Shown here: positions 1-64,000 of the stretch, in pieces
Layout of the letters: each line of letters starts with the position of its first letter
Position numbering within the stretch: the first letter of the stretch is position 1
From: Kordiimonadales bacterium IMCC3096
GTDB lineage: Bacteria > Pseudomonadota > Alphaproteobacteria > Minwuiales > Minwuiaceae
Direction: 5' to 3'
NCBI GenBank assembly: GCA_016865035.1
Contig: CP018227.1
Location: 900,001 to 964,000, forward strand
DNA length: 64,000 nt
Translations under genes and position numbers: made by a program
The notes under the pieces: generated by a model
Databases searched by the model: none
Told to the model about the DNA's origin: nothing
The model's input: only the letters and a program-made list of their open reading frames with translations

Positions 1-413
1 CGGTCGGCGCCACCGGCATCTTTCTGGCCGCCCGCACGGCACTGGGTGACAGCCTGCGCAAGAAGGCCGGACCGGCACTGAAGCGCATGGAGGACGGTTT
101 CCGCAAGGATGCCTTCAACTATCTGCTGTTCCTGAGGCTCGTCCCCCTGTTCCCGTTCTTCGTCGTCAATCTGGTGCCCGCATTCCTCGGCGTGCCCACC
201 CATACCTTCGTCATCGCCACGCTGATCGGGATCATTCCCGGCACGTTCGTCTTCGCGCAGGTCGGCCGGGGGCTGGACAGCGTTCTGGCCACCGGTGGCG
301 AGCCCGATTTCACAACTGTCCTGACGACAGATGTCGTTATTGCGCTGGTTGCGCTGGCTGTTCTCTCGATCCTGCCGGTAGTCGTCAAGCGACTGAGGCG
401 AAAGCCTGACTGA
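1..413 (+). CDS. TVP38/TMEM64-type VTT-domain membrane protein (5' truncated)
   Basis: The reading frame is open from base 3 and runs to a TGA at 411-413, so the start lies outside the window. The visible part has the features of the SNARE-associated/VTT (DedA-like) family: a Gly/Ala-rich stretch with LAARTALGDS, an amphipathic linker, the motif FLRLVPLFPFFVVN, then two hydrophobic segments and a basic tail (RLRRKPD). Family members are inner-membrane proteins thought to act in membrane or lipid homeostasis. The exact substrate is not known. A shorter reading from the internal ATG at 87 is possible but would cut the domain, so I treat the gene as a fragment. It is followed after about 120 bases by the Crp/Fnr gene. 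Confidence 0.75.
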   Translation, partial: VGATGIFLAARTALGDSLRKKAGPALKRMEDGFRKDAFNYLLFLRLVPLFPFFVVNLVPAFLGVPTHTFVIATLIGIIPGTFVFAQVGRGLDSVLATGGEPDFTTVLTTDVVIALVALAVLSILPVVVKRLRRKPD

Positions 414-434
414 GCCCGACGTTACCGCAAAGGA

Positions 435-465
435 TTGCGGACAACTTGTGCGGTTCCGTTATACT
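435..465 (+). promoter_or_regulatory. Candidate sigma-70 promoter for the Crp/Fnr gene
   Basis: TTGCGG at 435-440 and TATACT at 460-465 are separated by 19 bases (18 if TTATAC is used). The -10 box is a good match and the -35 is moderate. The predicted start of transcription near 472 lies upstream of the ATG at 532 but downstream of the longer-frame ATG at 448, which supports the later translation start. No mapping data exist here. Confidence 0.4.
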
Positions 466-531
466 ACGCCGTTGATGGGAAGACAGGGTCGGCAGATGCC
501 GCACCTGCGACGGGGTAAGTCAGAGGGTCGA

Positions 532-1251
532 ATGTCCGCACAGCAACAGGTACCGGGCAATCTGAGTGGTGTTGAACTGCTTGAAGGACTGCCGGAAGAA
601 GAAATCCTCGCACTTGAACGACGCTGCACATGGCGCAGATTCAAGAACGGTGAGCAGATACTGGATCGCAACAACGACTCACGTGACGTGTTCTTCGTCA
701 CCGAAGGCCAGGTACAGATCGTCAACTACTCGGCGTCGGGGCGGGAAATCGCCTACGCCACGGTCCGGCAGGGCGGATACTTCGGTGAGCTGGCAGCCAT
801 CGACGGCCAGTCGCGTTCCGCCTCCGCCGTCGCGGTGGGCAGTTGCGTGCTGGCACTCGTCGCCCCCAACGCCTTCATGGAATATGTCGCCAACCACCCA
901 GGCGCGGCGCACCAGGTGATGCAGCGGCTGGCCAAGATCATCCGCACCTGTGACGAGCGGATCATGGACCTGTCGACGCTGGGTGCCGTGCAGCGTGTCT
1001 ATCTCGAATTGCTGCGCCTGGCCGAAGAGGATCCGGTCACACCCGGGTCCTGGGTGATCTATCCGATGCCGACCCAGAGCAACATCGCCGCCCGCGCCTC
1101 CACGACGCGCGAGACCGTGGCGCGCGTCATCGGCCAGTTGGCGCAGGAAGAGATCGTGAAGAAGAAGGGCAAGAGCCTCTATATCTGGGACAGGGATTCC
1201 CTCGCCTTCCGCGCCGAGCGCATGGCGGGCCCGGAGACGCTGGCGCGATGA
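532..1251 (+). CDS. Crp/Fnr family transcriptional regulator
   Basis: A 239-residue cytosolic DNA-binding regulator. Residues about 15-125 form the cyclic-nucleotide-binding-like jelly roll, with the phosphate-binding-cassette equivalent FGELAAIDG (84-92) and R95-S96-A97. A long dimer helix follows (about 115-150), then a winged helix-turn-helix (Q182 to L203, with TTRETVARVI as the recognition helix). There is no N-terminal cysteine cluster, so it is not an oxygen-sensing Fnr. The R-S-A signature is compatible with cAMP binding, but the effector cannot be decided from sequence. I chose the ATG at 532 because AGAGG precedes it and the candidate promoter lies between it and the in-frame ATG at 448. 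The target genes are unknown; the downstream aromatic operon is a neighbour but not a demonstrated target. Confidence 0.85.
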   Translation: MSAQQQVPGNLSGVELLEGLPEEEILALERRCTWRRFKNGEQILDRNNDSRDVFFVTEGQVQIVNYSASGREIAYATVRQGGYFGELAAIDGQSRSASAVAVGSCVLALVAPNAFMEYVANHPGAAHQVMQRLAKIIRTCDERIMDLSTLGAVQRVYLELLRLAEEDPVTPGSWVIYPMPTQSNIAARASTTRETVARVIGQLAQEEIVKKKGKSLYIWDRDSLAFRAERMAGPETLAR

Positions 1252-1309
1252 ACCCTGCCCGGGTGCCGGAACTCAGACGATCCTGCGCCTGACAAGGCCC
1301 ACCCGTCGG

Positions 1310-2182
1310 ATGATCAGCGGACGCACGAAACTGATCGCCCATCTCGGTCTGCCGATCGGGAGCTTCATGGCGCCCATGATCTACAATCCCTATTTCGAGA
1401 AACACGACATCGATGCGGTCGTGATGCCGATGGGCTGTCAGGAAGCCGACTACGCGACGTTCCTGCCGCAGGTGGCGCGGCTGTCCAACTTCCTCGGCGC
1501 GCTTGTCACCATGCCCTACAAGACCGCGACCGTGGCCCTGCTGGATGAGGTCACCACGACGGTCTCCGTTGCCGGAGCCTGCAACGCCGTCAGGCGCGGC
1601 ACGGATGGTCGGCTGATCGGCGACATGTTCGACGGCGAGGGCTTCGTTCGCGGCGTCAGGCGAAAGGGGCGTGGGATTCGGGGATCGCGCGTTCTGGTGA
1701 TCGGCAGCGGCGGCGTCGGGTCGGCGATCTCCGCCTCCCTGGCCGGGTCCGGCGCGGCCTGCATCGGCCTGCGCGACACCAACCACCGGATCATGGACGG
1801 GCTGGCCAGTCGGCTGACGGCGTTCTTTCCGGACCTGACCGTGCAGACCGACGCCCCTGCCGACGGCGGCTGGGACGTGATCGTCAATGCCACGCCTCTG
1901 GGCATGAACGCCAGTGACCCGATGCCGATGGATGTTTCCGCCGTCGCCCCCTCCACGCTGATCGGCGAGGTCGTGATGGCGCGCGAGATCACGCCCTTTC
2001 TGGCAGCGGCTCAGGCGCGTGGCTGTGAAATCCAGGTTGGTGTCGATATGCTTTTCGAGCAGATACCGGCCTATCTCGAATTCTTCGGTCTGCGTTCGAC
2101 CACCCCGGAAGAACTGCGCGCCGTTGCCCGGATCGGCTACAGGTTCGACAGCGCAGGATCATCGACAGGAGGCACGACATGA
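1310..2182 (+). CDS. Shikimate/quinate dehydrogenase-like protein with altered substrate pocket
   Basis: A 290-residue AroE-family protein. The Rossmann glycine loop GSGGVG is at 132-137. Catalytic Lys (K71 in MPYK), Asn (N92), Asp (D108 in MFDGEG) and the C-terminal ML-x-EQ glutamine (Q251) are all present. The normally invariant N-terminal GNPIxHSxSP segment reads GLPIGSFMAP (13-22), so the two serines that hold the shikimate carboxylate in AroE become F19 and A21. Its stop overlaps the pcaH start (ATGA), so it is translationally coupled to protocatechuate dioxygenase. That fits a catabolic rather than biosynthetic role, perhaps oxidation of quinate, shikimate or a related ring acid. The specific substrate is not predictable. 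A canonical aroE is probably elsewhere in the genome. Confidence 0.75.
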   Translation: MISGRTKLIAHLGLPIGSFMAPMIYNPYFEKHDIDAVVMPMGCQEADYATFLPQVARLSNFLGALVTMPYKTATVALLDEVTTTVSVAGACNAVRRGTDGRLIGDMFDGEGFVRGVRRKGRGIRGSRVLVIGSGGVGSAISASLAGSGAACIGLRDTNHRIMDGLASRLTAFFPDLTVQTDAPADGGWDVIVNATPLGMNASDPMPMDVSAVAPSTLIGEVVMAREITPFLAAAQARGCEIQVGVDMLFEQIPAYLEFFGLRSTTPEELRAVARIGYRFDSAGSSTGGTT

Positions 2183-2892
2183 CTTCGACCCCGTTCCGGC
2201 CGCGCGACTGGTCGTCTCACCCGTCGTTCGTCGATCCCCGCGCCGACGGGTACAGGTCTTCCGCGCTCAGGGGACCGACGAAGCCGCTGATTCCGATCCG
2301 CCAGTCCCTGTCGGAGCTGACCGGTCCCGTCTATGGCCACGACAGCGTCGGCGAACTGGACGGGGACCTGACCCGGAACGGCCGCCGCAATGGCGAGCCG
2401 CTGGGGGAGCGGATCGTGGTCACCGGTCGGGTGCTGGACGAGAATGGCCGACCGCAGCCGAATACGCTGATCGAGATCTGGCAGGCCAATGCGGCGGGCC
2501 GCTACCTCCACAAGGTCGATCAGCACGATGCGCCCATCGATCCGAACTTCTTCGGCGGCGGCCGCTGCATCACCGACAGTGAAGGCCGCTACCGGTTCTA
2601 CAGCATCAAGCCCGGCGCCTACCCCTGGGGCAATCACCCCAACGCCTGGCGCCCCAACCACATCCATTTCTCGCTGTTCGGACCGGCCTTCGCGACCCGG
2701 CTGGTGACCCAGATGTATTTTCCGGGTGATCCGCTGCTGGCACTCGATCCGATCTTCACAGGAATTCCGGAGGCAGCGCGGGATCGTCTGGTCGCCGACT
2801 TCTCGATTGATGTCACGGAGCAGGATTTCGCCCTTGGCTATGTCTTCGACATTGTCCTGCGTGGACGCGGCACCACCCCGATGGAGGATTGA
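2179..2892 (+). CDS. pcaH: Protocatechuate 3,4-dioxygenase, beta subunit
   Basis: A 237-residue intradiol ring-cleavage dioxygenase subunit that opens protocatechuate to 3-carboxy-cis,cis-muconate, the first step of the ortho (beta-ketoadipate) pathway. All four non-heme Fe(III) ligands are visible: Y109 (GRYLHK), Y148 (GAYPW), H161 and H163 (PNHIHF), almost at the numbering known from Pseudomonas PcaH. The segment LIEIWQANAAGRY and the C-terminal FDIVLRG strand are family hallmarks. It begins inside the stop of the AroE-like gene and is followed three bases later by pcaG. No pcaB, pcaC, pcaD or PcaQ regulator is in the window, so the later pathway steps must be encoded elsewhere. Confidence 0.93.
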   Translation: MTSTPFRPRDWSSHPSFVDPRADGYRSSALRGPTKPLIPIRQSLSELTGPVYGHDSVGELDGDLTRNGRRNGEPLGERIVVTGRVLDENGRPQPNTLIEIWQANAAGRYLHKVDQHDAPIDPNFFGGGRCITDSEGRYRFYSIKPGAYPWGNHPNAWRPNHIHFSLFGPAFATRLVTQMYFPGDPLLALDPIFTGIPEAARDRLVADFSIDVTEQDFALGYVFDIVLRGRGTTPMED

Positions 2893-2895
2893 GCC

Positions 2896-3486
2896 ATGGC
2901 GCTGAAGCAGACCCCTTCACAGACCGTCGGCCCCTTCTTTGCCTACGGGCTGACGCCGGAGCAGTACGGCTATGACCTGACCAGTGTCGCCGATGGCGCC
3001 GTCCGCGATGACGATACGGCGGGAACGCATATCCGTATCGAAGGCCGCGTCCTGGACGGTCGAGGCGATGTGGTGAGTGATGCCATGATCGAGATCTGGC
3101 AGGCGGACGCCCAGGGCCGCTATGCCCACCCCGATGATCCGCGCGGCTCCAACGCCGGTTTCACCGGTTTCGGGCGCCAGGGAACGGGCACCGATCTGCA
3201 GAGCCGCTTTCGCTTCGACACCGTCAAGCCGGGCGTCACCGAAGACGGCAGCGCGCCGCATGTCAGCCTGATCGTCTTCGCACGCGGGCTGCCCAGCCAC
3301 GCCTATACCCGCATCTATTTCGCCGACGAGGCCGCCGCCAACGCCACCGACCCCGTGCTGTCACAGGTCCCGGCGGAGCGCAGGGAAACGCTGATCGCGC
3401 AGAGAACGGACACATCGGGCGTTCCGACGTACCGGTTCGACATTCACCTGCAGGGCGACAATGAAACGGTGTTCTTCGACGTGTAG
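2896..3486 (+). CDS. pcaG: Protocatechuate 3,4-dioxygenase, alpha subunit
   Basis: A 196-residue partner of PcaH and homologous to it, but lacking the tyrosine/histidine iron ligands, as expected for the structural alpha chain. Recognisable segments are TPSQTVGPFF at the N-terminus, EIWQADAQGRYAHP, GFTGFGR, FDTVKPG and the C-terminal FDIHLQG. The alpha-beta protomer multimerises around the iron in PcaH. The gene starts three bases after pcaH and ends before the tRNA-Leu pair on the opposite strand. No terminator with a T-run is visible between pcaG and the tRNA. Confidence 0.92.
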   Translation: MALKQTPSQTVGPFFAYGLTPEQYGYDLTSVADGAVRDDDTAGTHIRIEGRVLDGRGDVVSDAMIEIWQADAQGRYAHPDDPRGSNAGFTGFGRQGTGTDLQSRFRFDTVKPGVTEDGSAPHVSLIVFARGLPSHAYTRIYFADEAAANATDPVLSQVPAERRETLIAQRTDTSGVPTYRFDIHLQGDNETVFFDV

Positions 3487-3546
3487 GCGCGATCCGGCCG
3501 GGGCCGCAGCGCCGCAGCAATCATCAGGGATGGTATCGCCAGGAAA

Positions 3547-3632
3547 TGGTGCCCAGGAGAGGACTCGAACCTCCACTCCGTTGCCAGAACTAGCCCCTCA
3601 AGCTAGCGCGTCTACCATTTCGCCACCTGGGC
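3547..3632 (-). tRNA. tRNA-Leu (anticodon GAG)
   Basis: Read on the minus strand, the acceptor stem GCCCAGG (3632-3626) pairs with CCTGGGC (3557-3551), followed by discriminator A and an encoded CCA (3549-3547). The anticodon stem CTAGC/GCTAG encloses TTGAGGG, giving anticodon GAG. A long variable arm (class II) and the T-loop GGTTCGAGTCC are present. It lies downstream of a near-copy, tRNA-Leu(CAG), with about 90 bases between them. The two are probably co-transcribed. Confidence 0.95.
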
Positions 3633-3722
3633 ACGGGTCGTCTTGTCGGGCGTCGTGAGGATTGACGCGTGGGGAGGCAGTCAGGTCACTCCCCGATACG
3701 TTGGCTGTGTGAAGGTCGGCGG

Positions 3723-3809
3723 TGGTGCCCAGGAGAGGACTCGAACCTCCACTCCGTTTCCAGAACTAGCACCTGAAGCTAGCGCGTCTACCAATTCCGC
3801 CACCTGGGC
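3723..3809 (-). tRNA. tRNA-Leu (anticodon CAG)
   Basis: On the minus strand the acceptor stem GCCCAGG (3809-3803) pairs with CCTGGGC (3733-3727), with an encoded CCA. The anticodon loop TTCAGGT gives anticodon CAG, which reads the common CTG leucine codon of this GC-rich genome. It has a class II long variable arm. It differs from the neighbouring tRNA-Leu(GAG) at only a few positions (D-loop, anticodon loop, variable arm), indicating a tandem duplication. It is preceded by a good promoter match at 3836-3864. Confidence 0.95.
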
Positions 3810-3835
3810 TTCGACCTTACAGCCGCCGAGGGCGC

Positions 3836-3864
3836 GTTCTAGCGATTGCCCCGGTTCTGTGCAA
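3836..3864 (-). promoter_or_regulatory. Promoter for the tRNA-Leu pair
   Basis: On the minus strand, TTGCAC (3864-3859) and TAGAAC (3841-3836) are separated by exactly 17 bases. The predicted start of transcription lies near 3829, about 20 bases before the 5' end of tRNA-Leu(CAG). Both hexamers fit alphaproteobacterial housekeeping promoters. Confidence 0.55.
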
Positions 3865-3977
3865 GCGCGATTTTCCGTTTCCTGCAACATGACGCGCTTT
3901 GCCAAGCGGAGGGGGGCGCGGCTAGACTGCCCGGGCATTCCGGCAGAGCCGGAGAAACTGGCGTAAGGACCGAGCTC

Positions 3978-4634
3978 ATGACCATGGAAGTCGACCTGTT
4001 CTGGTCGTTTCGCAGCCCCTACTCCTACCTCGGCACGCCGCGCTATCGGGAGATGGAGCGGGAACACGATCTGAAGATCAATGTGCGTCCGGTCTACCCC
4101 ATCGCGATTCGCACACCGGAATTCTTCAGCGACGTGAATCCGCTCTGGCCGCGATACCTGATGCGCGACGTCTTCCGTGTCGCCGACTATCTGGAACTGC
4201 CGTTTTCCTGGCCCGAACCCGACCCCGTGGTCATGGACATGCCGACGCGGACGATCCCGAAGGAACAGCCCTATATCCATCGCCTGACGCGGCTGGGGAT
4301 CGAGGCCGTGAATCGCGATGCCGGGCTGGCCTTCATCTCGGAGGTTTCGGACCTGATCTGGGGCCGCGCCGTTAAGCAGTGGCACGAAGGCGATCACCTG
4401 GCGGAGGCGACGGCGCGCGCCGGGCTGGACCTCGCCGACATGGAAGCCACCATCGCCGGGCGGGAGAGTGAATATGGCGACGCCATCGCCGCCAATGAGG
4501 CCGCGCTGGAAAAGGCCGGACACTGGGGCGTGCCGACGCTGGCGTTCAAGGGGGAGGCCTTCTTCGGTCAGGACCGGATCGACATGTGCATCTGGCGCAT
4601 GCAGAAGGCGGGCCTGCAGCCCCGCAAGGCGTGA
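3978..4634 (+). CDS. 2-hydroxychromene-2-carboxylate isomerase / DsbA-family protein
   Basis: A 218-residue thioredoxin-fold protein of the HCCA isomerase (kappa-class GST-like) family. The N-terminal FWSFRSPYSYLG contains the family Ser-Pro-Tyr-Ser-Tyr segment, whose serine activates glutathione in HCCA isomerase. The C-terminal GVPTLAFKGEAFFGQDRID is the cis-Pro region and binding loop. There is no signal peptide and no CxxC, so it is cytosolic and not a disulfide oxidoreductase. I start it at the ATG at 3978, because AAGGA precedes that codon and the longer frame would run into the tRNA promoter. It heads a closely spaced five-gene plus-strand group. The family acts in aromatic catabolism, but the substrate here is unknown. 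Confidence 0.8.
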   Translation: MTMEVDLFWSFRSPYSYLGTPRYREMEREHDLKINVRPVYPIAIRTPEFFSDVNPLWPRYLMRDVFRVADYLELPFSWPEPDPVVMDMPTRTIPKEQPYIHRLTRLGIEAVNRDAGLAFISEVSDLIWGRAVKQWHEGDHLAEATARAGLDLADMEATIAGRESEYGDAIAANEAALEKAGHWGVPTLAFKGEAFFGQDRIDMCIWRMQKAGLQPRKA

Positions 4635-4640
4635 TCGCGA

Positions 4641-5681
4641 ATGGCTGACGACGGACACGAAGAAGGCCCGCGCACCAATGGCCACAAGGTCAACGGCCAC
4701 AAGCATCCGGCGCTGTCGCCCACCGGCAGGGTCAGTCCGCCAGCGGCGGCAAGCAGCGAGGACCTGCCGTTCGATTTCGAGGCGGCGCGACGCGCCCTGA
4801 CCCCGATCCAGAGCGAGGTTCCCGAGGACGCCTTCACCGCCGGCATCCTGGGCACCGAACGTCAGGGCGGCGGGATCGTCATCGGGGCCGACAGTCTGGT
4901 GCTGACCATCGGCTATGTGGTGGTGGAGGCGGAGAGCGTTGCCGTGCTCAATGCGGGTGGTGAGCCCATCGAGGCCGATGTCGTGGCCTATGATTTCGAA
5001 AGCGGGCTGGGTCTGGTGCGTGCCATCGAACCACTGGGACGACCGGTACTGGAGTTCGGCACCGCGCGTGACCTGAGCGAAGGCTCCACCGTCGTGGCCA
5101 GTTGCGGCGGCGCGGAGACCGTGATGCAGAAGATCGTCAGCAAGCGGCGTTTCTGCGGCTACTGGGAATATCGGCTGGATGAGGCACTGTTCACCATGCC
5201 GGTGCATCCCAACTGGGGCGGCGCGGCGCTGCTGGGCCTGGATGGCCTGCTCTATGGTGTCGGGTCGCTTTATGTCGAGGACGCGCGGGAGGGCGAGGAA
5301 GAGGCCGTCGGCAACATGTTCGTCCCCATCGACCTGCTGGAGCCGGTCCTGGACGAACTGCTGCTGGACGGTCGCCGGTCCGGCCCGCCACGGCCATGGA
5401 TCGGGGTCTATGCGGCGGAGCAGAACGGTCACCTCATCATCATGGGCGTGGCACCCTCCGGCCCCGCGGCGGCCATCAAGCTGGCGCAGGGCGACGTCGT
5501 CCTGCGCGTCAACGAGGTGGCGATCGGCGGCCTGAACGATTTCTATGACCAGCTCTGGGGTGCCGGTCCGGCAGGTGTCGAACTGGGACTGACCCTGATG
5601 CGGGACGGGCGGGTCTTCGAGAGCCGCATCCGTACCGCTGCCAGAGACAGTTTCCTGAAGATTCCCCGCTGGGAGCGTTGA
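4641..5681 (+). CDS. DegP-like (S1C) pseudoprotease with PDZ domain
   Basis: A 346-residue protein with a low-complexity His/Asn/Pro N-terminus (1-45), a trypsin-like S1C fold (about 65-235) and a C-terminal PDZ domain (about 250-335: PWIGVYAAEQNGH, GPAAAIKLAQGDVVLRVNE). The fold is recognisable, but every catalytic position is lost. The T-N-x-H segment reads LTIGYVV (His replaced near G91), the D-x-x-x-D-L-A-V segment reads DFESGLGLV (Asp to G122), and GNSGGP reads HPNWGGAA (Ser to W192). There is no signal peptide, unlike the active DegP encoded at 31743-33149. It is therefore probably a cytosolic binding or scaffold protein. It starts six bases after the HCCA-isomerase gene. Confidence 0.75.
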   Translation: MADDGHEEGPRTNGHKVNGHKHPALSPTGRVSPPAAASSEDLPFDFEAARRALTPIQSEVPEDAFTAGILGTERQGGGIVIGADSLVLTIGYVVVEAESVAVLNAGGEPIEADVVAYDFESGLGLVRAIEPLGRPVLEFGTARDLSEGSTVVASCGGAETVMQKIVSKRRFCGYWEYRLDEALFTMPVHPNWGGAALLGLDGLLYGVGSLYVEDAREGEEEAVGNMFVPIDLLEPVLDELLLDGRRSGPPRPWIGVYAAEQNGHLIIMGVAPSGPAAAIKLAQGDVVLRVNEVAIGGLNDFYDQLWGAGPAGVELGLTLMRDGRVFESRIRTAARDSFLKIPRWER

Positions 5682-5683
5682 AC

Positions 5684-6103
5684 ATGGCAAAGCTCAGCAC
5701 CGCAGGCGGGCCGCCCGCCAGTCACGCCATCGAACATCTGGCCGACGTCGTGAACGCCGACCAGCCCCTGGTGCATCGCGGGCGTTTCATCGACCTGCAA
5801 TGGCTCTGGCAGATCGGCGAGGTGCCCTATTTCATCAGCATCCGGCGCGGCATGATCCTGGAACTGGTACGCGGGCCGGTGCTGATGCGGTCGCATGAAT
5901 TTGCCATCCGGGGGGCGCAGGAAAACTGGGAACGGTTCTGGGCGCCGATGCCGCGCCCCGGTTTTCATGACCTGTTCGCCATGACCAAGTCCGGCCGCGC
6001 CAGCATTGACGGCAACCTGCAGCCCCTGATGGCCAACCTGCGCTATTTCAAGGAGGTGCTGGCCGCCCCGCGCAAGCTGGCGGAGGATGGACACCATGGT
6101 TGA
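5684..6103 (+). CDS. SCP2-like small protein (putative)
   Basis: A 139-residue soluble protein. The pattern of a Gly/Val-rich strand (PYFISIRRGMILELVRG), an ENWERFWAPMPRPGFHDL helix region and a SGRASIDGN turn followed by a helix resembles the sterol-carrier-protein-2-like fold, in which small hydrophobic ligands are bound. I do not recognise a specific named family, so this is fold-level inference. The start is the ATG at 5684, three bases after the previous stop; a TTG at 5678 would overlap it. Its last bases overlap the start of the alpha/beta hydrolase (ATGGTTGA), implying coupled translation and a shared substrate or pathway. Confidence 0.55.
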   Translation: MAKLSTAGGPPASHAIEHLADVVNADQPLVHRGRFIDLQWLWQIGEVPYFISIRRGMILELVRGPVLMRSHEFAIRGAQENWERFWAPMPRPGFHDLFAMTKSGRASIDGNLQPLMANLRYFKEVLAAPRKLAEDGHHG

Positions 6104-6944
6104 GCTGGAGCCCATTGTCGGACGCTACATGACCCTTCAGATCGGGGGACGGTCCTGCCGCATCTACTTCGAGGAGGCCGGATCCGGCATTCCGCTGCTC
6201 TGCCTGCACACGGCCGGGGCGGACGGGCGGCAGTTCCGCCGCCTGATGCTCGACCCCGCGATCACCGACCGCTACCGCGTCATCGCCTTCGACCTGCCCT
6301 GGCATGGCAAGTCACTGCCGTGGGAAGGGTACGAGGTCGAGGACTATGCCCTGACCACGGATTTCTACACGGCGGCGATCATGGGCGTGGCGAACGCGCT
6401 GGAGCTTGACCGCCCGGTGGTCATGGGATGCAGCATGGGCGGCCGCATCGTGCTGCATCTGGCCCATGCCCATGCGGACGACCTGCGTGCCGTGATCGGG
6501 CTGGAGGCCGCGGACCATCAGCAGCCCTGGTACGACACCGAATGGCTCAACCGTCCGGACGTGCACGGGGGCGAGGTCTGCGCCGCCATGATCTCCGGCC
6601 TGGTCGCACCGCAGAGCCCTGACCGCTACCGCTGGGAGACCCTCTGGGGCTACCTCAGCAGCGGGCCGGGCGTGTTCCGGGGCGACCTGCACTTCTATCG
6701 CGCTGATTCCGACTTCCGCGACCGCGTGCACCTGATCGACACCACCCGCTGTCCGGTGTTCCTGCTCACGGGGGAGTATGATTTCTCCTGCACCCCGAAG
6801 GACACCCTGCGGACCGCCAAGGACATTCCCGGCGTCGAGGCGGAGATCATGGAGGAACTGGGCCACTTCCCCATGTCGGAGAACCCGGAGAAGTTCCGGG
6901 AATACATCCTGCCCGTACTCGACCGGGTGGCCCGCCTGAAATGA
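6096..6944 (+). CDS. Alpha/beta-fold hydrolase
   Basis: A 282-residue cytosolic hydrolase. The catalytic triad can be read: nucleophile S113 in GCSMGG, acid D229 in TGEYDFSC and H257 in ELGHFPMSENP. The oxyanion HTAGADGR is at about 38-45. It resembles C-C bond or ester hydrolases of aromatic and terpenoid breakdown, but substrate cannot be assigned. I start at the ATG at 6096, because GGAGG lies nine bases upstream; the ATG at 6087 would sit directly on that Shine-Dalgarno. It overlaps the preceding SCP2-like gene by eight bases. A membrane protein gene follows after 13 bases. Confidence 0.85.
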   Translation: MVELEPIVGRYMTLQIGGRSCRIYFEEAGSGIPLLCLHTAGADGRQFRRLMLDPAITDRYRVIAFDLPWHGKSLPWEGYEVEDYALTTDFYTAAIMGVANALELDRPVVMGCSMGGRIVLHLAHAHADDLRAVIGLEAADHQQPWYDTEWLNRPDVHGGEVCAAMISGLVAPQSPDRYRWETLWGYLSSGPGVFRGDLHFYRADSDFRDRVHLIDTTRCPVFLLTGEYDFSCTPKDTLRTAKDIPGVEAEIMEELGHFPMSENPEKFREYILPVLDRVARLK

Positions 6945-6957
6945 GCCGTCCCCCCTC

Positions 6958-7566
6958 ATGCTGATCCCCAACCGGATGGAGATCGCGATCGCGCTGCTGG
7001 CAACCTGGCGCGTCGCCTTGCGTGACAGGGCCGCGGCCTGGATGCTGGACGACTCGGTCGCCGGTGTCTGGAAGTCGTTCTTCGTCGCCGTGCTGATCGC
7101 TCCGCTCTATCTGCTGATCTCCGTCATCCGGAGCTATCTGGACCAGCCACCTCAGGACGCCGTTGCGGTCGCGGCCATCGAAGCCGCCTCCTACATGGCC
7201 GGCTGGCTGGTCTGGCCGGTGATTTCGCACGAGGTCGCCCGCTTCTTCAGCGTGCGAAACGCCTGGCGTCGATACGTGGTGGCCTACAACTGGTCACACG
7301 TCTGGATCATGCTGCTGCAACTGCCCTTGCTGGCCCTGAGCCAGAGCGGTCTGGTAAGCCCGGAGGGCGGCGGCTTCGTCATGGTCCTGACCGTCCTTGT
7401 GGTCCTCGCCTATCGCTTCCTGCTGGCGCATGACGTGCTCGGCATCGACAGGTTCGCCGCGATGGGTGTCGCCATCCTCGATTTCGTGCTCAGCATCGCC
7501 TGGTCGCTGATGGTGCTGCGGCTTGTTGCGCCCTACATGACGCTGCCGGACGTCTCCGGCGGGTAG
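6958..7566 (+). CDS. Multi-pass membrane protein of unknown function
   Basis: A 202-residue protein with about five hydrophobic segments (roughly 38-58, 75-95, 110-130, 140-158 and 165-190) separated by short loops. The N-terminus is basic-amphipathic (RVALRDRAAAWM). I do not recognise the family; Yip1-like proteins are a possible comparison. It closes the plus-strand five-gene group that begins at 3978. Its last 34 bases overlap the end of truA on the opposite strand, so the two transcripts converge with complementary 3' ends and no room for a terminator between the stops. Confidence 0.7.
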   Translation: MLIPNRMEIAIALLATWRVALRDRAAAWMLDDSVAGVWKSFFVAVLIAPLYLLISVIRSYLDQPPQDAVAVAAIEAASYMAGWLVWPVISHEVARFFSVRNAWRRYVVAYNWSHVWIMLLQLPLLALSQSGLVSPEGGGFVMVLTVLVVLAYRFLLAHDVLGIDRFAAMGVAILDFVLSIAWSLMVLRLVAPYMTLPDVSGG

Positions 7567-8297
7567 TCCGCCCGCAGGAAGTAGAGTCCGCAGGCAGGGG
7601 CGGTCGGCCCCGCCGCCTGACGGTCACGCGCCTCCAGCGCACGGGTCACGTCATCCGGGGTCCAGCGCCGCTTGCCGACATCGACCAGCGTGCCGGTCAG
7701 GATCCGCACCTGATTGTGCAGGAACGATCGGGCGGAGGCATGCACATGCACCTCCTCCCCCTCCCGCGTGATCTCCAGCCGTTCCAGGGTCTTCTCGGCG
7801 GTCTTCGACTGGCAATGGGCGGAACGGAAGCTCTCGAAATTCCGGTGCCCCACCAGCCGTGCCGCGCCTTCACGCATCAGGTCGAGATCCAGTGGTTTCA
7901 CCACGTGCCAGACCCGTCCCGCATCCAGCGCAGGCGGCGGATGACGGTTGAGGATGCGATAGACGTAGTGCCGCCGGATACAGCTGCGCCGGGCATCGAA
8001 CTCCGGCGGCACCGGCGCGATCTCCCGCACCACGACCGGATGGGGCCGCATGTGGAAGTTCAGCGCCTCGAACAGCCGGTCCACCGGCATGTCCCGGTCG
8101 ATGTCGGCATGGGCCACCATGCCCAGCGCGTGGACACCGGAATCAGTGCGGCCCGCCGACATGATGCGCGGAACCGTGGCGCAGAACCGGCCGATCGCCG
8201 TTTCCACCACTTCCTGCACGGTCAGGCCGTTGGTCTGGTACTGCCAGCCGACGAAGGCGCTGCCGTCGAATTCCAGGGTCAGTCGATAACGCTGCAT
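7533..8297 (-). CDS. truA: tRNA pseudouridine(38-40) synthase
   Basis: A 254-residue enzyme converting U38-U40 of tRNA anticodon arms to pseudouridine. The N-terminal RYRLTLEFDGSAFVGWQ and the catalytic AGRTDSGVHA (D52) are diagnostic. HNQVRILTGTLVDVG near the C-terminus is the conserved RNA-binding strand. The ATG at 8297 follows the M20 peptidase stop by one base, so the two are coupled. A longer frame from 8312 would overlap that gene without a ribosome site. The 3' end overlaps the convergent membrane-protein gene by 34 bases. Confidence 0.95.
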   Translation of the reverse strand: MQRYRLTLEFDGSAFVGWQYQTNGLTVQEVVETAIGRFCATVPRIMSAGRTDSGVHALGMVAHADIDRDMPVDRLFEALNFHMRPHPVVVREIAPVPPEFDARRSCIRRHYVYRILNRHPPPALDAGRVWHVVKPLDLDLMREGAARLVGHRNFESFRSAHCQSKTAEKTLERLEITREGEEVHVHASARSFLHNQVRILTGTLVDVGKRRWTPDDVTRALEARDRQAAGPTAPACGLYFLRADYPPETSGSVM

Positions 8298-8298
8298 G

Positions 8299-9699
8299 TC
8301 AGTGCGCAGCACCGTCCTGCGCCGCGCCGATGTCCCAGTAGAGACCGGTCATGATCCGGGCCGCACTGGTCATGCAGGGCATCAGCACATGCTCGTCCGG
8401 CGCATGCTGGGAACAGGCGGCATAGGAGTGCGGAATCCAGATCGCGGGCAGACCGAGCAGGTCGGTGAACAGCTCGTTGCAGATCGACCCGCCAAGGCTC
8501 GGGATCACCGCCGGGGCGGCCTCGATGGTGCGTTCCATGGAGGCATGGATGCGTTGCACCCAGGGGTCATCGGGGCGGGTGCGCGTGGCGATGAAGGCGC
8601 CTGCGTTCTTCTCGTCCGGCGGCAGCACCTGCACCTGACCGAAGCCGCCACGGGCCAGATGCCGCTGCAGCGCCGGCACGATGTCGTCCGGATCGATGCC
8701 GGTGACGAAGCGCAACTGGCAGTGTGCCCAGGCACGCGGCGGGATGGCATTGACGGGCCGGTCGGGGTTGCCGGTCCTGAAGGCCAGCACCTCGAAACTG
8801 TTCCAGGCATAGACCCGCTCCGGCGGCGTCAGGCCCGGCTCCCCCCAGTCACGGTCGATGCTCGGTCCACCGGCACCGGCATCGATCTCGATGTCCGTCA
8901 GCGCGGCGCGCGTCACCGCATCGATGGCGGGCGGGCGCCACTCCGGCACGCGGATCGAGCCTTCCGGACCTGTGATGGAGGCCAGGGCATGGGAAAGGAT
9001 GATCGCCGGATTGGCGATCAGTCCGCCCCAGTTGCCCGAATGATGGCCCCCGTCGCGCAGGTCCACCAGCAGATCGAAGTTCACCGCCCCGCGTGCCCCC
9101 AGCGTCAGCGTCGGCCGGTCGGGCTTCACCCGCGGCCCGTCGGAGGCGATGAAGACGTCTGCGGCAAAGTCATCGCGGTTGGCGGCAATCACCTCATGCA
9201 GTCCGCGCGAGCCGGTTTCCTCCCCCGTCTCGATGATGAACTTGGCGTTGAAGCCCAGGGCGCCGCGCGTGGCGATGACCTGGCGCAGGGCGGCCATGTT
9301 GATGGTGTGCTGTGCCTTGTTGTCCGCCGTGCCGCGCCCGTAGAGCCGCTCCCCGTCGCGACTGAGGATCCAGGGTCCCTCCCCCTTGCTCCACTGGTCT
9401 TCCAGCCCCCGGATCACGTCGCCATGGCCGTAGCCGAGCACGGTCGGCAGGGCATCACCCTCATGCCGCGTGGCCAGCAGCACAGGGCCGAAACCAAGCG
9501 GGTTCTCATACTTGGTGCAGGTGAAGCCCATCGCCTCGAACGCCGGCTGCATCTCGGTGTCGAGATAGCGATGCAGTTCGGGCAGGCTCTCGGGTTTCTG
9601 GCTTTCCGTCCGGACGGCCACGCGCCGTGCGAGTTCATCGAAGAATCCACCGTCGCTGATCCAGCTTTCTGCCGCCGCTACCGCTGCTTCCCTGCTCAT
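8299..9699 (-). CDS. M20 family metallopeptidase
   Basis: A 466-residue zinc-dependent amidohydrolase/peptidase related to DapE, ArgE and carnosine dipeptidases. Metal-site residues are visible: H92 (GYGHGD), D126 (GRGTADNK), E160-E161 (ETGEETGS) and D187 (ASDGP), plus a C-terminal histidine in IPHSYAAC. The length and the [12 protein letters not shown] segment fit the M20 dipeptidase-like subgroup rather than true DapE (about 375 residues), so I do not give a symbol. The start at 9699 is set by AGGAG seven bases upstream; the ATG at 9738 has no such site. It forms a two-gene unit with truA and is divergent from the nitrile hydratase operon. Confidence 0.85.
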
Positions 9700-9793
9700 C
9701 TCAATGCTCCTGCCTTCGGACAGGCCGGAGGCTGACACCGGGCGGCGTCCGTGGCAAGCTTCGCCCGTTCCGCCTTGGACACGGGGGTTTGCA

Positions 9794-10420
9794 ATGGCAC
9801 ACGATCATCATGGTGACGAAATGACGGAGCCGCCGTCGGAGATGGCGCTGCGCGTGCAGGCGCTGGAATCCCTGCTGGTGGAGAAGGGGCTGGTCGATCC
9901 GAAGGCCCTGGATGTCATCGTCGACCGCTACGAGAATCGCGTAGGACCACGCAATGGCGCCCATGTGGTCGCCCGCGCCTGGACCGACCCGGACTATCTG
10001 GAACGCCTGCGCGCCGACGCCACAGCCGCCATTGCGGAGCTGGACTATACCGGCCGCCAGGGGGAGCACATGGTGGTGGTGGAGAACGGGCCGAAGCTGC
10101 ACAATCTCGTCGTCTGCACGCTCTGCTCCTGCTACCCGTGGCCGGTGCTGGGCCTGCCACCGGCCTGGTACAAGTCCTCCCCCTACCGCAGCCGCGCGGT
10201 GATCGATCCGCGCGGGGTGCTGGCGGAGTTCGGCACGATGCTGGATGAGGATGTGGAGGTGAAGGTCTGGGACTCGACCTCCGAGGTGCGGTTCCTGGTC
10301 CTGCCCGAACGGCCGGAGGGAACGGAAGGCTGGACGATTGAGCAGCTCATCCCGCTTGTCAGCCGCAATTCCATGATCGGTGTGGAGAAGGCCCGCCCCG
10401 CCACCGGAGCCGCGGCATGA
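9794..10420 (+). CDS. nthA: Nitrile hydratase alpha subunit, cobalt type
   Basis: A 208-residue metal-binding subunit that hydrates nitriles to amides. The metal claw VCTLCSC (C108, C111, C113) carries threonine at position two, the cobalt-type signature; iron enzymes have serine. [13 protein letters not shown] and [12 protein letters not shown] follow, as in characterised enzymes. I start at the ATG at 9794, where a His-rich N-terminus begins; the longer frame from 9704 lies in the intergenic region. The gene overlaps nthB by ATGA. No amidase, aldoxime dehydratase or cobalt transporter gene is adjacent. Confidence 0.93.
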
Positions 10421-11082
10421 ACGGCCCGCACGACATGGGCGGGATGCACGCCTTTGGTGCCATCAACCCGGAACCGGAGGAGTCAGAGCCGCTGTTCCAT
10501 GAACCATGGGAGCGGAAGGCACTGGCGCTGACCCTGGCCTGTGGTGCGCTGGGACAATGGTCGATCGACGAGGCGCGCTCGGTTCGCGAATCGCTCGACC
10601 CCGCGCTCTATACCTCCTCCAGCTACTACCAGAAATGGGTCGAGGCCCTGACTCGGCAGGTTGTCGAGAAGGGCTTGCTGACCTCTGAAGAGCTTGAGAC
10701 CGCAACCGTCCGCCAGATGCCGGAACCGGGCCGCTATCGTGTTCTGAATGCCGAAGCCGTGGACAAGGTCTATTCCGCTGGTGGCCCGACCAGCATGGAC
10801 ATCGACAATGCCCCCCTGTTCAAGGTCGGCGATCTGGTCCTGGCCCGCAACATGAACCCCATCGGTCACACCCGCATTCCCCGCTATGTCCGGGGCCACG
10901 TGGGCGAGATCGTGCTGTGGCATGGTGGGCATGTCTTTGCCGACGACAGTGCGCGGGGCATCCGGCGCGGCGAACATCTCTATACCGTGCAGTTCATGGC
11001 CCGCGACCTCTGGGGACCGGAGGCGGCGGCGCAGGACTCGGTGATGGTGGATCTCTGGGAACCCTATCTGGAAGCGCCATGA
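10417..11082 (+). CDS. nthB: Nitrile hydratase beta subunit
   Basis: A 221-residue partner of the alpha chain. The N-terminal half is the helical [10 protein letters not shown] and FHEPWE (27-32) region. The C-terminal half is the SH3-like barrel ([35 protein letters not shown]) that packs against the alpha subunit. Both halves are in one chain, which argues against thiocyanate hydrolase, where they are split. It is coupled to both neighbours by four-base ATGA overlaps, giving a strict alpha-beta-accessory order. Confidence 0.93.
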
Positions 11083-11456
11083 CCCCTGCCACCACGCCAG
11101 ACCAACTGCCCGCGCTGGAGGCCCTGCCGGACCTGCCCCGGGACGACGACGGACCTGTCTTCCGCGAACCCTGGGAAGCCAGCGCCTTTGCCATCACGCT
11201 GGAACTGCATGCGGCCGGCCACTTCACCTGGGACGAATGGGCGACCACGCTGAGCCAGCAGATCAGCGCGGCGCAGGCGGCGGGCGATCCCGACCTCGGC
11301 AATACCTATTACCGGCACTGGCTCGCGGCGCTGGAGTCCCTGGTGACGACAAAGGCACTTGCCACGCCGGAGGCGCTGGACCTGCGCGCGCAGGACTGGG
11401 TCCGCGCCTATCGCAGCACGCCCCATGGACACCCGGTCAAACTGAAGACCGGCTGA
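11079..11456 (+). CDS. Nitrile hydratase accessory protein (P14K-like)
   Basis: A 125-residue small protein homologous to the N-terminal half of the beta subunit: FREPWEASAFAITL (28-41) corresponds to [14 protein letters not shown] in NthB, and YYRHWLAALESLV to [13 protein letters not shown]. Proteins of this type act as self-subunit-swapping chaperones or cobalt-insertion activators of cobalt nitrile hydratases. I start it at the ATG at 11079, which overlaps the nthB stop (ATGA); the longer frame from 10917 lies inside nthB. Position and similarity make the assignment solid, while its mechanism here is inferred. Confidence 0.85.
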   Translation: MTPATTPDQLPALEALPDLPRDDDGPVFREPWEASAFAITLELHAAGHFTWDEWATTLSQQISAAQAAGDPDLGNTYYRHWLAALESLVTTKALATPEALDLRAQDWVRAYRSTPHGHPVKLKTG

Positions 11457-11471
11457 GGCGAAAGCGCCGCG

Positions 11472-12200
11472 TCAGGCCTGCAGGCTGTAGCCGCCGTCCG
11501 CGATCAGCGTCTGACCGGTCATGAAACCGGAAAGTTGCGATGAGGCGAGGAACAGGGCCGGACCGACCATGTCCTCTGGCTCACCCCAACGGCCCGCCGG
11601 GGTCTTCTGCACGATGGCATCGGATATCTGGTCGTTGTCCTGACTGACCTGGGTGATGTTGGTCTTCACGAAGCCCGGTGCGATGCCGTTGACCCGGATT
11701 CCGTCGCGCGCCCAGGCCACGGCGAGGGTCTTGGTCAGGGCGACCAGCCCGGCCTTCGAGGCGCCATAGGCCGGATTGCCCCGCACGGCGCTGAAGGCCG
11801 CCAGCGACGAGACGTTGATGATGCAGCCCTTGCGCAGCGCCAGTTTGGGCCGGAAGCCGGTGCAGAGCCCCATGACGCCGGTCAGGTTGACGTCCAGCAC
11901 GCGCTGAAAGCCCTCCGCCTCGAACTCCTTGCCGCGATAGAGCACCATGCCGCCATTGTTGATCAGCACGTCCAGCTTCTCGATCGATGCCACCAGCCGC
12001 GCCACCTGCTCCGGATCACCGGCATCGAACTGGCGCACGTCCAGACCGTGCAGATCGGTATCGTAGGATTCAGCCGGTTTCGTGCCTGTCACCGTGACGG
12101 CAGCGCCCCGCGCGCGGAAGGCATGGGCCATGGCGTTGCCCATGCCGTTGGTGCCCCCCGTGATCAGCACACGGCGGTCCTTGAAGTCCAGTTCGTTCAT
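11472..12200 (-). CDS. SDR-family oxidoreductase
   Basis: A 242-residue classical short-chain dehydrogenase/reductase. It carries the nucleotide motif TGGTNGMG near the N-terminus, NNGG (LINNGGMV), the catalytic serine in INVSSLAAF and YGASK (Tyr-x-x-x-Lys), with the C-terminal LIADGGYSLQA. The likely cofactor is NAD(P)H; the substrate is unknown, perhaps a sugar or hydroxy acid given the divergent SMP-30 gene. The start at 12200 is chosen for GGAGG six bases upstream; 12230 would extend into the promoter region. It is convergent with the nitrile hydratase operon, 15 bases apart. Confidence 0.88.
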   Translation of the reverse strand: MNELDFKDRRVLITGGTNGMGNAMAHAFRARGAAVTVTGTKPAESYDTDLHGLDVRQFDAGDPEQVARLVASIEKLDVLINNGGMVLYRGKEFEAEGFQRVLDVNLTGVMGLCTGFRPKLALRKGCIINVSSLAAFSAVRGNPAYGASKAGLVALTKTLAVAWARDGIRVNGIAPGFVKTNITQVSQDNDQISDAIVQKTPAGRWGEPEDMVGPALFLASSQLSGFMTGQTLIADGGYSLQA

Positions 12201-12226
12201 CGGTTCCTCCCCTCGTTCTCGCGCTT

Positions 12227-12255
12227 TCAATAGACAAACCTGATCAGCCTGTCAC
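12227..12255 (-). promoter_or_regulatory. Candidate promoter of the SDR gene
   Basis: On the minus strand, GTGACA (12255-12250) and TATTGA (12232-12227) are 17 bases apart, with predicted transcription start near 12220, just upstream of the GGAGG and the ATG at 12200. An eight-base palindrome CTGATCAG lies in the spacer and could be an operator. Only sequence similarity supports this. Confidence 0.35.
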
Positions 12256-12323
12256 GGGATGCGGCGACCGCTGCATGTGCCATCCAACGGTTCTTCTGGA
12301 TGCCAGACCTGCGCTGCGTCGGC

Positions 12324-12342
12324 TTGCACGGTTGCGGTGCAA
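12324..12342. promoter_or_regulatory. Inverted repeat TTGCAC-N7-GTGCAA upstream of SMP-30 gene
   Basis: A perfect six-base dyad with a seven-base spacer sits about 30 bases before the start of the SMP-30 gene. Its left arm can also be read as a -35 hexamer. The spacing (13 bases centre to centre) suits a dimeric helix-turn-helix repressor. No regulator gene adjoins, so the binding protein is unknown. Confidence 0.35.
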
Positions 12343-12372
12343 CTCCCATGCTTGGTGCAGGAGGATACGCCA

Positions 12373-13215
12373 ATGGAAAAGATCGTTACCGGCTATGGCC
12401 TGATCGAGGGTCCCCTGTGGATCGAAGGACGGGGACTGCTGTTCAGCGATGTGCTGAATGGTGGCGTCTATGCGCTGGACGCCAACAGTCTGGTCACTGA
12501 TGTCATCGAACACCGCAAGGGCATCGGCGGCATGGTCGAACACGCCGACGGCGGTATTGTCGTCGGCGGGCGCAACATATGTTTCAAGGGCCTGGGCGAC
12601 GGTCGGTCGGTCGTGCTGCTCGACCAGGACGTGACGGAATCGGCCATCGGCTTCAACGACTTCACCACCGACGCCGCAGGACGGCTCTATGTCGGCTCCC
12701 TCGGGTATGTGGTCTTTTCCGATCAGCCGGAGAAACCCGGACACCTGCATGTCATTGATCTCGACGGCAAGGTCAGGACGGTTTCGGACGGTATCCTGCT
12801 GACCAACGGCATGGGTTTCAGCCCCGACGGCCGCAGGCTCTACCACTCGGACGCGCGTGCCAACATCGTGCGCGTCTATGACGTGGACGACGGGCAGGTC
12901 GGTGACTGGCAGACCTTTGCCAGCTACGACGATGGTCACCCGGACGGGCTGTGCGTGGCGGAGGACGGGGCGGTGGTCGTTGCGGTCGCCCACGGCGGGC
13001 GCGTCGACGTCTATGAACCGGACGGCACCCTGCGCGAAAGCCTGCCCTGCCCCTTGCCCATGGTGACAAGCGTCGCCTTCGGCGGTGAGGGTCTGAAGGA
13101 TCTGTATGTCGTCACCGGCTCCGTCGGCGGCCCCGATGACAGGAGCGGCACCATCTTCCGCACGGAAATCGGCGTCGCGGGCCTGCCGGTCCCGCCGTGC
13201 CGGGTGAAGTTCTGA
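12373..13215 (+). CDS. SMP-30/gluconolactonase family lactonase
   Basis: A 280-residue six-bladed beta-propeller hydrolase. Metal-binding residues of the family are in place: E12 (GLIEGPLW), N145 (LLTNGMGFSPDG) and D191 (GHPDGLC), plus N95 in GFNDFTTD. Such enzymes open sugar-acid or related lactones using Ca or Zn. The start at 12373 has GGAGGA seven bases upstream; the longer frame from 12259 crosses the promoter region. It is divergent from the SDR gene, and an oxidoreductase plus lactonase pair suggests sugar or hydroxy-acid oxidation, which is inference. It has no signal peptide. Confidence 0.88.
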   Translation: MEKIVTGYGLIEGPLWIEGRGLLFSDVLNGGVYALDANSLVTDVIEHRKGIGGMVEHADGGIVVGGRNICFKGLGDGRSVVLLDQDVTESAIGFNDFTTDAAGRLYVGSLGYVVFSDQPEKPGHLHVIDLDGKVRTVSDGILLTNGMGFSPDGRRLYHSDARANIVRVYDVDDGQVGDWQTFASYDDGHPDGLCVAEDGAVVVAVAHGGRVDVYEPDGTLRESLPCPLPMVTSVAFGGEGLKDLYVVTGSVGGPDDRSGTIFRTEIGVAGLPVPPCRVKF

Positions 13216-13222
13216 TCCCGCG

Positions 13223-13702
13223 TCAGGTGGTCAGCGCGGCAATCTGATCGCGGAAGAGCGCCAGTATCTCTGCCTTCTCGCTCTGCGCGTCGATGGAACG
13301 GTAGAAACCCTTGCCGCCGTCGTTGACCATGCGCACGCCCCAGTAGATCGCCGCCACGTCGCGGGCAATGGCATCCGCCGCGACGGCTGCCATCAGGGCA
13401 CGGGCGACGCCTGCGCGCCGGAAATCCGGCACCACGTAGAGGCTCTCCAGCCAGATCGCCGGCTCGGCTGACTCGAAGCGATAGGATGGCAGGTGATTGG
13501 TGAACCCGGCCAGCCGGTCACCGGCCACCGCCACATTGGTGGTCAGGGTCGCGCCCGGCCCGATCATGTCGCGGGTCACATTGGCCACGGTGAACGGGCG
13601 CAGCGTCTCCGCGCCCATGTCCTCCGCATCGAAATCGTTGGCCATGATCACCAGCGCCTCGGCATCTGCGGGAGTCGCACGCCGGATGCTGAACGCCGCC
13701 AC
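13223..13702 (-). CDS. GNAT-family N-acetyltransferase
   Basis: A 159-residue acyl-CoA-dependent acetyltransferase. The N-terminal FSIRRATPADAEAL, the strand LESLYVVPDFRRAGVARALM (acetyl-CoA pyrophosphate loop R-x-x-G-V/A) and the late GFYRS are typical of GNATs. It begins with GTG at 13702, two bases after the stop of the upstream hydroxyacid reductase, so the two are one transcript. The substrate is unknown. It ends seven bases from the convergent SMP-30 gene. Confidence 0.82.
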   Translation of the reverse strand: MAAFSIRRATPADAEALVIMANDFDAEDMGAETLRPFTVANVTRDMIGPGATLTTNVAVAGDRLAGFTNHLPSYRFESAEPAIWLESLYVVPDFRRAGVARALMAAVAADAIARDVAAIYWGVRMVNDGGKGFYRSIDAQSEKAEILALFRDQIAALTT

Positions 13703-13705
13703 GTC

Positions 13706-14650
13706 TCAGTACCCCCGGGCCGGATCGACGGGGTTGGTGACCTCCGCGCCACGCTCCACACGGCGAATGTCCTCCACCACCTGCCGCACCAGAGCGCGCG
13801 GGTCGGTGAAGGCGGCAATGTGCGGGGTCACGGTAACCCGTGGATGGGTCCAGAGCGGATCGGTGACCGGCAGCGGCTCCGTCTGGCACACGTCCAGCGT
13901 CGCCTCCGAAATCTGGCCGCTGTCCAGCGCAGCAAGCAGGTCCGCCTCCACCACCTGCTGTCCGCGCCCCGCATTGATGAAGGATGCACCACGCGGCAGA
14001 CGCGACAGGAAGTCGGCATTGATCATGTTGGTGGTCTCCGGCGTCAGCGGCAGCACGGAAACCAGGATGTCGGTTTCAGCCAGAAAGGCCTTCAGCCCGT
14101 CGCGACCATGGAACGTGCGCACGCCCGGCACGTCGCGCGGGCTGCGTGACCAGCCGATCACGTCGAAGCCGATGGCAGCCAGGTGCCGCGCGGAATCGCC
14201 GCCGAGTTCGCCCAGACCCATCACCCCGACAGAGCGTTCGCCGGCGTGCGGCTGTTCCAGATCGCGCCAGACCCGCGCGCGCTGAAGCTGGTTGTATTCA
14301 CGCTGGCGGCGGTGGTGCGACAGCACGTGCAGCAGCACCCACTCCCGCATCCGCAGCGCCATGTTCTCGTTCACCACCCGGCTGATCGGCACGCCCTGCG
14401 GCAGTTCGGGATCCGCGAAGATGTGGTCCACACCGGCCCCCAGCGACAGGATCGCCTTCAGGTTCGGCAGGCTGGCCAGCAGACCCGGCTCCGGCTTCCA
14501 GACCAGCGCGTAGTCGATCTCCGCCAGGTCACCGGCATCCGGCCAGACCCGGAATTCCAGTTCCGGCATGTGCTCCGCCACCGTGTCGCGCCACCAGTCC
14601 TCGCGCGATCCGATGTCATCGGAATCGGAATAGAACAGCAGTGTCGTCAT
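13706..14650 (-). CDS. D-2-hydroxyacid dehydrogenase, GhrA-like
   Basis: A 314-residue NAD(P)H-dependent reductase of glyoxylate, hydroxypyruvate or related 2-keto acids. The Rossmann motif GLGELGG lies in GVMGLGELGG. The catalytic residues of the family are the Arg of NAGRGQ, the Glu of DVCQTEPLP and the His of TPHIAA. GAGVDHI in the substrate domain matches GhrA-type enzymes. I start at the ATG at 14650, preceded by GGAGGA. It is followed by the GNAT gene and is divergent from the uncharacterised gene at 14800. Confidence 0.87.
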   Translation of the reverse strand: MTTLLFYSDSDDIGSREDWWRDTVAEHMPELEFRVWPDAGDLAEIDYALVWKPEPGLLASLPNLKAILSLGAGVDHIFADPELPQGVPISRVVNENMALRMREWVLLHVLSHHRRQREYNQLQRARVWRDLEQPHAGERSVGVMGLGELGGDSARHLAAIGFDVIGWSRSPRDVPGVRTFHGRDGLKAFLAETDILVSVLPLTPETTNMINADFLSRLPRGASFINAGRGQQVVEADLLAALDSGQISEATLDVCQTEPLPVTDPLWTHPRVTVTPHIAAFTDPRALVRQVVEDIRRVERGAEVTNPVDPARGY

Positions 14651-14799
14651 CGCTCGGTCCTCCAAGGGTGCGGTCCCTTTTGGCCACCCCCGCCCGACGG
14701 GTCAAGACGTTGCACCCGCAGGGCAAGACTGAAAGGATGTAGGGAAGAATTTTCATAAACCCTGAATTGCATGTCAGATTGGCCCGGGAGGCAACATTC

Positions 14800-15540
14800 A
14801 TGGCGGAAGCGGGGACAGACGAACGCATCGAGAATGCCAAGGCGTTCATCGTGCACATCAACGACTGCCTGCAGGGCGCGGCACAGCCGGACCCGGAGGA
14901 TACACAGACGCCAGGCGACTGCTTTCACGTCCTGCAGGATGTGCTGCCAGTTGACGTCGATCTGGCGGGAATGCTGTGCATGGCTGCCCTGGAGATGAGC
15001 CGACAGGTACCGGAGCAGCCCATGTGGCGCACCGTGGCGGCACTGTGCGCCATGGCGATGGTGCGGGAGGTCGGCGACTACTCACCTGAAACCGCTGCAC
15101 AACTGGATGACGAACTCGGCAAGCTGCACGGGCAGTTCCCGGACGATGGGGAACTGGAGGATCACTGGTACAATCTGATCGTGTTCCGTATCGAAGCCGA
15201 GACGAAAACGGATGACCCGACGCAGGCCGTGGCCACGTTCGAACGGCTCAAGAGCCTGGTCGGGGATGCGGAAAGCGTTTCGGAGAAGCACGCGTCCACG
15301 CTGGCCATGGCGCTGCAGATGCTGGGTCTCTCCGTTCTCACCTACGGCGAGAACCTTGCGCGGACCTGGCTCCGTGATCTCGGTGTGCTGCGCGAGAGGT
15401 TTCCCGAGAACGAGACCGTCAGGGAAGCCCGGTTCAACACCCGGACCATCGTCGAGACGACCTTCGAGACCATGGAACGGCTCGACAGGCGACAGGACTC
15501 CCTGTTCGGTCGGCTGAAGCGGATGCTGTTCGGGCGATAG
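14800..15540 (+). CDS. Uncharacterised alpha-helical protein
   Basis: A 246-residue acidic, almost entirely helical protein with no recognised motif, signal peptide or membrane segment. Leu/Ala/Glu-rich stretches (AQLDDELGKLH, ATFERLKSLVG, ALQMLGLSVLTYG) suggest paired helices like a TPR-type repeat scaffold, and the C-terminus is strongly basic (FGRLKRMLFGR). The start is the ATG at 14800 with GGGAGG upstream; TTG at 14767 is less likely. It stands alone, divergent from the GhrA-like gene and convergent with yejF (six bases apart). Function is unknown. Confidence 0.65.
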   Translation: MAEAGTDERIENAKAFIVHINDCLQGAAQPDPEDTQTPGDCFHVLQDVLPVDVDLAGMLCMAALEMSRQVPEQPMWRTVAALCAMAMVREVGDYSPETAAQLDDELGKLHGQFPDDGELEDHWYNLIVFRIEAETKTDDPTQAVATFERLKSLVGDAESVSEKHASTLAMALQMLGLSVLTYGENLARTWLRDLGVLRERFPENETVREARFNTRTIVETTFETMERLDRRQDSLFGRLKRMLFGR

Positions 15541-15545
15541 GACCG

Positions 15546-17186
15546 CTACCCGTCCCCGATCATCCGGTGTTCGAAGGCGGCGGCGAGCAGGGCCTTCGTG
15601 TAGTCCTGCTCCGGACTGTCGAAGATGCGCTGCGCCGGGCCGCGTTCGACGACCTTGCCGTCCTTCATCACCACTACCTCGTCCGAGAGCGCACGCACGA
15701 CCTTCAGGTCATGGGAGATGAACAGGTAGGCCAGGTTGTAGCGGTCCTGCAGGTCACGCAGCAGATCGACGATCTGCGCCTGTACCGACATGTCCAGCGC
15801 CGAGGTCGGCTCATCCAGCACGATGAAGCGCGGTTTCAGGGCGATGGCGCGGGCGATGGCGATCCGCTGCCGCTGGCCGCCGGAGAACTCGTGCGGATAG
15901 CGGTCCTGCATCGCCCCCTCCAGCCCGACTTCCTCCAGCGCGGCGGCGATCACGTCGCGGCGTGATGCTTCCTTTCCCACCAGTCCATGGACCAGCAGCC
16001 CTTCCTCGATGATGTCACCGACGGAAAGGCGCGGACTGAGGGAACCATAGGGGTCCTGAAACACGACCTGCATCTGGCGGCGCAGCGGGCGCATGGCCTT
16101 GTAGCCTCGCTGGTCGATACGCTCCCCGTCGAAGCTGATGGCGCCGTCGGAGCGGATCAGACGCAGGATGGCCTGCCCCAGCGTGGTCTTGCCGGAACCG
16201 GACTCGCCGACCACACCGACCGTGCGGCCCTCTGCCAGGTCTATGTCGATGCCGTCCACCGCCTTCACGTGGCCGACGGTGCGGCGGAAGACGCCACGCC
16301 GGATCGGGAACCAGACCTTCAGGTTCTCGGTCCGGAGCAGCGGGGGCGGCACTTCCCCGGAGCGTTCGGGCCGTCCCTTCGGCTCCGCCGCCAGCAACAT
16401 CTTCGTGTAGTCATGCTGCGGATCGTCCATGACCTGCGCGGTCGGACCGGCCTCCACGATCTCGCCCCGTGTCATGACGGCAACCCTGTCGGCCATGCGC
16501 CGGACGATGCCGAGATCATGGGTGATGAACAGGATGGCCATCCCCAGACGCAGCTGCAGGTCCTTCAGCAGCTCCAGGATCTGCGCCTGGATGGTGACAT
16601 CAAGCGCCGTCGTCGGCTCATCGGCGATCAGCAGGTCAGGTTCGTTGGCCAGTGCCATCGCGATCATCACACGCTGCCGCTGCCCGCCCGAAAGCTGGTG
16701 CGGGTAGTCGTCCAGCCGGCTTTCGGGGTCGGGAATGCCCACGAGATCGAGCAGTTCAAGCACCCGCGCCCGCGCGGCCGTCTTCGTCATGCCCTGATGC
16801 TGGATCAGCACCTCCGCCACCTGCTTCTCGACATTGTGCAGCGGGTTCAGGGCCGAAAGCGGCTCCTGGAAGATCATCGAGATGCGTCGCCCGCGCATGG
16901 AGCGCATGAAGACGTCCGGCGCCCCCACCAGTTCGTCCGATCCCAGCCGGATTGATCCGGTGGGGTGGGAGGCCCGGGGATAGGGCAGCAACTGCATCAC
17001 CGAAAGCGCGGTCACCGACTTGCCGGAGCCGCTCTCCCCCACCACGGCCAGGGTCTCGCCCCGGTCCAGGGTGAAGGAGACGCCGCGCACGGCGTCCACA
17101 TCCCCGCCCTCCGCATGGAAGCGGACGGCCAGACTCTCGACCGTCAGCAGCGGTCCTGCGGTGTCTGATCTGTCCTGCGTCGCCAT
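15546..17186 (-). CDS. yejF: Oligopeptide/microcin ABC importer, duplicated ATPase
   Basis: A 546-residue fusion of two ABC ATPases, the arrangement of YejF. The first half has Walker A GESGSGKS (about 50-57), signature LSGGQRQRV and Walker [13 protein letters not shown]; the second has [20 protein letters not shown] and [12 protein letters not shown]. Both carry the oligopeptide-type C-terminal extensions. It energises uptake through YejB and YejE. Its start overlaps the yejE stop by one base. It is the last gene of the operon, ending convergent to the uncharacterised gene at 14800. Confidence 0.92.
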
Positions 17187-18214
17187 CAGTTGAACGTCTT
17201 TCGCGGATCGAAGGCGTCGCGCACCGCTTCCGCCATGAACATCGCCATGGTCAGCATCAGCGACAGCACCAGGAAGGCGGTGATGCCCAGCCAGGGGGCC
17301 TGCAGGTTGGCCTTGCCCTGTGCCAGCAGTTCACCCAGCGATGGCGACCCGGGCGGCAGGCCGAGCCCCAGGGTATCGAGACCGGTCAGCGCCGTGATAC
17401 CGCCGGTCAGCACGAAGGGCAGGAAGGTGATGGTGGCAACCATCGCATTGGGCAGCAGATGCTTGAAGATGATCACACCGTTGGAGACACCCAGCGCCCT
17501 GGCCGCCTGCACATAGTCGAAATTCCGCGCCCGCAGGAACTCGGCGCGCACCACCGCCACCAGCGCGGTCCAGCTGAAGATCAGCAATATGCTCAGCAGG
17601 GTCCAGAATCCCGGCACGAACAGGGCCGAGAAGATCAGGATGATGAAGAAGAACGGCATGCTCTCCCAGATCTCGATGAAACGCTGCGCCACCAGATCAA
17701 GCCAGCCGCCGTAGTAGCCCTGCACGGCCCCGGCGGCGACGCCGATGATGCTGGAAAGGACCGTCAGCATCAGCCCGAACAGTACCGACAGGCGATAGCC
17801 GTAGATCACGCGCGCCAGCACGTCGCGGCCCTGGTCATCCGTACCCAGCCAGTTCTCCGCCGATGGTGGCGCAGGGGCCGGGACCGGCAGATCATAGTTG
17901 ATGGTGTCGTAGGAATAGCGGATCGGCGCCCAGAGCATCCAGCCGTCCTTCTCCGCGATCAGTTCCTCCAGGAACGGGTCGCGGTAGTCGGCCTCCGTCT
18001 CGAAATCGCCGCCGAACCGGGTCTCCGGATAGGCAACGAGGAAGGGTACATAGAGCTCGCCGTCATGCGACAGCAGCAGCGGCTTGTCGTTGGCGATCAG
18101 TTCCGCGAACAGCGTGACCGTGAAGATCATGAAGAACAGGACCGTCGCCACATAGCCACGCCGGTTGCGCCGGAAGTTCTGGAACCGTCGCTTGTTGAGG
18201 GGAGAAATCTTCAT
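17186..18214 (-). CDS. yejE: Oligopeptide/microcin ABC importer permease
   Basis: A 342-residue inner-membrane permease. It has one N-terminal transmembrane helix after the basic NKRRFQNFRRNRRGY, a roughly 100-residue periplasmic loop that includes ENWLGTDDQGRDVL, then five helices with the EAA coupling loop (ARALGVSNGVIIFKHLLPN). Length and the large loop match YejE rather than OppC or DppC. It is separated from yejB by 261 bases that hold a palindromic repeat, unusual within an operon of this type. Confidence 0.92.
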   Translation of the reverse strand: MKISPLNKRRFQNFRRNRRGYVATVLFFMIFTVTLFAELIANDKPLLLSHDGELYVPFLVAYPETRFGGDFETEADYRDPFLEELIAEKDGWMLWAPIRYSYDTINYDLPVPAPAPPSAENWLGTDDQGRDVLARVIYGYRLSVLFGLMLTVLSSIIGVAAGAVQGYYGGWLDLVAQRFIEIWESMPFFFIILIFSALFVPGFWTLLSILLIFSWTALVAVVRAEFLRARNFDYVQAARALGVSNGVIIFKHLLPNAMVATITFLPFVLTGGITALTGLDTLGLGLPPGSPSLGELLAQGKANLQAPWLGITAFLVLSLMLTMAMFMAEAVRDAFDPRKTFN

Positions 18215-18284
18215 GACGCCCTCCCCGAGGTCGGGTCGGGCAGTCGCACGCGGGAACCGATTCGTCGGGACAGTCCGAACTCCC

Positions 18285-18422
18285 CTTCCCCCTTGATGGG
18301 GGAAGGCCGGGATGGGGGTGAGTCGGCATGGCCGAACCGCAACGATCCATCCACCGTGCCGCAGCCTGCGGCTTCACCCCCCATCGACCGCTGCGCGGCC
18401 ACTTCCCCCGCAAGGGGGGAAG
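18285..18422. repeat. Composite palindromic intergenic repeat (REP/MITE-like)
   Basis: The yejB-yejE gap carries a nested palindrome. An outer hairpin at 18285-18305 (CTTCCCCCTTGATGGGGGAAG) is mirrored by one at 18402-18422 (CTTCCCCCGCAAGGGGGGAAG). Between them, GATGGGGGTGA (18311-18321) faces TCACCCCCCATC (18374-18385). This two-armed layout resembles the CCCTTCCCC-type extragenic palindromes dispersed in many alphaproteobacterial genomes. Only one copy is in this window, so the repeat status is inferred from structure. It could end or stabilise the yej transcript. Confidence 0.6.
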
Positions 18423-18475
18423 AAAGCGGGCGACCGTGTCCGAAGAGAGGCTCCACCGGCTGAATACGGACGGAC

Positions 18476-19579
18476 TCAGACATCATGGCCCTCGAAATCA
18501 ATGCGTGGATCGACGAAGGCGTAGGTGATGTCGCGCAGCAGGGTCATCACCAGCCCCATCAGCGTGAAGGCGTAGAGCGTGCCGAAGACGACCGGATAGT
18601 CCCGGTTGACGATGCTCTCGAAGCCCAGCCTGCCGATCCCGTCGAGACTGAAGAAGACCTCGATGAAGAAGGTGCCGGTGAACAGCATGCCGATGAAGGC
18701 GGACGGGAAACCGGCGATGACGATCAGCATCGCATTGCGGAACACATGGCCGTAGAGCACCCGATTCTCCGTCAGGCCCTTGGCCCGCGCGGTCTGCACG
18801 TATTGCAGGTTGATCTGGTCCAGGAACGAGTTCTTGGTCAGCATCGTCAGGTTGGCGAAGGCACCCACGGTCAGCGCCGTCACCGGCAGCGCGATGTGCC
18901 AGAAATAGTCGATCACCTGTTCGTACCAGGCCAGGTCGGCGAAATTCTCAGACACCAGACCGCGCAGCGGGAAGATCTGCCAGTACGATCCGCCCGCGAA
19001 GAGCACGATCAGCAGCACCGCGAACAGGAAGGCCGGAATCGCATAGCCGATGATGACGACGGTCGAGGTCCAGATGTCGAAGCGCGAGCCGTCGGACACT
19101 GCCTTGCGGATGCCCAGCGGGATCGAGATCAGATAGGCGATCAGGAACGTCCAGACGCCGAGCGAGATCGACACCGGCATCTTGTCGAGCACCAGACTTA
19201 CCACGGTCTCGTCACGGAAATAGCTCTCGCCGAAATCGAAGACCAGATAGTTGCCGACCATCTGCAGGAAGCGTTCGTGCAGCGGCTTGTCGAAGCCGAA
19301 CTGGGCCTCCAGTTCCTTGATGAATTCCGGGTCCAGCCCCTGGGCGCCGCGATAGCTGCTGTCCTGAACGCCGGAACCTGGCTGGCCGCCGCCCGAAACC
19401 TCGCCACCTCCCGAGCCCGTCAGCCTTGCGCCCGCACCGACCGCCGTTCCCTGAATCTCCGCGATCACCTGCTCCACGGGTCCGCCGGGGGCGAACTGGA
19501 TGATGGCGAAATTGATCAGCAGGATCACGAACAGGGTCGGGATCATCAACAGCAGGCGGCGGACGATATAGGCGATCAT
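18476..19579 (-). CDS. yejB: Oligopeptide/microcin ABC importer permease
   Basis: A 367-residue inner-membrane permease with an N-terminal helix ([17 protein letters not shown]), the FAPGGPVEQ motif typical of OppB/DppB-like proteins, a Gly/Ser-rich periplasmic insertion (about 48-75) characteristic of YejB, five further helices and the EAA loop ([21 protein letters not shown]). It pairs with YejE. It follows yejA-1 after 72 bases. The stop is at 18476, before the palindromic repeat. Confidence 0.92.
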
Positions 19580-19651
19580 GGACGGGCGGCTCCTGCCGGG
19601 CGGTTCAGGTCCAGACGCGCAGTGTCAGACATGGCTCTCGCGGATAGCAGG

Positions 19652-21511
19652 TCAGCCGCCATTCCTGCCCCCGGTCCGGCGGGCCCTGTCGGCGTCGAAC
19701 CACCAGCTGTTCACCACGCCGCGATGGTAATCGGGTTTCGGCGCGGCGGGGCGACCGAAGCGGTCCCAATAGGCCAGATTGTGCTCCCCCTTGTACCACT
19801 GGGGAATGATGTAGCTGTTCCACATGATCACCCGGTCCAGCGCCCGTGTCGCGGCCAGCAGGGCCGGGCGGTCAGGCGCGGACAGCACATCCTCGATCAG
19901 GGCATCCACCGCCGGGTCCCTGACTCCGGCGTAGTTGTTGGAGCCCGGCACATCGGTCTGAGCACTGCCCCAGAAGCTGTAGAGTTCCGCCCCCGGCGTC
20001 TCCGGTGGTGAAAAGCGTGCCGTGACCAGATCGAAATCGAAGGCCTTCACCCGTTCCACATACTGCGCCGCATCGACGAAGCGCATGGTCGCGCGGATGC
20101 CCAGCCGCTCCAGATTCTTCACGTAGGGACCGATCACCCGCTCGAAGGAAGGCTGGTACATCAGGAATTCGAGTGCGAAGGGTTCCCCCTTCGCGTCCAC
20201 CAGCACCCCGTCCCGTATTTCCCAGCCGGCCTGTTTCAGCAGACGACCGGCCTGGCGCAACTGTCCGCGGATACCGCCCTTCGCCTCGGTCGATGCACTC
20301 GCATAGGCATCTCCGAAAACGCCGTCCGGCACCTGCCCGCGCAGGGGTTCCAGCAGGGCCAGTTCCGCCGCCGACGGCGGACCGTCCTGCGCCAGTTCCG
20401 AATTCTCGAACACCGACCCGGTCCGCTTGTAGAGGCCGTAGAAGATGTTCCTGTTGGTCCATTCGAAATCGAACGCCAGGTCCAGCGCCTTGCGCACCCT
20501 CGGGTCGGCGAAGCGGTCGCGGCGCAGGTTCAGGAACCAGCCCTGCGCGCCCGACGGGCGACCGTCGGACAGGGTCAGCCGTTCGATCCGACCGTCCTGC
20601 ACCGGCTGCTTGTCGTCATATTCGGTGGCCCAGCTCTTGGACGTGAACTCCTCCCGGAAGTCATATTCATCGGCAAAGAAGGCAAGCAGGGCGGAGGTGC
20701 GGTCCTGGTAGTAGTCGACGCGGATGGTGTCGAAGTTCCACAGGCCCCGATTGACCGGCAGATCGGCAGCCCAGTAGTCCGCGACACGCTCCACCTCGAT
20801 GCTGCTGCCGGAACGCACCTTGCTGATCCGATAGGGACCGGAGCCGAGCGGCGGATCCAGCGTGGTCTCGGTGAAGTCGTGAGTCGCGTAGTAGTTCGCC
20901 GAAAGGATCGGCAGGTCACCTGCAACGCGGACCGCCAGGTCGCGGGGCGCCCCCGGTGCGAAACTGAAACGGACCCTGTCTGGTGCAAGCACTTCCGCCG
21001 TCGCCTTGGCGAAGACGCTGCGCAGTACCGGATGGCCCTTGTCGCGGATCGTGTTCAGGCTCCAGACAACATCCTCGGCGCGGATCGGGCTGCCATCGTG
21101 GAACCGGGCCCGCGCGTCGAGCTGAAACGTCGCTGTCCGCCCGTCTTCCGCCACATCCACGGTCTTGGCCACCAGTGCATAATGCGCATCCGGCTCGTCA
21201 TAGGACCGCACCATCAGCCGCTCGTGCAGCCGGATCTCGTGCAGCTGGATGGCACTCGGGCGCCGCCCCTTCAGGATGTAGAGGTTGACCGTGTCGAAGG
21301 TACCGAGGTCGCGGATGCGCAGGAGTCCGCCCTTCGGTGCCGCCGGATCGGCCCAGTCGAAGTGCCGGAAATCCGGTCCGTACTTCAGCTTGCCGAAGAC
21401 GGAGATCCCGTGACGCGGTTCGGAAACCGCCTGCCCCCACGGCAGCAGGACCAGCAGTGCCAGCGCGCATGCCGCCAGTACGGGCACGGTGCGCCTCACG
21501 GTGCACCTCAC
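19652..21511 (-). CDS. yejA: Extracellular solute-binding protein, YejA copy 1
   Basis: A 619-residue periplasmic peptide-binding protein of the SBP family 5. The GTG start at 21511 overlaps the stop of the upstream paralogue (GTGA), followed by a signal peptide (VLAACALALLVLLPWGQAVS). Typical segments are HGISVFGKLKYGPDF, ARFHDGSPIRAEDVVWS, GSGPYRI and FEWTNRNIFYGLYKR. It is a tandem paralogue of copy 2. A longer in-frame ATG at 21646 lies inside copy 2 and would lack a signal peptide, so I rejected it. It likely delivers peptides to YejBEF. Confidence 0.9.
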   Translation of the reverse strand: MRCTVRRTVPVLAACALALLVLLPWGQAVSEPRHGISVFGKLKYGPDFRHFDWADPAAPKGGLLRIRDLGTFDTVNLYILKGRRPSAIQLHEIRLHERLMVRSYDEPDAHYALVAKTVDVAEDGRTATFQLDARARFHDGSPIRAEDVVWSLNTIRDKGHPVLRSVFAKATAEVLAPDRVRFSFAPGAPRDLAVRVAGDLPILSANYYATHDFTETTLDPPLGSGPYRISKVRSGSSIEVERVADYWAADLPVNRGLWNFDTIRVDYYQDRTSALLAFFADEYDFREEFTSKSWATEYDDKQPVQDGRIERLTLSDGRPSGAQGWFLNLRRDRFADPRVRKALDLAFDFEWTNRNIFYGLYKRTGSVFENSELAQDGPPSAAELALLEPLRGQVPDGVFGDAYASASTEAKGGIRGQLRQAGRLLKQAGWEIRDGVLVDAKGEPFALEFLMYQPSFERVIGPYVKNLERLGIRATMRFVDAAQYVERVKAFDFDLVTARFSPPETPGAELYSFWGSAQTDVPGSNNYAGVRDPAVDALIEDVLSAPDRPALLAATRALDRVIMWNSYIIPQWYKGEHNLAYWDRFGRPAAPKPDYHRGVVNSWWFDADRARRTGGRNGG

Positions 21512-23358
21512 TGTGCCTTGCCCCCGATCCTTGCTGCCTTCTCCGGGTCCACCCACCAGGAGAAGATATCGACACCGTAGGACGGGTTGGTGTCCGGCCT
21601 GCCGAACTTGTCCCAATAGGCGATCCGGCTGGCGGAGATATGCCATTGCGGGATCACCAGATGCGAATGCAGCAGCACACGGTCGAGGGCGCGGGTGGCG
21701 GTGATCAGGGATTCGCGGCTATCGGCGAAGATCACATGCTCGATCAGCTTGTCCACCGCCTCCGACTTCAGCCCCATCAGGTTGCGGCTGCCTTCCCGCT
21801 CCGCCGCGGCAGAGCCGAAGAAATCCCGCTGTTCATTTCCCGGACTGGCCGATTGCGGCAAGGTGCCGACAACCATGTCGAACTCGAAGGCGCGCAGCCG
21901 GTTCTGGTACTGCGCCGAATCGATGACACGCACCGTTGCATCGACACCCAGTCGGGCAAGGTTCTGCGTGAAGGGCAGCACGATCCGCTCGAAACCCGGA
22001 TCGATCAGCAGGATCTCGAAGGTCACCGGCGCGTCGGTTGCCGGGTCGATCAGCTTGCCGTCGCGAATGAGGTAGCCGGCCTGTTTCAGGGTCCGGTTGG
22101 CCTCCCGCAGGTTGCTGCGCAATCCGCCCCGCCCCTCGGTCGACGGGGCCTCGTAGGTTTCCGTGAAGACCGCATCCGGGATCTGGCCCCGCAGCGGCTC
22201 CAGCAGCTTCAGTTCCTCCGGCGATGGCAGGCCGGTCGAGGCAAGCTCCGTGTTCGAATAGAAGCTCTGGGTGCGGGTATACTGTCCGAAGAACAGGTTC
22301 TGGTTGGCCCATTCGAAATCGAAGGCATAGGCCAGCGCCTGCCGCAGCGCCGGGTCCTGAAACAACGGGCGGCGCAGGTTGTAGATGAAGCCCTGCATGC
22401 CGGTGGGGCGATTGTGGGGCACCAGTTCCAGCTTCACGCGCCCGTCCTTGCGGGCCGGGAAGTCGTAGCCCGTGGCCCAGTCCTTCGAGCTGTTCTCCGA
22501 GCGGAAGTCGTAGACATTGGCCTTGAACGCCTCCAGCAGCGCGGTGCGGTCAGCGAAATATTCGTACTGGATACGGTCGAAGTTGTAGCGCCCCTTCGCC
22601 AAGCCCAGGTCGCGGCCCCAGTAGTCGGGGACCCGCTCCAGAACGACGCGGCGGTTCGGTTCCACTTCGGAGACGCGGTAGGGGCCGGACCCCATGGGGG
22701 CCTCCAGCGTCGTGGCCCCGAATTCGCGGGTCGACCACCAGGCCTTCGACATCACCGGCAACTGCCCCATGATCTGCGGCAGCTCCCGGTTTCCGGCACT
22801 GGAGAAGGTGAACTTCACCCGACGGGGACCAAGGATCTCGTGGCTGACGACGTTGCGGTAATAGTAGCGGTAGAAGGGCTCGCCTTCCTCCTGCAGCCGC
22901 TCGAAACTGAAGACCACGTCCTCGGCGGTAATCGGCGACCCGTCGTGGAAGCGCGCTTCCTCCCGCAGGTTGAAGATGACCCAGGAGTCATCCTCCGGCA
23001 CTTCAACCGTTTCGGCGATCAGCCCGTACTCCGCGGAGGGCTCACCCAGATGCGTGTCCATCAGGGTCTCGATGGCCTGCGCGGCGGCACTGGCCGCATT
23101 GCCCTTCGGAATGTAGGGATTGAGGGAATCGAAGCCGCCGAAGGCACTGAGACGCAGCGTGCCGCCCTTCGGCGCGTCAGGGTTCACGAAGCTCAGATGA
23201 TCGAAGCCCGGCGGATACTGCGGTTCGCCCAGCAGCGACAGTGCATGGGTCTTCTCGACATTCTCCGCCAGCGCAGACCCGGCATTGATGCCGATCGCGG
23301 CCAGCAGCAGCACGGCACCCAGAATGGTCTTCGAACCCGAAAGCTTCACCGGCATCAT
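21508..23358 (-). CDS. yejA: Extracellular solute-binding protein, YejA copy 2
   Basis: A periplasmic peptide-binding protein of about 616 residues, first gene of the Yej set. Its hallmarks parallel copy 1: HALSLLGEPQYPPGFDHL, ARFHDGSPITAEDVVFSF, GSGPYRVSEV and FEWANQNLFFGQYTRTQ. A signal peptide (ILGAVLLLAAIGINAGSALA) follows the start. The exact start is uncertain. GGAGG is immediately before ATG-ATG (23358, 23355) and has ideal spacing to the in-frame GTG at 23349; ATG at 23400 lacks a ribosome site. It follows hisN after about 90 bases and probably shares a transcript with it. Confidence 0.9.
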   Translation of the reverse strand: MMPVKLSGSKTILGAVLLLAAIGINAGSALAENVEKTHALSLLGEPQYPPGFDHLSFVNPDAPKGGTLRLSAFGGFDSLNPYIPKGNAASAAAQAIETLMDTHLGEPSAEYGLIAETVEVPEDDSWVIFNLREEARFHDGSPITAEDVVFSFERLQEEGEPFYRYYYRNVVSHEILGPRRVKFTFSSAGNRELPQIMGQLPVMSKAWWSTREFGATTLEAPMGSGPYRVSEVEPNRRVVLERVPDYWGRDLGLAKGRYNFDRIQYEYFADRTALLEAFKANVYDFRSENSSKDWATGYDFPARKDGRVKLELVPHNRPTGMQGFIYNLRRPLFQDPALRQALAYAFDFEWANQNLFFGQYTRTQSFYSNTELASTGLPSPEELKLLEPLRGQIPDAVFTETYEAPSTEGRGGLRSNLREANRTLKQAGYLIRDGKLIDPATDAPVTFEILLIDPGFERIVLPFTQNLARLGVDATVRVIDSAQYQNRLRAFEFDMVVGTLPQSASPGNEQRDFFGSAAAEREGSRNLMGLKSEAVDKLIEHVIFADSRESLITATRALDRVLLHSHLVIPQWHISASRIAYWDKFGRPDTNPSYGVDIFSWWVDPEKAARIGGKAQ

Positions 23359-23448
23359 CCTCCATCTGTTCACGCCAGTCACAGCGGCTTGCCGTTTCAT
23401 TATGACCAGAGTTGGGCACGGGGCGAAAGACGCGCAACCGTGATCGCG

Positions 23449-24246
23449 TCAACCTTTCAGGCGGGCGATCACTTCCGCATGCAGCGCGGGGTCACCGACG
23501 GCCACCGTCTCGGCACCGGTTCCGAACCGAATCGGGTTGCCTTCCCAGTCGGTGATGCGGCCACCGGCACCATTCACGACGGGGGCAAGGGCCAGATAGT
23601 CATGCGGCTTCAGGTCGTTCTCCGCCACGATGTCGACGAAGCCCAGCGCCAGCAGACCATAGGCATAGGCATCGGCGCTGTAGCGTCGCAGCGCAGTCCC
23701 CTCCGCCAGCCGCCAGAGCGCGGCACCGCGGTCGCCTTCGAAACATTCCGCGCCCCAGGAGAAGAAGGTCGCCTGGTCTATCCCGGCGCATTCGCGGGTC
23801 TGCACGGGCTTGCCGTTGAACAGGGTCGGCTTGCCCGTCACCCCCACCCAGCGTTCCCGCTGGATCGGCTGGTCGATGATGCCGATCACCGGCTCCCCGC
23901 GCCAGGCCAGCGCGATCAGGGTCGCGAACTGGGCAGAGCCGCAGATGAAGGACTTGGTGCCGTCGATCGGGTCCAGATGCCAGACCCAGTCGGCGTCCGC
24001 GCGTTCCGCACCGAACTCCTCCCCCAGGATGCCATGCTCCGGGTAGCGGTCGTTGATCAGTTCCCGGATCGCCGCCTCGGCCCCGCGATCGGCAATCGTC
24101 ACCGGGCTGGCATCGGACTTGGTGTCGACGTCCAGTGGCTGACGAAACAGCGGCCGGATGACCGCGCCCGCACGATCCGCAAGATCGTGCGCGAACGCGA
24201 TCAGTTCAGGGTCAGCTACCGGTATCGGAGAAGATGTCGTGATCAC
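23449..24246 (-). CDS. hisN: Inositol-monophosphatase-family phosphatase, HisN type
   Basis: A 265-residue Mg-dependent phosphatase. The motif GEEFGAE (E76, E77) and the signature DPIDGTKSF (D92, D95, T97) are intact, and the C-terminal ENDLKPHDYLAL replaces the W-D of inositol monophosphatases with H-D, as in HisN-type histidinol-phosphatases. It probably dephosphorylates histidinol phosphate in histidine synthesis; a generic sugar phosphatase cannot be excluded. The start is GTG at 24246, overlapping the cytochrome stop (GTGA). Confidence 0.8.
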   Translation of the reverse strand: MITTSSPIPVADPELIAFAHDLADRAGAVIRPLFRQPLDVDTKSDASPVTIADRGAEAAIRELINDRYPEHGILGEEFGAERADADWVWHLDPIDGTKSFICGSAQFATLIALAWRGEPVIGIIDQPIQRERWVGVTGKPTLFNGKPVQTRECAGIDQATFFSWGAECFEGDRGAALWRLAEGTALRRYSADAYAYGLLALGFVDIVAENDLKPHDYLALAPVVNGAGGRITDWEGNPIRFGTGAETVAVGDPALHAEVIARLKG

Positions 24247-24794
24247 TCGGCCGGCAGCGGCGTGTCGGCGTCACCCTGCGCACGCATGTAGAGGATCAGG
24301 TCGGCGCGATCGATATCCTTCTTGATGCCCGCGAAGGCCATCTTGGTGCCGGACGCGAAATCCTTCGGCTTGGTCAGGAACGCATTCAGCGACTCATAGG
24401 TCCAGTTGCCTTCCAGCTCCGCCAGATCCGCCGAATAGGCAAAGCCGCCGATGGAACCGATGTCACGGTCCAGGATGCCATGCAGGTTCGGGCCGACCTT
24501 GTTGGGACCGCCATCGTCGATGGTGTGGCAGGCGGCGCACTTCTTGAAGACCTTCTCGCCCTTGGCGGCGTCGGCGCTGGCCAGCAGCGTGCCGATGGAT
24601 ACCGCAGGCTCGTCAGCGGCTTCCGCAGCGACCGCGCCACTCTCCGGGATATCGGGGACCGGATAGGCGACAGTGTCGCTGTGACCGGCAGGGTGGATCA
24701 GGATGCCGGAAAGCTCCGACACACCAAAGCCGATCAGGACGGTGAACAGGACTGCGCCCGCAATCTTGTTGAACTCAAACATGTCGAATTTCAC
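24243..24794 (-). CDS. Membrane-anchored class I cytochrome c
   Basis: A 183-residue protein with an N-terminal transmembrane anchor (IAGAVLFTVLIGFGVSELSG), a Pro/Ala-rich linker (about 40-75) and one c-type heme domain: CAACH at 86-90 and axial Met M152 in GTKMAFAG. This is the layout of CycM/cytochrome c552 proteins that pass electrons from the bc1 complex to terminal oxidases. The GTG start at 24794 has AAGGA at good spacing; the ATG at 24782 would be too far from it. The gene is divergent from kdsB and coupled to hisN. Confidence 0.9.
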   Translation of the reverse strand: MKFDMFEFNKIAGAVLFTVLIGFGVSELSGILIHPAGHSDTVAYPVPDIPESGAVAAEAADEPAVSIGTLLASADAAKGEKVFKKCAACHTIDDGGPNKVGPNLHGILDRDIGSIGGFAYSADLAELEGNWTYESLNAFLTKPKDFASGTKMAFAGIKKDIDRADLILYMRAQGDADTPLPAE

Positions 24795-24963
24795 GGCTCG
24801 ATCCTTCCGGTTTTCTGGATGCCAATCAGGCGGCGCCAGTGATCGTGCGTCCCCTCGCAGGGCCACAACGATACGTGTCTGGTGATACCCTTTCGCCCCC
24901 CCTCGGAATGATGCGGTCAAACGCCGCATAGACCCTAGGCCCCACCCGGAAGATGACAATGCC

Positions 24964-25707
24964 ATGCGCCCGATCCTGATCATACCCGCCCGCATGGCCT
25001 CCACCCGTCTGCCCGGCAAACCGCTGGCGGAGATCGAAGGCGTGCCCATGATCGTGCAGGTTCTCCGCCGGGGGCAGGAGGCGGATCTGGGCCCCGTGGT
25101 GGTGGCCGCGGCGGAAAGGGAAGTCTGCGACGTCGTGCAGGACGCAGGCGGTACGGCGGTGCTGACCGACCCGGCACACCCGTCCGGCTCCGACCGCATC
25201 TTCGAGGCCCTGAACCGTGCCGACCCGGACGGGTCACACGACGCGATCATCAACCTGCAGGGCGATCTGCCGGCCCTGGACGCCGAAACCATCCGCGCCG
25301 TGCTCGCGCCCCTGCAGGCGGACAGCGCAGTCGATATCGGCACCCTGGTGGCGGAGATCGATGACCCGGCTGAGGTGGACGACCCCAATGCCGTGAAGGT
25401 CGTGACAGCCTTCGATGCCGGGCAGGACATTGCCCGCGCGCTCTGGTTCACGCGCCTGCGCGCGCCCGGTGGCGACGGTCCCTACTGGCACCACATCGGC
25501 CTCTATGCCTACCGCAGGGCAGCACTCCAGCGTTTCGTCGCCCTGCCGCCCAGCCCGCTGGAACAGCGCGAGAAGCTGGAACAGCTGCGGGCGCTTGAGA
25601 ACGGCATGCGCATTGATGCCGCAAGGGTGCAGACAATTCCGTTCGGGGTCGATACACCAGAGGATCTGGCGCGGATGCGGGCCCTGTTTGCCAGCCGCCG
25701 CGCCTGA
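24964..25707 (+). CDS. kdsB: 3-deoxy-manno-octulosonate cytidylyltransferase
   Basis: A 247-residue enzyme that activates KDO with CTP for lipopolysaccharide core synthesis. The N-terminal IIPARMASTRLPGKPLAEI is the CTP-binding signature, and INLQGDLP and HIGLYAYRRAAL are family motifs. Its presence implies a Gram-negative outer membrane with KDO-containing lipopolysaccharide. It is divergent from the cytochrome gene and lies 93 bases before pheA. A short hairpin CCGGCC-N5-GGCCGG at 25710-25726 follows the stop but has no T-run. Confidence 0.95.
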   Translation: MRPILIIPARMASTRLPGKPLAEIEGVPMIVQVLRRGQEADLGPVVVAAAEREVCDVVQDAGGTAVLTDPAHPSGSDRIFEALNRADPDGSHDAIINLQGDLPALDAETIRAVLAPLQADSAVDIGTLVAEIDDPAEVDDPNAVKVVTAFDAGQDIARALWFTRLRAPGGDGPYWHHIGLYAYRRAALQRFVALPPSPLEQREKLEQLRALENGMRIDAARVQTIPFGVDTPEDLARMRALFASRRA

Positions 25708-25800
25708 AACCGGCCGCGCGGGCCGGACCGCGAGCCGAGTTTCACCCCCCTCACCCCGACCAGCCGAATCACTTCCCGACCCGACAGGAAACACAGTCCC

Positions 25801-26652
25801 ATGAACATGCAGGTTTCGCCCAAGACGGTCGCCTTCCAGGGCGTCCCCGGTGCCTATTCCAACCTGGCCTGCCGGGAAGTGTTTCCGAATGCGGAGGCCG
25901 TGGCCTGCAAGACATTCGACGCCGCCTTCGACGCGGTGAAGTCCGGGACGGTCGATGTCGGGATGATCCCGATCGAGAACAGCCTGGGCGGGCGCGTGGC
26001 CGACATTCATCACCTGCTGCCCAACTCCGGCCTCTACATCATCGGCGAACACTTCCAGAGCGTGCAGCACATGCTGCTGGCCCCGGAAGGCGCGACGCTG
26101 GAGAGCGTCAAGCGCGTCTACAGCCACGAACAGGCGCTGGCCCAGTGCCGGGACATCATCCGTGAACTGGGAATCGAAGCCGTGGTGGCCGCCGACACAG
26201 CCGGTTCCGCGCAGGAAGTGGCGGAACGCAACAACCCCGAGGAAGCTGCCATCGCCTCCTCCCTGGCAGCCGAGATCTACGGCCTGAAGCCGCTGCGCAG
26301 CCGCATCGAGGACCGGATAGGCAATACCACCCGTTTCGTCATCATGTCCCGCCAGCGCATGGATTCACCGCCGGACGAGCCCGCGATCACCAGCCTGGTG
26401 TTCCAGGTGCGCAGCGTGCCCGCCGCGCTCTACAAGGGACTGGGCGGCTTTGCGACCAATGGCATCAATGTGGTGAAGCTGGAGAGCTACATCACCGACA
26501 TGAGCTTCACGGTGGCGCAGTTCTACGCGGAGATCGAGGGACATGTCTCGGACGTTGCCGTCGCCCGGGCCCTGGACGAACTGCGCTACTACTCGACCAC
26601 CGTGCGCGAACTCGGCGTCTACCGCGCCCACCCGTTCCGACGGATCGGGTGA
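25801..26652 (+). CDS. pheA: Prephenate dehydratase
   Basis: A 283-residue monofunctional enzyme converting prephenate to phenylpyruvate in phenylalanine synthesis. The catalytic domain is at about 9-185, with VAFQGVPGAYSN, IPIENSLGG and the essential TRF in NTTRFVIM. A C-terminal ACT domain (about 198-275, with GLGGFATNGINVVKLESY) is the usual site of phenylalanine feedback inhibition. There is no fused chorismate mutase, so this is the alphaproteobacterial-type short enzyme. It converges on the acylase gene seven bases away. Confidence 0.95.
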   Translation: MNMQVSPKTVAFQGVPGAYSNLACREVFPNAEAVACKTFDAAFDAVKSGTVDVGMIPIENSLGGRVADIHHLLPNSGLYIIGEHFQSVQHMLLAPEGATLESVKRVYSHEQALAQCRDIIRELGIEAVVAADTAGSAQEVAERNNPEEAAIASSLAAEIYGLKPLRSRIEDRIGNTTRFVIMSRQRMDSPPDEPAITSLVFQVRSVPAALYKGLGGFATNGINVVKLESYITDMSFTVAQFYAEIEGHVSDVAVARALDELRYYSTTVRELGVYRAHPFRRIG

Positions 26653-26659
26653 CGCGCGC

Positions 26660-28957
26660 TTACCGGCTGGACGGGCGCAGCACGGTGACCCGGTCGAAAT
26701 CGGCCTCCACCGCCGGACGGGTCAACGGGATCCGGATGTACTCGCCCCGCTGCCAGAGCGGCAACTGGTCGGCGAAGGCTTCCGCATTCATCCAGCCATC
26801 CTGACCCCCCAGAAGCACGAACCAGTTCGCGTCCGGATCCGCCATGTCGTTGATCTGTCGCGCCTGGCTGCCATAGCTCGCCGGATGGCGTTCGGTCGTC
26901 GGACTGTGCGCCGACTTCATGACTGTCTCGTTCGATCCGCCGGAGGGCACGTCGGCAAAGACATAGCGACCGCCAAGCACCGGTGCATTGGCCAGCGGAT
27001 GACGCAGTTGCAGGCGATGCATCTGTCCCCACTCACCGAATTCCGTATCCGCCTTCGCGGCGGCGTCCAGTGCCGCGGGCATGATGGCCCGAACCTGTTC
27101 CGCTGAAAGGCGGCGAATGTCCGCCGCCAGCTTGTAGCGGAACCAGGACCAGCGGCTGACCACATCGAAGACGTCCGCTTCATCCAGCGTGTCATAGACG
27201 TTCGGGGCCAGGGTCGCCTGCATCGCCTCCAACAGCAGCGCGCCCTCGGAATCCACCGTGTACTGACCATCCCAGGCAACCATCCGCGCCGGCAGTTGCT
27301 CGGCCATGCCAGCCGCCAGGGCGGCCTCCACGATGGCATCGCGCAGGAATACCGCCGACATGGAATAGGTATCGCGCTGCAGTTCCGCCATGAAGTCGCG
27401 ATCGACGGCTGTCGCGGCGGCCAGACGCGCGTTCAGCCGGGTGATCCGGTCAGGCGGCGTATCGAACATGGTCAGGGGAATGGAGGCAATCGCGGTCGGA
27501 TTGTTGGCGGAGGCAACATAGCCCCGGGCCGGATTGACGATCCACGGCAGGTCGGCGGCCCCGAGCACGCGGTCCCAGGGGTCCGCCCCTTCGACCGGAA
27601 CGGGCAGCACCAGGTCGCGCGGTATGTCCAGCGGGCGGACCGGCAGTCTGGCCGCGGTACCTATCGCAATGTCGCCATCGGCCGAGGCCACCACGAAGGC
27701 CAGGCCAGGTACCGCATAGTCGGCAAAGGCCGCACGGAACTCCGCGATGCTGGTCGCCTGTGCGCCAGCGATGTAGGCCGTCAGTTCATCGGACGGCAGA
27801 TGCCCGATCCAGCGCAGGGCAATACGGCGCCCCTTCGGATCGTTCACCAGCGGGCTGTCGGTGATCAGGGGACCATAGGGCGAGACCCTGCGCTCCACAT
27901 CACGGTCGAAGCCGAAGCGGATCCTGACCGTTTCCTGCTCGATCCCGTAGGCACTATCCGGCAGGTCGGTCACATCAACCAGATCACTGGATCGGGCACG
28001 CAGGTTGGTCGCGCCCCACGCAAGATGCTGGCTGCGTCCCAGCCCGAATACCGGCAGGCCGGCGGGCATCATGCCCACGACCTCATGACCCGGCGACTTG
28101 AGCCCGGCCAGAATCCAGACGTTCGGGGCAAGGATACCCAGATGGGGATCGGTGGCCAGCACAGGCTTGCCACTTGCCGATCTCTCACCGCTGACGGCCC
28201 AGGCATTGGAGCCGCTGCGGGCATGGGCACCGATCATGTCCAGCATCGTTGCCAGACGCGCCGCATTCTGCCGTTCCTCCGCCGCGCCACCGACCGCCAC
28301 GCTTGGCACCGCACCACCGTTGAACGCCATCGCCTGCGCCCAGATATCGGGCCAGTCGGGCCGGTCGCTGAGAGCCAGCATGCCGATCCCCGTGAGCCAG
28401 TTCACGTCTGACCCCGCGAGCCGACCAAATGCCATCACGTCATAGACAGTCCAGGGTTCCGGCTCGAAGGCGAACAGCTTGTATTCGTGCGGCAGATCGG
28501 TCAGTTGAGCCAGATAGGCGTTGATACCGTCCGTGAAGCGCTGCAGCCAGCGTCGGGTCGGTTCCGGCAACTGCGCGAAGGCTTCCCGGGTTCCCCGGTA
28601 GTAGCCAATGATGCGGATGGTCTCGTCGATGTCGGCGGCCAGGACGCCGCCGATCTCCGACAGGCGACCGGCGGCCAGCCTGCGCGCGATCTCCATCTGG
28701 CCGAGCCTGAGATGGGCGTGTACCAGACCCAGCGCATAGGCGGCGTCATCATCGGTCTCCGCCGTGATCCACGGCACCATGTGGCTGTTCCAGCGCACCT
28801 CCACCGGCCGCTGCAGATCCAGGCCCGCAGTAGGCAAACCGGCAATCCGCTCCGCCGTGCTGGTCTTCTCGGGCAGGGAGGTGAACAGGCTGCATCCCGT
28901 GAGCAGCAGCATGACGGCAACCAGGGGCGCTCCGATCAGGAAACCGCGACGACGCAT
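26660..28957 (-). CDS. Penicillin acylase family lipoprotein
   Basis: A 765-residue Ntn hydrolase precursor. The N-terminus is a lipoprotein signal (LLLTGC, lipidated C22), so it is anchored to a membrane in the periplasm. The spacer and nucleophile region is HARSGSNAWAVSG, where self-cleavage would expose S250 as the catalytic residue and divide an alpha chain (about 25-249) from the beta chain. Family members cleave amide bonds in beta-lactams or acyl-homoserine lactones; substrate cannot be told. The ATG at 28957 has GGAG nine bases upstream; the longer frame from 29095 overlaps rluC and lacks the signal. Confidence 0.88.
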   Translation of the reverse strand: MRRRGFLIGAPLVAVMLLLTGCSLFTSLPEKTSTAERIAGLPTAGLDLQRPVEVRWNSHMVPWITAETDDDAAYALGLVHAHLRLGQMEIARRLAAGRLSEIGGVLAADIDETIRIIGYYRGTREAFAQLPEPTRRWLQRFTDGINAYLAQLTDLPHEYKLFAFEPEPWTVYDVMAFGRLAGSDVNWLTGIGMLALSDRPDWPDIWAQAMAFNGGAVPSVAVGGAAEERQNAARLATMLDMIGAHARSGSNAWAVSGERSASGKPVLATDPHLGILAPNVWILAGLKSPGHEVVGMMPAGLPVFGLGRSQHLAWGATNLRARSSDLVDVTDLPDSAYGIEQETVRIRFGFDRDVERRVSPYGPLITDSPLVNDPKGRRIALRWIGHLPSDELTAYIAGAQATSIAEFRAAFADYAVPGLAFVVASADGDIAIGTAARLPVRPLDIPRDLVLPVPVEGADPWDRVLGAADLPWIVNPARGYVASANNPTAIASIPLTMFDTPPDRITRLNARLAAATAVDRDFMAELQRDTYSMSAVFLRDAIVEAALAAGMAEQLPARMVAWDGQYTVDSEGALLLEAMQATLAPNVYDTLDEADVFDVVSRWSWFRYKLAADIRRLSAEQVRAIMPAALDAAAKADTEFGEWGQMHRLQLRHPLANAPVLGGRYVFADVPSGGSNETVMKSAHSPTTERHPASYGSQARQINDMADPDANWFVLLGGQDGWMNAEAFADQLPLWQRGEYIRIPLTRPAVEADFDRVTVLRPSSR

Positions 28958-29063
28958 GAGGATCAACTCCAGCAGTTCAGACGGAATTTCTACAGTGCCC
29001 GAGACCGGTTGGACCACTCCCGGGGCAAGCAATCCGTTAACACGGTCATGTGACGGTTTGGAA

Positions 29064-30050
29064 TCAGGCGTCCGGCCAGATGATGTCCGCGGCAATGTCG
29101 TTCACGTCGAACCCCAGCAGATCCATGGCATTCAGCATGTGCCGTGACGGATCGGCGGTGACGTCCAGCATGCGCCCGTCGGGGCGTCGCAGTTCCAGTC
29201 GGCGGGCATGCAGATGAAGCTGGCCATCGAAGCCGCCTGGGTGCGCATCGGCACCGCCGTACTTGCCGTCGCCGATGATCGGGTGCCCGATCTCCGTTGC
29301 GTGGACCCGAAGCTGATGCGTCCGCCCGGTCACGGGGCGCATGGCCAGCCAGGCGGCACGTTTCGCGGCATGTGCGACAGTCATGTACTGGGTGATGGCA
29401 CGCTGCCCGCCCTCCGGCACCGCCTCCACCCGTTCGCCGAAATTGCCCCCTTCCTTCAGCAGGGGCAGATCGATGGTTCCCTCCGCAGGTCGTGGCGCGC
29501 CGATGCAGATGGCCCAGTAGGTCTTGACGGTGGCCCGGTCGCGAAAGGCGCGGGTCAGCCATTGCGCCGCCTGACGGGTACGGGCCAGCACCAGCACGCC
29601 GGAGGTATCCCGGTCCAGCCGGTGCACCAGACGCGGCGTCTCGTCGGCGTCGAAGGTCAGCGCGGGCAGCATGCCATCCAGATGACGGCTGATGCCACTG
29701 CCCCCCTGCACGGCCAGTCCGGCTGGCTTGTTGATCACCAGCACCTCCCGGTCGCGATAGATGACCAGGTTCTGCAGATCCCGTGCTTCCGACTCGGTCC
29801 ATGTGACGGGCCGGGTCTGTGGCTTGCGGTCGGCACGCGGCATGGGCGCCAGTGGCGGCACGCGCACCTGCTGTCCCGCGGCAACCCGCGTGTCGGCCTT
29901 GACCCGTCCGCCGTCGAGACGGATCTCGCCCTTGCGCAGCATCTTCTGCACCCGTCCCTGGGTCACATCGGGGAAGCGGCTGCGGAACCAGCGATCGATG
30001 CGCATGCCGTCCTCGTCACGGCCCACACGTTCATGGCGAACACCACTCAT
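29064..30050 (-). CDS. rluC: RluC/RluD-family 23S rRNA pseudouridine synthase
   Basis: A 328-residue enzyme with an N-terminal S4 RNA-binding domain (RIDRWFRSRFPDVTQGRVQKML) and the catalytic domain signature HRLDRDTSGVLVLAR, whose Asp attacks the uridine. RPVTGRTHQLRVH is the second conserved segment. It modifies uridines in 23S rRNA; position-specific naming is by similarity and context. The ATG at 30050 overlaps the crcB stop (ATGA), which excludes the longer frame. It ends the degP-rarA-crcB-rluC chain. Confidence 0.88.
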   Translation of the reverse strand: MSGVRHERVGRDEDGMRIDRWFRSRFPDVTQGRVQKMLRKGEIRLDGGRVKADTRVAAGQQVRVPPLAPMPRADRKPQTRPVTWTESEARDLQNLVIYRDREVLVINKPAGLAVQGGSGISRHLDGMLPALTFDADETPRLVHRLDRDTSGVLVLARTRQAAQWLTRAFRDRATVKTYWAICIGAPRPAEGTIDLPLLKEGGNFGERVEAVPEGGQRAITQYMTVAHAAKRAAWLAMRPVTGRTHQLRVHATEIGHPIIGDGKYGGADAHPGGFDGQLHLHARRLELRRPDGRMLDVTADPSRHMLNAMDLLGFDVNDIAADIIWPDA

Positions 30051-30433
30051 GCAAACATCCCCCGCCCAAGCCACAATCCAAGAAACAGCGCGCCCACGGA
30101 CAGGCACACCGACAGCATCACATACAGCGCCGCCAGCGCCATCTCACCCCGCCCATGCAACAGGGCCACATCCAGCGAGAAGGTGGAGAAGGTGGTCAGG
30201 GCGCCCAGCAGGCCAACGGTCAGAAATCCACGCCAGGCATCGGACATGCCGCGTGCGGTCAGCCATTCCACGGCCAGTCCCATCGCCAGACTGCCGACGA
30301 TATTGACCACCAGCGTGCCCACCGGGAAACCCGTACCCCAGAGCCGCAACGTGGTCTGCACCACACCGTAGCGCACCACGGCCCCCACCGCGCCACCCAG
30401 CGCAATCGCGACGATCAGGCCTGGTGACATCAT
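30047..30433 (-). CDS. crcB: Fluoride exporter CrcB/Fluc
   Basis: A 128-residue four-helix membrane protein forming dual-topology dimeric fluoride channels. GGAVGAVVRYG near the N-terminus, the VNIVGS asparagine and GALTTFSTFSLD (the fluoride-track phenylalanine region) are all present. No fluoride riboswitch is visible upstream; expression should come from the rarA transcript because the ATG overlaps the rarA stop. A single crcB copy is expected to assemble as a homodimer. Confidence 0.93.
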   Translation of the reverse strand: MMSPGLIVAIALGGAVGAVVRYGVVQTTLRLWGTGFPVGTLVVNIVGSLAMGLAVEWLTARGMSDAWRGFLTVGLLGALTTFSTFSLDVALLHGRGEMALAALYVMLSVCLSVGALFLGLWLGRGMFA

Positions 30434-31746
30434 TCACTCTCCCCCGCGCGGCGGTCACGGATCCTGTTCCAGTAGGCCAGGCGCTTGCCCACCTCGCGCT
30501 CGAAGCCGCGTTCCACAGGCTGGTAGAACTGTTGTCGCGGCATGTCATCGGGGAAATAGTTCTGACCCGAGAAGCCGTCTTCCTGATCATGGTCATAGGC
30601 ATAGCCCTTGCCATACCCCAGATCCTTCATCATGCCCGTCGGCGCGTTCAGGATATGCATCGGCGGCGACAGGGAGCCGGTGGCGCGCGCGGCCTTCTGC
30701 GCCTGTTTCATGGCGACATAGGCGGCGTTCGATTTCGGCGCCGTACCGAGGTAGAGCACCGCCTGCGCCAGTGCCAGTTCCCCCTCCGGCGAGCCGACGA
30801 AATCATAGGCCGCCTTGGCGGCGAGCGCCTGGTGCAGCGCCTCCGGATCCGCCAGCCCGATGTCCTCCGAGGCGAAGCGGACCAGACGCCGGGCGATGAA
30901 CAGCGGGTCCTCGCCCCCCGCCAGCATCCGCGCCAGCCAGTAGAGCGCCGCGTCGCAGTCCGACCCGCGCAGCGACTTGTGCAGGGCACTGATCAGATTG
31001 TAGTGGCTCTCCTGCCCCTTGTCGTAGATCGGCGCGCGGCGTTGCAGCGCCTCCGCCAGTTCCGACGGTTCAAGCGGTGACGGGGGCGCCAGACGGTAGA
31101 GTTCCTCCGCCAGGTTGAGCAGATAGCGGCCATCTCCGTCCGCCATGGCCTTCAGTGTCAGCCGCCCGTCCGCGGTGAGTGGCAATGGCGCTTCCATCAG
31201 GGCTTCCGCCCGGGTCAGCAAAGCCTCCAGCGCCGCATCATCATGCCGCCGCAATACCAGCACCTGACAGCGCGACAGCAGCGCGGGATTGAGCTCGAAC
31301 GACGGATTCTCGGTCGTCGCGCCGATCAGCACGATGGTCCCGTCCTCCACCACCGGCAGGAATCCGTCCTGCTGCGCGCGGTTGAACCGATGGATCTCGT
31401 CAACGAACAACAGGGTGCCGCGTCCGTCGCTGCGCCGGGCCCGCGCCTGATCAAAGGCCTTCCGCAGGTCGGCGACGCCAGAGAACACGGCGGACAGTTG
31501 CACGAACTCCATATCGACCGAACCGGCCAGCAGCCGTGCGATGGTGGTCTTGCCGGTTCCCGGCGGGCCCCAGAGAATCACCGCCCCCGGACGGCGCTGC
31601 GCGGCCATGCGGGCGATGGGTCCCTCCCCCGTCAGCAGATGATCCTGCCCTACGACCTGTTCCAGCGACTGCGGCCGCAGACGGTCTGCCAGGGGTCGGG
31701 GAATGCCGTCATCAACGCCCGCCGCCTCGAACAGGGAACCGGTCAT
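30430..31746 (-). CDS. rarA: Replication-associated recombination ATPase RarA/MgsA
   Basis: A 438-residue AAA+ ATPase that acts at stalled replication forks. Walker A is GPPGTGKTTIA and Walker B LLFVDEIHRF, with sensor 1 IGATTENPSF. The C-terminal tetramerisation domain includes DKGQESHYNLISALHKSLRGSD and the conserved YKYPHD-like end (PVERGFEREVGKRLAYW). I start at the ATG at 31746 overlapping the degP stop (ATGA); 31806 would sit inside degP. The gene order degP-rarA-crcB-rluC after rplQ is common in alphaproteobacteria. Confidence 0.93.
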   Translation of the reverse strand: MTGSLFEAAGVDDGIPRPLADRLRPQSLEQVVGQDHLLTGEGPIARMAAQRRPGAVILWGPPGTGKTTIARLLAGSVDMEFVQLSAVFSGVADLRKAFDQARARRSDGRGTLLFVDEIHRFNRAQQDGFLPVVEDGTIVLIGATTENPSFELNPALLSRCQVLVLRRHDDAALEALLTRAEALMEAPLPLTADGRLTLKAMADGDGRYLLNLAEELYRLAPPSPLEPSELAEALQRRAPIYDKGQESHYNLISALHKSLRGSDCDAALYWLARMLAGGEDPLFIARRLVRFASEDIGLADPEALHQALAAKAAYDFVGSPEGELALAQAVLYLGTAPKSNAAYVAMKQAQKAARATGSLSPPMHILNAPTGMMKDLGYGKGYAYDHDQEDGFSGQNYFPDDMPRQQFYQPVERGFEREVGKRLAYWNRIRDRRAGESE

Positions 31747-33149
31747 GAATTCCGCCTGGCACGGACCTGATGGGCGCGACCGGCGCGCAGGACATCGATG
31801 ACCCATTGCTCCGGCTCGTCGGCCAGCCGACGGTCCAGTCCACGGGTGCGCTCGACCGGCCGTCCGTTGACACTGCGGATGATATCGCCGGGCCGGAAGT
31901 CGAAGCGCGAGACGGGCGCACCCCGGCGCACGCCAAGGATGATCACCCCGCGCTGCATCGGGTCCAGATCCAGTTCCAGCGCAAAGGCCGGCGACATGTT
32001 GCCTACCTTCGCCCCCTGCAGCGGATGGCTGCCCGACAGATCCACGACGTCCCGTGGCGGGTCCTCCGGCGCGGCCTCCAGCGGCAGGGCAAGCGACAGT
32101 GTCTCACCACGCCGCCAGACCGTCAGATCGACCTCCCCCCCGATTGGCAGGGTCGCGATGCGAAACTGCATCTCTGCCGGATCACGGACCGCGCGCCCGT
32201 CGACCCGCAGCACCACGTCGCCCTGACGCAGTCCGGCACGCTCTGCCGCGCCGCCCGGATAGAGATCCGCGACCAGCACGCCGCCTGGCCTCGCCCGCCC
32301 GATGCCCTGGGCCAGGTCAGCCGTCAGATCCTGCCCTTCCATACCGACCCACGCCCGCACCAGTCCCGTGCCATTGCGTGCGGCCTGAACGACCGCCGCC
32401 ACCAGGTCGGCCGGAATGGCAAAGCCGACACCATGGCTGCCCCCCGACCGGGAAAAGATCGCGGTATTGACCCCGACCAGCAGCCCGTCGATGCCGACCA
32501 GCGCCCCGCCCGAATTGCCCGGATTGACCGCCGCATCGGTCTGGATGAATGACTGCGGCCCACCGGAATCGGTCACGTGACTGCGGGCCAGACCGGAAAT
32601 GATGCCGCTGGTCACGGTCTGGCCGACACCGAACGGATTGCCGATGGCCAGCACGATATCGCCCACCCGAATGGTGTCGGACGACCGCACCCGCAGGAAC
32701 GGCAGATCTCCGCCCTCCGGTTCGATCGAGAGCACGGCGAGATCCGTATCCTCGTCCGACAGCACCAGCCGTGCCTCGAACTCCCGCCGGTCGTTGAGGA
32801 CAACCGTGATGTCCTCCGCATCCGCCACGACATGATGGTTGGTCACCACCAGCCCCGCCCCATCCATGATCACGCCGGACCCGAGGGAGCGTTCCTCCTT
32901 CGGGCGGTTGCGCCGGAACACGTCACCGAAGAAACGACCAAAGAAGGGATCATCGAACAGGGGATTGGCGCGCTGCCGTACCATGCGCTTGGCGTAGATG
33001 TTCACCACCGCCGGTGCCACCTGCTCCACCAGCGGCGCGAAGCTCTGGGTCAGCGCAGCACGGTCCTGCGGAACCGTCTGGGCGGAGGCCGAGGCGACCG
33101 CCACGGTCACCGCGAAAGCCAGCAGGGGCATGAACAGGATCTTGCGCAT
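31743..33149 (-). CDS. degP: Do-family periplasmic serine endoprotease
   Basis: A 468-residue HtrA/DegP-type protease with a signal peptide (MRKILFMPLLAFAVTVAVAS), catalytic triad H106 (TNHHVV), D136 (DTDLAVL) and S213 (NPGNSGGAL), and two PDZ domains (about 265-355 and 370-460). It degrades or refolds damaged periplasmic proteins. It lies just below the rplQ terminator with only 31 bases to its start. It is a useful contrast to the degenerate homologue at 4641-5681. No sigma-E or Cpx-like site was recognised upstream. Confidence 0.93.
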   Translation of the reverse strand: MRKILFMPLLAFAVTVAVASASAQTVPQDRAALTQSFAPLVEQVAPAVVNIYAKRMVRQRANPLFDDPFFGRFFGDVFRRNRPKEERSLGSGVIMDGAGLVVTNHHVVADAEDITVVLNDRREFEARLVLSDEDTDLAVLSIEPEGGDLPFLRVRSSDTIRVGDIVLAIGNPFGVGQTVTSGIISGLARSHVTDSGGPQSFIQTDAAVNPGNSGGALVGIDGLLVGVNTAIFSRSGGSHGVGFAIPADLVAAVVQAARNGTGLVRAWVGMEGQDLTADLAQGIGRARPGGVLVADLYPGGAAERAGLRQGDVVLRVDGRAVRDPAEMQFRIATLPIGGEVDLTVWRRGETLSLALPLEAAPEDPPRDVVDLSGSHPLQGAKVGNMSPAFALELDLDPMQRGVIILGVRRGAPVSRFDFRPGDIIRSVNGRPVERTRGLDRRLADEPEQWVIDVLRAGRAHQVRARRNS

Positions 33150-33169
33150 GGATCGACTCCAGCGTGCTG

Positions 33170-33213
33170 GTGGAAACGAAAATGGGGCGATCCGTCAACC
33201 GGACCGCCCCATT
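33170..33213 (-). terminator. Intrinsic terminator after rplQ
   Basis: On the minus strand AATGGGGCG (33213-33205) pairs with CGCCCCATT (33189-33181), extended by GTCC/GGAT around a short loop, and is followed by TTTTCGTTT. It lies about 46 bases past the rplQ stop and marks the end of the ribosomal supercluster. degP begins 31 bases later, so some readthrough may feed it. Confidence 0.7.
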
Positions 33214-33258
33214 CTGACATCTCAGTGGCACCGCGTCTGCGGAACCGGACTGGCCTGA

Positions 33259-33687
33259 TCAGGCGGCGTCCTCGAAATCATCCTCGTCGTCACCCTGGAC
33301 CGGACCACTGTCCGTGCCCTTGGCGTCCGTGTCACGGTCAACGAATTCGATGATCGCCATCGGCGCGGCGTCGCCATAACGGAAACCGGCCTTGATGATG
33401 CGGGTGTAACCGCCCGAACGATCCGCGTAGCGACCGGCCAGCTCGTCGAACAGCTTCGCCACCACCTTCTCTTCCGGCAGTTGGGCATAGGCCTGACGGC
33501 GGGCGTGCAGACCACCCCGCTTGGCCAGGGTCACCAGCTTCTCGACAACCGGACGCAGGTCCTTCGCCTTCGGCAGTGTGGTCTTTATCTGCTCGTGCTT
33601 GATCAGCGCGTTGCAGAGGTTCGACAGCATCGCTTTCCGATGCGAGCTGGAGCGGTTGAACCGACGCCCCTTGTTGCGATGACGCAT
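33259..33687 (-). CDS. rplQ: 50S ribosomal protein L17
   Basis: A 142-residue L17 ([12 protein letters not shown] start, [23 protein letters not shown] core). It sits near the exit of the peptide tunnel. An acidic tail ([10 protein letters not shown]) extends it beyond the E. coli length of 127. It is the last ribosomal gene of the cluster, 43 bases after rpoA, and is followed by a strong terminator. Confidence 0.97.
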
Positions 33688-33730
33688 GATTTGGAAACCT
33701 TCTTCAAAGGAAGCCGACCGGAGGTCCGCC

Positions 33731-34744
33731 TCAGTAGTGGTCTTCGAGCCGCTTGGCCATTTCCTCGATATTGTCCGGCGGCCAGCCCGGCACTTCCATG
33801 CCGAGGCGCAGGCCCATCTGACCGAGCACTTCCTTGATCTCGTTCAGCGACTTCCGACCGAAGTTCGGGGTACGGAGCATCTCCGCTTCCGTCTTCTGGA
33901 TCAGATCGCCGATATAGACGATGTTGTCGTTCTTCAGGCAATTGGCCGAACGCACCGAGAGCTCCAGCTCGTCGACCTTCCGCAGCAGGTTGCGGTTGAT
34001 CTCCGGCTCGCCCGAGCGCTCCTCGACCTGCTCCCGCTTCGGCTCCTCGAAATTGATGAAGAGCTGCAGCTGGTCCTGCAGGATCCGCGCGGCATAGGCC
34101 ACGGCATCCTCGGGGCTGATGGCACCGTTGGTCAGGATATCCATGCTGAGCTTGTCGTAATCCAGCACCTGGCCCTCACGCGTGTTCTCGACGCGATAGG
34201 CGACCTTGCGGATCGGCGAATAGAGCGCATCCACCGGAATCAGACCGATCGGCGCATCTTCCGGACGGTTGGCGCTGGCCGGAACGTAGCCCTTGCCGTT
34301 GTTCACCGTCATCTCGATGTTGATGCTGGCACCATCGTCCAGATGCATCAGCACCAGATCGGGGTTCAGCACATCGATGTCATGCCCGGTCTCGATCTGA
34401 CCGGCGGTAACGGCACCCGGCCCGGTCGCGCGCAGCGTGATCCGCTTCGGCCCCTCGCCATGCATGGCGATGGCGAGCTGCTTCACGTTCAGCACGATGT
34501 CGGTGACATCCTCGCGCACGCCCTCGATGGAGGAGAATTCGTGCAGCACATTGTCGATGTGGATCGCCGTGACGGCAGCGCCCTGGAGACTGGACAGCAG
34601 CACACGACGCAGCGCATTGCCGAGCGTCATGCCGAAACCGCGCTCCAGCGGTTCCGCCACGACAGTCGCCTTGCGCTTGGGATCTTCTGCGTTGATCTCG
34701 AGCTTTTCGGGCTTGATCAACTCTTTCCAGTTGCGCTGGATCAC
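33731..34744 (-). CDS. rpoA: DNA-directed RNA polymerase subunit alpha
   Basis: A 337-residue alpha subunit. The N-terminal assembly domain (about 1-235) has [19 protein letters not shown]. The C-terminal domain (about 255-320) carries the UP-element and activator-binding region ([29 protein letters not shown]). It nucleates RNA polymerase assembly. The gene lies between rpsK and rplQ as in other alpha operons. The 105-base rpsK-rpoA gap contains two hairpins. Confidence 0.98.
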
Positions 34745-34779
34745 TTCGCGGACCTCATTGTTCGTTCAGCATGGCAGCA

Positions 34780-34837
34780 CCCGGGCACCACAGGGTGTCC
34801 CGGGCCTCACATGCGCCCACGCTGTCAGGATGACAGC
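34780..34837 (-). other. Twin hairpins in the rpsK-rpoA gap
   Basis: Minus-strand RNA after the rpsK stop forms GCTGTCA-TCC-TGACAGC (34837-34821), seven pairs with a three-base loop, then a larger GC hairpin at 34804-34780 (CCCGGG-A-CACC paired with GGTGCCCGGG, one bulge). There is no T-run, so termination is unlikely. RNA stabilisation, processing or control of rpoA output is possible. Confidence 0.5.
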
Positions 34838-34849
34838 CTGGACAGGTAC

Positions 34850-35239
34850 TCAGACGCGACGACGCTTCTTCGGACGGCAGCCATTGTGCGGGATGGACGT
34901 CACGTCACGGATCGACGTCACGTTGAACCCGGTGGCCTGAAGCGCGCGCAGGGCCGACTCACGACCCGATCCCGGACCCCGAACCTTGACTTCCAGCGTC
35001 TTCACGCCGTGTTCCTGCGCCTTCTTGCCCGCATCCTCGGCCGCCATCTGGGCAGCGTAAGGCGTGGACTTGCGTGACCCCTTGAATCCCATCATGCCGG
35101 CGGAGGACCACGAAATCGCGTTCCCCTGCACGTCGGTGATGGTGATCATGGTGTTGTTGAACGTCGCCTGGACGTGCGCGACGCCATTGGTGATGTTCTT
35201 CCGCTCGCGACGGCGGACCCGTGTCTCTTTCTTCGCCAT
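34850..35239 (-). CDS. rpsK: 30S ribosomal protein S11
   Basis: A 129-residue platform protein of the small subunit ([53 protein letters not shown] end). It contacts mRNA near the E site. It starts six bases after the rpsM stop and follows the alpha-operon promoter before rpsM. Its 3' end is followed by two stem-loops before rpoA. Confidence 0.97.
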
Positions 35240-35245
35240 CGTTCC

Positions 35246-35614
35246 CTACTTTTTCTTGCCGGCAATGGCCTTTGCGGGGCCCTTGCGGGTACGTGCATTG
35301 GTGTGAGTCCGCTGACCACGAACCGGGAGACCCCGGCGATGGCGCAGACCGCGATAACACTTCAGATCCATCAGGCGCTTGATGTTCATGGCGACTTCGC
35401 GCCGCAGATCACCTTCCACCAGATGACCGCTCTCGATCACTTCGCGGATCTGGATGACCTCCGCCTCGGTCAGCTCGTTCACGCGGCGCTCCCGCGCGAT
35501 GCCGACCGCCTCGCAGATCTCGCGCGCCTTGGTGCGCCCGATTCCGTGAATGTAGGTCAGTCCGATTTCCGCCCTTTTCGAGGTCGGGATATTCACACCA
35601 GCAATACGCGCCAC
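35246..35614 (-). CDS. rpsM: 30S ribosomal protein S13
   Basis: A 122-residue head protein that contacts the 50S subunit and the P-site tRNA ([43 protein letters not shown]). The start is the GTG at 35614, eight bases after GAGGAG; the upstream ATG at 35629 lies on that ribosome site and would add five non-family residues. It is the first gene after the adk-rpsM promoter. No rpmJ or infA gene separates it from adk. Confidence 0.97.
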
Positions 35615-35691
35615 GCGCAATCTCCTCATAACGCAAGCCGAAAGGACCGCGGAAAAACCGTCAAGGGACGATGATCTGTTGAAGGCGCGCG

Positions 35692-35719
35692 ATTATACGT
35701 ATCGAACCGTGCCCGTCAA
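35692..35719 (-). promoter_or_regulatory. Strong internal promoter for rpsM-rpsK-rpoA-rplQ
   Basis: On the minus strand, TTGACG (35719-35714) and a consensus TATAAT (35697-35692) are separated by 16 bases. Predicted transcription starts near 35685, leaving about 70 bases before rpsM. This would drive the alpha operon separately from the upstream spc genes. Confidence 0.75.
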
Positions 35720-35761
35720 CCACCCCAAACCAGCGGTCTCTCAGCCTCTCGTACTAAGTTC

Positions 35762-36331
35762 TCAACCCTCCAGGATCGACATGATCTCGGCGGTCACCGC
35801 CTCGATCGCCTGCAGGCCGTCCACCGTCTTGAGCATGCCCTTGTCCTGGTAGTAGGGCAGCACCGGTGCGGTCTGTGAATGATAGACTTCCAGACGCTTC
35901 TTCAGCGTCTCCGCATTGTCGTCGGCCCGGGCACCGCCCGTCTCCGCCGCACGTTTCTCGATCCGGGAGAACAGCTCCTCATCCGGCACACGGACTTCGA
36001 TCACCGCATCCAGCTTCAGGCCTTTCTCGGCCAGCATGCTGTCCAGCCCTTCGGCCTGCGGCAGCGTGCGCGGAAAGCCGTCGAGGATGAAGCCCTTGGC
36101 ACAGTCGGGTTCCGCGATCCGGTCACCGATGATGCCCAGGATGATCGCGTCATCGACCAGATCGCCGGCATCCATGACAGCCTTGGCCATCTTGCCGAGT
36201 TCCGTTCCCTGGCTCACCGCCGCGCGCAGCATGTCGCCCGTCGAAAGCTGGACCACCTGAAAGCGGTTCACGATGAACTCCGCCTGGGTGCCCTTGCCCG
36301 CGCCCGGCGGACCGAAAAGAATGATGTTCAT
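35762..36331 (-). CDS. adk: Adenylate kinase, short form
   Basis: A 189-residue enzyme interconverting AMP, ADP and ATP. P-loop GPPGAGKGTQ, AMP site LSTGDMLRAAV and GFILDGFPRT are intact. The LID is the short alphaproteobacterial form: no 27-residue insertion and no zinc cysteines are present between VRVPDEELFSRIEKR and DDNAETLKKRL. It is translationally coupled to secY by a four-base overlap (ATGA). A 147-base gap with the rpsM promoter follows. Confidence 0.97.
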   Translation of the reverse strand: MNIILFGPPGAGKGTQAEFIVNRFQVVQLSTGDMLRAAVSQGTELGKMAKAVMDAGDLVDDAIILGIIGDRIAEPDCAKGFILDGFPRTLPQAEGLDSMLAEKGLKLDAVIEVRVPDEELFSRIEKRAAETGGARADDNAETLKKRLEVYHSQTAPVLPYYQDKGMLKTVDGLQAIEAVTAEIMSILEG

Positions 36332-37671
36332 CGGCGCCCTCCCCGCAGGCGAGACTTCTTGATCAGCCCTTCATACTGGTGCGCCAGCAGATGGCTCTGC
36401 ACCTGTCCGACCGTATCCATGGTCACCGACACAACGATCAGCAGCGACGTGCCGCCGAAATAGAAGGGCACGCCCCACTGGCTGATCAGCAGTTCGGGCA
36501 GCAGACAGACCGCCGTCAGATAGGCCGCACCGATCACCGTGATACGGGTCAGGATGTAGTCGAGATGTTCCGCGGTACGCTGCCCCGGCCGGATGCCGGG
36601 CACGAAGCCGCCATTCTTCTTCAGGTTGTCCGCTGTGTCGGTCGGGTTGAAGACAACCGACGTATAGAAGAAGCAGAAGAAGATGATGCCGCCGATATAG
36701 AGCGCCAGATAGAGCGGCTGACCGCGACCGAGCATGGCCACGATGGTCTGCATCCATTCCGGTCCCTGACCCTGGCTGAACTGCGCCACGGTAACGGGCA
36801 TCAGCAGCAGGGACGACGCGAAGATCGGCGGAATGACACCGGCAGTGTTCAGCTTCAGCGGCAGATGCGAGGTCTCGCCACCGACCATGCGGTTGCCCAT
36901 CTGCCGCTTCGGGTACTGCACCAGCACCTTCCGCTGCGCCCGCTCCATGTAGACGATGAAGGCAATGACGCCGACGATCAGGATCATCAGGAACAGGATG
37001 ATACCGGTCGACAGCGTGCCCAGACGGCCAAGTTCCAGGGTACCGGCGAGCGCACTCGGCAGCTCGGCGACGATACCGGCGAAGATGATCAGGGAAATAC
37101 CGTTGCCGACACCGCGCGAGGTGATCTGCTCACCCAGCCACATCAGGAACATGGTGCCGCCGGTCAGCGTCACCACTGTGGTGAAACGGAAGAAGGCGCC
37201 TGGCGAATGCACCGCATTGCCGCCCGATCCCTCCAGCCCCTCGAGACCGATCGAGATACCATAGGCCTGGAAGGCCGCCAGGATCACGGTGCCGTAGCGG
37301 GTATACTGGTTGATCTTCTTGCGGCCCTGCTCCCCCTCCTTCTTCCACTGTTCGACAGTGGGAGAGATCGTGGTCATCAGCTGCATGATGATCGAGGCGG
37401 AGATGTAGGGCATGACGTTCAGCGCGAAGATCGTCATGCGCTCGAGCGCGCCACCGGCAAAGACATTGAACATGCCGAACACGCCATTGGCGTTCTGTTC
37501 GAACACGTCACGCATGATCGCCGGATCGACACCCGGCACCGGGATATAGGTGCCAAGGCGGAAGACAATCAGCGCACCGAGGGTAAACCACAGACGCTTC
37601 TGGAGTTCCGTCGCTTTCGCGAAGGCACTCCAGTTAACATTGGCCGCGAGTTGTTCGGCGGCTGACGCCAT
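36328..37671 (-). CDS. secY: Preprotein translocase subunit SecY
   Basis: A 447-residue ten-helix channel protein of the inner membrane (plug region near VPGVDPAIM, ERAQRKVLVQYPKRQ cytosolic loop, and GFVPGIRPGQRTAEHL before helix 9). With SecE, partly encoded at the right edge of the window, it forms the Sec translocon. It lies between rplO and adk in the usual spc arrangement. A hairpin lies in the 107-base gap ahead of it. Confidence 0.97.
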   Translation of the reverse strand: MASAAEQLAANVNWSAFAKATELQKRLWFTLGALIVFRLGTYIPVPGVDPAIMRDVFEQNANGVFGMFNVFAGGALERMTIFALNVMPYISASIIMQLMTTISPTVEQWKKEGEQGRKKINQYTRYGTVILAAFQAYGISIGLEGLEGSGGNAVHSPGAFFRFTTVVTLTGGTMFLMWLGEQITSRGVGNGISLIIFAGIVAELPSALAGTLELGRLGTLSTGIILFLMILIVGVIAFIVYMERAQRKVLVQYPKRQMGNRMVGGETSHLPLKLNTAGVIPPIFASSLLLMPVTVAQFSQGQGPEWMQTIVAMLGRGQPLYLALYIGGIIFFCFFYTSVVFNPTDTADNLKKNGGFVPGIRPGQRTAEHLDYILTRITVIGAAYLTAVCLLPELLISQWGVPFYFGGTSLLIVVSVTMDTVGQVQSHLLAHQYEGLIKKSRLRGGRR

Positions 37672-37689
37672 TGCTTCACCTCGATAGAT

Positions 37690-37714
37690 GGGCGGTCCCG
37701 GTCAGGCGCCGCCC
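37690..37714 (-). other. Hairpin in the rplO-secY gap
   Basis: GGGCGG (37714-37709 on the minus strand) pairs with CCGCCC (37695-37690) around a 13-base loop, about 20 bases before the secY start. It has no T-run. It may be an mRNA structure affecting secY expression or a processing site. Confidence 0.35.
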
Positions 37715-37778
37715 GTTCAGACTTGCCGGATCATCTCCAGATCGGGCGGCAGTCGCATGAATGCCACCCCGGCGTCGA

Positions 37779-38312
37779 TCACTTTTTCTTTGCGGACCGT
37801 GCCTTGCGGCGTTCGGTCTTGGCAGCCCGCGCGGCCTCATCGGCCTCGGTGCGTGCCTTGGTCTGGGTCACGGAACCGCCAGCCTTCTCGACCGCGGCAA
37901 CCGCACCGGCTGAGGCACCGGCCACCGTCAGGTTCAGCGCAACGGTCAGTTCGCCGTTGCCCAGCAGACGCACACCATCGCCTTCGCGACGGATGACACC
38001 GGCGGCAATCAGCGCGGCGGCATCGACGCTCGCGCCGGCCTCCAGCTTGCCCGCGTCGACCGCCTGCTGCAGGCGACCGAGATTGACCTCGGCGAAGTCG
38101 GAGGACTTCAGGCTGTTGAAGCCGCGCTTCGGCAGACGCCGATGCAGCGGCATCTGACCGCCTTCGAAGCCCTTGATCGCCACGCCGGAGCGCGACTTCT
38201 GACCCTTCATGCCCTTGCCGGCGGTCTTGCCGGTGCCGGACGCCATGCCGCGGCCCACGCGCTTGCGCGGACGGGCCGAACCTTCGTTGTCCGTAATGTC
38301 ATTGAGGCGCAT
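37779..38312 (-). CDS. rplO: 50S ribosomal protein L15
   Basis: A 177-residue L15 with the [22 protein letters not shown]-terminal extension and [18 protein letters not shown] core that thread into 23S rRNA. A basic Ala/Lys tail ([18 protein letters not shown]) makes it longer than the E. coli protein (144). It follows rpmD after 46 bases. Confidence 0.97.
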
Positions 38313-38358
38313 GCGATGCCTGTCCTTCTATCCTGCTTGTGCCGGTCGGTCCGCCTGA

Positions 38359-38550
38359 TCAGGCGTCGACCTGCTCCACCTTCACCAGGTGATGTACCTT
38401 GTTCACCATGCCGCGAATGGACGGCGTATCGTCCAGAACGCGCGAACGGTGCATCTTGTTCAGCCCCAGGCCGACCAGCGTTGCGCGCTGGTCCTTCGGC
38501 CGCCCGATCGGGCTGCCGGTCTGGGTGACCTTGATCTTCGCGTTGCTCAT
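38359..38550 (-). CDS. rpmD: 50S ribosomal protein L30
   Basis: A 63-residue L30 ([36 protein letters not shown]). I start at the ATG of MSNAKIK (38550), five bases after the rpsE stop; the ATG at 38559 would overlap rpsE. It is small but has the full family length. Confidence 0.96.
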
Positions 38551-38555
38551 GGCTG

Positions 38556-39110
38556 TCACTCCTGCGCGGCGGCGGCAGCGGCGGCATCGTCACGACGACC
38601 GACAATGTCACCGACCTTGCGGCCACGCTTCGCGGCAATCCGCTTCGGCGAGTTGATGTGCGCCAGCGCATCGAACGTCGCGCGGATCATGTTGTAGGGG
38701 TTGGAGGTGCCGATCGACTTGGTGACGACGTCATGCACACCCAGGCTCTCGAACACCGCACGCATCGGACCACCCGCGATGATACCGGTACCGGCAGGGG
38801 CGGCACGCAGCACGACACGACCGGCGCCGTGGCGACCCGTCACATCATGATGCAGCGTCCGGCCCTCACGCAGGGGCACACGGATCATGGTGCGCTTGGC
38901 ACTTTCCGTGGCCTTGCGAATCGCCTCCGGCACTTCACGGGCCTTGCCCTTGCCAAAGCCGACGCGGCCTTTCTGGTCGCCCACAACCACCAGCGCGGCA
39001 AAGCCGAACCGGCGACCGCCCTTCACCACCTTGGCGACGCGGTTGATGTGAACCAGCTTGTCCGTGAATTCATTGTCACGGTCACGATCGTTGAAATCGG
39101 GACGGGCCAT
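38556..39110 (-). CDS. rpsE: 30S ribosomal protein S5
   Basis: A 184-residue S5. The double-stranded RNA-binding fold includes [28 protein letters not shown], and the C-terminal half [21 protein letters not shown]. It helps decoding accuracy and mRNA helicase activity at the entry tunnel. The loop residues around KGGRR are normal, so no spectinomycin-resistance change is evident. An Ala-rich tail ends the protein. Confidence 0.97.
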
Positions 39111-39124
39111 GCGTTCCGTACTCC

Positions 39125-39493
39125 CTAGAATTCCAGACCGCCCTCACGGGCGGCTTCAGCCAGCGCCTTGACGCGGCCATGATAGCGAAGCCCACCACGG
39201 TCGAAGACAACAGCCTTCGCCCCGGCGGCAACCGCACGTTCGGCGACCACACGACCGACTTCGGCGGCGGCGTCGACGTTGCAGGTGTTGCCCACCTTCT
39301 CCCTCAGGTCCTTCTCGACGGTACCGGCAGCGGCCAGCGTGACCCCCGCCTTGTCGTCGATGACCTGGGCATAGATGTGCTTCGAAGTCCGATGGATGGA
39401 GAGCCGCGGGCGGCCATTGGCCACCGACAGGATCTTCCCCCGGACGCGTTCGCGGCGCTTCTCCGCGGATGTCTTGCGCTTGTAGAAACCCAT
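39125..39493 (-). CDS. rplR: 50S ribosomal protein L18
   Basis: A 122-residue 5S rRNA-binding protein ([55 protein letters not shown] end). It forms the central protuberance with L5 and 5S rRNA. It lies 12 bases after rplF and 14 before rpsE. Confidence 0.97.
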
Positions 39494-39505
39494 GATACGG
39501 CGTCC

Positions 39506-40039
39506 TTACTTCTTCTTGCCTTCCTTGCGGACGACATACTCGTCCGAGTAACGCACACCCTTGCCCTTGTAGGGCTCCGGCGGGCGCCAGGCGCGAATTT
39601 CGGCGGCAACCTGGCCCACACGCTGCTTGTCGATACCTGACACGCGGATGGACGTCGGCTTCTCGCACTTGATCTCGATGCCTTCCGGGATGTCGTACAG
39701 CACATCGTGGCTGTAGCCCAGAGACAGGTTCAGCACCTTGCCCTGCACCTGCGCACGATAACCGACACCGGTGATCTCCAGGTCCCTGACGAAGCCTTCG
39801 GAAACGCCCTGGACGAGGTTGGCCGCCAGCGTACGCTGCATGCCCCACATCATCCGGGCCTTCTTGCTGTTGCCGACAGGCTTCACGGTAATCTGGCCAT
39901 CGGCCATCTCGACATCGACATCGTCAACGAAACGCATGGAAAGCTGACCCAGCTTTCCCTTCACGTTCATGTCGCGGCCTTCCAGCTTGACGTCAACGCC
40001 AGCCGGAACCGGAACAGGGTTCTTGCCAATACGTGACAT
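39506..40039 (-). CDS. rplF: 50S ribosomal protein L6
   Basis: A 177-residue L6 with two similar alpha/beta domains ([14 protein letters not shown] start, and the RNA-binding [30 protein letters not shown]). It supports the factor-binding site near the sarcin-ricin loop. It starts two bases after the rpsH stop. Confidence 0.97.
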
Positions 40040-40041
40040 GA

Positions 40042-40440
40042 TCAGAATACCTCGCAGAGGATTTCACCGCCCACGTTCTCCGACCGTGCTTCCGCGTCGG
40101 AAAGCACGCCACGGGGCGTGGACAGCACCGAAATACCGAGACCGTTGGCAACCTTCGTCAGGTCACCGACACCGGAATAGACACGGCGGCCGGGGCGCGA
40201 TACGCGGCGGATCTTGCTGATCACCGGATCACCCTCATAGTACTTCAGCTCGATGACCAGCTCGCCGTGACCGGACTCACCGTCCTCACGCCGCCAGTCA
40301 CGGATGTAGCCTTCGCGCTTCAGGACCTCGAGAACGTTGGCCCGGAACTTGGAGGCGGGGGAGCGGACGACACCCTTGCGCGCCATCTGCCCGTTGCGGA
40401 TACGGGTGAGCATGTCCCCGATCGGATCCGAAAATGACAT
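40042..40440 (-). CDS. rpsH: 30S ribosomal protein S8
   Basis: A 132-residue primary 16S rRNA-binding protein ([15 protein letters not shown] start, [27 protein letters not shown] end). In E. coli S8 is the translational repressor of the spc operon by binding near the L5 start; whether that holds here is not visible. It is 12 bases after rpsN. Confidence 0.97.
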
Positions 40441-40452
40441 ATCTCGCTACCC

Positions 40453-40758
40453 TTACCAGCTCGACTTCACGAGACCGGGGATCTGACCAGCAGACCCCAG
40501 CTCACGAAGCGCGATACGCGACATGTTGAGCTTCCGATAATAGCCTTTCGGACGCCCGGTGACGCCGCAGCGGTTGTGCACGCGGGTTGCGGCACTGTTG
40601 CGCGGCAGTTCGGCCAGCTTCAGGCGGGCGGCGAACCGCTCCTCCTGCGACAGGGACTCATCCTTCGCCATCTGGCGCAGGGTTTCCCGCTTGGCCGCAT
40701 ACTTCGCCACCAGCTTGCGGCGGCTCTTTTCCTTCTCGACTGAACTCTTCTTGGCCAT
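40453..40758 (-). CDS. rpsN: 30S ribosomal protein S14, zinc-independent type
   Basis: A 101-residue S14 ([16 protein letters not shown] start, [26 protein letters not shown]). It has the long form without paired CxxC zinc ligands. I start at the ATG at 40758, four bases after rplE; the longer frame begins inside rplE. It joins the head of the small subunit. Confidence 0.97.
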
Positions 40759-40762
40759 GGAT

Positions 40763-41314
40763 TCAGTCCTTCTTCTGGAACGGCATGTTGAACGCGGCGA
40801 GAAGCTCCCGGGCTTCTTCGTCGGTCCGGGCCGTGGTGCAGATGATGATGTCCATCCCGCGAATTTCATCAACCTCGTCGTAGCTGATCTCGGGGAACAC
40901 GATCTGCTCCTTCAGGCCCATCGCATAGTTGCCATTGCCGTCAAAGCTGTTCGGGTTGACACCGCGGAAGTCACGGACCCGGGGCAGGGCGATGGTGATC
41001 AGGCGATCCAGGAATTCGTACATCCTGTCCGCGCGCAGCGTGACCTTGCAGCCGATCGGCATGCCTTCGCGCAGCTTGAAGCCGGCGATGGAATTCCGCG
41101 CCTTGGTCACGACGGCCTTCTGACCGGAGATCTTCTCCAGTTCGCTGACCGCTGCATTGATCTTCTTCGAGTCGCTGACCGCCTCGCCCACGCCGATATT
41201 GATGACGATCTTGTCGAGTTTCGGGGTCTGCATCTCGTTGGTGTATTCAAAGCGCGACCGCAGTGCCGGCCGGATATCGCTCTGATACTGTTCCTTAAGC
41301 CTCGGCTGAGCCAT
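40763..41314 (-). CDS. rplE: 50S ribosomal protein L5
   Basis: A 183-residue 5S rRNA-binding protein ([53 protein letters not shown]). It contacts P-site tRNA and S13 across the subunit interface. It is 14 bases after rplX and four before rpsN. Confidence 0.97.
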
Positions 41315-41328
41315 TGTACTGCCCCTCC

Positions 41329-41652
41329 TCAGACGTCGATGACTTCGCCGGACCGCCGGGCGAAGCGCACCTTGCGACCGTCATCGAGAACCCGGTATCC
41401 GACGCGCGTCGGTGCGCCGTCCTTGGGATCCTCGAGGGCGAGATTGGAAATGTGAACCGCGGCCTCACGCTCGATGATGCCGCCGGTGTTGCCCTGACCA
41501 GGCTTCTGATGCCGCTTGATCATGTTGACACCGGAAACAACGGCCCGACGGTCCTCGCGGAGGACCCGCAGGACTTCGCCGCGACGGCCCTTGTCCCGGC
41601 CGGCCAGAACGACGACCTTGTCGCCCTTCTTGATCTTGAACTTCTCGGCCAT
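41329..41652 (-). CDS. rplX: 50S ribosomal protein L24
   Basis: A 107-residue KOW-motif protein ([25 protein letters not shown]) that starts assembly of the large subunit near the tunnel exit. Its ATG shares one base with the rplN stop, so translation is coupled. Confidence 0.97.
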
Positions 41653-42020
41653 CAGATCACCTCCGGCGCCAGGGAAACGATCTTCATGTAACCCTTGCCG
41701 CGCAGTTCGCGCGTCACCGGGCCAAAGATACGTGTCCCGATCGGCTCGTTCTGCTTGTTGATCAGAACGGCCGCATTGCGGTCAAAGCGGATGGCGGTTC
41801 CATCCGGGCGACGGACTTCCTTCGCGGTACGCACGATCACCGCACGCATCACGTCACCCTTTTTCACACGGCCGCGCGGAATCGCATCCTTCACCGAGAC
41901 GACGATGATATCGCCAACCCCGGCAACCTTGCGGGCCGCGCCACCCAGTACCTTGATGCACTGCACCCGGCGGGCGCCGGAATTGTCGGCGACATCCAGG
42001 TTGGTTTGCATCTGAATCAT
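41652..42020 (-). CDS. rplN: 50S ribosomal protein L14
   Basis: A 122-residue L14 ([19 protein letters not shown] start, ending in [11 protein letters not shown]). It forms intersubunit bridges with 16S rRNA and is the binding site of the silencing factor RsfS. It begins 45 bases after rpsQ and overlaps rplX by one base. Confidence 0.97.
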
Positions 42021-42065
42021 GGACTACTCCTGTCCTTGGCTAACTGAACCCCAGTGACCGGCTGG

Positions 42066-42302
42066 TCACTCGGCTTCGTGCAAGACTTCCCAACGCTTGA
42101 GCTTCGAAAACGGCCGGCACTCACGTACCCGCACCGTCTCACCCGCCTTGCAACGGTTATCGGCGTCATGCGCATGCAGCTTCTTGCTCATGCGGATGAT
42201 CTTCTTGTAGAGCGGATGGGTCACGCGACGCTCGACCCGGACGACGACCGTCTTGTCGTTTGCGTCGCTTACCACCACACCCTGCATGATGCGCTTTGGC
42301 AT
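42066..42302 (-). CDS. rpsQ: 30S ribosomal protein S17
   Basis: A 78-residue OB-fold primary 16S rRNA-binding protein ([43 protein letters not shown]). It starts four bases after the rpmC stop. Confidence 0.97.
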
Positions 42303-42306
42303 GTTC

Positions 42307-42501
42307 TCAGGCTCCCTTCGCCCGTTCGGTCAGGACCGTCTTCACGCGCGCAATGTCGCGACGGATGGTCCGGATGCGGCTGGTGTCCTCGACCTGCCCG
42401 GTGGCCCGGCGAAAGCGCAGGTTGAACTGCTCCTTCTTCAGGTCGACCAGGCTGTCCTTCAGCTGGTCGTCGGACTTGGCGCGAAATTCCTCGACACTCA
42501 T
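42307..42501 (-). CDS. rpmC: 50S ribosomal protein L29
   Basis: A 64-residue two-helix protein at the peptide exit ([29 protein letters not shown], with [12 protein letters not shown]). It follows rplP by two bases. Together with L23 it forms part of the docking site for trigger factor and SRP. Confidence 0.97.
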
Positions 42502-42503
42502 GA

Positions 42504-42923
42504 TCAGTTACCCTCCGGATAACGGCTGACCATCTTGGTCGCGATGGGCAGCTTGGCAGACGCCAGCTCGAAGGCCTCGACGGCCAGCTCGGGCGGGACA
42601 CCGTCCAGCTCGAACATGATCCGGCCCGGCTTGACACGGGCAACCCAGAATTCCGGTGTGCCCTTGCCCTTACCCATGCGGACTTCGGTCGGCTTCTTCG
42701 ACACCGGCACGTCCGGGAAGATACGGATCCAGACACGGCCCGCACGCTTGATGTGACGGGTGATGGCACGACGTGCCGCCTCGATCTGGCGTGCCGTGAT
42801 ACGTCCCGGCTCCTGGGCCTTCATGCCATAGGCGCCGAAGTTCAGCGTCGTTCCACCCTTGGCGTTGCCATGGATGCGGCCCTTGTGGGCCTTGCGGAAC
42901 TTGGTGCGTTTCGGTTGCAGCAT
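42504..42923 (-). CDS. rplP: 50S ribosomal protein L16
   Basis: A 139-residue protein near the A site ([16 protein letters not shown] start, [33 protein letters not shown]). It is needed for late subunit maturation and peptidyl transfer. A 22-base gap separates it from rpsC. Confidence 0.97.
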
Positions 42924-42945
42924 TTTCTAACTCGCTCCCGATTCC

Positions 42946-43635
42946 TCAACCACGTCCGCCGGAGCTCTGCTGCTCCTGCGCACGCTTGTCCTGGGCCATC
43001 GGATCGTGGGCCATGATTTCGCCCTTGAAGATCCAGACCTTGATACCGATCGCGCCATAGGCGGTCTTCGCCGTCGCCACGCCGTAGTCGATGTCGGCAC
43101 GCAGCGTATGCAGCGGCACGCGGCCTTCGCGATACCACTCCGTACGCGCGATTTCCGCGCCACCCAGACGACCGCCACAATTGATGCGGATGCCCTGGGC
43201 GCCGAGACGGATCGAATTCTGCACCGACCGCTTCATCGCCCGGCGGAACGCCACGCGGCGCTCCAGCTGCTGGGCAATGTTCTCGGCCACCAGACGCGCG
43301 TCCAGTTCCGGCTTGCGGATCTCGACGATGTTCACCGACACCTCGGAGCTGCTCAGCTCGCTAAGTTCGCGGCGCAGCTTCTCGATGTCCTGGCCCTTCT
43401 TGCCGATGACCACACCCGGACGCGCCGAGTGGATGGTCACGCGGGCCTTCTTGGCCGGACGTTCGATGACGATCCGCGACACACCGGCACCCGACAGCTT
43501 GTCGAACAGGTGCTCCCGCATCCGCATGTCCTCATGCAGCAGCGTGGCGTATTCGCCGCGATCCGCGAACCAGCGCGAATCCCACGTACGGTTGATGCCG
43601 AGCCGGAGCCCGACCGGGGATACCTTTTGCCCCAT
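42946..43635 (-). CDS. rpsC: 30S ribosomal protein S3
   Basis: A 229-residue S3 with a KH domain ([24 protein letters not shown]) and the C-terminal helicase-face domain ([24 protein letters not shown]). It lines the mRNA entry channel. Its ATG shares one base with the rplV stop. Confidence 0.97.
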
Positions 43636-44015
43636 CAGTTCGCCTCCTCGACTTCGGCCACCACGATCGTGAGATGGCTGAAAGGTTTCACGATACGACC
43701 GGCGCGGCCACGGGCGCGCGCCTGGAACCGCTTCATGACCAGTCCCTTGCCCACCCAGGCTTCCTTCACGACAAGCGCGTCGGGGTCCAGCTGGTGGTTG
43801 TTCTCCGCATTGGCGATCGCGCTCTGCAGCGCGGTCTTCACCGGTCCGGAGATGCGCTTGTTGGAGAATGTCAGACGCAGCAATGCGTCCTCCACCCGCC
43901 GACCGCGGATCATCCCGGCGACCAGGTTCAGCTTCTGCGGGCTGACACGCAGGTTACGGGCGACGGCCTTGGCCTCGTTGTCCGCCTGCTTGCGCTCTTT
44001 GGCTTCCTTGCCCAC
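43635..44015 (-). CDS. rplV: 50S ribosomal protein L22
   Basis: A 126-residue protein whose beta-hairpin lines the exit tunnel ([50 protein letters not shown]). No insertion or deletion in the hairpin that would suggest macrolide resistance is apparent. It starts four bases after rpsS. Confidence 0.97.
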
Positions 44016-44019
44016 CCGA

Positions 44020-44298
44020 TTACCTCCTCTTCGCCTTCTTGTCGGCGGCGTGGCCGAAGTAATTGCGGGACGGCGCGAACTCGCCGAACTTGTGTCCGAC
44101 CATCTCTTCCGACACCAGCACCGGCAGGTGCTTCTGGCCGTTGTAGACGCCGAACGTGAGACCGACGAACTGCGGCAGGATCGTGGAGCGGCGCGACCAG
44201 ATCTTGATCACATCCTTCCGCCCTGACGCGTGCGCCGCCTCGGCCTTCCTCAGGAGGTATCCGTCGACAAACGGACCTTTCCAAACTGAACGTGCCAC
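44020..44298 (-). CDS. rpsS: 30S ribosomal protein S19
   Basis: A 92-residue head protein ([55 protein letters not shown]). The start codon is GTG at 44298. The 106-base gap before it carries two stem-loops, unusual for the tightly packed S10 operon. Confidence 0.97.
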
Positions 44299-44365
44299 GG
44301 TTCGCTTCTTCCTTCTTTTCGGAATGACGGCTCCTGGCCCTCACCCCATTTCGTCCACCCAGCCA

Positions 44366-44404
44366 CCGGTGCCAGACACGGCACCGGGCATCGTCAAACG
44401 ATGC
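44366..44404 (-). other. Twin hairpins in the rplB-rpsS gap
   Basis: Directly after the rplB stop, minus-strand RNA forms GCATCGT-TTG-ACGATGC (44404-44388), seven pairs with a three-base loop. It is followed at once by CCGGTGCC-N6-GGCACCGG (44387-44366). The layout parallels the rpsK-rpoA gap. There is no T-run. Confidence 0.5.
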
Positions 44405-45238
44405 CTACTTCTTCGTCTTGTGGCGGCTGCGCATGATGTACTTGTCGGTGCCCTTGTTCGAACGCGTCCGGGCACCCTTCGTCGACTTGCCCCACGGCGT
44501 CACCGGATGGCGACCACCGGAGGTCCGGCCTTCACCACCGCCGTGCGGATGATCGACCGGGTTCATGGCGACACCGCGAACTGCGGGGCGCTTGCCGAGC
44601 CAGCGCTTGCGACCGGCCTTGCCGAGCTTCGCATTCTGCTGGTCCGGGTTGCTGACCGCGCCGACAGTGGCCATGCACTCGCCACGCACCATCCGCTGTT
44701 CACCGGAGGACAGGCGAAGCTGGGCATAACCGGAGTCCTTGCCGATCAGCTGTGCGTACGTACCAGCCGAACGGGCGATCTGACCACCCTTTTCCGGCTT
44801 CAGCTCCACATTGTGGATGACCGTACCCACCGGCATGTTCCGCAGGGGCATCGCATTGCCCGGCTTGATGTCGCAACGCTCACCGGAAACGACCTTGTCG
44901 CCCGGGGACAGACGCTGCGGCGCCAGGATGTAGGCCTGCTCACCGTCTTCGTAGTTGATCAGCGCAATGAACGCGGTCCGGTTCGGATCGTATTCCAGAC
45001 GCTCGACCGTGCCGACCACGTCGAACTTGCGACGCTTGAAATCGACCAGGCGATAGCGACGCTTGTGGCCGCCACCGATACGGCGTGCGGTGATACGGCC
45101 GGTATTGTTGCGACCGCCCTTCTTCGTCAACCCCTCGGTCAGGCTCTTGACCGGATCACCCTTGTGCAGGTGTGAACGGTCAACCAGGACCAGGTTACGC
45201 CGCGACGGTGTCGTCGGATTGAATTTCCTGAGTGCCAT
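44405..45238 (-). CDS. rplB: 50S ribosomal protein L2
   Basis: A 277-residue core protein near the peptidyl transferase centre. [15 protein letters not shown] begins it. [22 protein letters not shown] contains the conserved histidine important for peptide-bond formation, and the C-terminus is [12 protein letters not shown]. It starts four bases after rplW. Confidence 0.98.
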
Positions 45239-45242
45239 GCTG

Positions 45243-45536
45243 TCAGAGCCCCGTCGTCACATCGATGGAATGGCCATCAACAAGCGTCACCACGGCCTTC
45301 TTGACGTCCGGGCGACGTCCGCGACGGCCCCGGAACACCTTGGTCTTGCCCTTGGTGATGAGCGTGTTGACACCCTTGACCTCAACCTTGAACAGCGTCT
45401 CGATCGCTGCCTTGATCTCCGGCTTGGTGGCGTCCTTGGCAACCCGGAACACAACCTGATTGTGCTCGGATACATTCGTCGCCTTCTCGGTGATCACCGG
45501 GCTGAGAATGATGTCGTAATAGCGTTCCAGGCTCAT
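45243..45536 (-). CDS. rplW: 50S ribosomal protein L23
   Basis: A 97-residue exit-site protein that docks trigger factor and SRP ([49 protein letters not shown]). Its ATG overlaps the rplD stop (ATGA). Confidence 0.97.
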
Positions 45537-46153
45537 GACAGGCGGGCCTCCAGTGCCTCGACCGCGGAACGGGTCAGCACCAGGTGCTCCCGCCGCAGGA
45601 TGTCGTACACATTGGCGCCCTGCTGAGGCAGCACGTCGATCAGCGGGATGTTGCGCGCGGCGCGAACGAAGTTCTCGTTCACGTCGGTGCCATCGATGAT
45701 CAGCGCGGAGTTCAGCCCCATCGCCTTCAGCTTGGCCGCCAGGATCTTCGTCTTGCCCTCGTCCATGACCGCCTGGTCAAGAACGATCAGCTTCTCACCC
45801 GCTGCCTTCGACGACAGCGCGTGCAGCATGGCCAGACGACGCACCTTCTTCGGCAGGTCGTGGGCATGGCTGCGCACCTGCGGGCCGTGGGCAACGCCAC
45901 CGCCACGATGCTGCGGAGCCTTCCACGAACCCTGACGCGCGCGGCCCGTACCCTTCTGCTTGAAGGGCTTCGCGCCGGTGCGGGCAATCTCGTGACGCCC
46001 CTTCACCTTGTGCGTACCGGCACGCCGCTTTGCCAGCTGATACCGCACCATCCGGTGCAGCAGGTCCTGGCGCGGTTCCAGCCCGAAGATCGAATCATTC
46101 AGATCGATCTCACCGGCTTCGGCGTTGTCCAGGTTGATGACCTTGGTCTGCAT
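45533..46153 (-). CDS. rplD: 50S ribosomal protein L4
   Basis: A 206-residue protein with a tunnel-lining loop ([30 protein letters not shown], split here as the conserved GTGRAR and RGGG segments). In E. coli it represses the S10 operon and causes attenuation; no matching leader is obvious here. The start is the ATG at 46153, ten bases after GGAGG; the GTG at 46159 is an alternative that overlaps rplC. Confidence 0.96.
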
Positions 46154-46155
46154 GG

Positions 46156-46908
46156 TCACGCGCCCTCCGTTTCCGTCGCGGGTGCATCGGCCGGGGCCGC
46201 ATCCTCGGCGGTGGTGTCGTCCGCAGCCGTCTCAGCGGCAACGACAGAACCGGGATAGGGGGCCGCGTCAGGCCGTGCCTTCTTCACCGCATCGCGGATC
46301 AGCACCCAGGAACCCTTCGCGCCGGGGACACCGCCCTCGACCATCACCAGGCCGCGCGCCACGTCGGTGCGCACAACCTTCAGGTTCTGCAGCGTCACAC
46401 GGGCATCACCCATGTGGCCGGCCATCTTCTTGCCCTTGAAGACCTTGCCCGGATCCTGGCACTGGCCCGTCGAACCATGGCTGCGATGCGAGATGGACAC
46501 ACCATGACTGGCCCGCAGACCAGAGAAGTTGTGTCGCTTCATCGCACCGGCAAAGCCCTTGCCGATGGAAGTGCCGACCACGTCGACCTTCTGGCCGTCC
46601 ACGAAATGATCCGCCGACAGTTCCGCGCCGACATCGATGAAAGCATCGTCGGCAACGCGGAATTCCGCCAGTTTCTGTTTCGGCTCAACCTGCGCCTTCG
46701 CAAAGTGACCGCGCATCGGCTTGATGGTGTTCTTCACCTTCGCCGTGCCGGCACCAAGCTGCAGCGCCTGATAGCCATCACGCTCCGCCGTGCGGTGAGC
46801 CACCACCTGGCAGGAGTCAATCTGGAGCACCGTCACTGGCAGATGGCCACCGTCTTCACCGAAGACGCGGGTCATGCCCAGCTTGCGTGCAATAAGACCG
46901 GTACGCAT
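46156..46908 (-). CDS. rplC: 50S ribosomal protein L3
   Basis: A 250-residue L3 ([16 protein letters not shown] start, [34 protein letters not shown] loop near the peptidyl transferase centre, of which GSTGQ is the methylation-site segment). It has an acidic Ala/Glu/Asp/Thr tail of about 35 residues that E. coli L3 (209) lacks. The start is the ATG at 46908 by family alignment; the ATG at 46923 would add MGLDT and sits on the AAGG. Confidence 0.95.
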
Positions 46909-46925
46909 CGTGTCCAATCCCATCC

Positions 46926-47234
46926 TTACAGCTTGATCTCGACGTCGACACCGGCAGCGAGGTCGAGCTTCATAAGCGCGTCCACCGTCTGCGGAGTCGG
47001 CTCGACAATGTCGAGCAGCCGCTTGTGCGTCCGAATCTCGAACTGCTCACGCGACTTCTTGTCAATGTGCGGCGAACGCAGCACCGTGAATTTCTCGATA
47101 CGTGTCGGCAGCGGGACGGGTCCACGAACCTGCGCGCCTGTGCGCTTGGCCGTGTTGACGATCTCGCTCGTCGACTGGTCGAGTACCCGGTGATCGAAGG
47201 CCTTCAGCCTGATCCGGATATTCTGACTGTCCAT
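46926..47234 (-). CDS. rpsJ: 30S ribosomal protein S10 (NusE)
   Basis: A 102-residue S10 ([45 protein letters not shown]). It also serves as NusE in antitermination and binds the NusG C-terminal domain to couple transcription and translation. It is the first S10-operon gene. A large hairpin lies 29 bases upstream, between it and tuf. Confidence 0.97.
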
Positions 47235-47247
47235 GTCACCCTTCCCT

Positions 47248-47288
47248 CAAAACAAGCAGCAACGGTGCCGGGCACAGCGCCCGGCACC
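47248..47288 (-). terminator. Hairpin terminator or attenuator between tuf and rpsJ
   Basis: On the minus strand GGTGCCGGGC-GCTGT-GCCCGGCACC (47288-47264) is a perfect ten-base stem with a five-base loop, followed by GTTGCTGCTTGTTTTG, a loosely T-rich tail. It lies about 16 bases past the tuf stop. Since rpsJ starts only 29 bases beyond the stem, partial termination with readthrough seems likely. Confidence 0.55.
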
Positions 47289-47304
47289 GAGGTGTGGTCA
47301 ATAG

Positions 47305-48495
47305 TTACTCGACGATCTTCGCGACGACGCCGGCACCGACGGTGCGGCCGCCTTCACGGATGGCGAAGCGCAGTCCCTCGTCCATCGCGATCGGGTTGAT
47401 CAGCTCCACCACCATCGCGATGTTGTCGCCCGGCATCACCATCTCCGTGCCTTCCGGCAGCTCGATGACGCCCGTCACATCCGTCGTGCGGAAGTAGAAC
47501 TGCGGGCGGTAGTTGCCGAAGAACGGCGTGTGACGGCCACCCTCTTCCTTCGTCAGGATATAGGCCTCCGCCTGGAACTTCGTGTGCGGCGTGATCGAAC
47601 CCGGCTTGGCCAGAACCTGGCCACGCTCCACATCCTCACGACCGACACCGCGCAGCAGCGCACCGATGTTGTCACCGGCCTCGCCCTGGTCCAGCAGCTT
47701 CCGGAACATCTCGACGCCCGTGCAGGTCGACTTCTTCGTCGCCCGGATGCCGACAATCTCGACTTCCTCACCGACCTTCACGACGCCGCGCTCGACGCGA
47801 CCCGTAACAACCGTGCCACGACCCGAGATCGAGAACACGTCCTCGATCGGCATCAGGAAGGCCTGATCCTTCGGACGCTCCGGCTGCGGGATGTATTCGT
47901 CAACCGCCGCCATCAGTTCCAGGATCGAATTCTTGCCGATCTCCTCGTCACGACCCTCGACCGCCGCCAGGGCAGAACCCTTCACGATCGGAATGTCGTC
48001 GCCCGGGAAGTCATACGACGACAGCAGCTCGCGAATCTCGAGCTCGACGAGCTCAAGCAGCTCCTCGTCGTCGACCTGATCGACCTTGTTCATGTAGACG
48101 ACAAGCGCCGGAACACCCACCTGGCGCGCCAGCAGGATGTGCTCGCGCGTCTGCGGCATCGGGCCGTCAGCAGCCGAAACAACCAGGATGCCGCCGTCCA
48201 TCTGCGCCGCACCCGTGATCATGTTCTTCACGTAGTCGGCATGACCCGGGCAATCGACGTGGGCGTAGTGGCGGTTCGCCGTCTCGTACTCGACATGCGC
48301 CGTCGAGATCGTGATGCCGCGCGCCTTCTCCTCAGGCGCGGCGTCAATGTCCGCATACGCCTTCGCCGTCGCGCCGCCAGTCTCCGCAAGCACCATCGTG
48401 ATCGCTGCAGTCAGCGTCGTCTTGCCATGGTCAACGTGACCAATCGTGCCCACATTGCAGTGCGGCTTCGTACGCTCAAACTTCTCTTTGGCCAT
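47305..48495 (-). CDS. tuf: Elongation factor Tu
   Basis: A 396-residue GTPase that carries aminoacyl-tRNA to the ribosome. GTP motifs are [17 protein letters not shown] and NKVDQVDD; switch I reads [14 protein letters not shown], with serine where many species have asparagine. Domains 2 and 3 are complete. It follows fusA after 88 bases. Alphaproteobacteria often have a second copy near secE, but that position lies outside the window. Confidence 0.98.
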
Positions 48496-48583
48496 CTCTC
48501 TATTCTCCGGCTCTCAAGAGGTGTCAGATAATTGCTCAAGTCTCGTTCCGGCCCCGAGAGACCGGCTATCGGTATCGCCCCGA

Positions 48584-50662
<2,079 letters not shown>

Positions 50663-50687
50663 GGGGAGGACTCTTTCCTGCTCTGAA

Positions 50688-51161
<474 letters not shown>

Positions 51162-51175
51162 TCAGAACTCTCCAA

Positions 51176-51547
51176 TCACTTCGGACGCTTGACGCCGTAT
51201 TTCGAACGGCGCTGGCGGCGATCCTTGACGCCCTGGGTATCCAGAACGCCACGCAGAATGTGGTAACGCACACCGGGAAGATCCTTCACGCGGCCACCAC
51301 GGATCAGAACGACCGAGTGCTCCTGAAGGTTATGGCCCTCACCGGGGATGTAGCTCGTGACCTCGAAGCCATTCGTCAGGCGCACACGCGCAACCTTGCG
51401 GAGCGCGGAGTTCGGCTTCTTCGGGGTCGTTGTATAGACACGGGTGCAGACGCCACGCTTTTGCGGGCACGCCTCCATCGCGGGAACCTTGTTGCGCGCC
51501 AGGGGCTGCTGACGCGGCTTGCGGATCAATTGGTTGATCGTCGGCAT
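51176..51547 (-). CDS. rpsL: 30S ribosomal protein S12
   Basis: A 123-residue decoding-centre protein ([13 protein letters not shown] start, [19 protein letters not shown]). K43 and K88 are both the wild-type lysines, so no streptomycin-resistance substitution is present. The conserved aspartate D89, a site of methylthiolation in some bacteria, is present in RVKDLPG. The start at 51547 gives the exact family length. A long untranslated leader separates it from a strong promoter at 51794-51822. Confidence 0.98.
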
Positions 51548-51787
51548 ACGGTCCGAACCTTCTTCGATAGAACACCCCGATACCCGAACGGCATCGATGG
51601 CCAAATCTGTTTGCGATCGTGGAACAAGCGTCCTTCCAAACGAACAGAAGCAAACCAACGACCCCTTGTTGTCGGGATCGTTGCCGCTTTCCGCCTTTCA
51701 GTGGCCCGTCCAAAAGAGGCCCTGAGTGCTTGGACGAACGGTCGCCGTGTCTTGGTCAAAACACGCCAACTACCAGCGCCGCATTGG
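51548..51787 (-). promoter_or_regulatory. Long 5' leader of the rpsL transcript
   Basis: About 240 bases lie between the predicted transcription start and the rpsL ATG, with no credible gene on either strand. One stem, CGTCCAA/TTGGACG (51736-51730 with 51713-51707), is evident, with a 16-base loop. The length exceeds what a simple leader needs and suggests regulation, but no known riboswitch or leader motif was recognised. Confidence 0.45.
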
Positions 51788-51793
51788 GCGCGG

Positions 51794-51822
51794 ACTATAT
51801 GAACGCCCCCCTGATCGGTCAA
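51794..51822 (-). promoter_or_regulatory. Strong promoter of the str (rpsL) operon
   Basis: On the minus strand TTGACC (51822-51817) and TATAGT (51799-51794) are exactly 17 bases apart. Both are close to the sigma-70 consensus. It is the only strong promoter match in the rpoC-rpsL gap and lies downstream of the rpoC terminator, so rpsL-rpsG-fusA-tuf is an independent transcription unit. Confidence 0.75.
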
Positions 51823-51954
51823 CAGCTAATATCCGCTAATTCCGCCGTCGTCTCAGAAGGGCCCGGAAGGCCCGCAAACGCAAGATTCGGGCGTCCTTCG
51901 CCGCCACATCGCAATGATCTGTCGCGGCTTCCCGGCCCGGACAGGCGCGGGCAA

Positions 51955-51989
51955 GGAAAGGCCCCGCATCCACCTCGGGATACGGGGCC
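51955..51989 (-). terminator. Intrinsic terminator after rpoC
   Basis: Minus-strand GGCCCCGTATCC (51989-51978) pairs with GGATGCGGGGCC (51971-51960), a 12-pair stem with one G-T wobble and a six-base loop, followed by TTTCC. It lies about 78 bases past the rpoC stop. It separates the rpoBC unit from the rpsL promoter. Confidence 0.7.
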
Positions 51990-52067
51990 AATTCGACTCC
52001 GGATCGTGACTCGCCGCCCCCGGTCTTCCCGCCGTCACCGGCAGGAGAAACCGGAGCCGTCAGGCCA

Positions 52068-55000
52068 TCACTCCGCGGCGGGAATCGCCGCCGGTGCGCT
52101 GCCCTGGTCGTTGTCGGCGTTCTGGGCCGCGAGCTTGCGGTCGCGTTCCGCCGCGACACGCTTCACCTCGTTCATCTGGCCACCGGTACCAGCCGGGATC
52201 AGACGACCAACGATCACGTTTTCCTTCAGGCCGTTCAGCACGTCCAGCTTGCCCTGCACCGAGGCCTCCGTCAGGACACGCGTGGTCTCCTGGAAGGATG
52301 CGGCAGAGATGAAGGAACGCGTCTGCAGGCTGGCCTTGGTGATGCCCAGCAGGACCGGTTCGCCGGTTGCCGGCTCGCCGCCTTCCTTGACCGCCTTGGC
52401 GTTGATCTCGTCGAACTCGTGACGATCGATCTGCTCACCGATCAGCATGGTCGTGTCACCGGAGGAGGTGATTTCCACCTTCTGCAGCATCTGACGCACG
52501 ATGACCTCGATGTGCTTGTCGTTGATCTTCACGCCCTGCAGCCGATAGACCTCCTGGATCTCGTTGACCAGGAACTCGGCCAGTGCCGCGACACCCAGAA
52601 CCTTCAGGATGTCGTGCGGTGCAGGGTTGCCATCGACGATGTAGTCACCACGCCGCACCTGATCGCCTTCGTGGACACCGATGTGGCGCCCCTTCGGGAT
52701 CAGGTAATCGACCGGATCCTTGCCCTCCTCTTCCGGCGTGATCGTCAGGCGACGCTTTGCCTTGTAGTCCTTGCCGTAGCTGATGCGGCCGTCGATCTCG
52801 GCCAGGATCGCATGATCCTTCGGACGCCGTGCCTCGAACAGTTCCGCCACACGCGGCAGACCGCCGGTGATGTCACGGGTCTTGGAACCTTCGCGCGGGA
52901 TACGTGCCAGCACGTCACCGGCGTGAACCGCCTGTCCGTCCTGCACCGAGAGGATCGAGTCCACCGACAGGAAGTAACGTGCTTCCTGCCCGGTATCCAG
53001 GCTGATGATCTCCCCGGCGTCATCACGCAGCGTGATGCGCGGGCGGATGTCATTCGACCCCGGATGCCCCTTCCAGTCGACGACGACCTTCGAGGAAATG
53101 CCGGTATTCTCGTCCACCACGTCCCGGACGCTGACGCCGTCCAGCAGGTCACGATAGGTAACGAAACCACTGCGCTCCGTGATGATCGGAACAGTGAACG
53201 GATCCCATTCGGCCAACTTCTCGCCCTTGATCACGGTCTGGCCGTGATCCTTGGCGAGACGGGAACCGTAAGGCACCCGGTGGCGCGCGCGCTCCCGGTT
53301 GTTCTGGTCAAGCAGGACGAGCTCGGTGGTCCGGTTCATGACAACCAGACGGCCCTCCGAATCCTCGACAACCGCGCGGTTCTCGATGTTCAGCGTGGCA
53401 TCATGTGCCGCCTCGATGGACGAGTTCTCACCGGCCTGCGCCGCGCCACCGATGTGGAACGTGCGCATGGTCAGCTGCGTACCCGGCTCACCGATCGACT
53501 GCGCCGCGATGACACCAACGGCCTCACCCATGTTGACCTTCGTGCCACGAGCCAGATCACGGCCATAGCACTTGCCGCAGACGCCATGACGGCTCTCGCA
53601 GGTCAGGGTGGAGCGCACGATGACGGCCTCAACAGCCGCCTTCTCGATGATGTCGACCTCGTTCTCCTCGATCAGGGCCCCCGCCTTGACCAGAATGTCG
53701 CCGCTCGCCGGGTCCGTGATGTCCTCGGCCGCCGTGCGGCCCAGGATACGCTCGCCCAGCGCCTCGATGACGTCACTGCCGTCGACCACGTCACGCACGA
53801 CCAGACCGTGGGTGGTGCCGCAGTCTTCCTCGTGGATCACCGCGTCCTGTGCCACATCGACCAGACGACGGGTCAGGTAACCGGAGTTGGCCGTCTTCAG
53901 CGCCGTGTCCGCGAGACCCTTTCGGGCACCATGGGTGGAGATGAAGTATTCCGAAACCGTCAGACCTTCCTTGAAGTTGGAAATGATCGGGGTCTCGATG
54001 ATCTCGCCCGACGGCTTGGCCATCAGGCCACGCATGCCGGCAAGCTGCTTCATCTGGGCCTGACTGCCGCGCGCACCGGAATGCGCCATCATGTAGATGG
54101 AGTTCGGCTGGCCATGATTGGCGGCACCGGCGCTCTCCATCCCCTTCATCATTTCCTCGGCGACCTTGTCGGAGCACTGCATCCAGGCATCGACAACCTT
54201 GTTGTACTTCTCGCCGGAGGTGATCAGGCCGTCCAGGTACTGCTGCTCGTACTGCTTCACCAGCGCGTTGGTCTCATCGACCAGACCCTTCTTCGAGTCC
54301 GGGATGATCATGTCATCCTTGCCGATGGAGATGCCGGCGCGGCAGGCATGGGCAAAACCCAGACCCATGATCCGGTCACAGAACAGCACCGTCTCCTTCT
54401 GGCCGGTGTGGCGATAGACGATGTCGATCAGATTGCCGATTTCCTTCTTCGTCAGAAGGCGGTTGATCAGCGAGATCGGCACGCGCGGGTTCAGCGGCAG
54501 CTTCTCCGCGATCAGCATGCGGCCCGGGGTGGTTTCCAGACGCATCATGGACAGTTCGCCCGCGTCGTCATAACCCCATTGCCGGGTGGTGATCTTCGCG
54601 TGCAGATCGACCAGGCCCTGGTCCAGCGCATAGGACAGCTCGTCCATGCCGCTGAAGGTCAGGCCCTCGCCCTTCACGTTCTCCCGCACCATCGACAGAT
54701 AGTAGATGCCGAGCACGATGTCCTGGCTGGGCACGATGATCGGCTTGCCGTTGGCGGGCGAGAGGATGTTGTTGGTGGACATCATCAGCACGCGGGCTTC
54801 CAGCTGCGCCTCCAGTGCCAGCGGCACGTGAACGGCCATCTGGTCACCGTCGAAGTCGGCATTGAAGGCCGTGCAGACCAGCGGATGCAGCTGGATCGCC
54901 TTGCCCTCGATCAGCACCGGCTCGAACGCCTGGATACCGAGACGATGCAGGGTCGGTGCGCGGTTCAGCATCACGGGATGTTCCCGGATGACCTCCTCCA

Positions 55001-56237
55001 GCACGTCCCAGACTTCCGGCCGCTCCTTCTCCACCAGCTTCTTGGCGGATTTCACGGTCGGGGCCAGCCCCTGCAGCTCCAGCTTGGCGTAGATGAACGG
55101 CTTGAACAGTTCCAGCGCCATCTTCTTCGGCAGACCGCACTGGTGCAGTTTCAGCTCCGGTCCCACGACGATCACGGAACGGCCCGAATAGTCGACGCGC
55201 TTGCCCAGCAGGTTCTGGCGGAACCGGCCCTGCTTGCCCTTCAGCATGTCGGCGAGGGACTTCAGCGGGCGCTTGTTGGCGCCCGTGATGATCCGGCCGC
55301 GGCGACCATTGTCGAACAGCGCATCGACGGCTTCCTGCAGCATCCGCTTCTCATTGCGGACGATGATGTCCGGCGCGCGCAGTTCGATCAGACGCTTCAG
55401 GCGGTTGTTGCGGTTGATGACGCGGCGATAGAGGTCATTCAGGTCGGAGGTCGCGAACCGGCCCCCGTCCAGCGGCACCAGCGGGCGCAGCTCAGGCGGC
55501 AGCACCGGAATCACTTCCAGGATCATCCACTCCGGACGATTGGTGGATTCCAGGAAGGCGTCGATCAGCTTCATCCGCTTCACGATCTTCTTCGGCTTCA
55601 GCTCGGACTTGGTCTCGGCCAGTTCCTGCTTCAGCTCCGCCTTGATCTCTTCCAGGTCCAGACCTTCGAGAATGTCGCGAACCGCTTCCGCGCCGATACC
55701 GGCGGTGAAGGCGTCCTCACCATACTCGTCCTGATAATCGAAGAACTCGTCCTCGGTCAGCAGCTGGAACCGCTTCAGCGGGGTCAGGCCCGGCTCGATG
55801 ACGATGTACTGCTCGAAATAGAGCACCCGCTCCAGATCCTTCAGCGCCATGTCCAGGATCAGGCCGATCCGGCTGGGCAGGGACTTCAGGAACCAGATGT
55901 GCGCCACCGGGGCCGCCAGCTCGATGTGGCCCATGCGTTCGCGCCGCACCTTCTGCGTCGTGACCTCGACACCGCACTTCTCGCAGATCACGCCGCGATA
56001 CTTCATGCGCTTGTACTTGCCGCACAGGCACTCGTAGTCCTTGATCGGGCCGAAGATGCGGGCACAGAACAGACCGTCCCGTTCCGGCTTGAAGGTCCGG
56101 TAGTTGATGGTCTCCGGCTTCTTCACCTCACCAAACGACCAGGACCTGATCTGGTCCGGGCTGGAGAGCGAGATCCGGATGTGGTCGAAACTCTGGGCAC
56201 TCTGCTGTTGGCCGAAAAGCTGCAGGGCGTCTTGCAT
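52068..56237 (-). CDS. rpoC: DNA-directed RNA polymerase subunit beta'
   Basis: A 1389-residue catalytic subunit. The N-terminal zinc finger (CLCGKYKR...CEKCG), the catalytic Mg-binding [12 protein letters not shown] (three Asp), the bridge helix/trigger-loop region and the second zinc cluster ([13 protein letters not shown]) are present. The C-terminus ends in an Ala/Pro-rich tail (about 1365-1389). It follows rpoB after 50 bases and is followed by a terminator. The 1284-residue open frame on the opposite strand is a codon-bias shadow. Confidence 0.98.
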
Positions 56238-56287
56238 GATATTTGTCCTCCGATTTCAGGGCTGATTGCGTGACCGTTTCCGGTCAA

Positions 56288-60385
<4,098 letters not shown>

Positions 60386-60405
60386 CCCAAATCCTCGTCC
60401 GATCG

Positions 60406-60426
60406 GGGCCCGGTCCGGACGGGCCC
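60406..60426 (-). other. Hairpin in the rpoB leader
   Basis: GGGCCCG (60426-60420) pairs with CGGGCCC (60412-60406) around a seven-base loop on the minus strand, about 20 bases before the rpoB ATG and just upstream of its GAGGA. It could limit access to the ribosome site. There is no T-run. Confidence 0.35.
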
Positions 60427-60438
60427 ACATTGTCCGAC

Positions 60439-60466
60439 AGTCTTCGTTCCGACACGAATGTGTCAA
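60439..60466 (-). promoter_or_regulatory. Weak candidate promoter for rpoBC
   Basis: A perfect -35 TTGACA (60466-60461 on the minus strand) is followed after 16 bases by AAGACT, which matches the -10 consensus at only three positions. It overlaps a GACAC-GAAT-GTGTC inverted repeat. This is either a weak internal promoter or an operator. Confidence 0.3.
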
Positions 60467-60567
60467 AACCGGGGCGACTGCACGTCCCCGAAACGCCTTT
60501 GACCGCCCGAAGCAGCACGCTCCGGCCGGTCATCCGTCACCCGAACAGGGCGACGGCCGTCCGATGT

Positions 60568-60609
60568 GGCACCGACGGTACCGGGCAACGGCCCGGCACC
60601 GTCGGTGCC
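60568..60609 (-). terminator. rplL-rpoB attenuator or processing hairpin
   Basis: Eight bases past the rplL stop, minus-strand GGCACCGACGGT (60609-60598) pairs perfectly with ACCGTCGGTGCC (60579-60568), and an inner CCGGG/CCCGG extends the stem around a small loop. There is no T-run. By analogy with E. coli, where an attenuator and an RNase III site lie between rplL and rpoB, it probably sets the ribosomal-protein to polymerase ratio. Confidence 0.55.
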
Positions 60610-60616
60610 ATCGGCA

Positions 60617-60997
60617 TCACTTCAGCTCGACTTTCGCTCCCACGTCCTCGAGCTGCTTCTTGATCTTCTCGGCCTCGTCCTTGTCGACGCCTTCCTTGAC
60701 CGCCTTCGGCGCGCCCTCGACCAGGTCCTTGGCTTCCTTCAGGCCAAGACCGGTGACGGCACGGACTTCCTTGATGACGTTGATCTTCTTGTCGCCAACT
60801 TCGGCAAGAATGACGTCAAATTCGGTCTTCTCCTCGGCGGCAGCGGCATCGCCACCACCAGCGACGGCACCCGGCATCGCCACGGCAGCAGCGGCGGCGG
60901 AAACGCCCCACTTCTCTTCCAGCAGCTTGGTCAGTTCAGCCGCCTCAAGGACGGTCAGGTTCGAGAGATCTTCTGCAATCTTTTCAAGATCGGCCAT
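60617..60997 (-). CDS. rplL: 50S ribosomal protein L7/L12
   Basis: A 126-residue stalk protein. The N-terminal dimer/L10-binding helix region ([20 protein letters not shown]), the Ala/Gly-rich hinge (about 35-55) and the factor-binding C-terminal domain ([28 protein letters not shown]) are complete. Four copies per ribosome are recruited by L10. It is 60 bases after rplJ. Confidence 0.98.
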
Positions 60998-61057
60998 TTT
61001 TTCAGTTCCTCAAGTCTTCGGGATCGTTTGTCGGAATTCGGTCACTAGACCACTCGA

Positions 61058-61573
61058 TCAGGCATCTTCCTTGGTGGCATAGGCCTGCAGGACGCGTGCG
61101 AGCTGGCTCGGCGGTTCCTTGATCGTCCGGACCAGCTGTGTAGCCGGCGCGGCGATGAGGCCCAGGAGTTTCGCACGCAGTTCGTCCAGAGACGGCAGGC
61201 TGGCAAGGGCCTTGACCCCATCAGCGTCCAGCAGCTGCTCACCCAGAGCACCACAAAGAATCACGAGCTTCTCGTTCTTCTTCGCGTACTCGACCGTTGC
61301 CTTCGCGGCTGCGACCGGATCGTCCGAATAGGCGATCGCGGTCGGACCCTTGAAGCTTTCGGCCAGTCCACCGTAGTCGGTGCCATCAAGAGCGATTCTG
61401 GTGAGCCGGTTCTTCGTAACCTTGAAGCTGGCACCCTCTGCGCGGACCTTGGTACGGAGATCAGTCATCTCCGCAACCGAAAGACCCGTGTAGTGGGTCA
61501 GCACCACCAGCGAGGTGTTCGAGAACACCCCGTGCAATGATGCAACCAGCTCCGATTTCTGTTCTCGGTTCAC
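61058..61573 (-). CDS. rplJ: 50S ribosomal protein L10
   Basis: A 171-residue stalk base protein (NREQKSELVASLHGVF, SFKVTKNRLTRIAL, C-terminal helices that hold L7/L12 dimers). The GTG at 61573 is seven bases after GAGGAG; the ATG at 61588 lies on that site. L10 bound to L7/L12 represses its own mRNA in E. coli through the leader; a comparable fold lies just upstream. Confidence 0.97.
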   Translation of the reverse strand: MNREQKSELVASLHGVFSNTSLVVLTHYTGLSVAEMTDLRTKVRAEGASFKVTKNRLTRIALDGTDYGGLAESFKGPTAIAYSDDPVAAAKATVEYAKKNEKLVILCGALGEQLLDADGVKALASLPSLDELRAKLLGLIAAPATQLVRTIKEPPSQLARVLQAYATKEDA

Positions 61574-61903
61574 GGTTTCGCTCCTCATCTGAAGCCCGGT
61601 TCCGGCAAGCCGTTGCCGGGCTTCTACCCTGGAACAGTTCCGGCACGCCGGTTCTGCTCCGCTCTCAAAGCCTGCCCCAGGGTGGCGAACCAGGTGACCG
61701 ATTGGTCAGATCCCGATGCACCTTCCCCCGTCTATTACCGGCTGCCTGCTCCCCTGAGGGAACCGTCTGGCACTTAGGTCACGCTGGTGAAACACCTGCG
61801 CGACACCCGCAGTCTCGGACAGGTCCGGCCCTCACCCCCGAAAGGGCATCAGGCCGGGTGCCGCCGGCGGACAGGTCCGCCGACGAAACTCTGCTCGTGA
61901 CGA
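61574..61903 (-). promoter_or_regulatory. rplA-rplJ gap with L10-leader-like structure
   Basis: The 330-base gap carries no gene. Nearest rplJ, GAAGCCCGG (61624-61616) pairs with CCGGGCTTC (61599-61591), a perfect nine-base stem four bases before the GAGGAG. Above it, ACCCTGG (61683-61677) pairs with CCAGGGT (61632-61626) enclosing an inner stem. This arrangement fits an L10 leader that binds the stalk complex. Further upstream are two exact copies of CGGACAGGTCCG (61816-61827, 61868-61879), the second extending to a seven-pair hairpin. No clear sigma-70 promoter was found. Confidence 0.5.
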
Positions 61904-62608
61904 TCAGCCGGCGTTGCTGCCTGCCGATGCCACATCAACCTTCACGCCCGGCCCCATGGTGGAGGTCACGGCGATCCGCTTCAGGTACTGGCCCTTGGCA
62001 CCCGACGGCTTTGCCTTCAGCAAGGCATCCATCAGGGCACGGGCGTTCTCGATCAGCTGCTCCTCACCGAAGCTCGCCTTGCCGATACCGGCATGAATGA
62101 TCCCGGCCTTCTCCACACGGAAGGCAACCTGACCACCCTTGGCCGCCGTCACCGCGTCGGCGACATTCGGCGTCACCGTACCCAGCTTCGGGTTCGGCAT
62201 CATGCCGCGGGGACCCAGGATCTTGCCCAGGCGACCAACGATCGGCATCATGTCGGGCGTGGCGATGACGCGGTCGAACGGCATGTCACCGCTCTGCACC
62301 CGCTCCATCAGATCCTCCGCACCGACGACATCGGCACCGGCGCTGGTGGCCTCGTCGGCCTTGTCGCCACGTGCGAACACGGCGACACGCACCGTCTTGC
62401 CCGTGCCGTTCGGCAACTGGACCACACCACGGACCATCTGGTCGGCATGACGCGGATCGACACCCAGGCCGACAGTCATCTCGACGGTCTCGTCGAACTT
62501 CGCCGTTGCATTGGCCTTCACGAGCCGGATCGCAGCTTCGAGTCCGATCTCGGAATTGCGGTCGACAGTCGCCACGGCGGCCGAATAGCGCTTACCCTTC
62601 TTGGCCAT
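61904..62608 (-). CDS. rplA: 50S ribosomal protein L1
   Basis: A 234-residue L1-stalk protein ([12 protein letters not shown] start, [52 protein letters not shown]). It moves deacylated tRNA out of the E site and, in E. coli, represses the L11-L1 operon by binding its leader. I start at the ATG at 62608, four bases after rplK. Confidence 0.97.
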
Positions 62609-62612
62609 ATCC

Positions 62613-63041
62613 TCAGCCCTCCACCGCGATGCCCATGGAACGGGCGGAACCGGCAATGATCTTCATCGCCTGGTCGATGTCATTGGCATTCAGGTCTTCC
62701 ATCTTCGCTTCCGCGATCTCGCGGACCTGCGCGGAGGTGACCTTGCCGACAGTGCCCTTGCCCGGGGTCTTGGCGCCGCTCTGCAGCTTCGCGGCCTTCT
62801 TCAGGAAGTAGGACGCCGGCGGCGTCTTCGTGATGAAGGTGAACGAGCGATCGGAGAAGGCGGTAATCACCACCGGGATCGGCATGTTCTTTTCCATCTG
62901 CTGCGTGGCCGCATTGAAGGCCTTGCAGAACTCCATGATGTTCAGACCGCGCTGACCCAGGGCCGGGCCGATCGGCGGTGACGGATTGGCAGAGCCCGCA
63001 GGCACCTGCAGCTTGATGTAGCCAGCAATTTTCTTGGCCAT
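62613..63041 (-). CDS. rplK: 50S ribosomal protein L11
   Basis: A 142-residue protein of the GTPase-associated centre ([40 protein letters not shown]). It binds thiostrepton and is required for RelA activation. The N-terminal proline-rich helix is intact. A 219-base gap with no recognised gene separates it from nusG. Confidence 0.97.
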
Positions 63042-63260
63042 TTCAGTCCCTTCTCAACTTCAAGAGCGGGTGCGTGGTCCGGCGATGGCTCGCCTCCCAC
63101 ACAAACGACCGCAAGCCAGCGCTGCGTCGTGGTTCATGGATCACGAACCGCTTTCGCAGTTGACATTGCGGATTTCATTTCCGGTAGCTCGGAACGAGCG
63201 AACGGCTTGTAACGACCTGCCAGCCGGATCGCAAGTGCAAAATCGGATGATTGTCAAGGA

Positions 63261-63791
63261 TCAGAGTTTCTCGACCTGGGTATATTCCAGTTCGACCGGC
63301 GTCGCCCGGCCGAAGATCGAGACGGAAACCTTCAGACGCGTGCGCTCCTCGTCGATATCCTCGACGATGCCGTTGAAGGATGCGAACGGCCCGTCGGACA
63401 CACGCACCTGCTCCCCGATCTCGAACATGATCGATGGCTTCGGACGCTCGATGCCATCCTGCATCTGCTGCAGGATCCGCTCGGCTTCCCGGTCCGGGAT
63501 AGGCTGCGGCTTGTTCGCGGTTCCCAGAAAGCCGGTCACCTTGCCGACGTTCTTGACCAGGTGATAGCTCTCGTTGGTCATGTCCATCTTCACCAGCACA
63601 TAGCCGGGGAAGAACTTGCGCTCCGAATTGACCTTCTGGCCCCGGCGCATCTCGACCACTTCCTCGGTCGGCACCAGGACCTGCTCGATCAGGTCGGACA
63701 TGTCCTTCTGCTCGATCTGCTCGCGGATGGCCTCGGCGACCTTCTTCTCGAAGCCGGAATAGGCGTGCACGATGTACCAGCGCATTGGCAT
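63261..63791 (-). CDS. nusG: Transcription elongation/antitermination factor NusG
   Basis: A 176-residue factor with the NGN domain (MRWYIVHAYSGFEKKVAEAI; PGYVLVKMDMT) that binds the RNA polymerase clamp and a KOW domain (GEQVRVSDGPFASFNGIVEDID) that binds Rho or S10. The start is MPMRWY at 63791, with GGGGAG upstream; the ATG at 63785 is also possible. It begins six bases after secE. Confidence 0.97.
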   Translation of the reverse strand: MPMRWYIVHAYSGFEKKVAEAIREQIEQKDMSDLIEQVLVPTEEVVEMRRGQKVNSERKFFPGYVLVKMDMTNESYHLVKNVGKVTGFLGTANKPQPIPDREAERILQQMQDGIERPKPSIMFEIGEQVRVSDGPFASFNGIVEDIDEERTRLKVSVSIFGRATPVELEYTQVEKL

Positions 63792-63797
63792 GTCAGG

Positions 63798-64000
63798 TCA
63801 GCTCCCCAGTTCCAGAACGAAACCAACGCCGGTCTGAATGATAATGTCGACAAGCAGGAAGAACACGGATGCAAGCGCCACCATGATGAAGACCATCAGG
63901 GTGGTGATGCCGGTTTCCTTTCGCGTCGGATAGGTCACCTTGGCACCTTCCGCACGCACCTGCTGAAGGAACCGCAGCGGACCGGTACGCTTCTTCGCGG
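63798..64000 (-). CDS. secE: Preprotein translocase subunit SecE (5' part outside the window)
   Basis: Read on the minus strand from the right edge, the frame encodes the SecE C-terminal core: RTGPLRFLQQVRAEGAKVTYPTRKET, the conserved amphipathic helix and hinge, then one transmembrane helix (TLMVFIMVALASVFFLLVDIIIQ) and the end GFVLELGS, with TGA at 63800-63798. SecE clamps SecY in the translocon. The secE-nusG pair is nearly universal. Its start lies beyond base 64000. Confidence 0.93.
   Translation of the reverse strand, partial: AKKRTGPLRFLQQVRAEGAKVTYPTRKETGITTLMVFIMVALASVFFLLVDIIIQTGVGFVLELGS

Follow-up and report, generated by a model that had tools for sequence, protein, structure and literature searches.

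HtrA relatives with a dead active site are known from a few special cases, in magnetosomes and in the Campylobacter motor. The S1C/HtrA proteases DegS, DegP and DegQ combine a trypsin-like domain with PDZ, and DegS carries one PDZ domain. The protein encoded at 4641 to 5681 of the window (the whole 64,000-nucleotide stretch of DNA that was analysed) shares this composition and matches these proteases in fold over its full length; however, it is without the catalytic His, Asp and Ser, without an export signal, and has one PDZ domain.

MamO, a degenerate member of the HtrA group, is described as activating proteolysis that depends on MamE and as binding metal (PMC4794232). Its HtrA kinship and degenerate active site are shared with the window protein, and it works without catalysis. 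It differs in belonging to the magnetosome, in having Thr in place of the catalytic Ser, and in carrying a di-histidine metal site on its surface as well as a transporter domain at one terminus (PMC4794232). In contrast, the window protein ends after its PDZ domain, and the residues that it has lost are different ones. In the Campylobacter flagellar motor, PflC is an HtrA-like structural scaffold that lacks the triad; it resides in the periplasm, contains two PDZ-like domains and no longer has the large loop bearing the His (PMC12222027). The window protein, on the other hand, has one PDZ domain, is leaderless, and its His-loop segment still aligns.

Inactive homologues have also been surveyed more widely. 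In a 2008 survey covering five families, 42 of 966 serine proteases are putative inactive homologues (PMC2605481); in a 2019 survey, the share of eubacterial PDZ proteins predicted to be cytoplasmic is 11.16% (PMC6411480). A literature search by title and abstract, with subscription papers and preprints outside its range, found no description of the dead-HtrA family considered here. The family is set apart from MamO and PflC by having a leaderless form and a distinct signature. These two proteins are precedents for dead HtrAs; the family considered here is large and has both leaderless and exported members.

The gene product and its family

The gene (forward strand) is read as encoding a putative PDZ pseudoprotease of 346 amino acids with no export signal, from its open frame, a 120-sequence family alignment and dN/dS. 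The reading frame is open, and no candidate start other than the ATG at 4641 lies between the preceding in-frame stop and the conserved domain. Pfam matched Trypsin_2 to residues 76–207 (4866 to 5261, forward strand; E = 1.3e-10), the dead trypsin-like domain, and PDZ_2 to residues 253–327 (5397 to 5621, forward strand; E = 1.5e-9), after which the protein ends. No other Pfam model matched the product, and the terminal transporter domain is absent.

Within the same genome, a paralogue with 44% identity bears a leader and has the same triad losses; it scores 240.8 bits, while the intact-motif HtrAs of this genome score 41.7 and 31.6 bits. Of 60 relatives, 15 had a family match (E ≤ 1e-20), as did 97 of the 385 Alphaproteobacteria genomes sampled (E ≤ 1e-30) and 35 of 398 phylum genomes (E ≤ 1e-40), the last comprising 33 from the same class, own genome included, and two from another class. 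A protein 93% identical to the window protein is found in a MAG named Minwuia thermotolerans, and a member from Rhizobium has matches in 26 plasmid records. Plasmids of Azospirillum also carry family members, with 54–55% identity to a Rhizobium protein of the family. Six of the 25 plasmid matches listed are annotated, five as 'S1C family serine protease' and one as 'signal protein PDZ'. Members in MAGs titled Klebsiella pneumoniae (L087) and Candidatus Omnitrophica (L098) cluster within other proteobacterial rows, and these contigs are probably mislabelled or misbinned.

The 197 loci yielded 172 distinct sequences, with the window's own included and close relatives kept in the counts. One locus search was based on a pair of motif patterns (about TIGY and WEY), which biases it toward conserved places, and the counts were repeated on 101 sequences from profile and protein searches of whole genomes. 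Sequence extraction required T[IVM][GA][YF] and dropped four loci (L033, L101, L159 and L162) in which the match-start frame was only 16 to 74 codons. These four and 21 more family loci provide 25 further reads made with no motif requirement; one of them (L256) duplicates L134, already in the main set, and another (L268, TVSYLI) would fail the extraction motif.

Triad positions, predicted fold and selection

The three triad positions were located by three MAFFT modes against two intact-motif HtrAs from the same genome, and five profile alignments to HtrAs gave the same positions. Tyr92 (4914 to 4916, forward strand) stands at the place of the catalytic His, Gly122 (5004 to 5006, forward strand) at that of the Asp, and Gly193 at that of the Ser. 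In the Trp192-Gly193 pair (5214 to 5219, forward strand), Trp192 aligns in MAFFT with the Asn that precedes the catalytic Ser. Among the 172 distinct sequences, position 92 is Tyr in 170 and Phe in two, position 122 is Gly in all, and position 193 is Gly in 145, Ser in 15, Gln in seven, Ala in three, and Thr and Asn in one each. No sequence has more than one of the three triad residues, and the Ser is lost in 157 of 172. The 101 pattern-free sequences are consistent with these counts (position 92: Tyr 99, Phe 2; position 122: Gly 101; Ser in 11 at the third place). So are the 25 further reads, in which position 92 is Tyr in 24 and Phe in one, position 122 is Gly in all 25, and the Ser position holds Gly in 18, Ser in three, Thr in two, and Ala and Pro in one each. 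A family signature, Trp-Glu-Tyr at residues 175–177 (5163 to 5171, forward strand), is present in 172/172, in 101/101 of the pattern-free set and in 25/25 of the further reads.

A catalytic His or Asp at the aligned place was found in none of the 172 distinct sequences and 25 further reads, and an intact triad was likewise absent from all of them. The original prediction had read the catalytic positions as G91, G122 and W192. While G122 is correct, the His and Ser positions are Tyr92 and Gly193, each one residue further on; the loss of the triad itself stands despite these two shifts. The window protein is very likely dead as a classical serine protease and, judged by these residues, would lack protease activity. 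Thus, the annotation 'S1C family serine protease' should not be taken to mean an enzyme.

The S1C fold, also part of that prediction, agrees with all comparisons made. A single-chain AlphaFold2 model calculated from the alignment of 120 sequences had a mean pLDDT of 88.7 and a pTM of 0.85, with residues 1–28 below 50. The best match in a Foldseek structure search was the HtrA 3mh6 (E = 2.4e-21), and the best match of the family profile to HtrA chains had an E of 2.8e-33. VIA-align matched the full-length model to DegP24 (3cs0_A; Z = 25.6, 280 residues aligned) with an rmsd of 8.9, which probably reflects a different angle between the two domains of the model. Against the single protease domain of Rv3671c (3k6y), the rmsd was 2.4 over 188 residues (Z = 22.8). 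A better match to a non-protease family was rejected since the best fold and profile matches, among the folds in the lists searched, are HtrAs. Self-docking of the C-terminal tail in the protein's own PDZ domain was unsupported: in the AlphaFold2 model, the six C-terminal residues have a confidence of about 58, and a second prediction gave a confidence of 74 for residues 321–330 and 41 for the last residue.

The window gene is under purifying selection. Compared to genus relatives, dN/dS (Nei-Gojobori) was 0.049 (G002), 0.083 (G001), 0.147 (G004) and 0.338 (G003, 68% identical). The loosest region is the disordered N-terminus (0.13 to 0.75), while the PDZ domain gave 0.027, 0.013 and 0.083 against three close relatives and 0.297 against a fourth. 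The loss of three catalytic residues and of a leader might suggest a decaying pseudogene or a sequencing error; however, the frame is open, the changes are identical throughout the family, and dN/dS to close relatives is 0.05–0.15. Such an explanation would also need relatives with an intact triad, of which none were found. Recent decay was therefore rejected, and the probability of a pseudogene or error is negligible. From the sequences collected, the proteins appear to form an old, conserved family of catalytically dead HtrA/DegS-type proteins.

Leaderless and exported copies and their surroundings

The best 11-residue hydropathy of the window protein is 0.02, compared to 3.23 in the exported paralogue. 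As the protein shows no hydrophobic leader and has only one possible start, the export signal is missing as had been proposed; leaderless status throughout is a matter of this hydropathy rule and not of a trained predictor or experiment. The rule divided the 172 sequences into 134 leaderless and 38 leader-bearing, using a threshold of 1.9 that was set after viewing the data, and one sequence with upstream noise (L103) was moved manually to the leaderless set. A tree, with two HtrAs serving as the outgroup, was made of the 107 members left after thinning at 80% identity. In it, the 32 rows of the leader group form one side of a branch with an SH-aLRT of 80, a quick method, and the leaderless rows comprise basal lineages, the window's included, and a 62-row clade (99).

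Where a genome has two full-length copies, one is leaderless and one exported in 38 of 38 cases (37 by rule, G138 by eye). The second copy of G138 (L253) has a hydropathy of 1.77, below the threshold, but its N-terminus and -TF end look exported. Two matches were present in 37 genomes of the 385-genome class sample, 34 with two full-length family genes and 33 with one of each form by rule; four more two-copy genomes came from the search of 60 relatives (G001, G003, G005 and G008), all four with one of each form. The second match in G239 is an HtrA with TNHHVV and GNSGG, and both matches in G145 are one gene. In G305, the second match (L261, G305:C1:2060000-2061500) is a lone 185-amino acid fragment of the exported form, covering the last 150 residues with the N-terminal half missing.

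The C-terminal tails also divide by form, in counts that contain a few tails truncated by contig ends. A -[ST][YLF] tail was found in 34 of 38 leader copies versus 1 of 134 leaderless, and a -[LM][HQ] tail in 95 of 134 leaderless versus 0 of 38 leader copies. The window copy ends in RWER.

The His/Asn-rich N-terminus that was originally noted amounts to a small enrichment (four His and two Asn in 40 residues) and is mainly a doubled motif, NGHK-V-NGHK, at residues 13–21 (4677 to 4703, forward strand; from a motif count in the family). The pattern NG[HY][KRQH] occurs near the N-terminus of 20 of the 172 distinct sequences (19 leaderless, one with a leader), compared to a rate of 0.0007 in shuffled N-termini. 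It is doubled in the window gene, and in the tree its carriers fall outside the 62-row leaderless clade. In L113, L115, L116, L117 and L029, an N-terminal VNGH-type stretch grades into leader-like sequence. L113 has NGH followed by a hydrophobic run and an Ala-rich end, and shares the family code f68 with L115 and L117. Such N-termini look as if an export signal arose out of the leaderless form.

The window gene lies in a tight group on the forward strand. Upstream is a DSBA-fold protein (3978 to 4634; Pfam DSBA, E = 1.9e-16), the start of which was taken as the ATG at 3978 while the listed open reading frame begins at a TTG at 3846. Downstream are a 139-amino acid protein without a Pfam match (5684 to 6103) and an alpha/beta hydrolase (6087 to 6944; Abhydrolase_1, E = 1.2e-17). 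Two tRNA-Leu genes (3547–3632 and 3723–3809, reverse strand) come before the group. The group had been described as conserved-looking, and within the genus it is kept, with its gene order unchanged, in all six loci with enough flank; however, the four genes are not grouped in G008 of the same family, and no widely shared neighbour family was found among 80 named loci and the window, where many flanks are short and 79 of the 81 family genes were clustered. The largest neighbour family consists, by eye, of ABC-transporter-type ATPases, in 19 loci at scattered positions. Outside the genus, the 139-amino acid protein and the hydrolase occur together in 16 of 16 loci with no pseudoprotease within about 1.5 kb on each side. 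Since this pair exists elsewhere without the pseudoprotease, the gene group says little on function, and with the group limited to the genus, a function drawn from gene neighbours was rejected. Among exported copies (L210–L229), 7 of 20 adjoin an opposite-strand gene; an example presumably resembles UvrD helicase, and we take this neighbour for regional synteny.

Further along the window, the active DegP that was thought to be encoded there was located at 31743 to 33149 on the reverse strand by motif reading, with intact TNHHVV and GNSGG; it was used for comparison only. Positions 9704–11082 hold nitrile hydratase alpha and beta genes (NHase_alpha, E = 1e-86; NHase_beta_N, E = 9.6e-37) with a further open reading frame behind (10917–11456). 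At 1310–3486, two Dioxygenase_C genes, the first of which also matches a protocatechuate 3,4-dioxygenase beta N-terminal model, adjoin a shikimate-dehydrogenase-like gene.

The former cleft and candidate functions

Over the 101 pattern-free sequences, the mean column entropy is 1.51 bits in the dead protease domain versus 1.85 bits in the PDZ domain, a comparison that holds within the family only. Within the dead domain, the mean is 0.80 bits for 42 columns near the former triad and S1 pocket and 1.72 for the remaining 144, and when this mask was rotated none of 185 rotations was as low, the nearest being 0.85. The S1-pocket segments were assigned from HtrA sequence positions rather than coordinates, and are presumed to correspond. 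Nine residues are invariant in 172/172 (R74, T89, E96, F171, W175, E176, Y177, G194 and N225), although position 96 is Asp in two of the 25 further reads. His189 is present in 133 of 134 leaderless but 19 of 38 exported copies. From their sequence positions, the conserved residues would be expected to face one cleft. Part of the cleft conservation may be inherited structural constraint.

Since the dead domain is more conserved than PDZ, and most of all at the former active-site loops, the protein is read as a repurposed binding protein that acts through both cleft and PDZ domain; we give this reading a probability of roughly 0.6. The former substrate cleft would hold a ligand or protein segment non-covalently. 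Tyr92 and Trp192 would occupy the place of the former catalytic machinery, with R74, E96, W175-E176-Y177, N225 and M226 as the new conserved set. The PDZ domain would bind the C-terminus of a partner, which would make the protein an adaptor or scaffold in the cytoplasm, its presumed location, and the exported sister group would have the corresponding role in the periplasm.

The original prediction placed peptide binding in PDZ, with the protease fold as inert scaffolding. A dead protein with no export signal agrees with the analysis; the emphasis on PDZ fares less well, as the dead domain outconserves it family-wide with the strongest conservation near the former active site. Even so, the PDZ fold is retained together with the carboxylate-loop motif PW[ILM]G (Trp253 in 172/172, Gly255 in 171/172), PDZ in the window gene is strongly constrained against three close relatives and less so against the fourth, and the dead domain holds 10 of 14 near-invariant polar and aromatic residues, about the share expected from its length. 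An adaptor working by PDZ alone is therefore unlikely but deserves some weight. As a conserved cleft would fit a new catalytic site equally well as a binding site, the chymotrypsin fold may instead have been rebuilt on another catalytic set such as E96, R74, E176, Y92 and H189. The charged and aromatic R74, E96, W175, E176 and Y177 in the former cleft, without exception in the 172 sequences, speak for such an enzyme; against it, His189 is missing from half of the exported copies, E96 is replaced by Asp in two of the further reads, and the neighbours give no hint of a substrate. We know of no precedent for a rebuilt catalytic set in the HtrA branch, and a new enzyme is considered distinctly unlikely.

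The protein might also regulate an active HtrA by mixed assembly, for which the activation of MamE by MamO offers a precedent (PMC4794232). While an exported copy would be in the same compartment as DegP, the window copy is leaderless and the two HtrAs read in this genome start leader-like by eye, so no active partner would be found in its presumed compartment. This role is regarded as very improbable for the window protein.

Beyond the repurposed binding protein, a broader picture may be drawn, tentatively and with rather low confidence. The old proteolytic cleft would have become a new site of ligand recognition, or of catalysis, and duplication would have left one copy to read the cytoplasm and one to read the periplasm. 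Each ending in a characteristic type of C-terminal tail, the copies would be a two-compartment sensor or adaptor pair made from one protease scaffold. With a large family of dead HtrAs present in a quarter of the class genomes sampled (97/385) and taken for a protease in records, it becomes testable what purpose an HtrA scaffold serves when it has neither catalysis nor a leader, and why one copy is kept for each side of the membrane.
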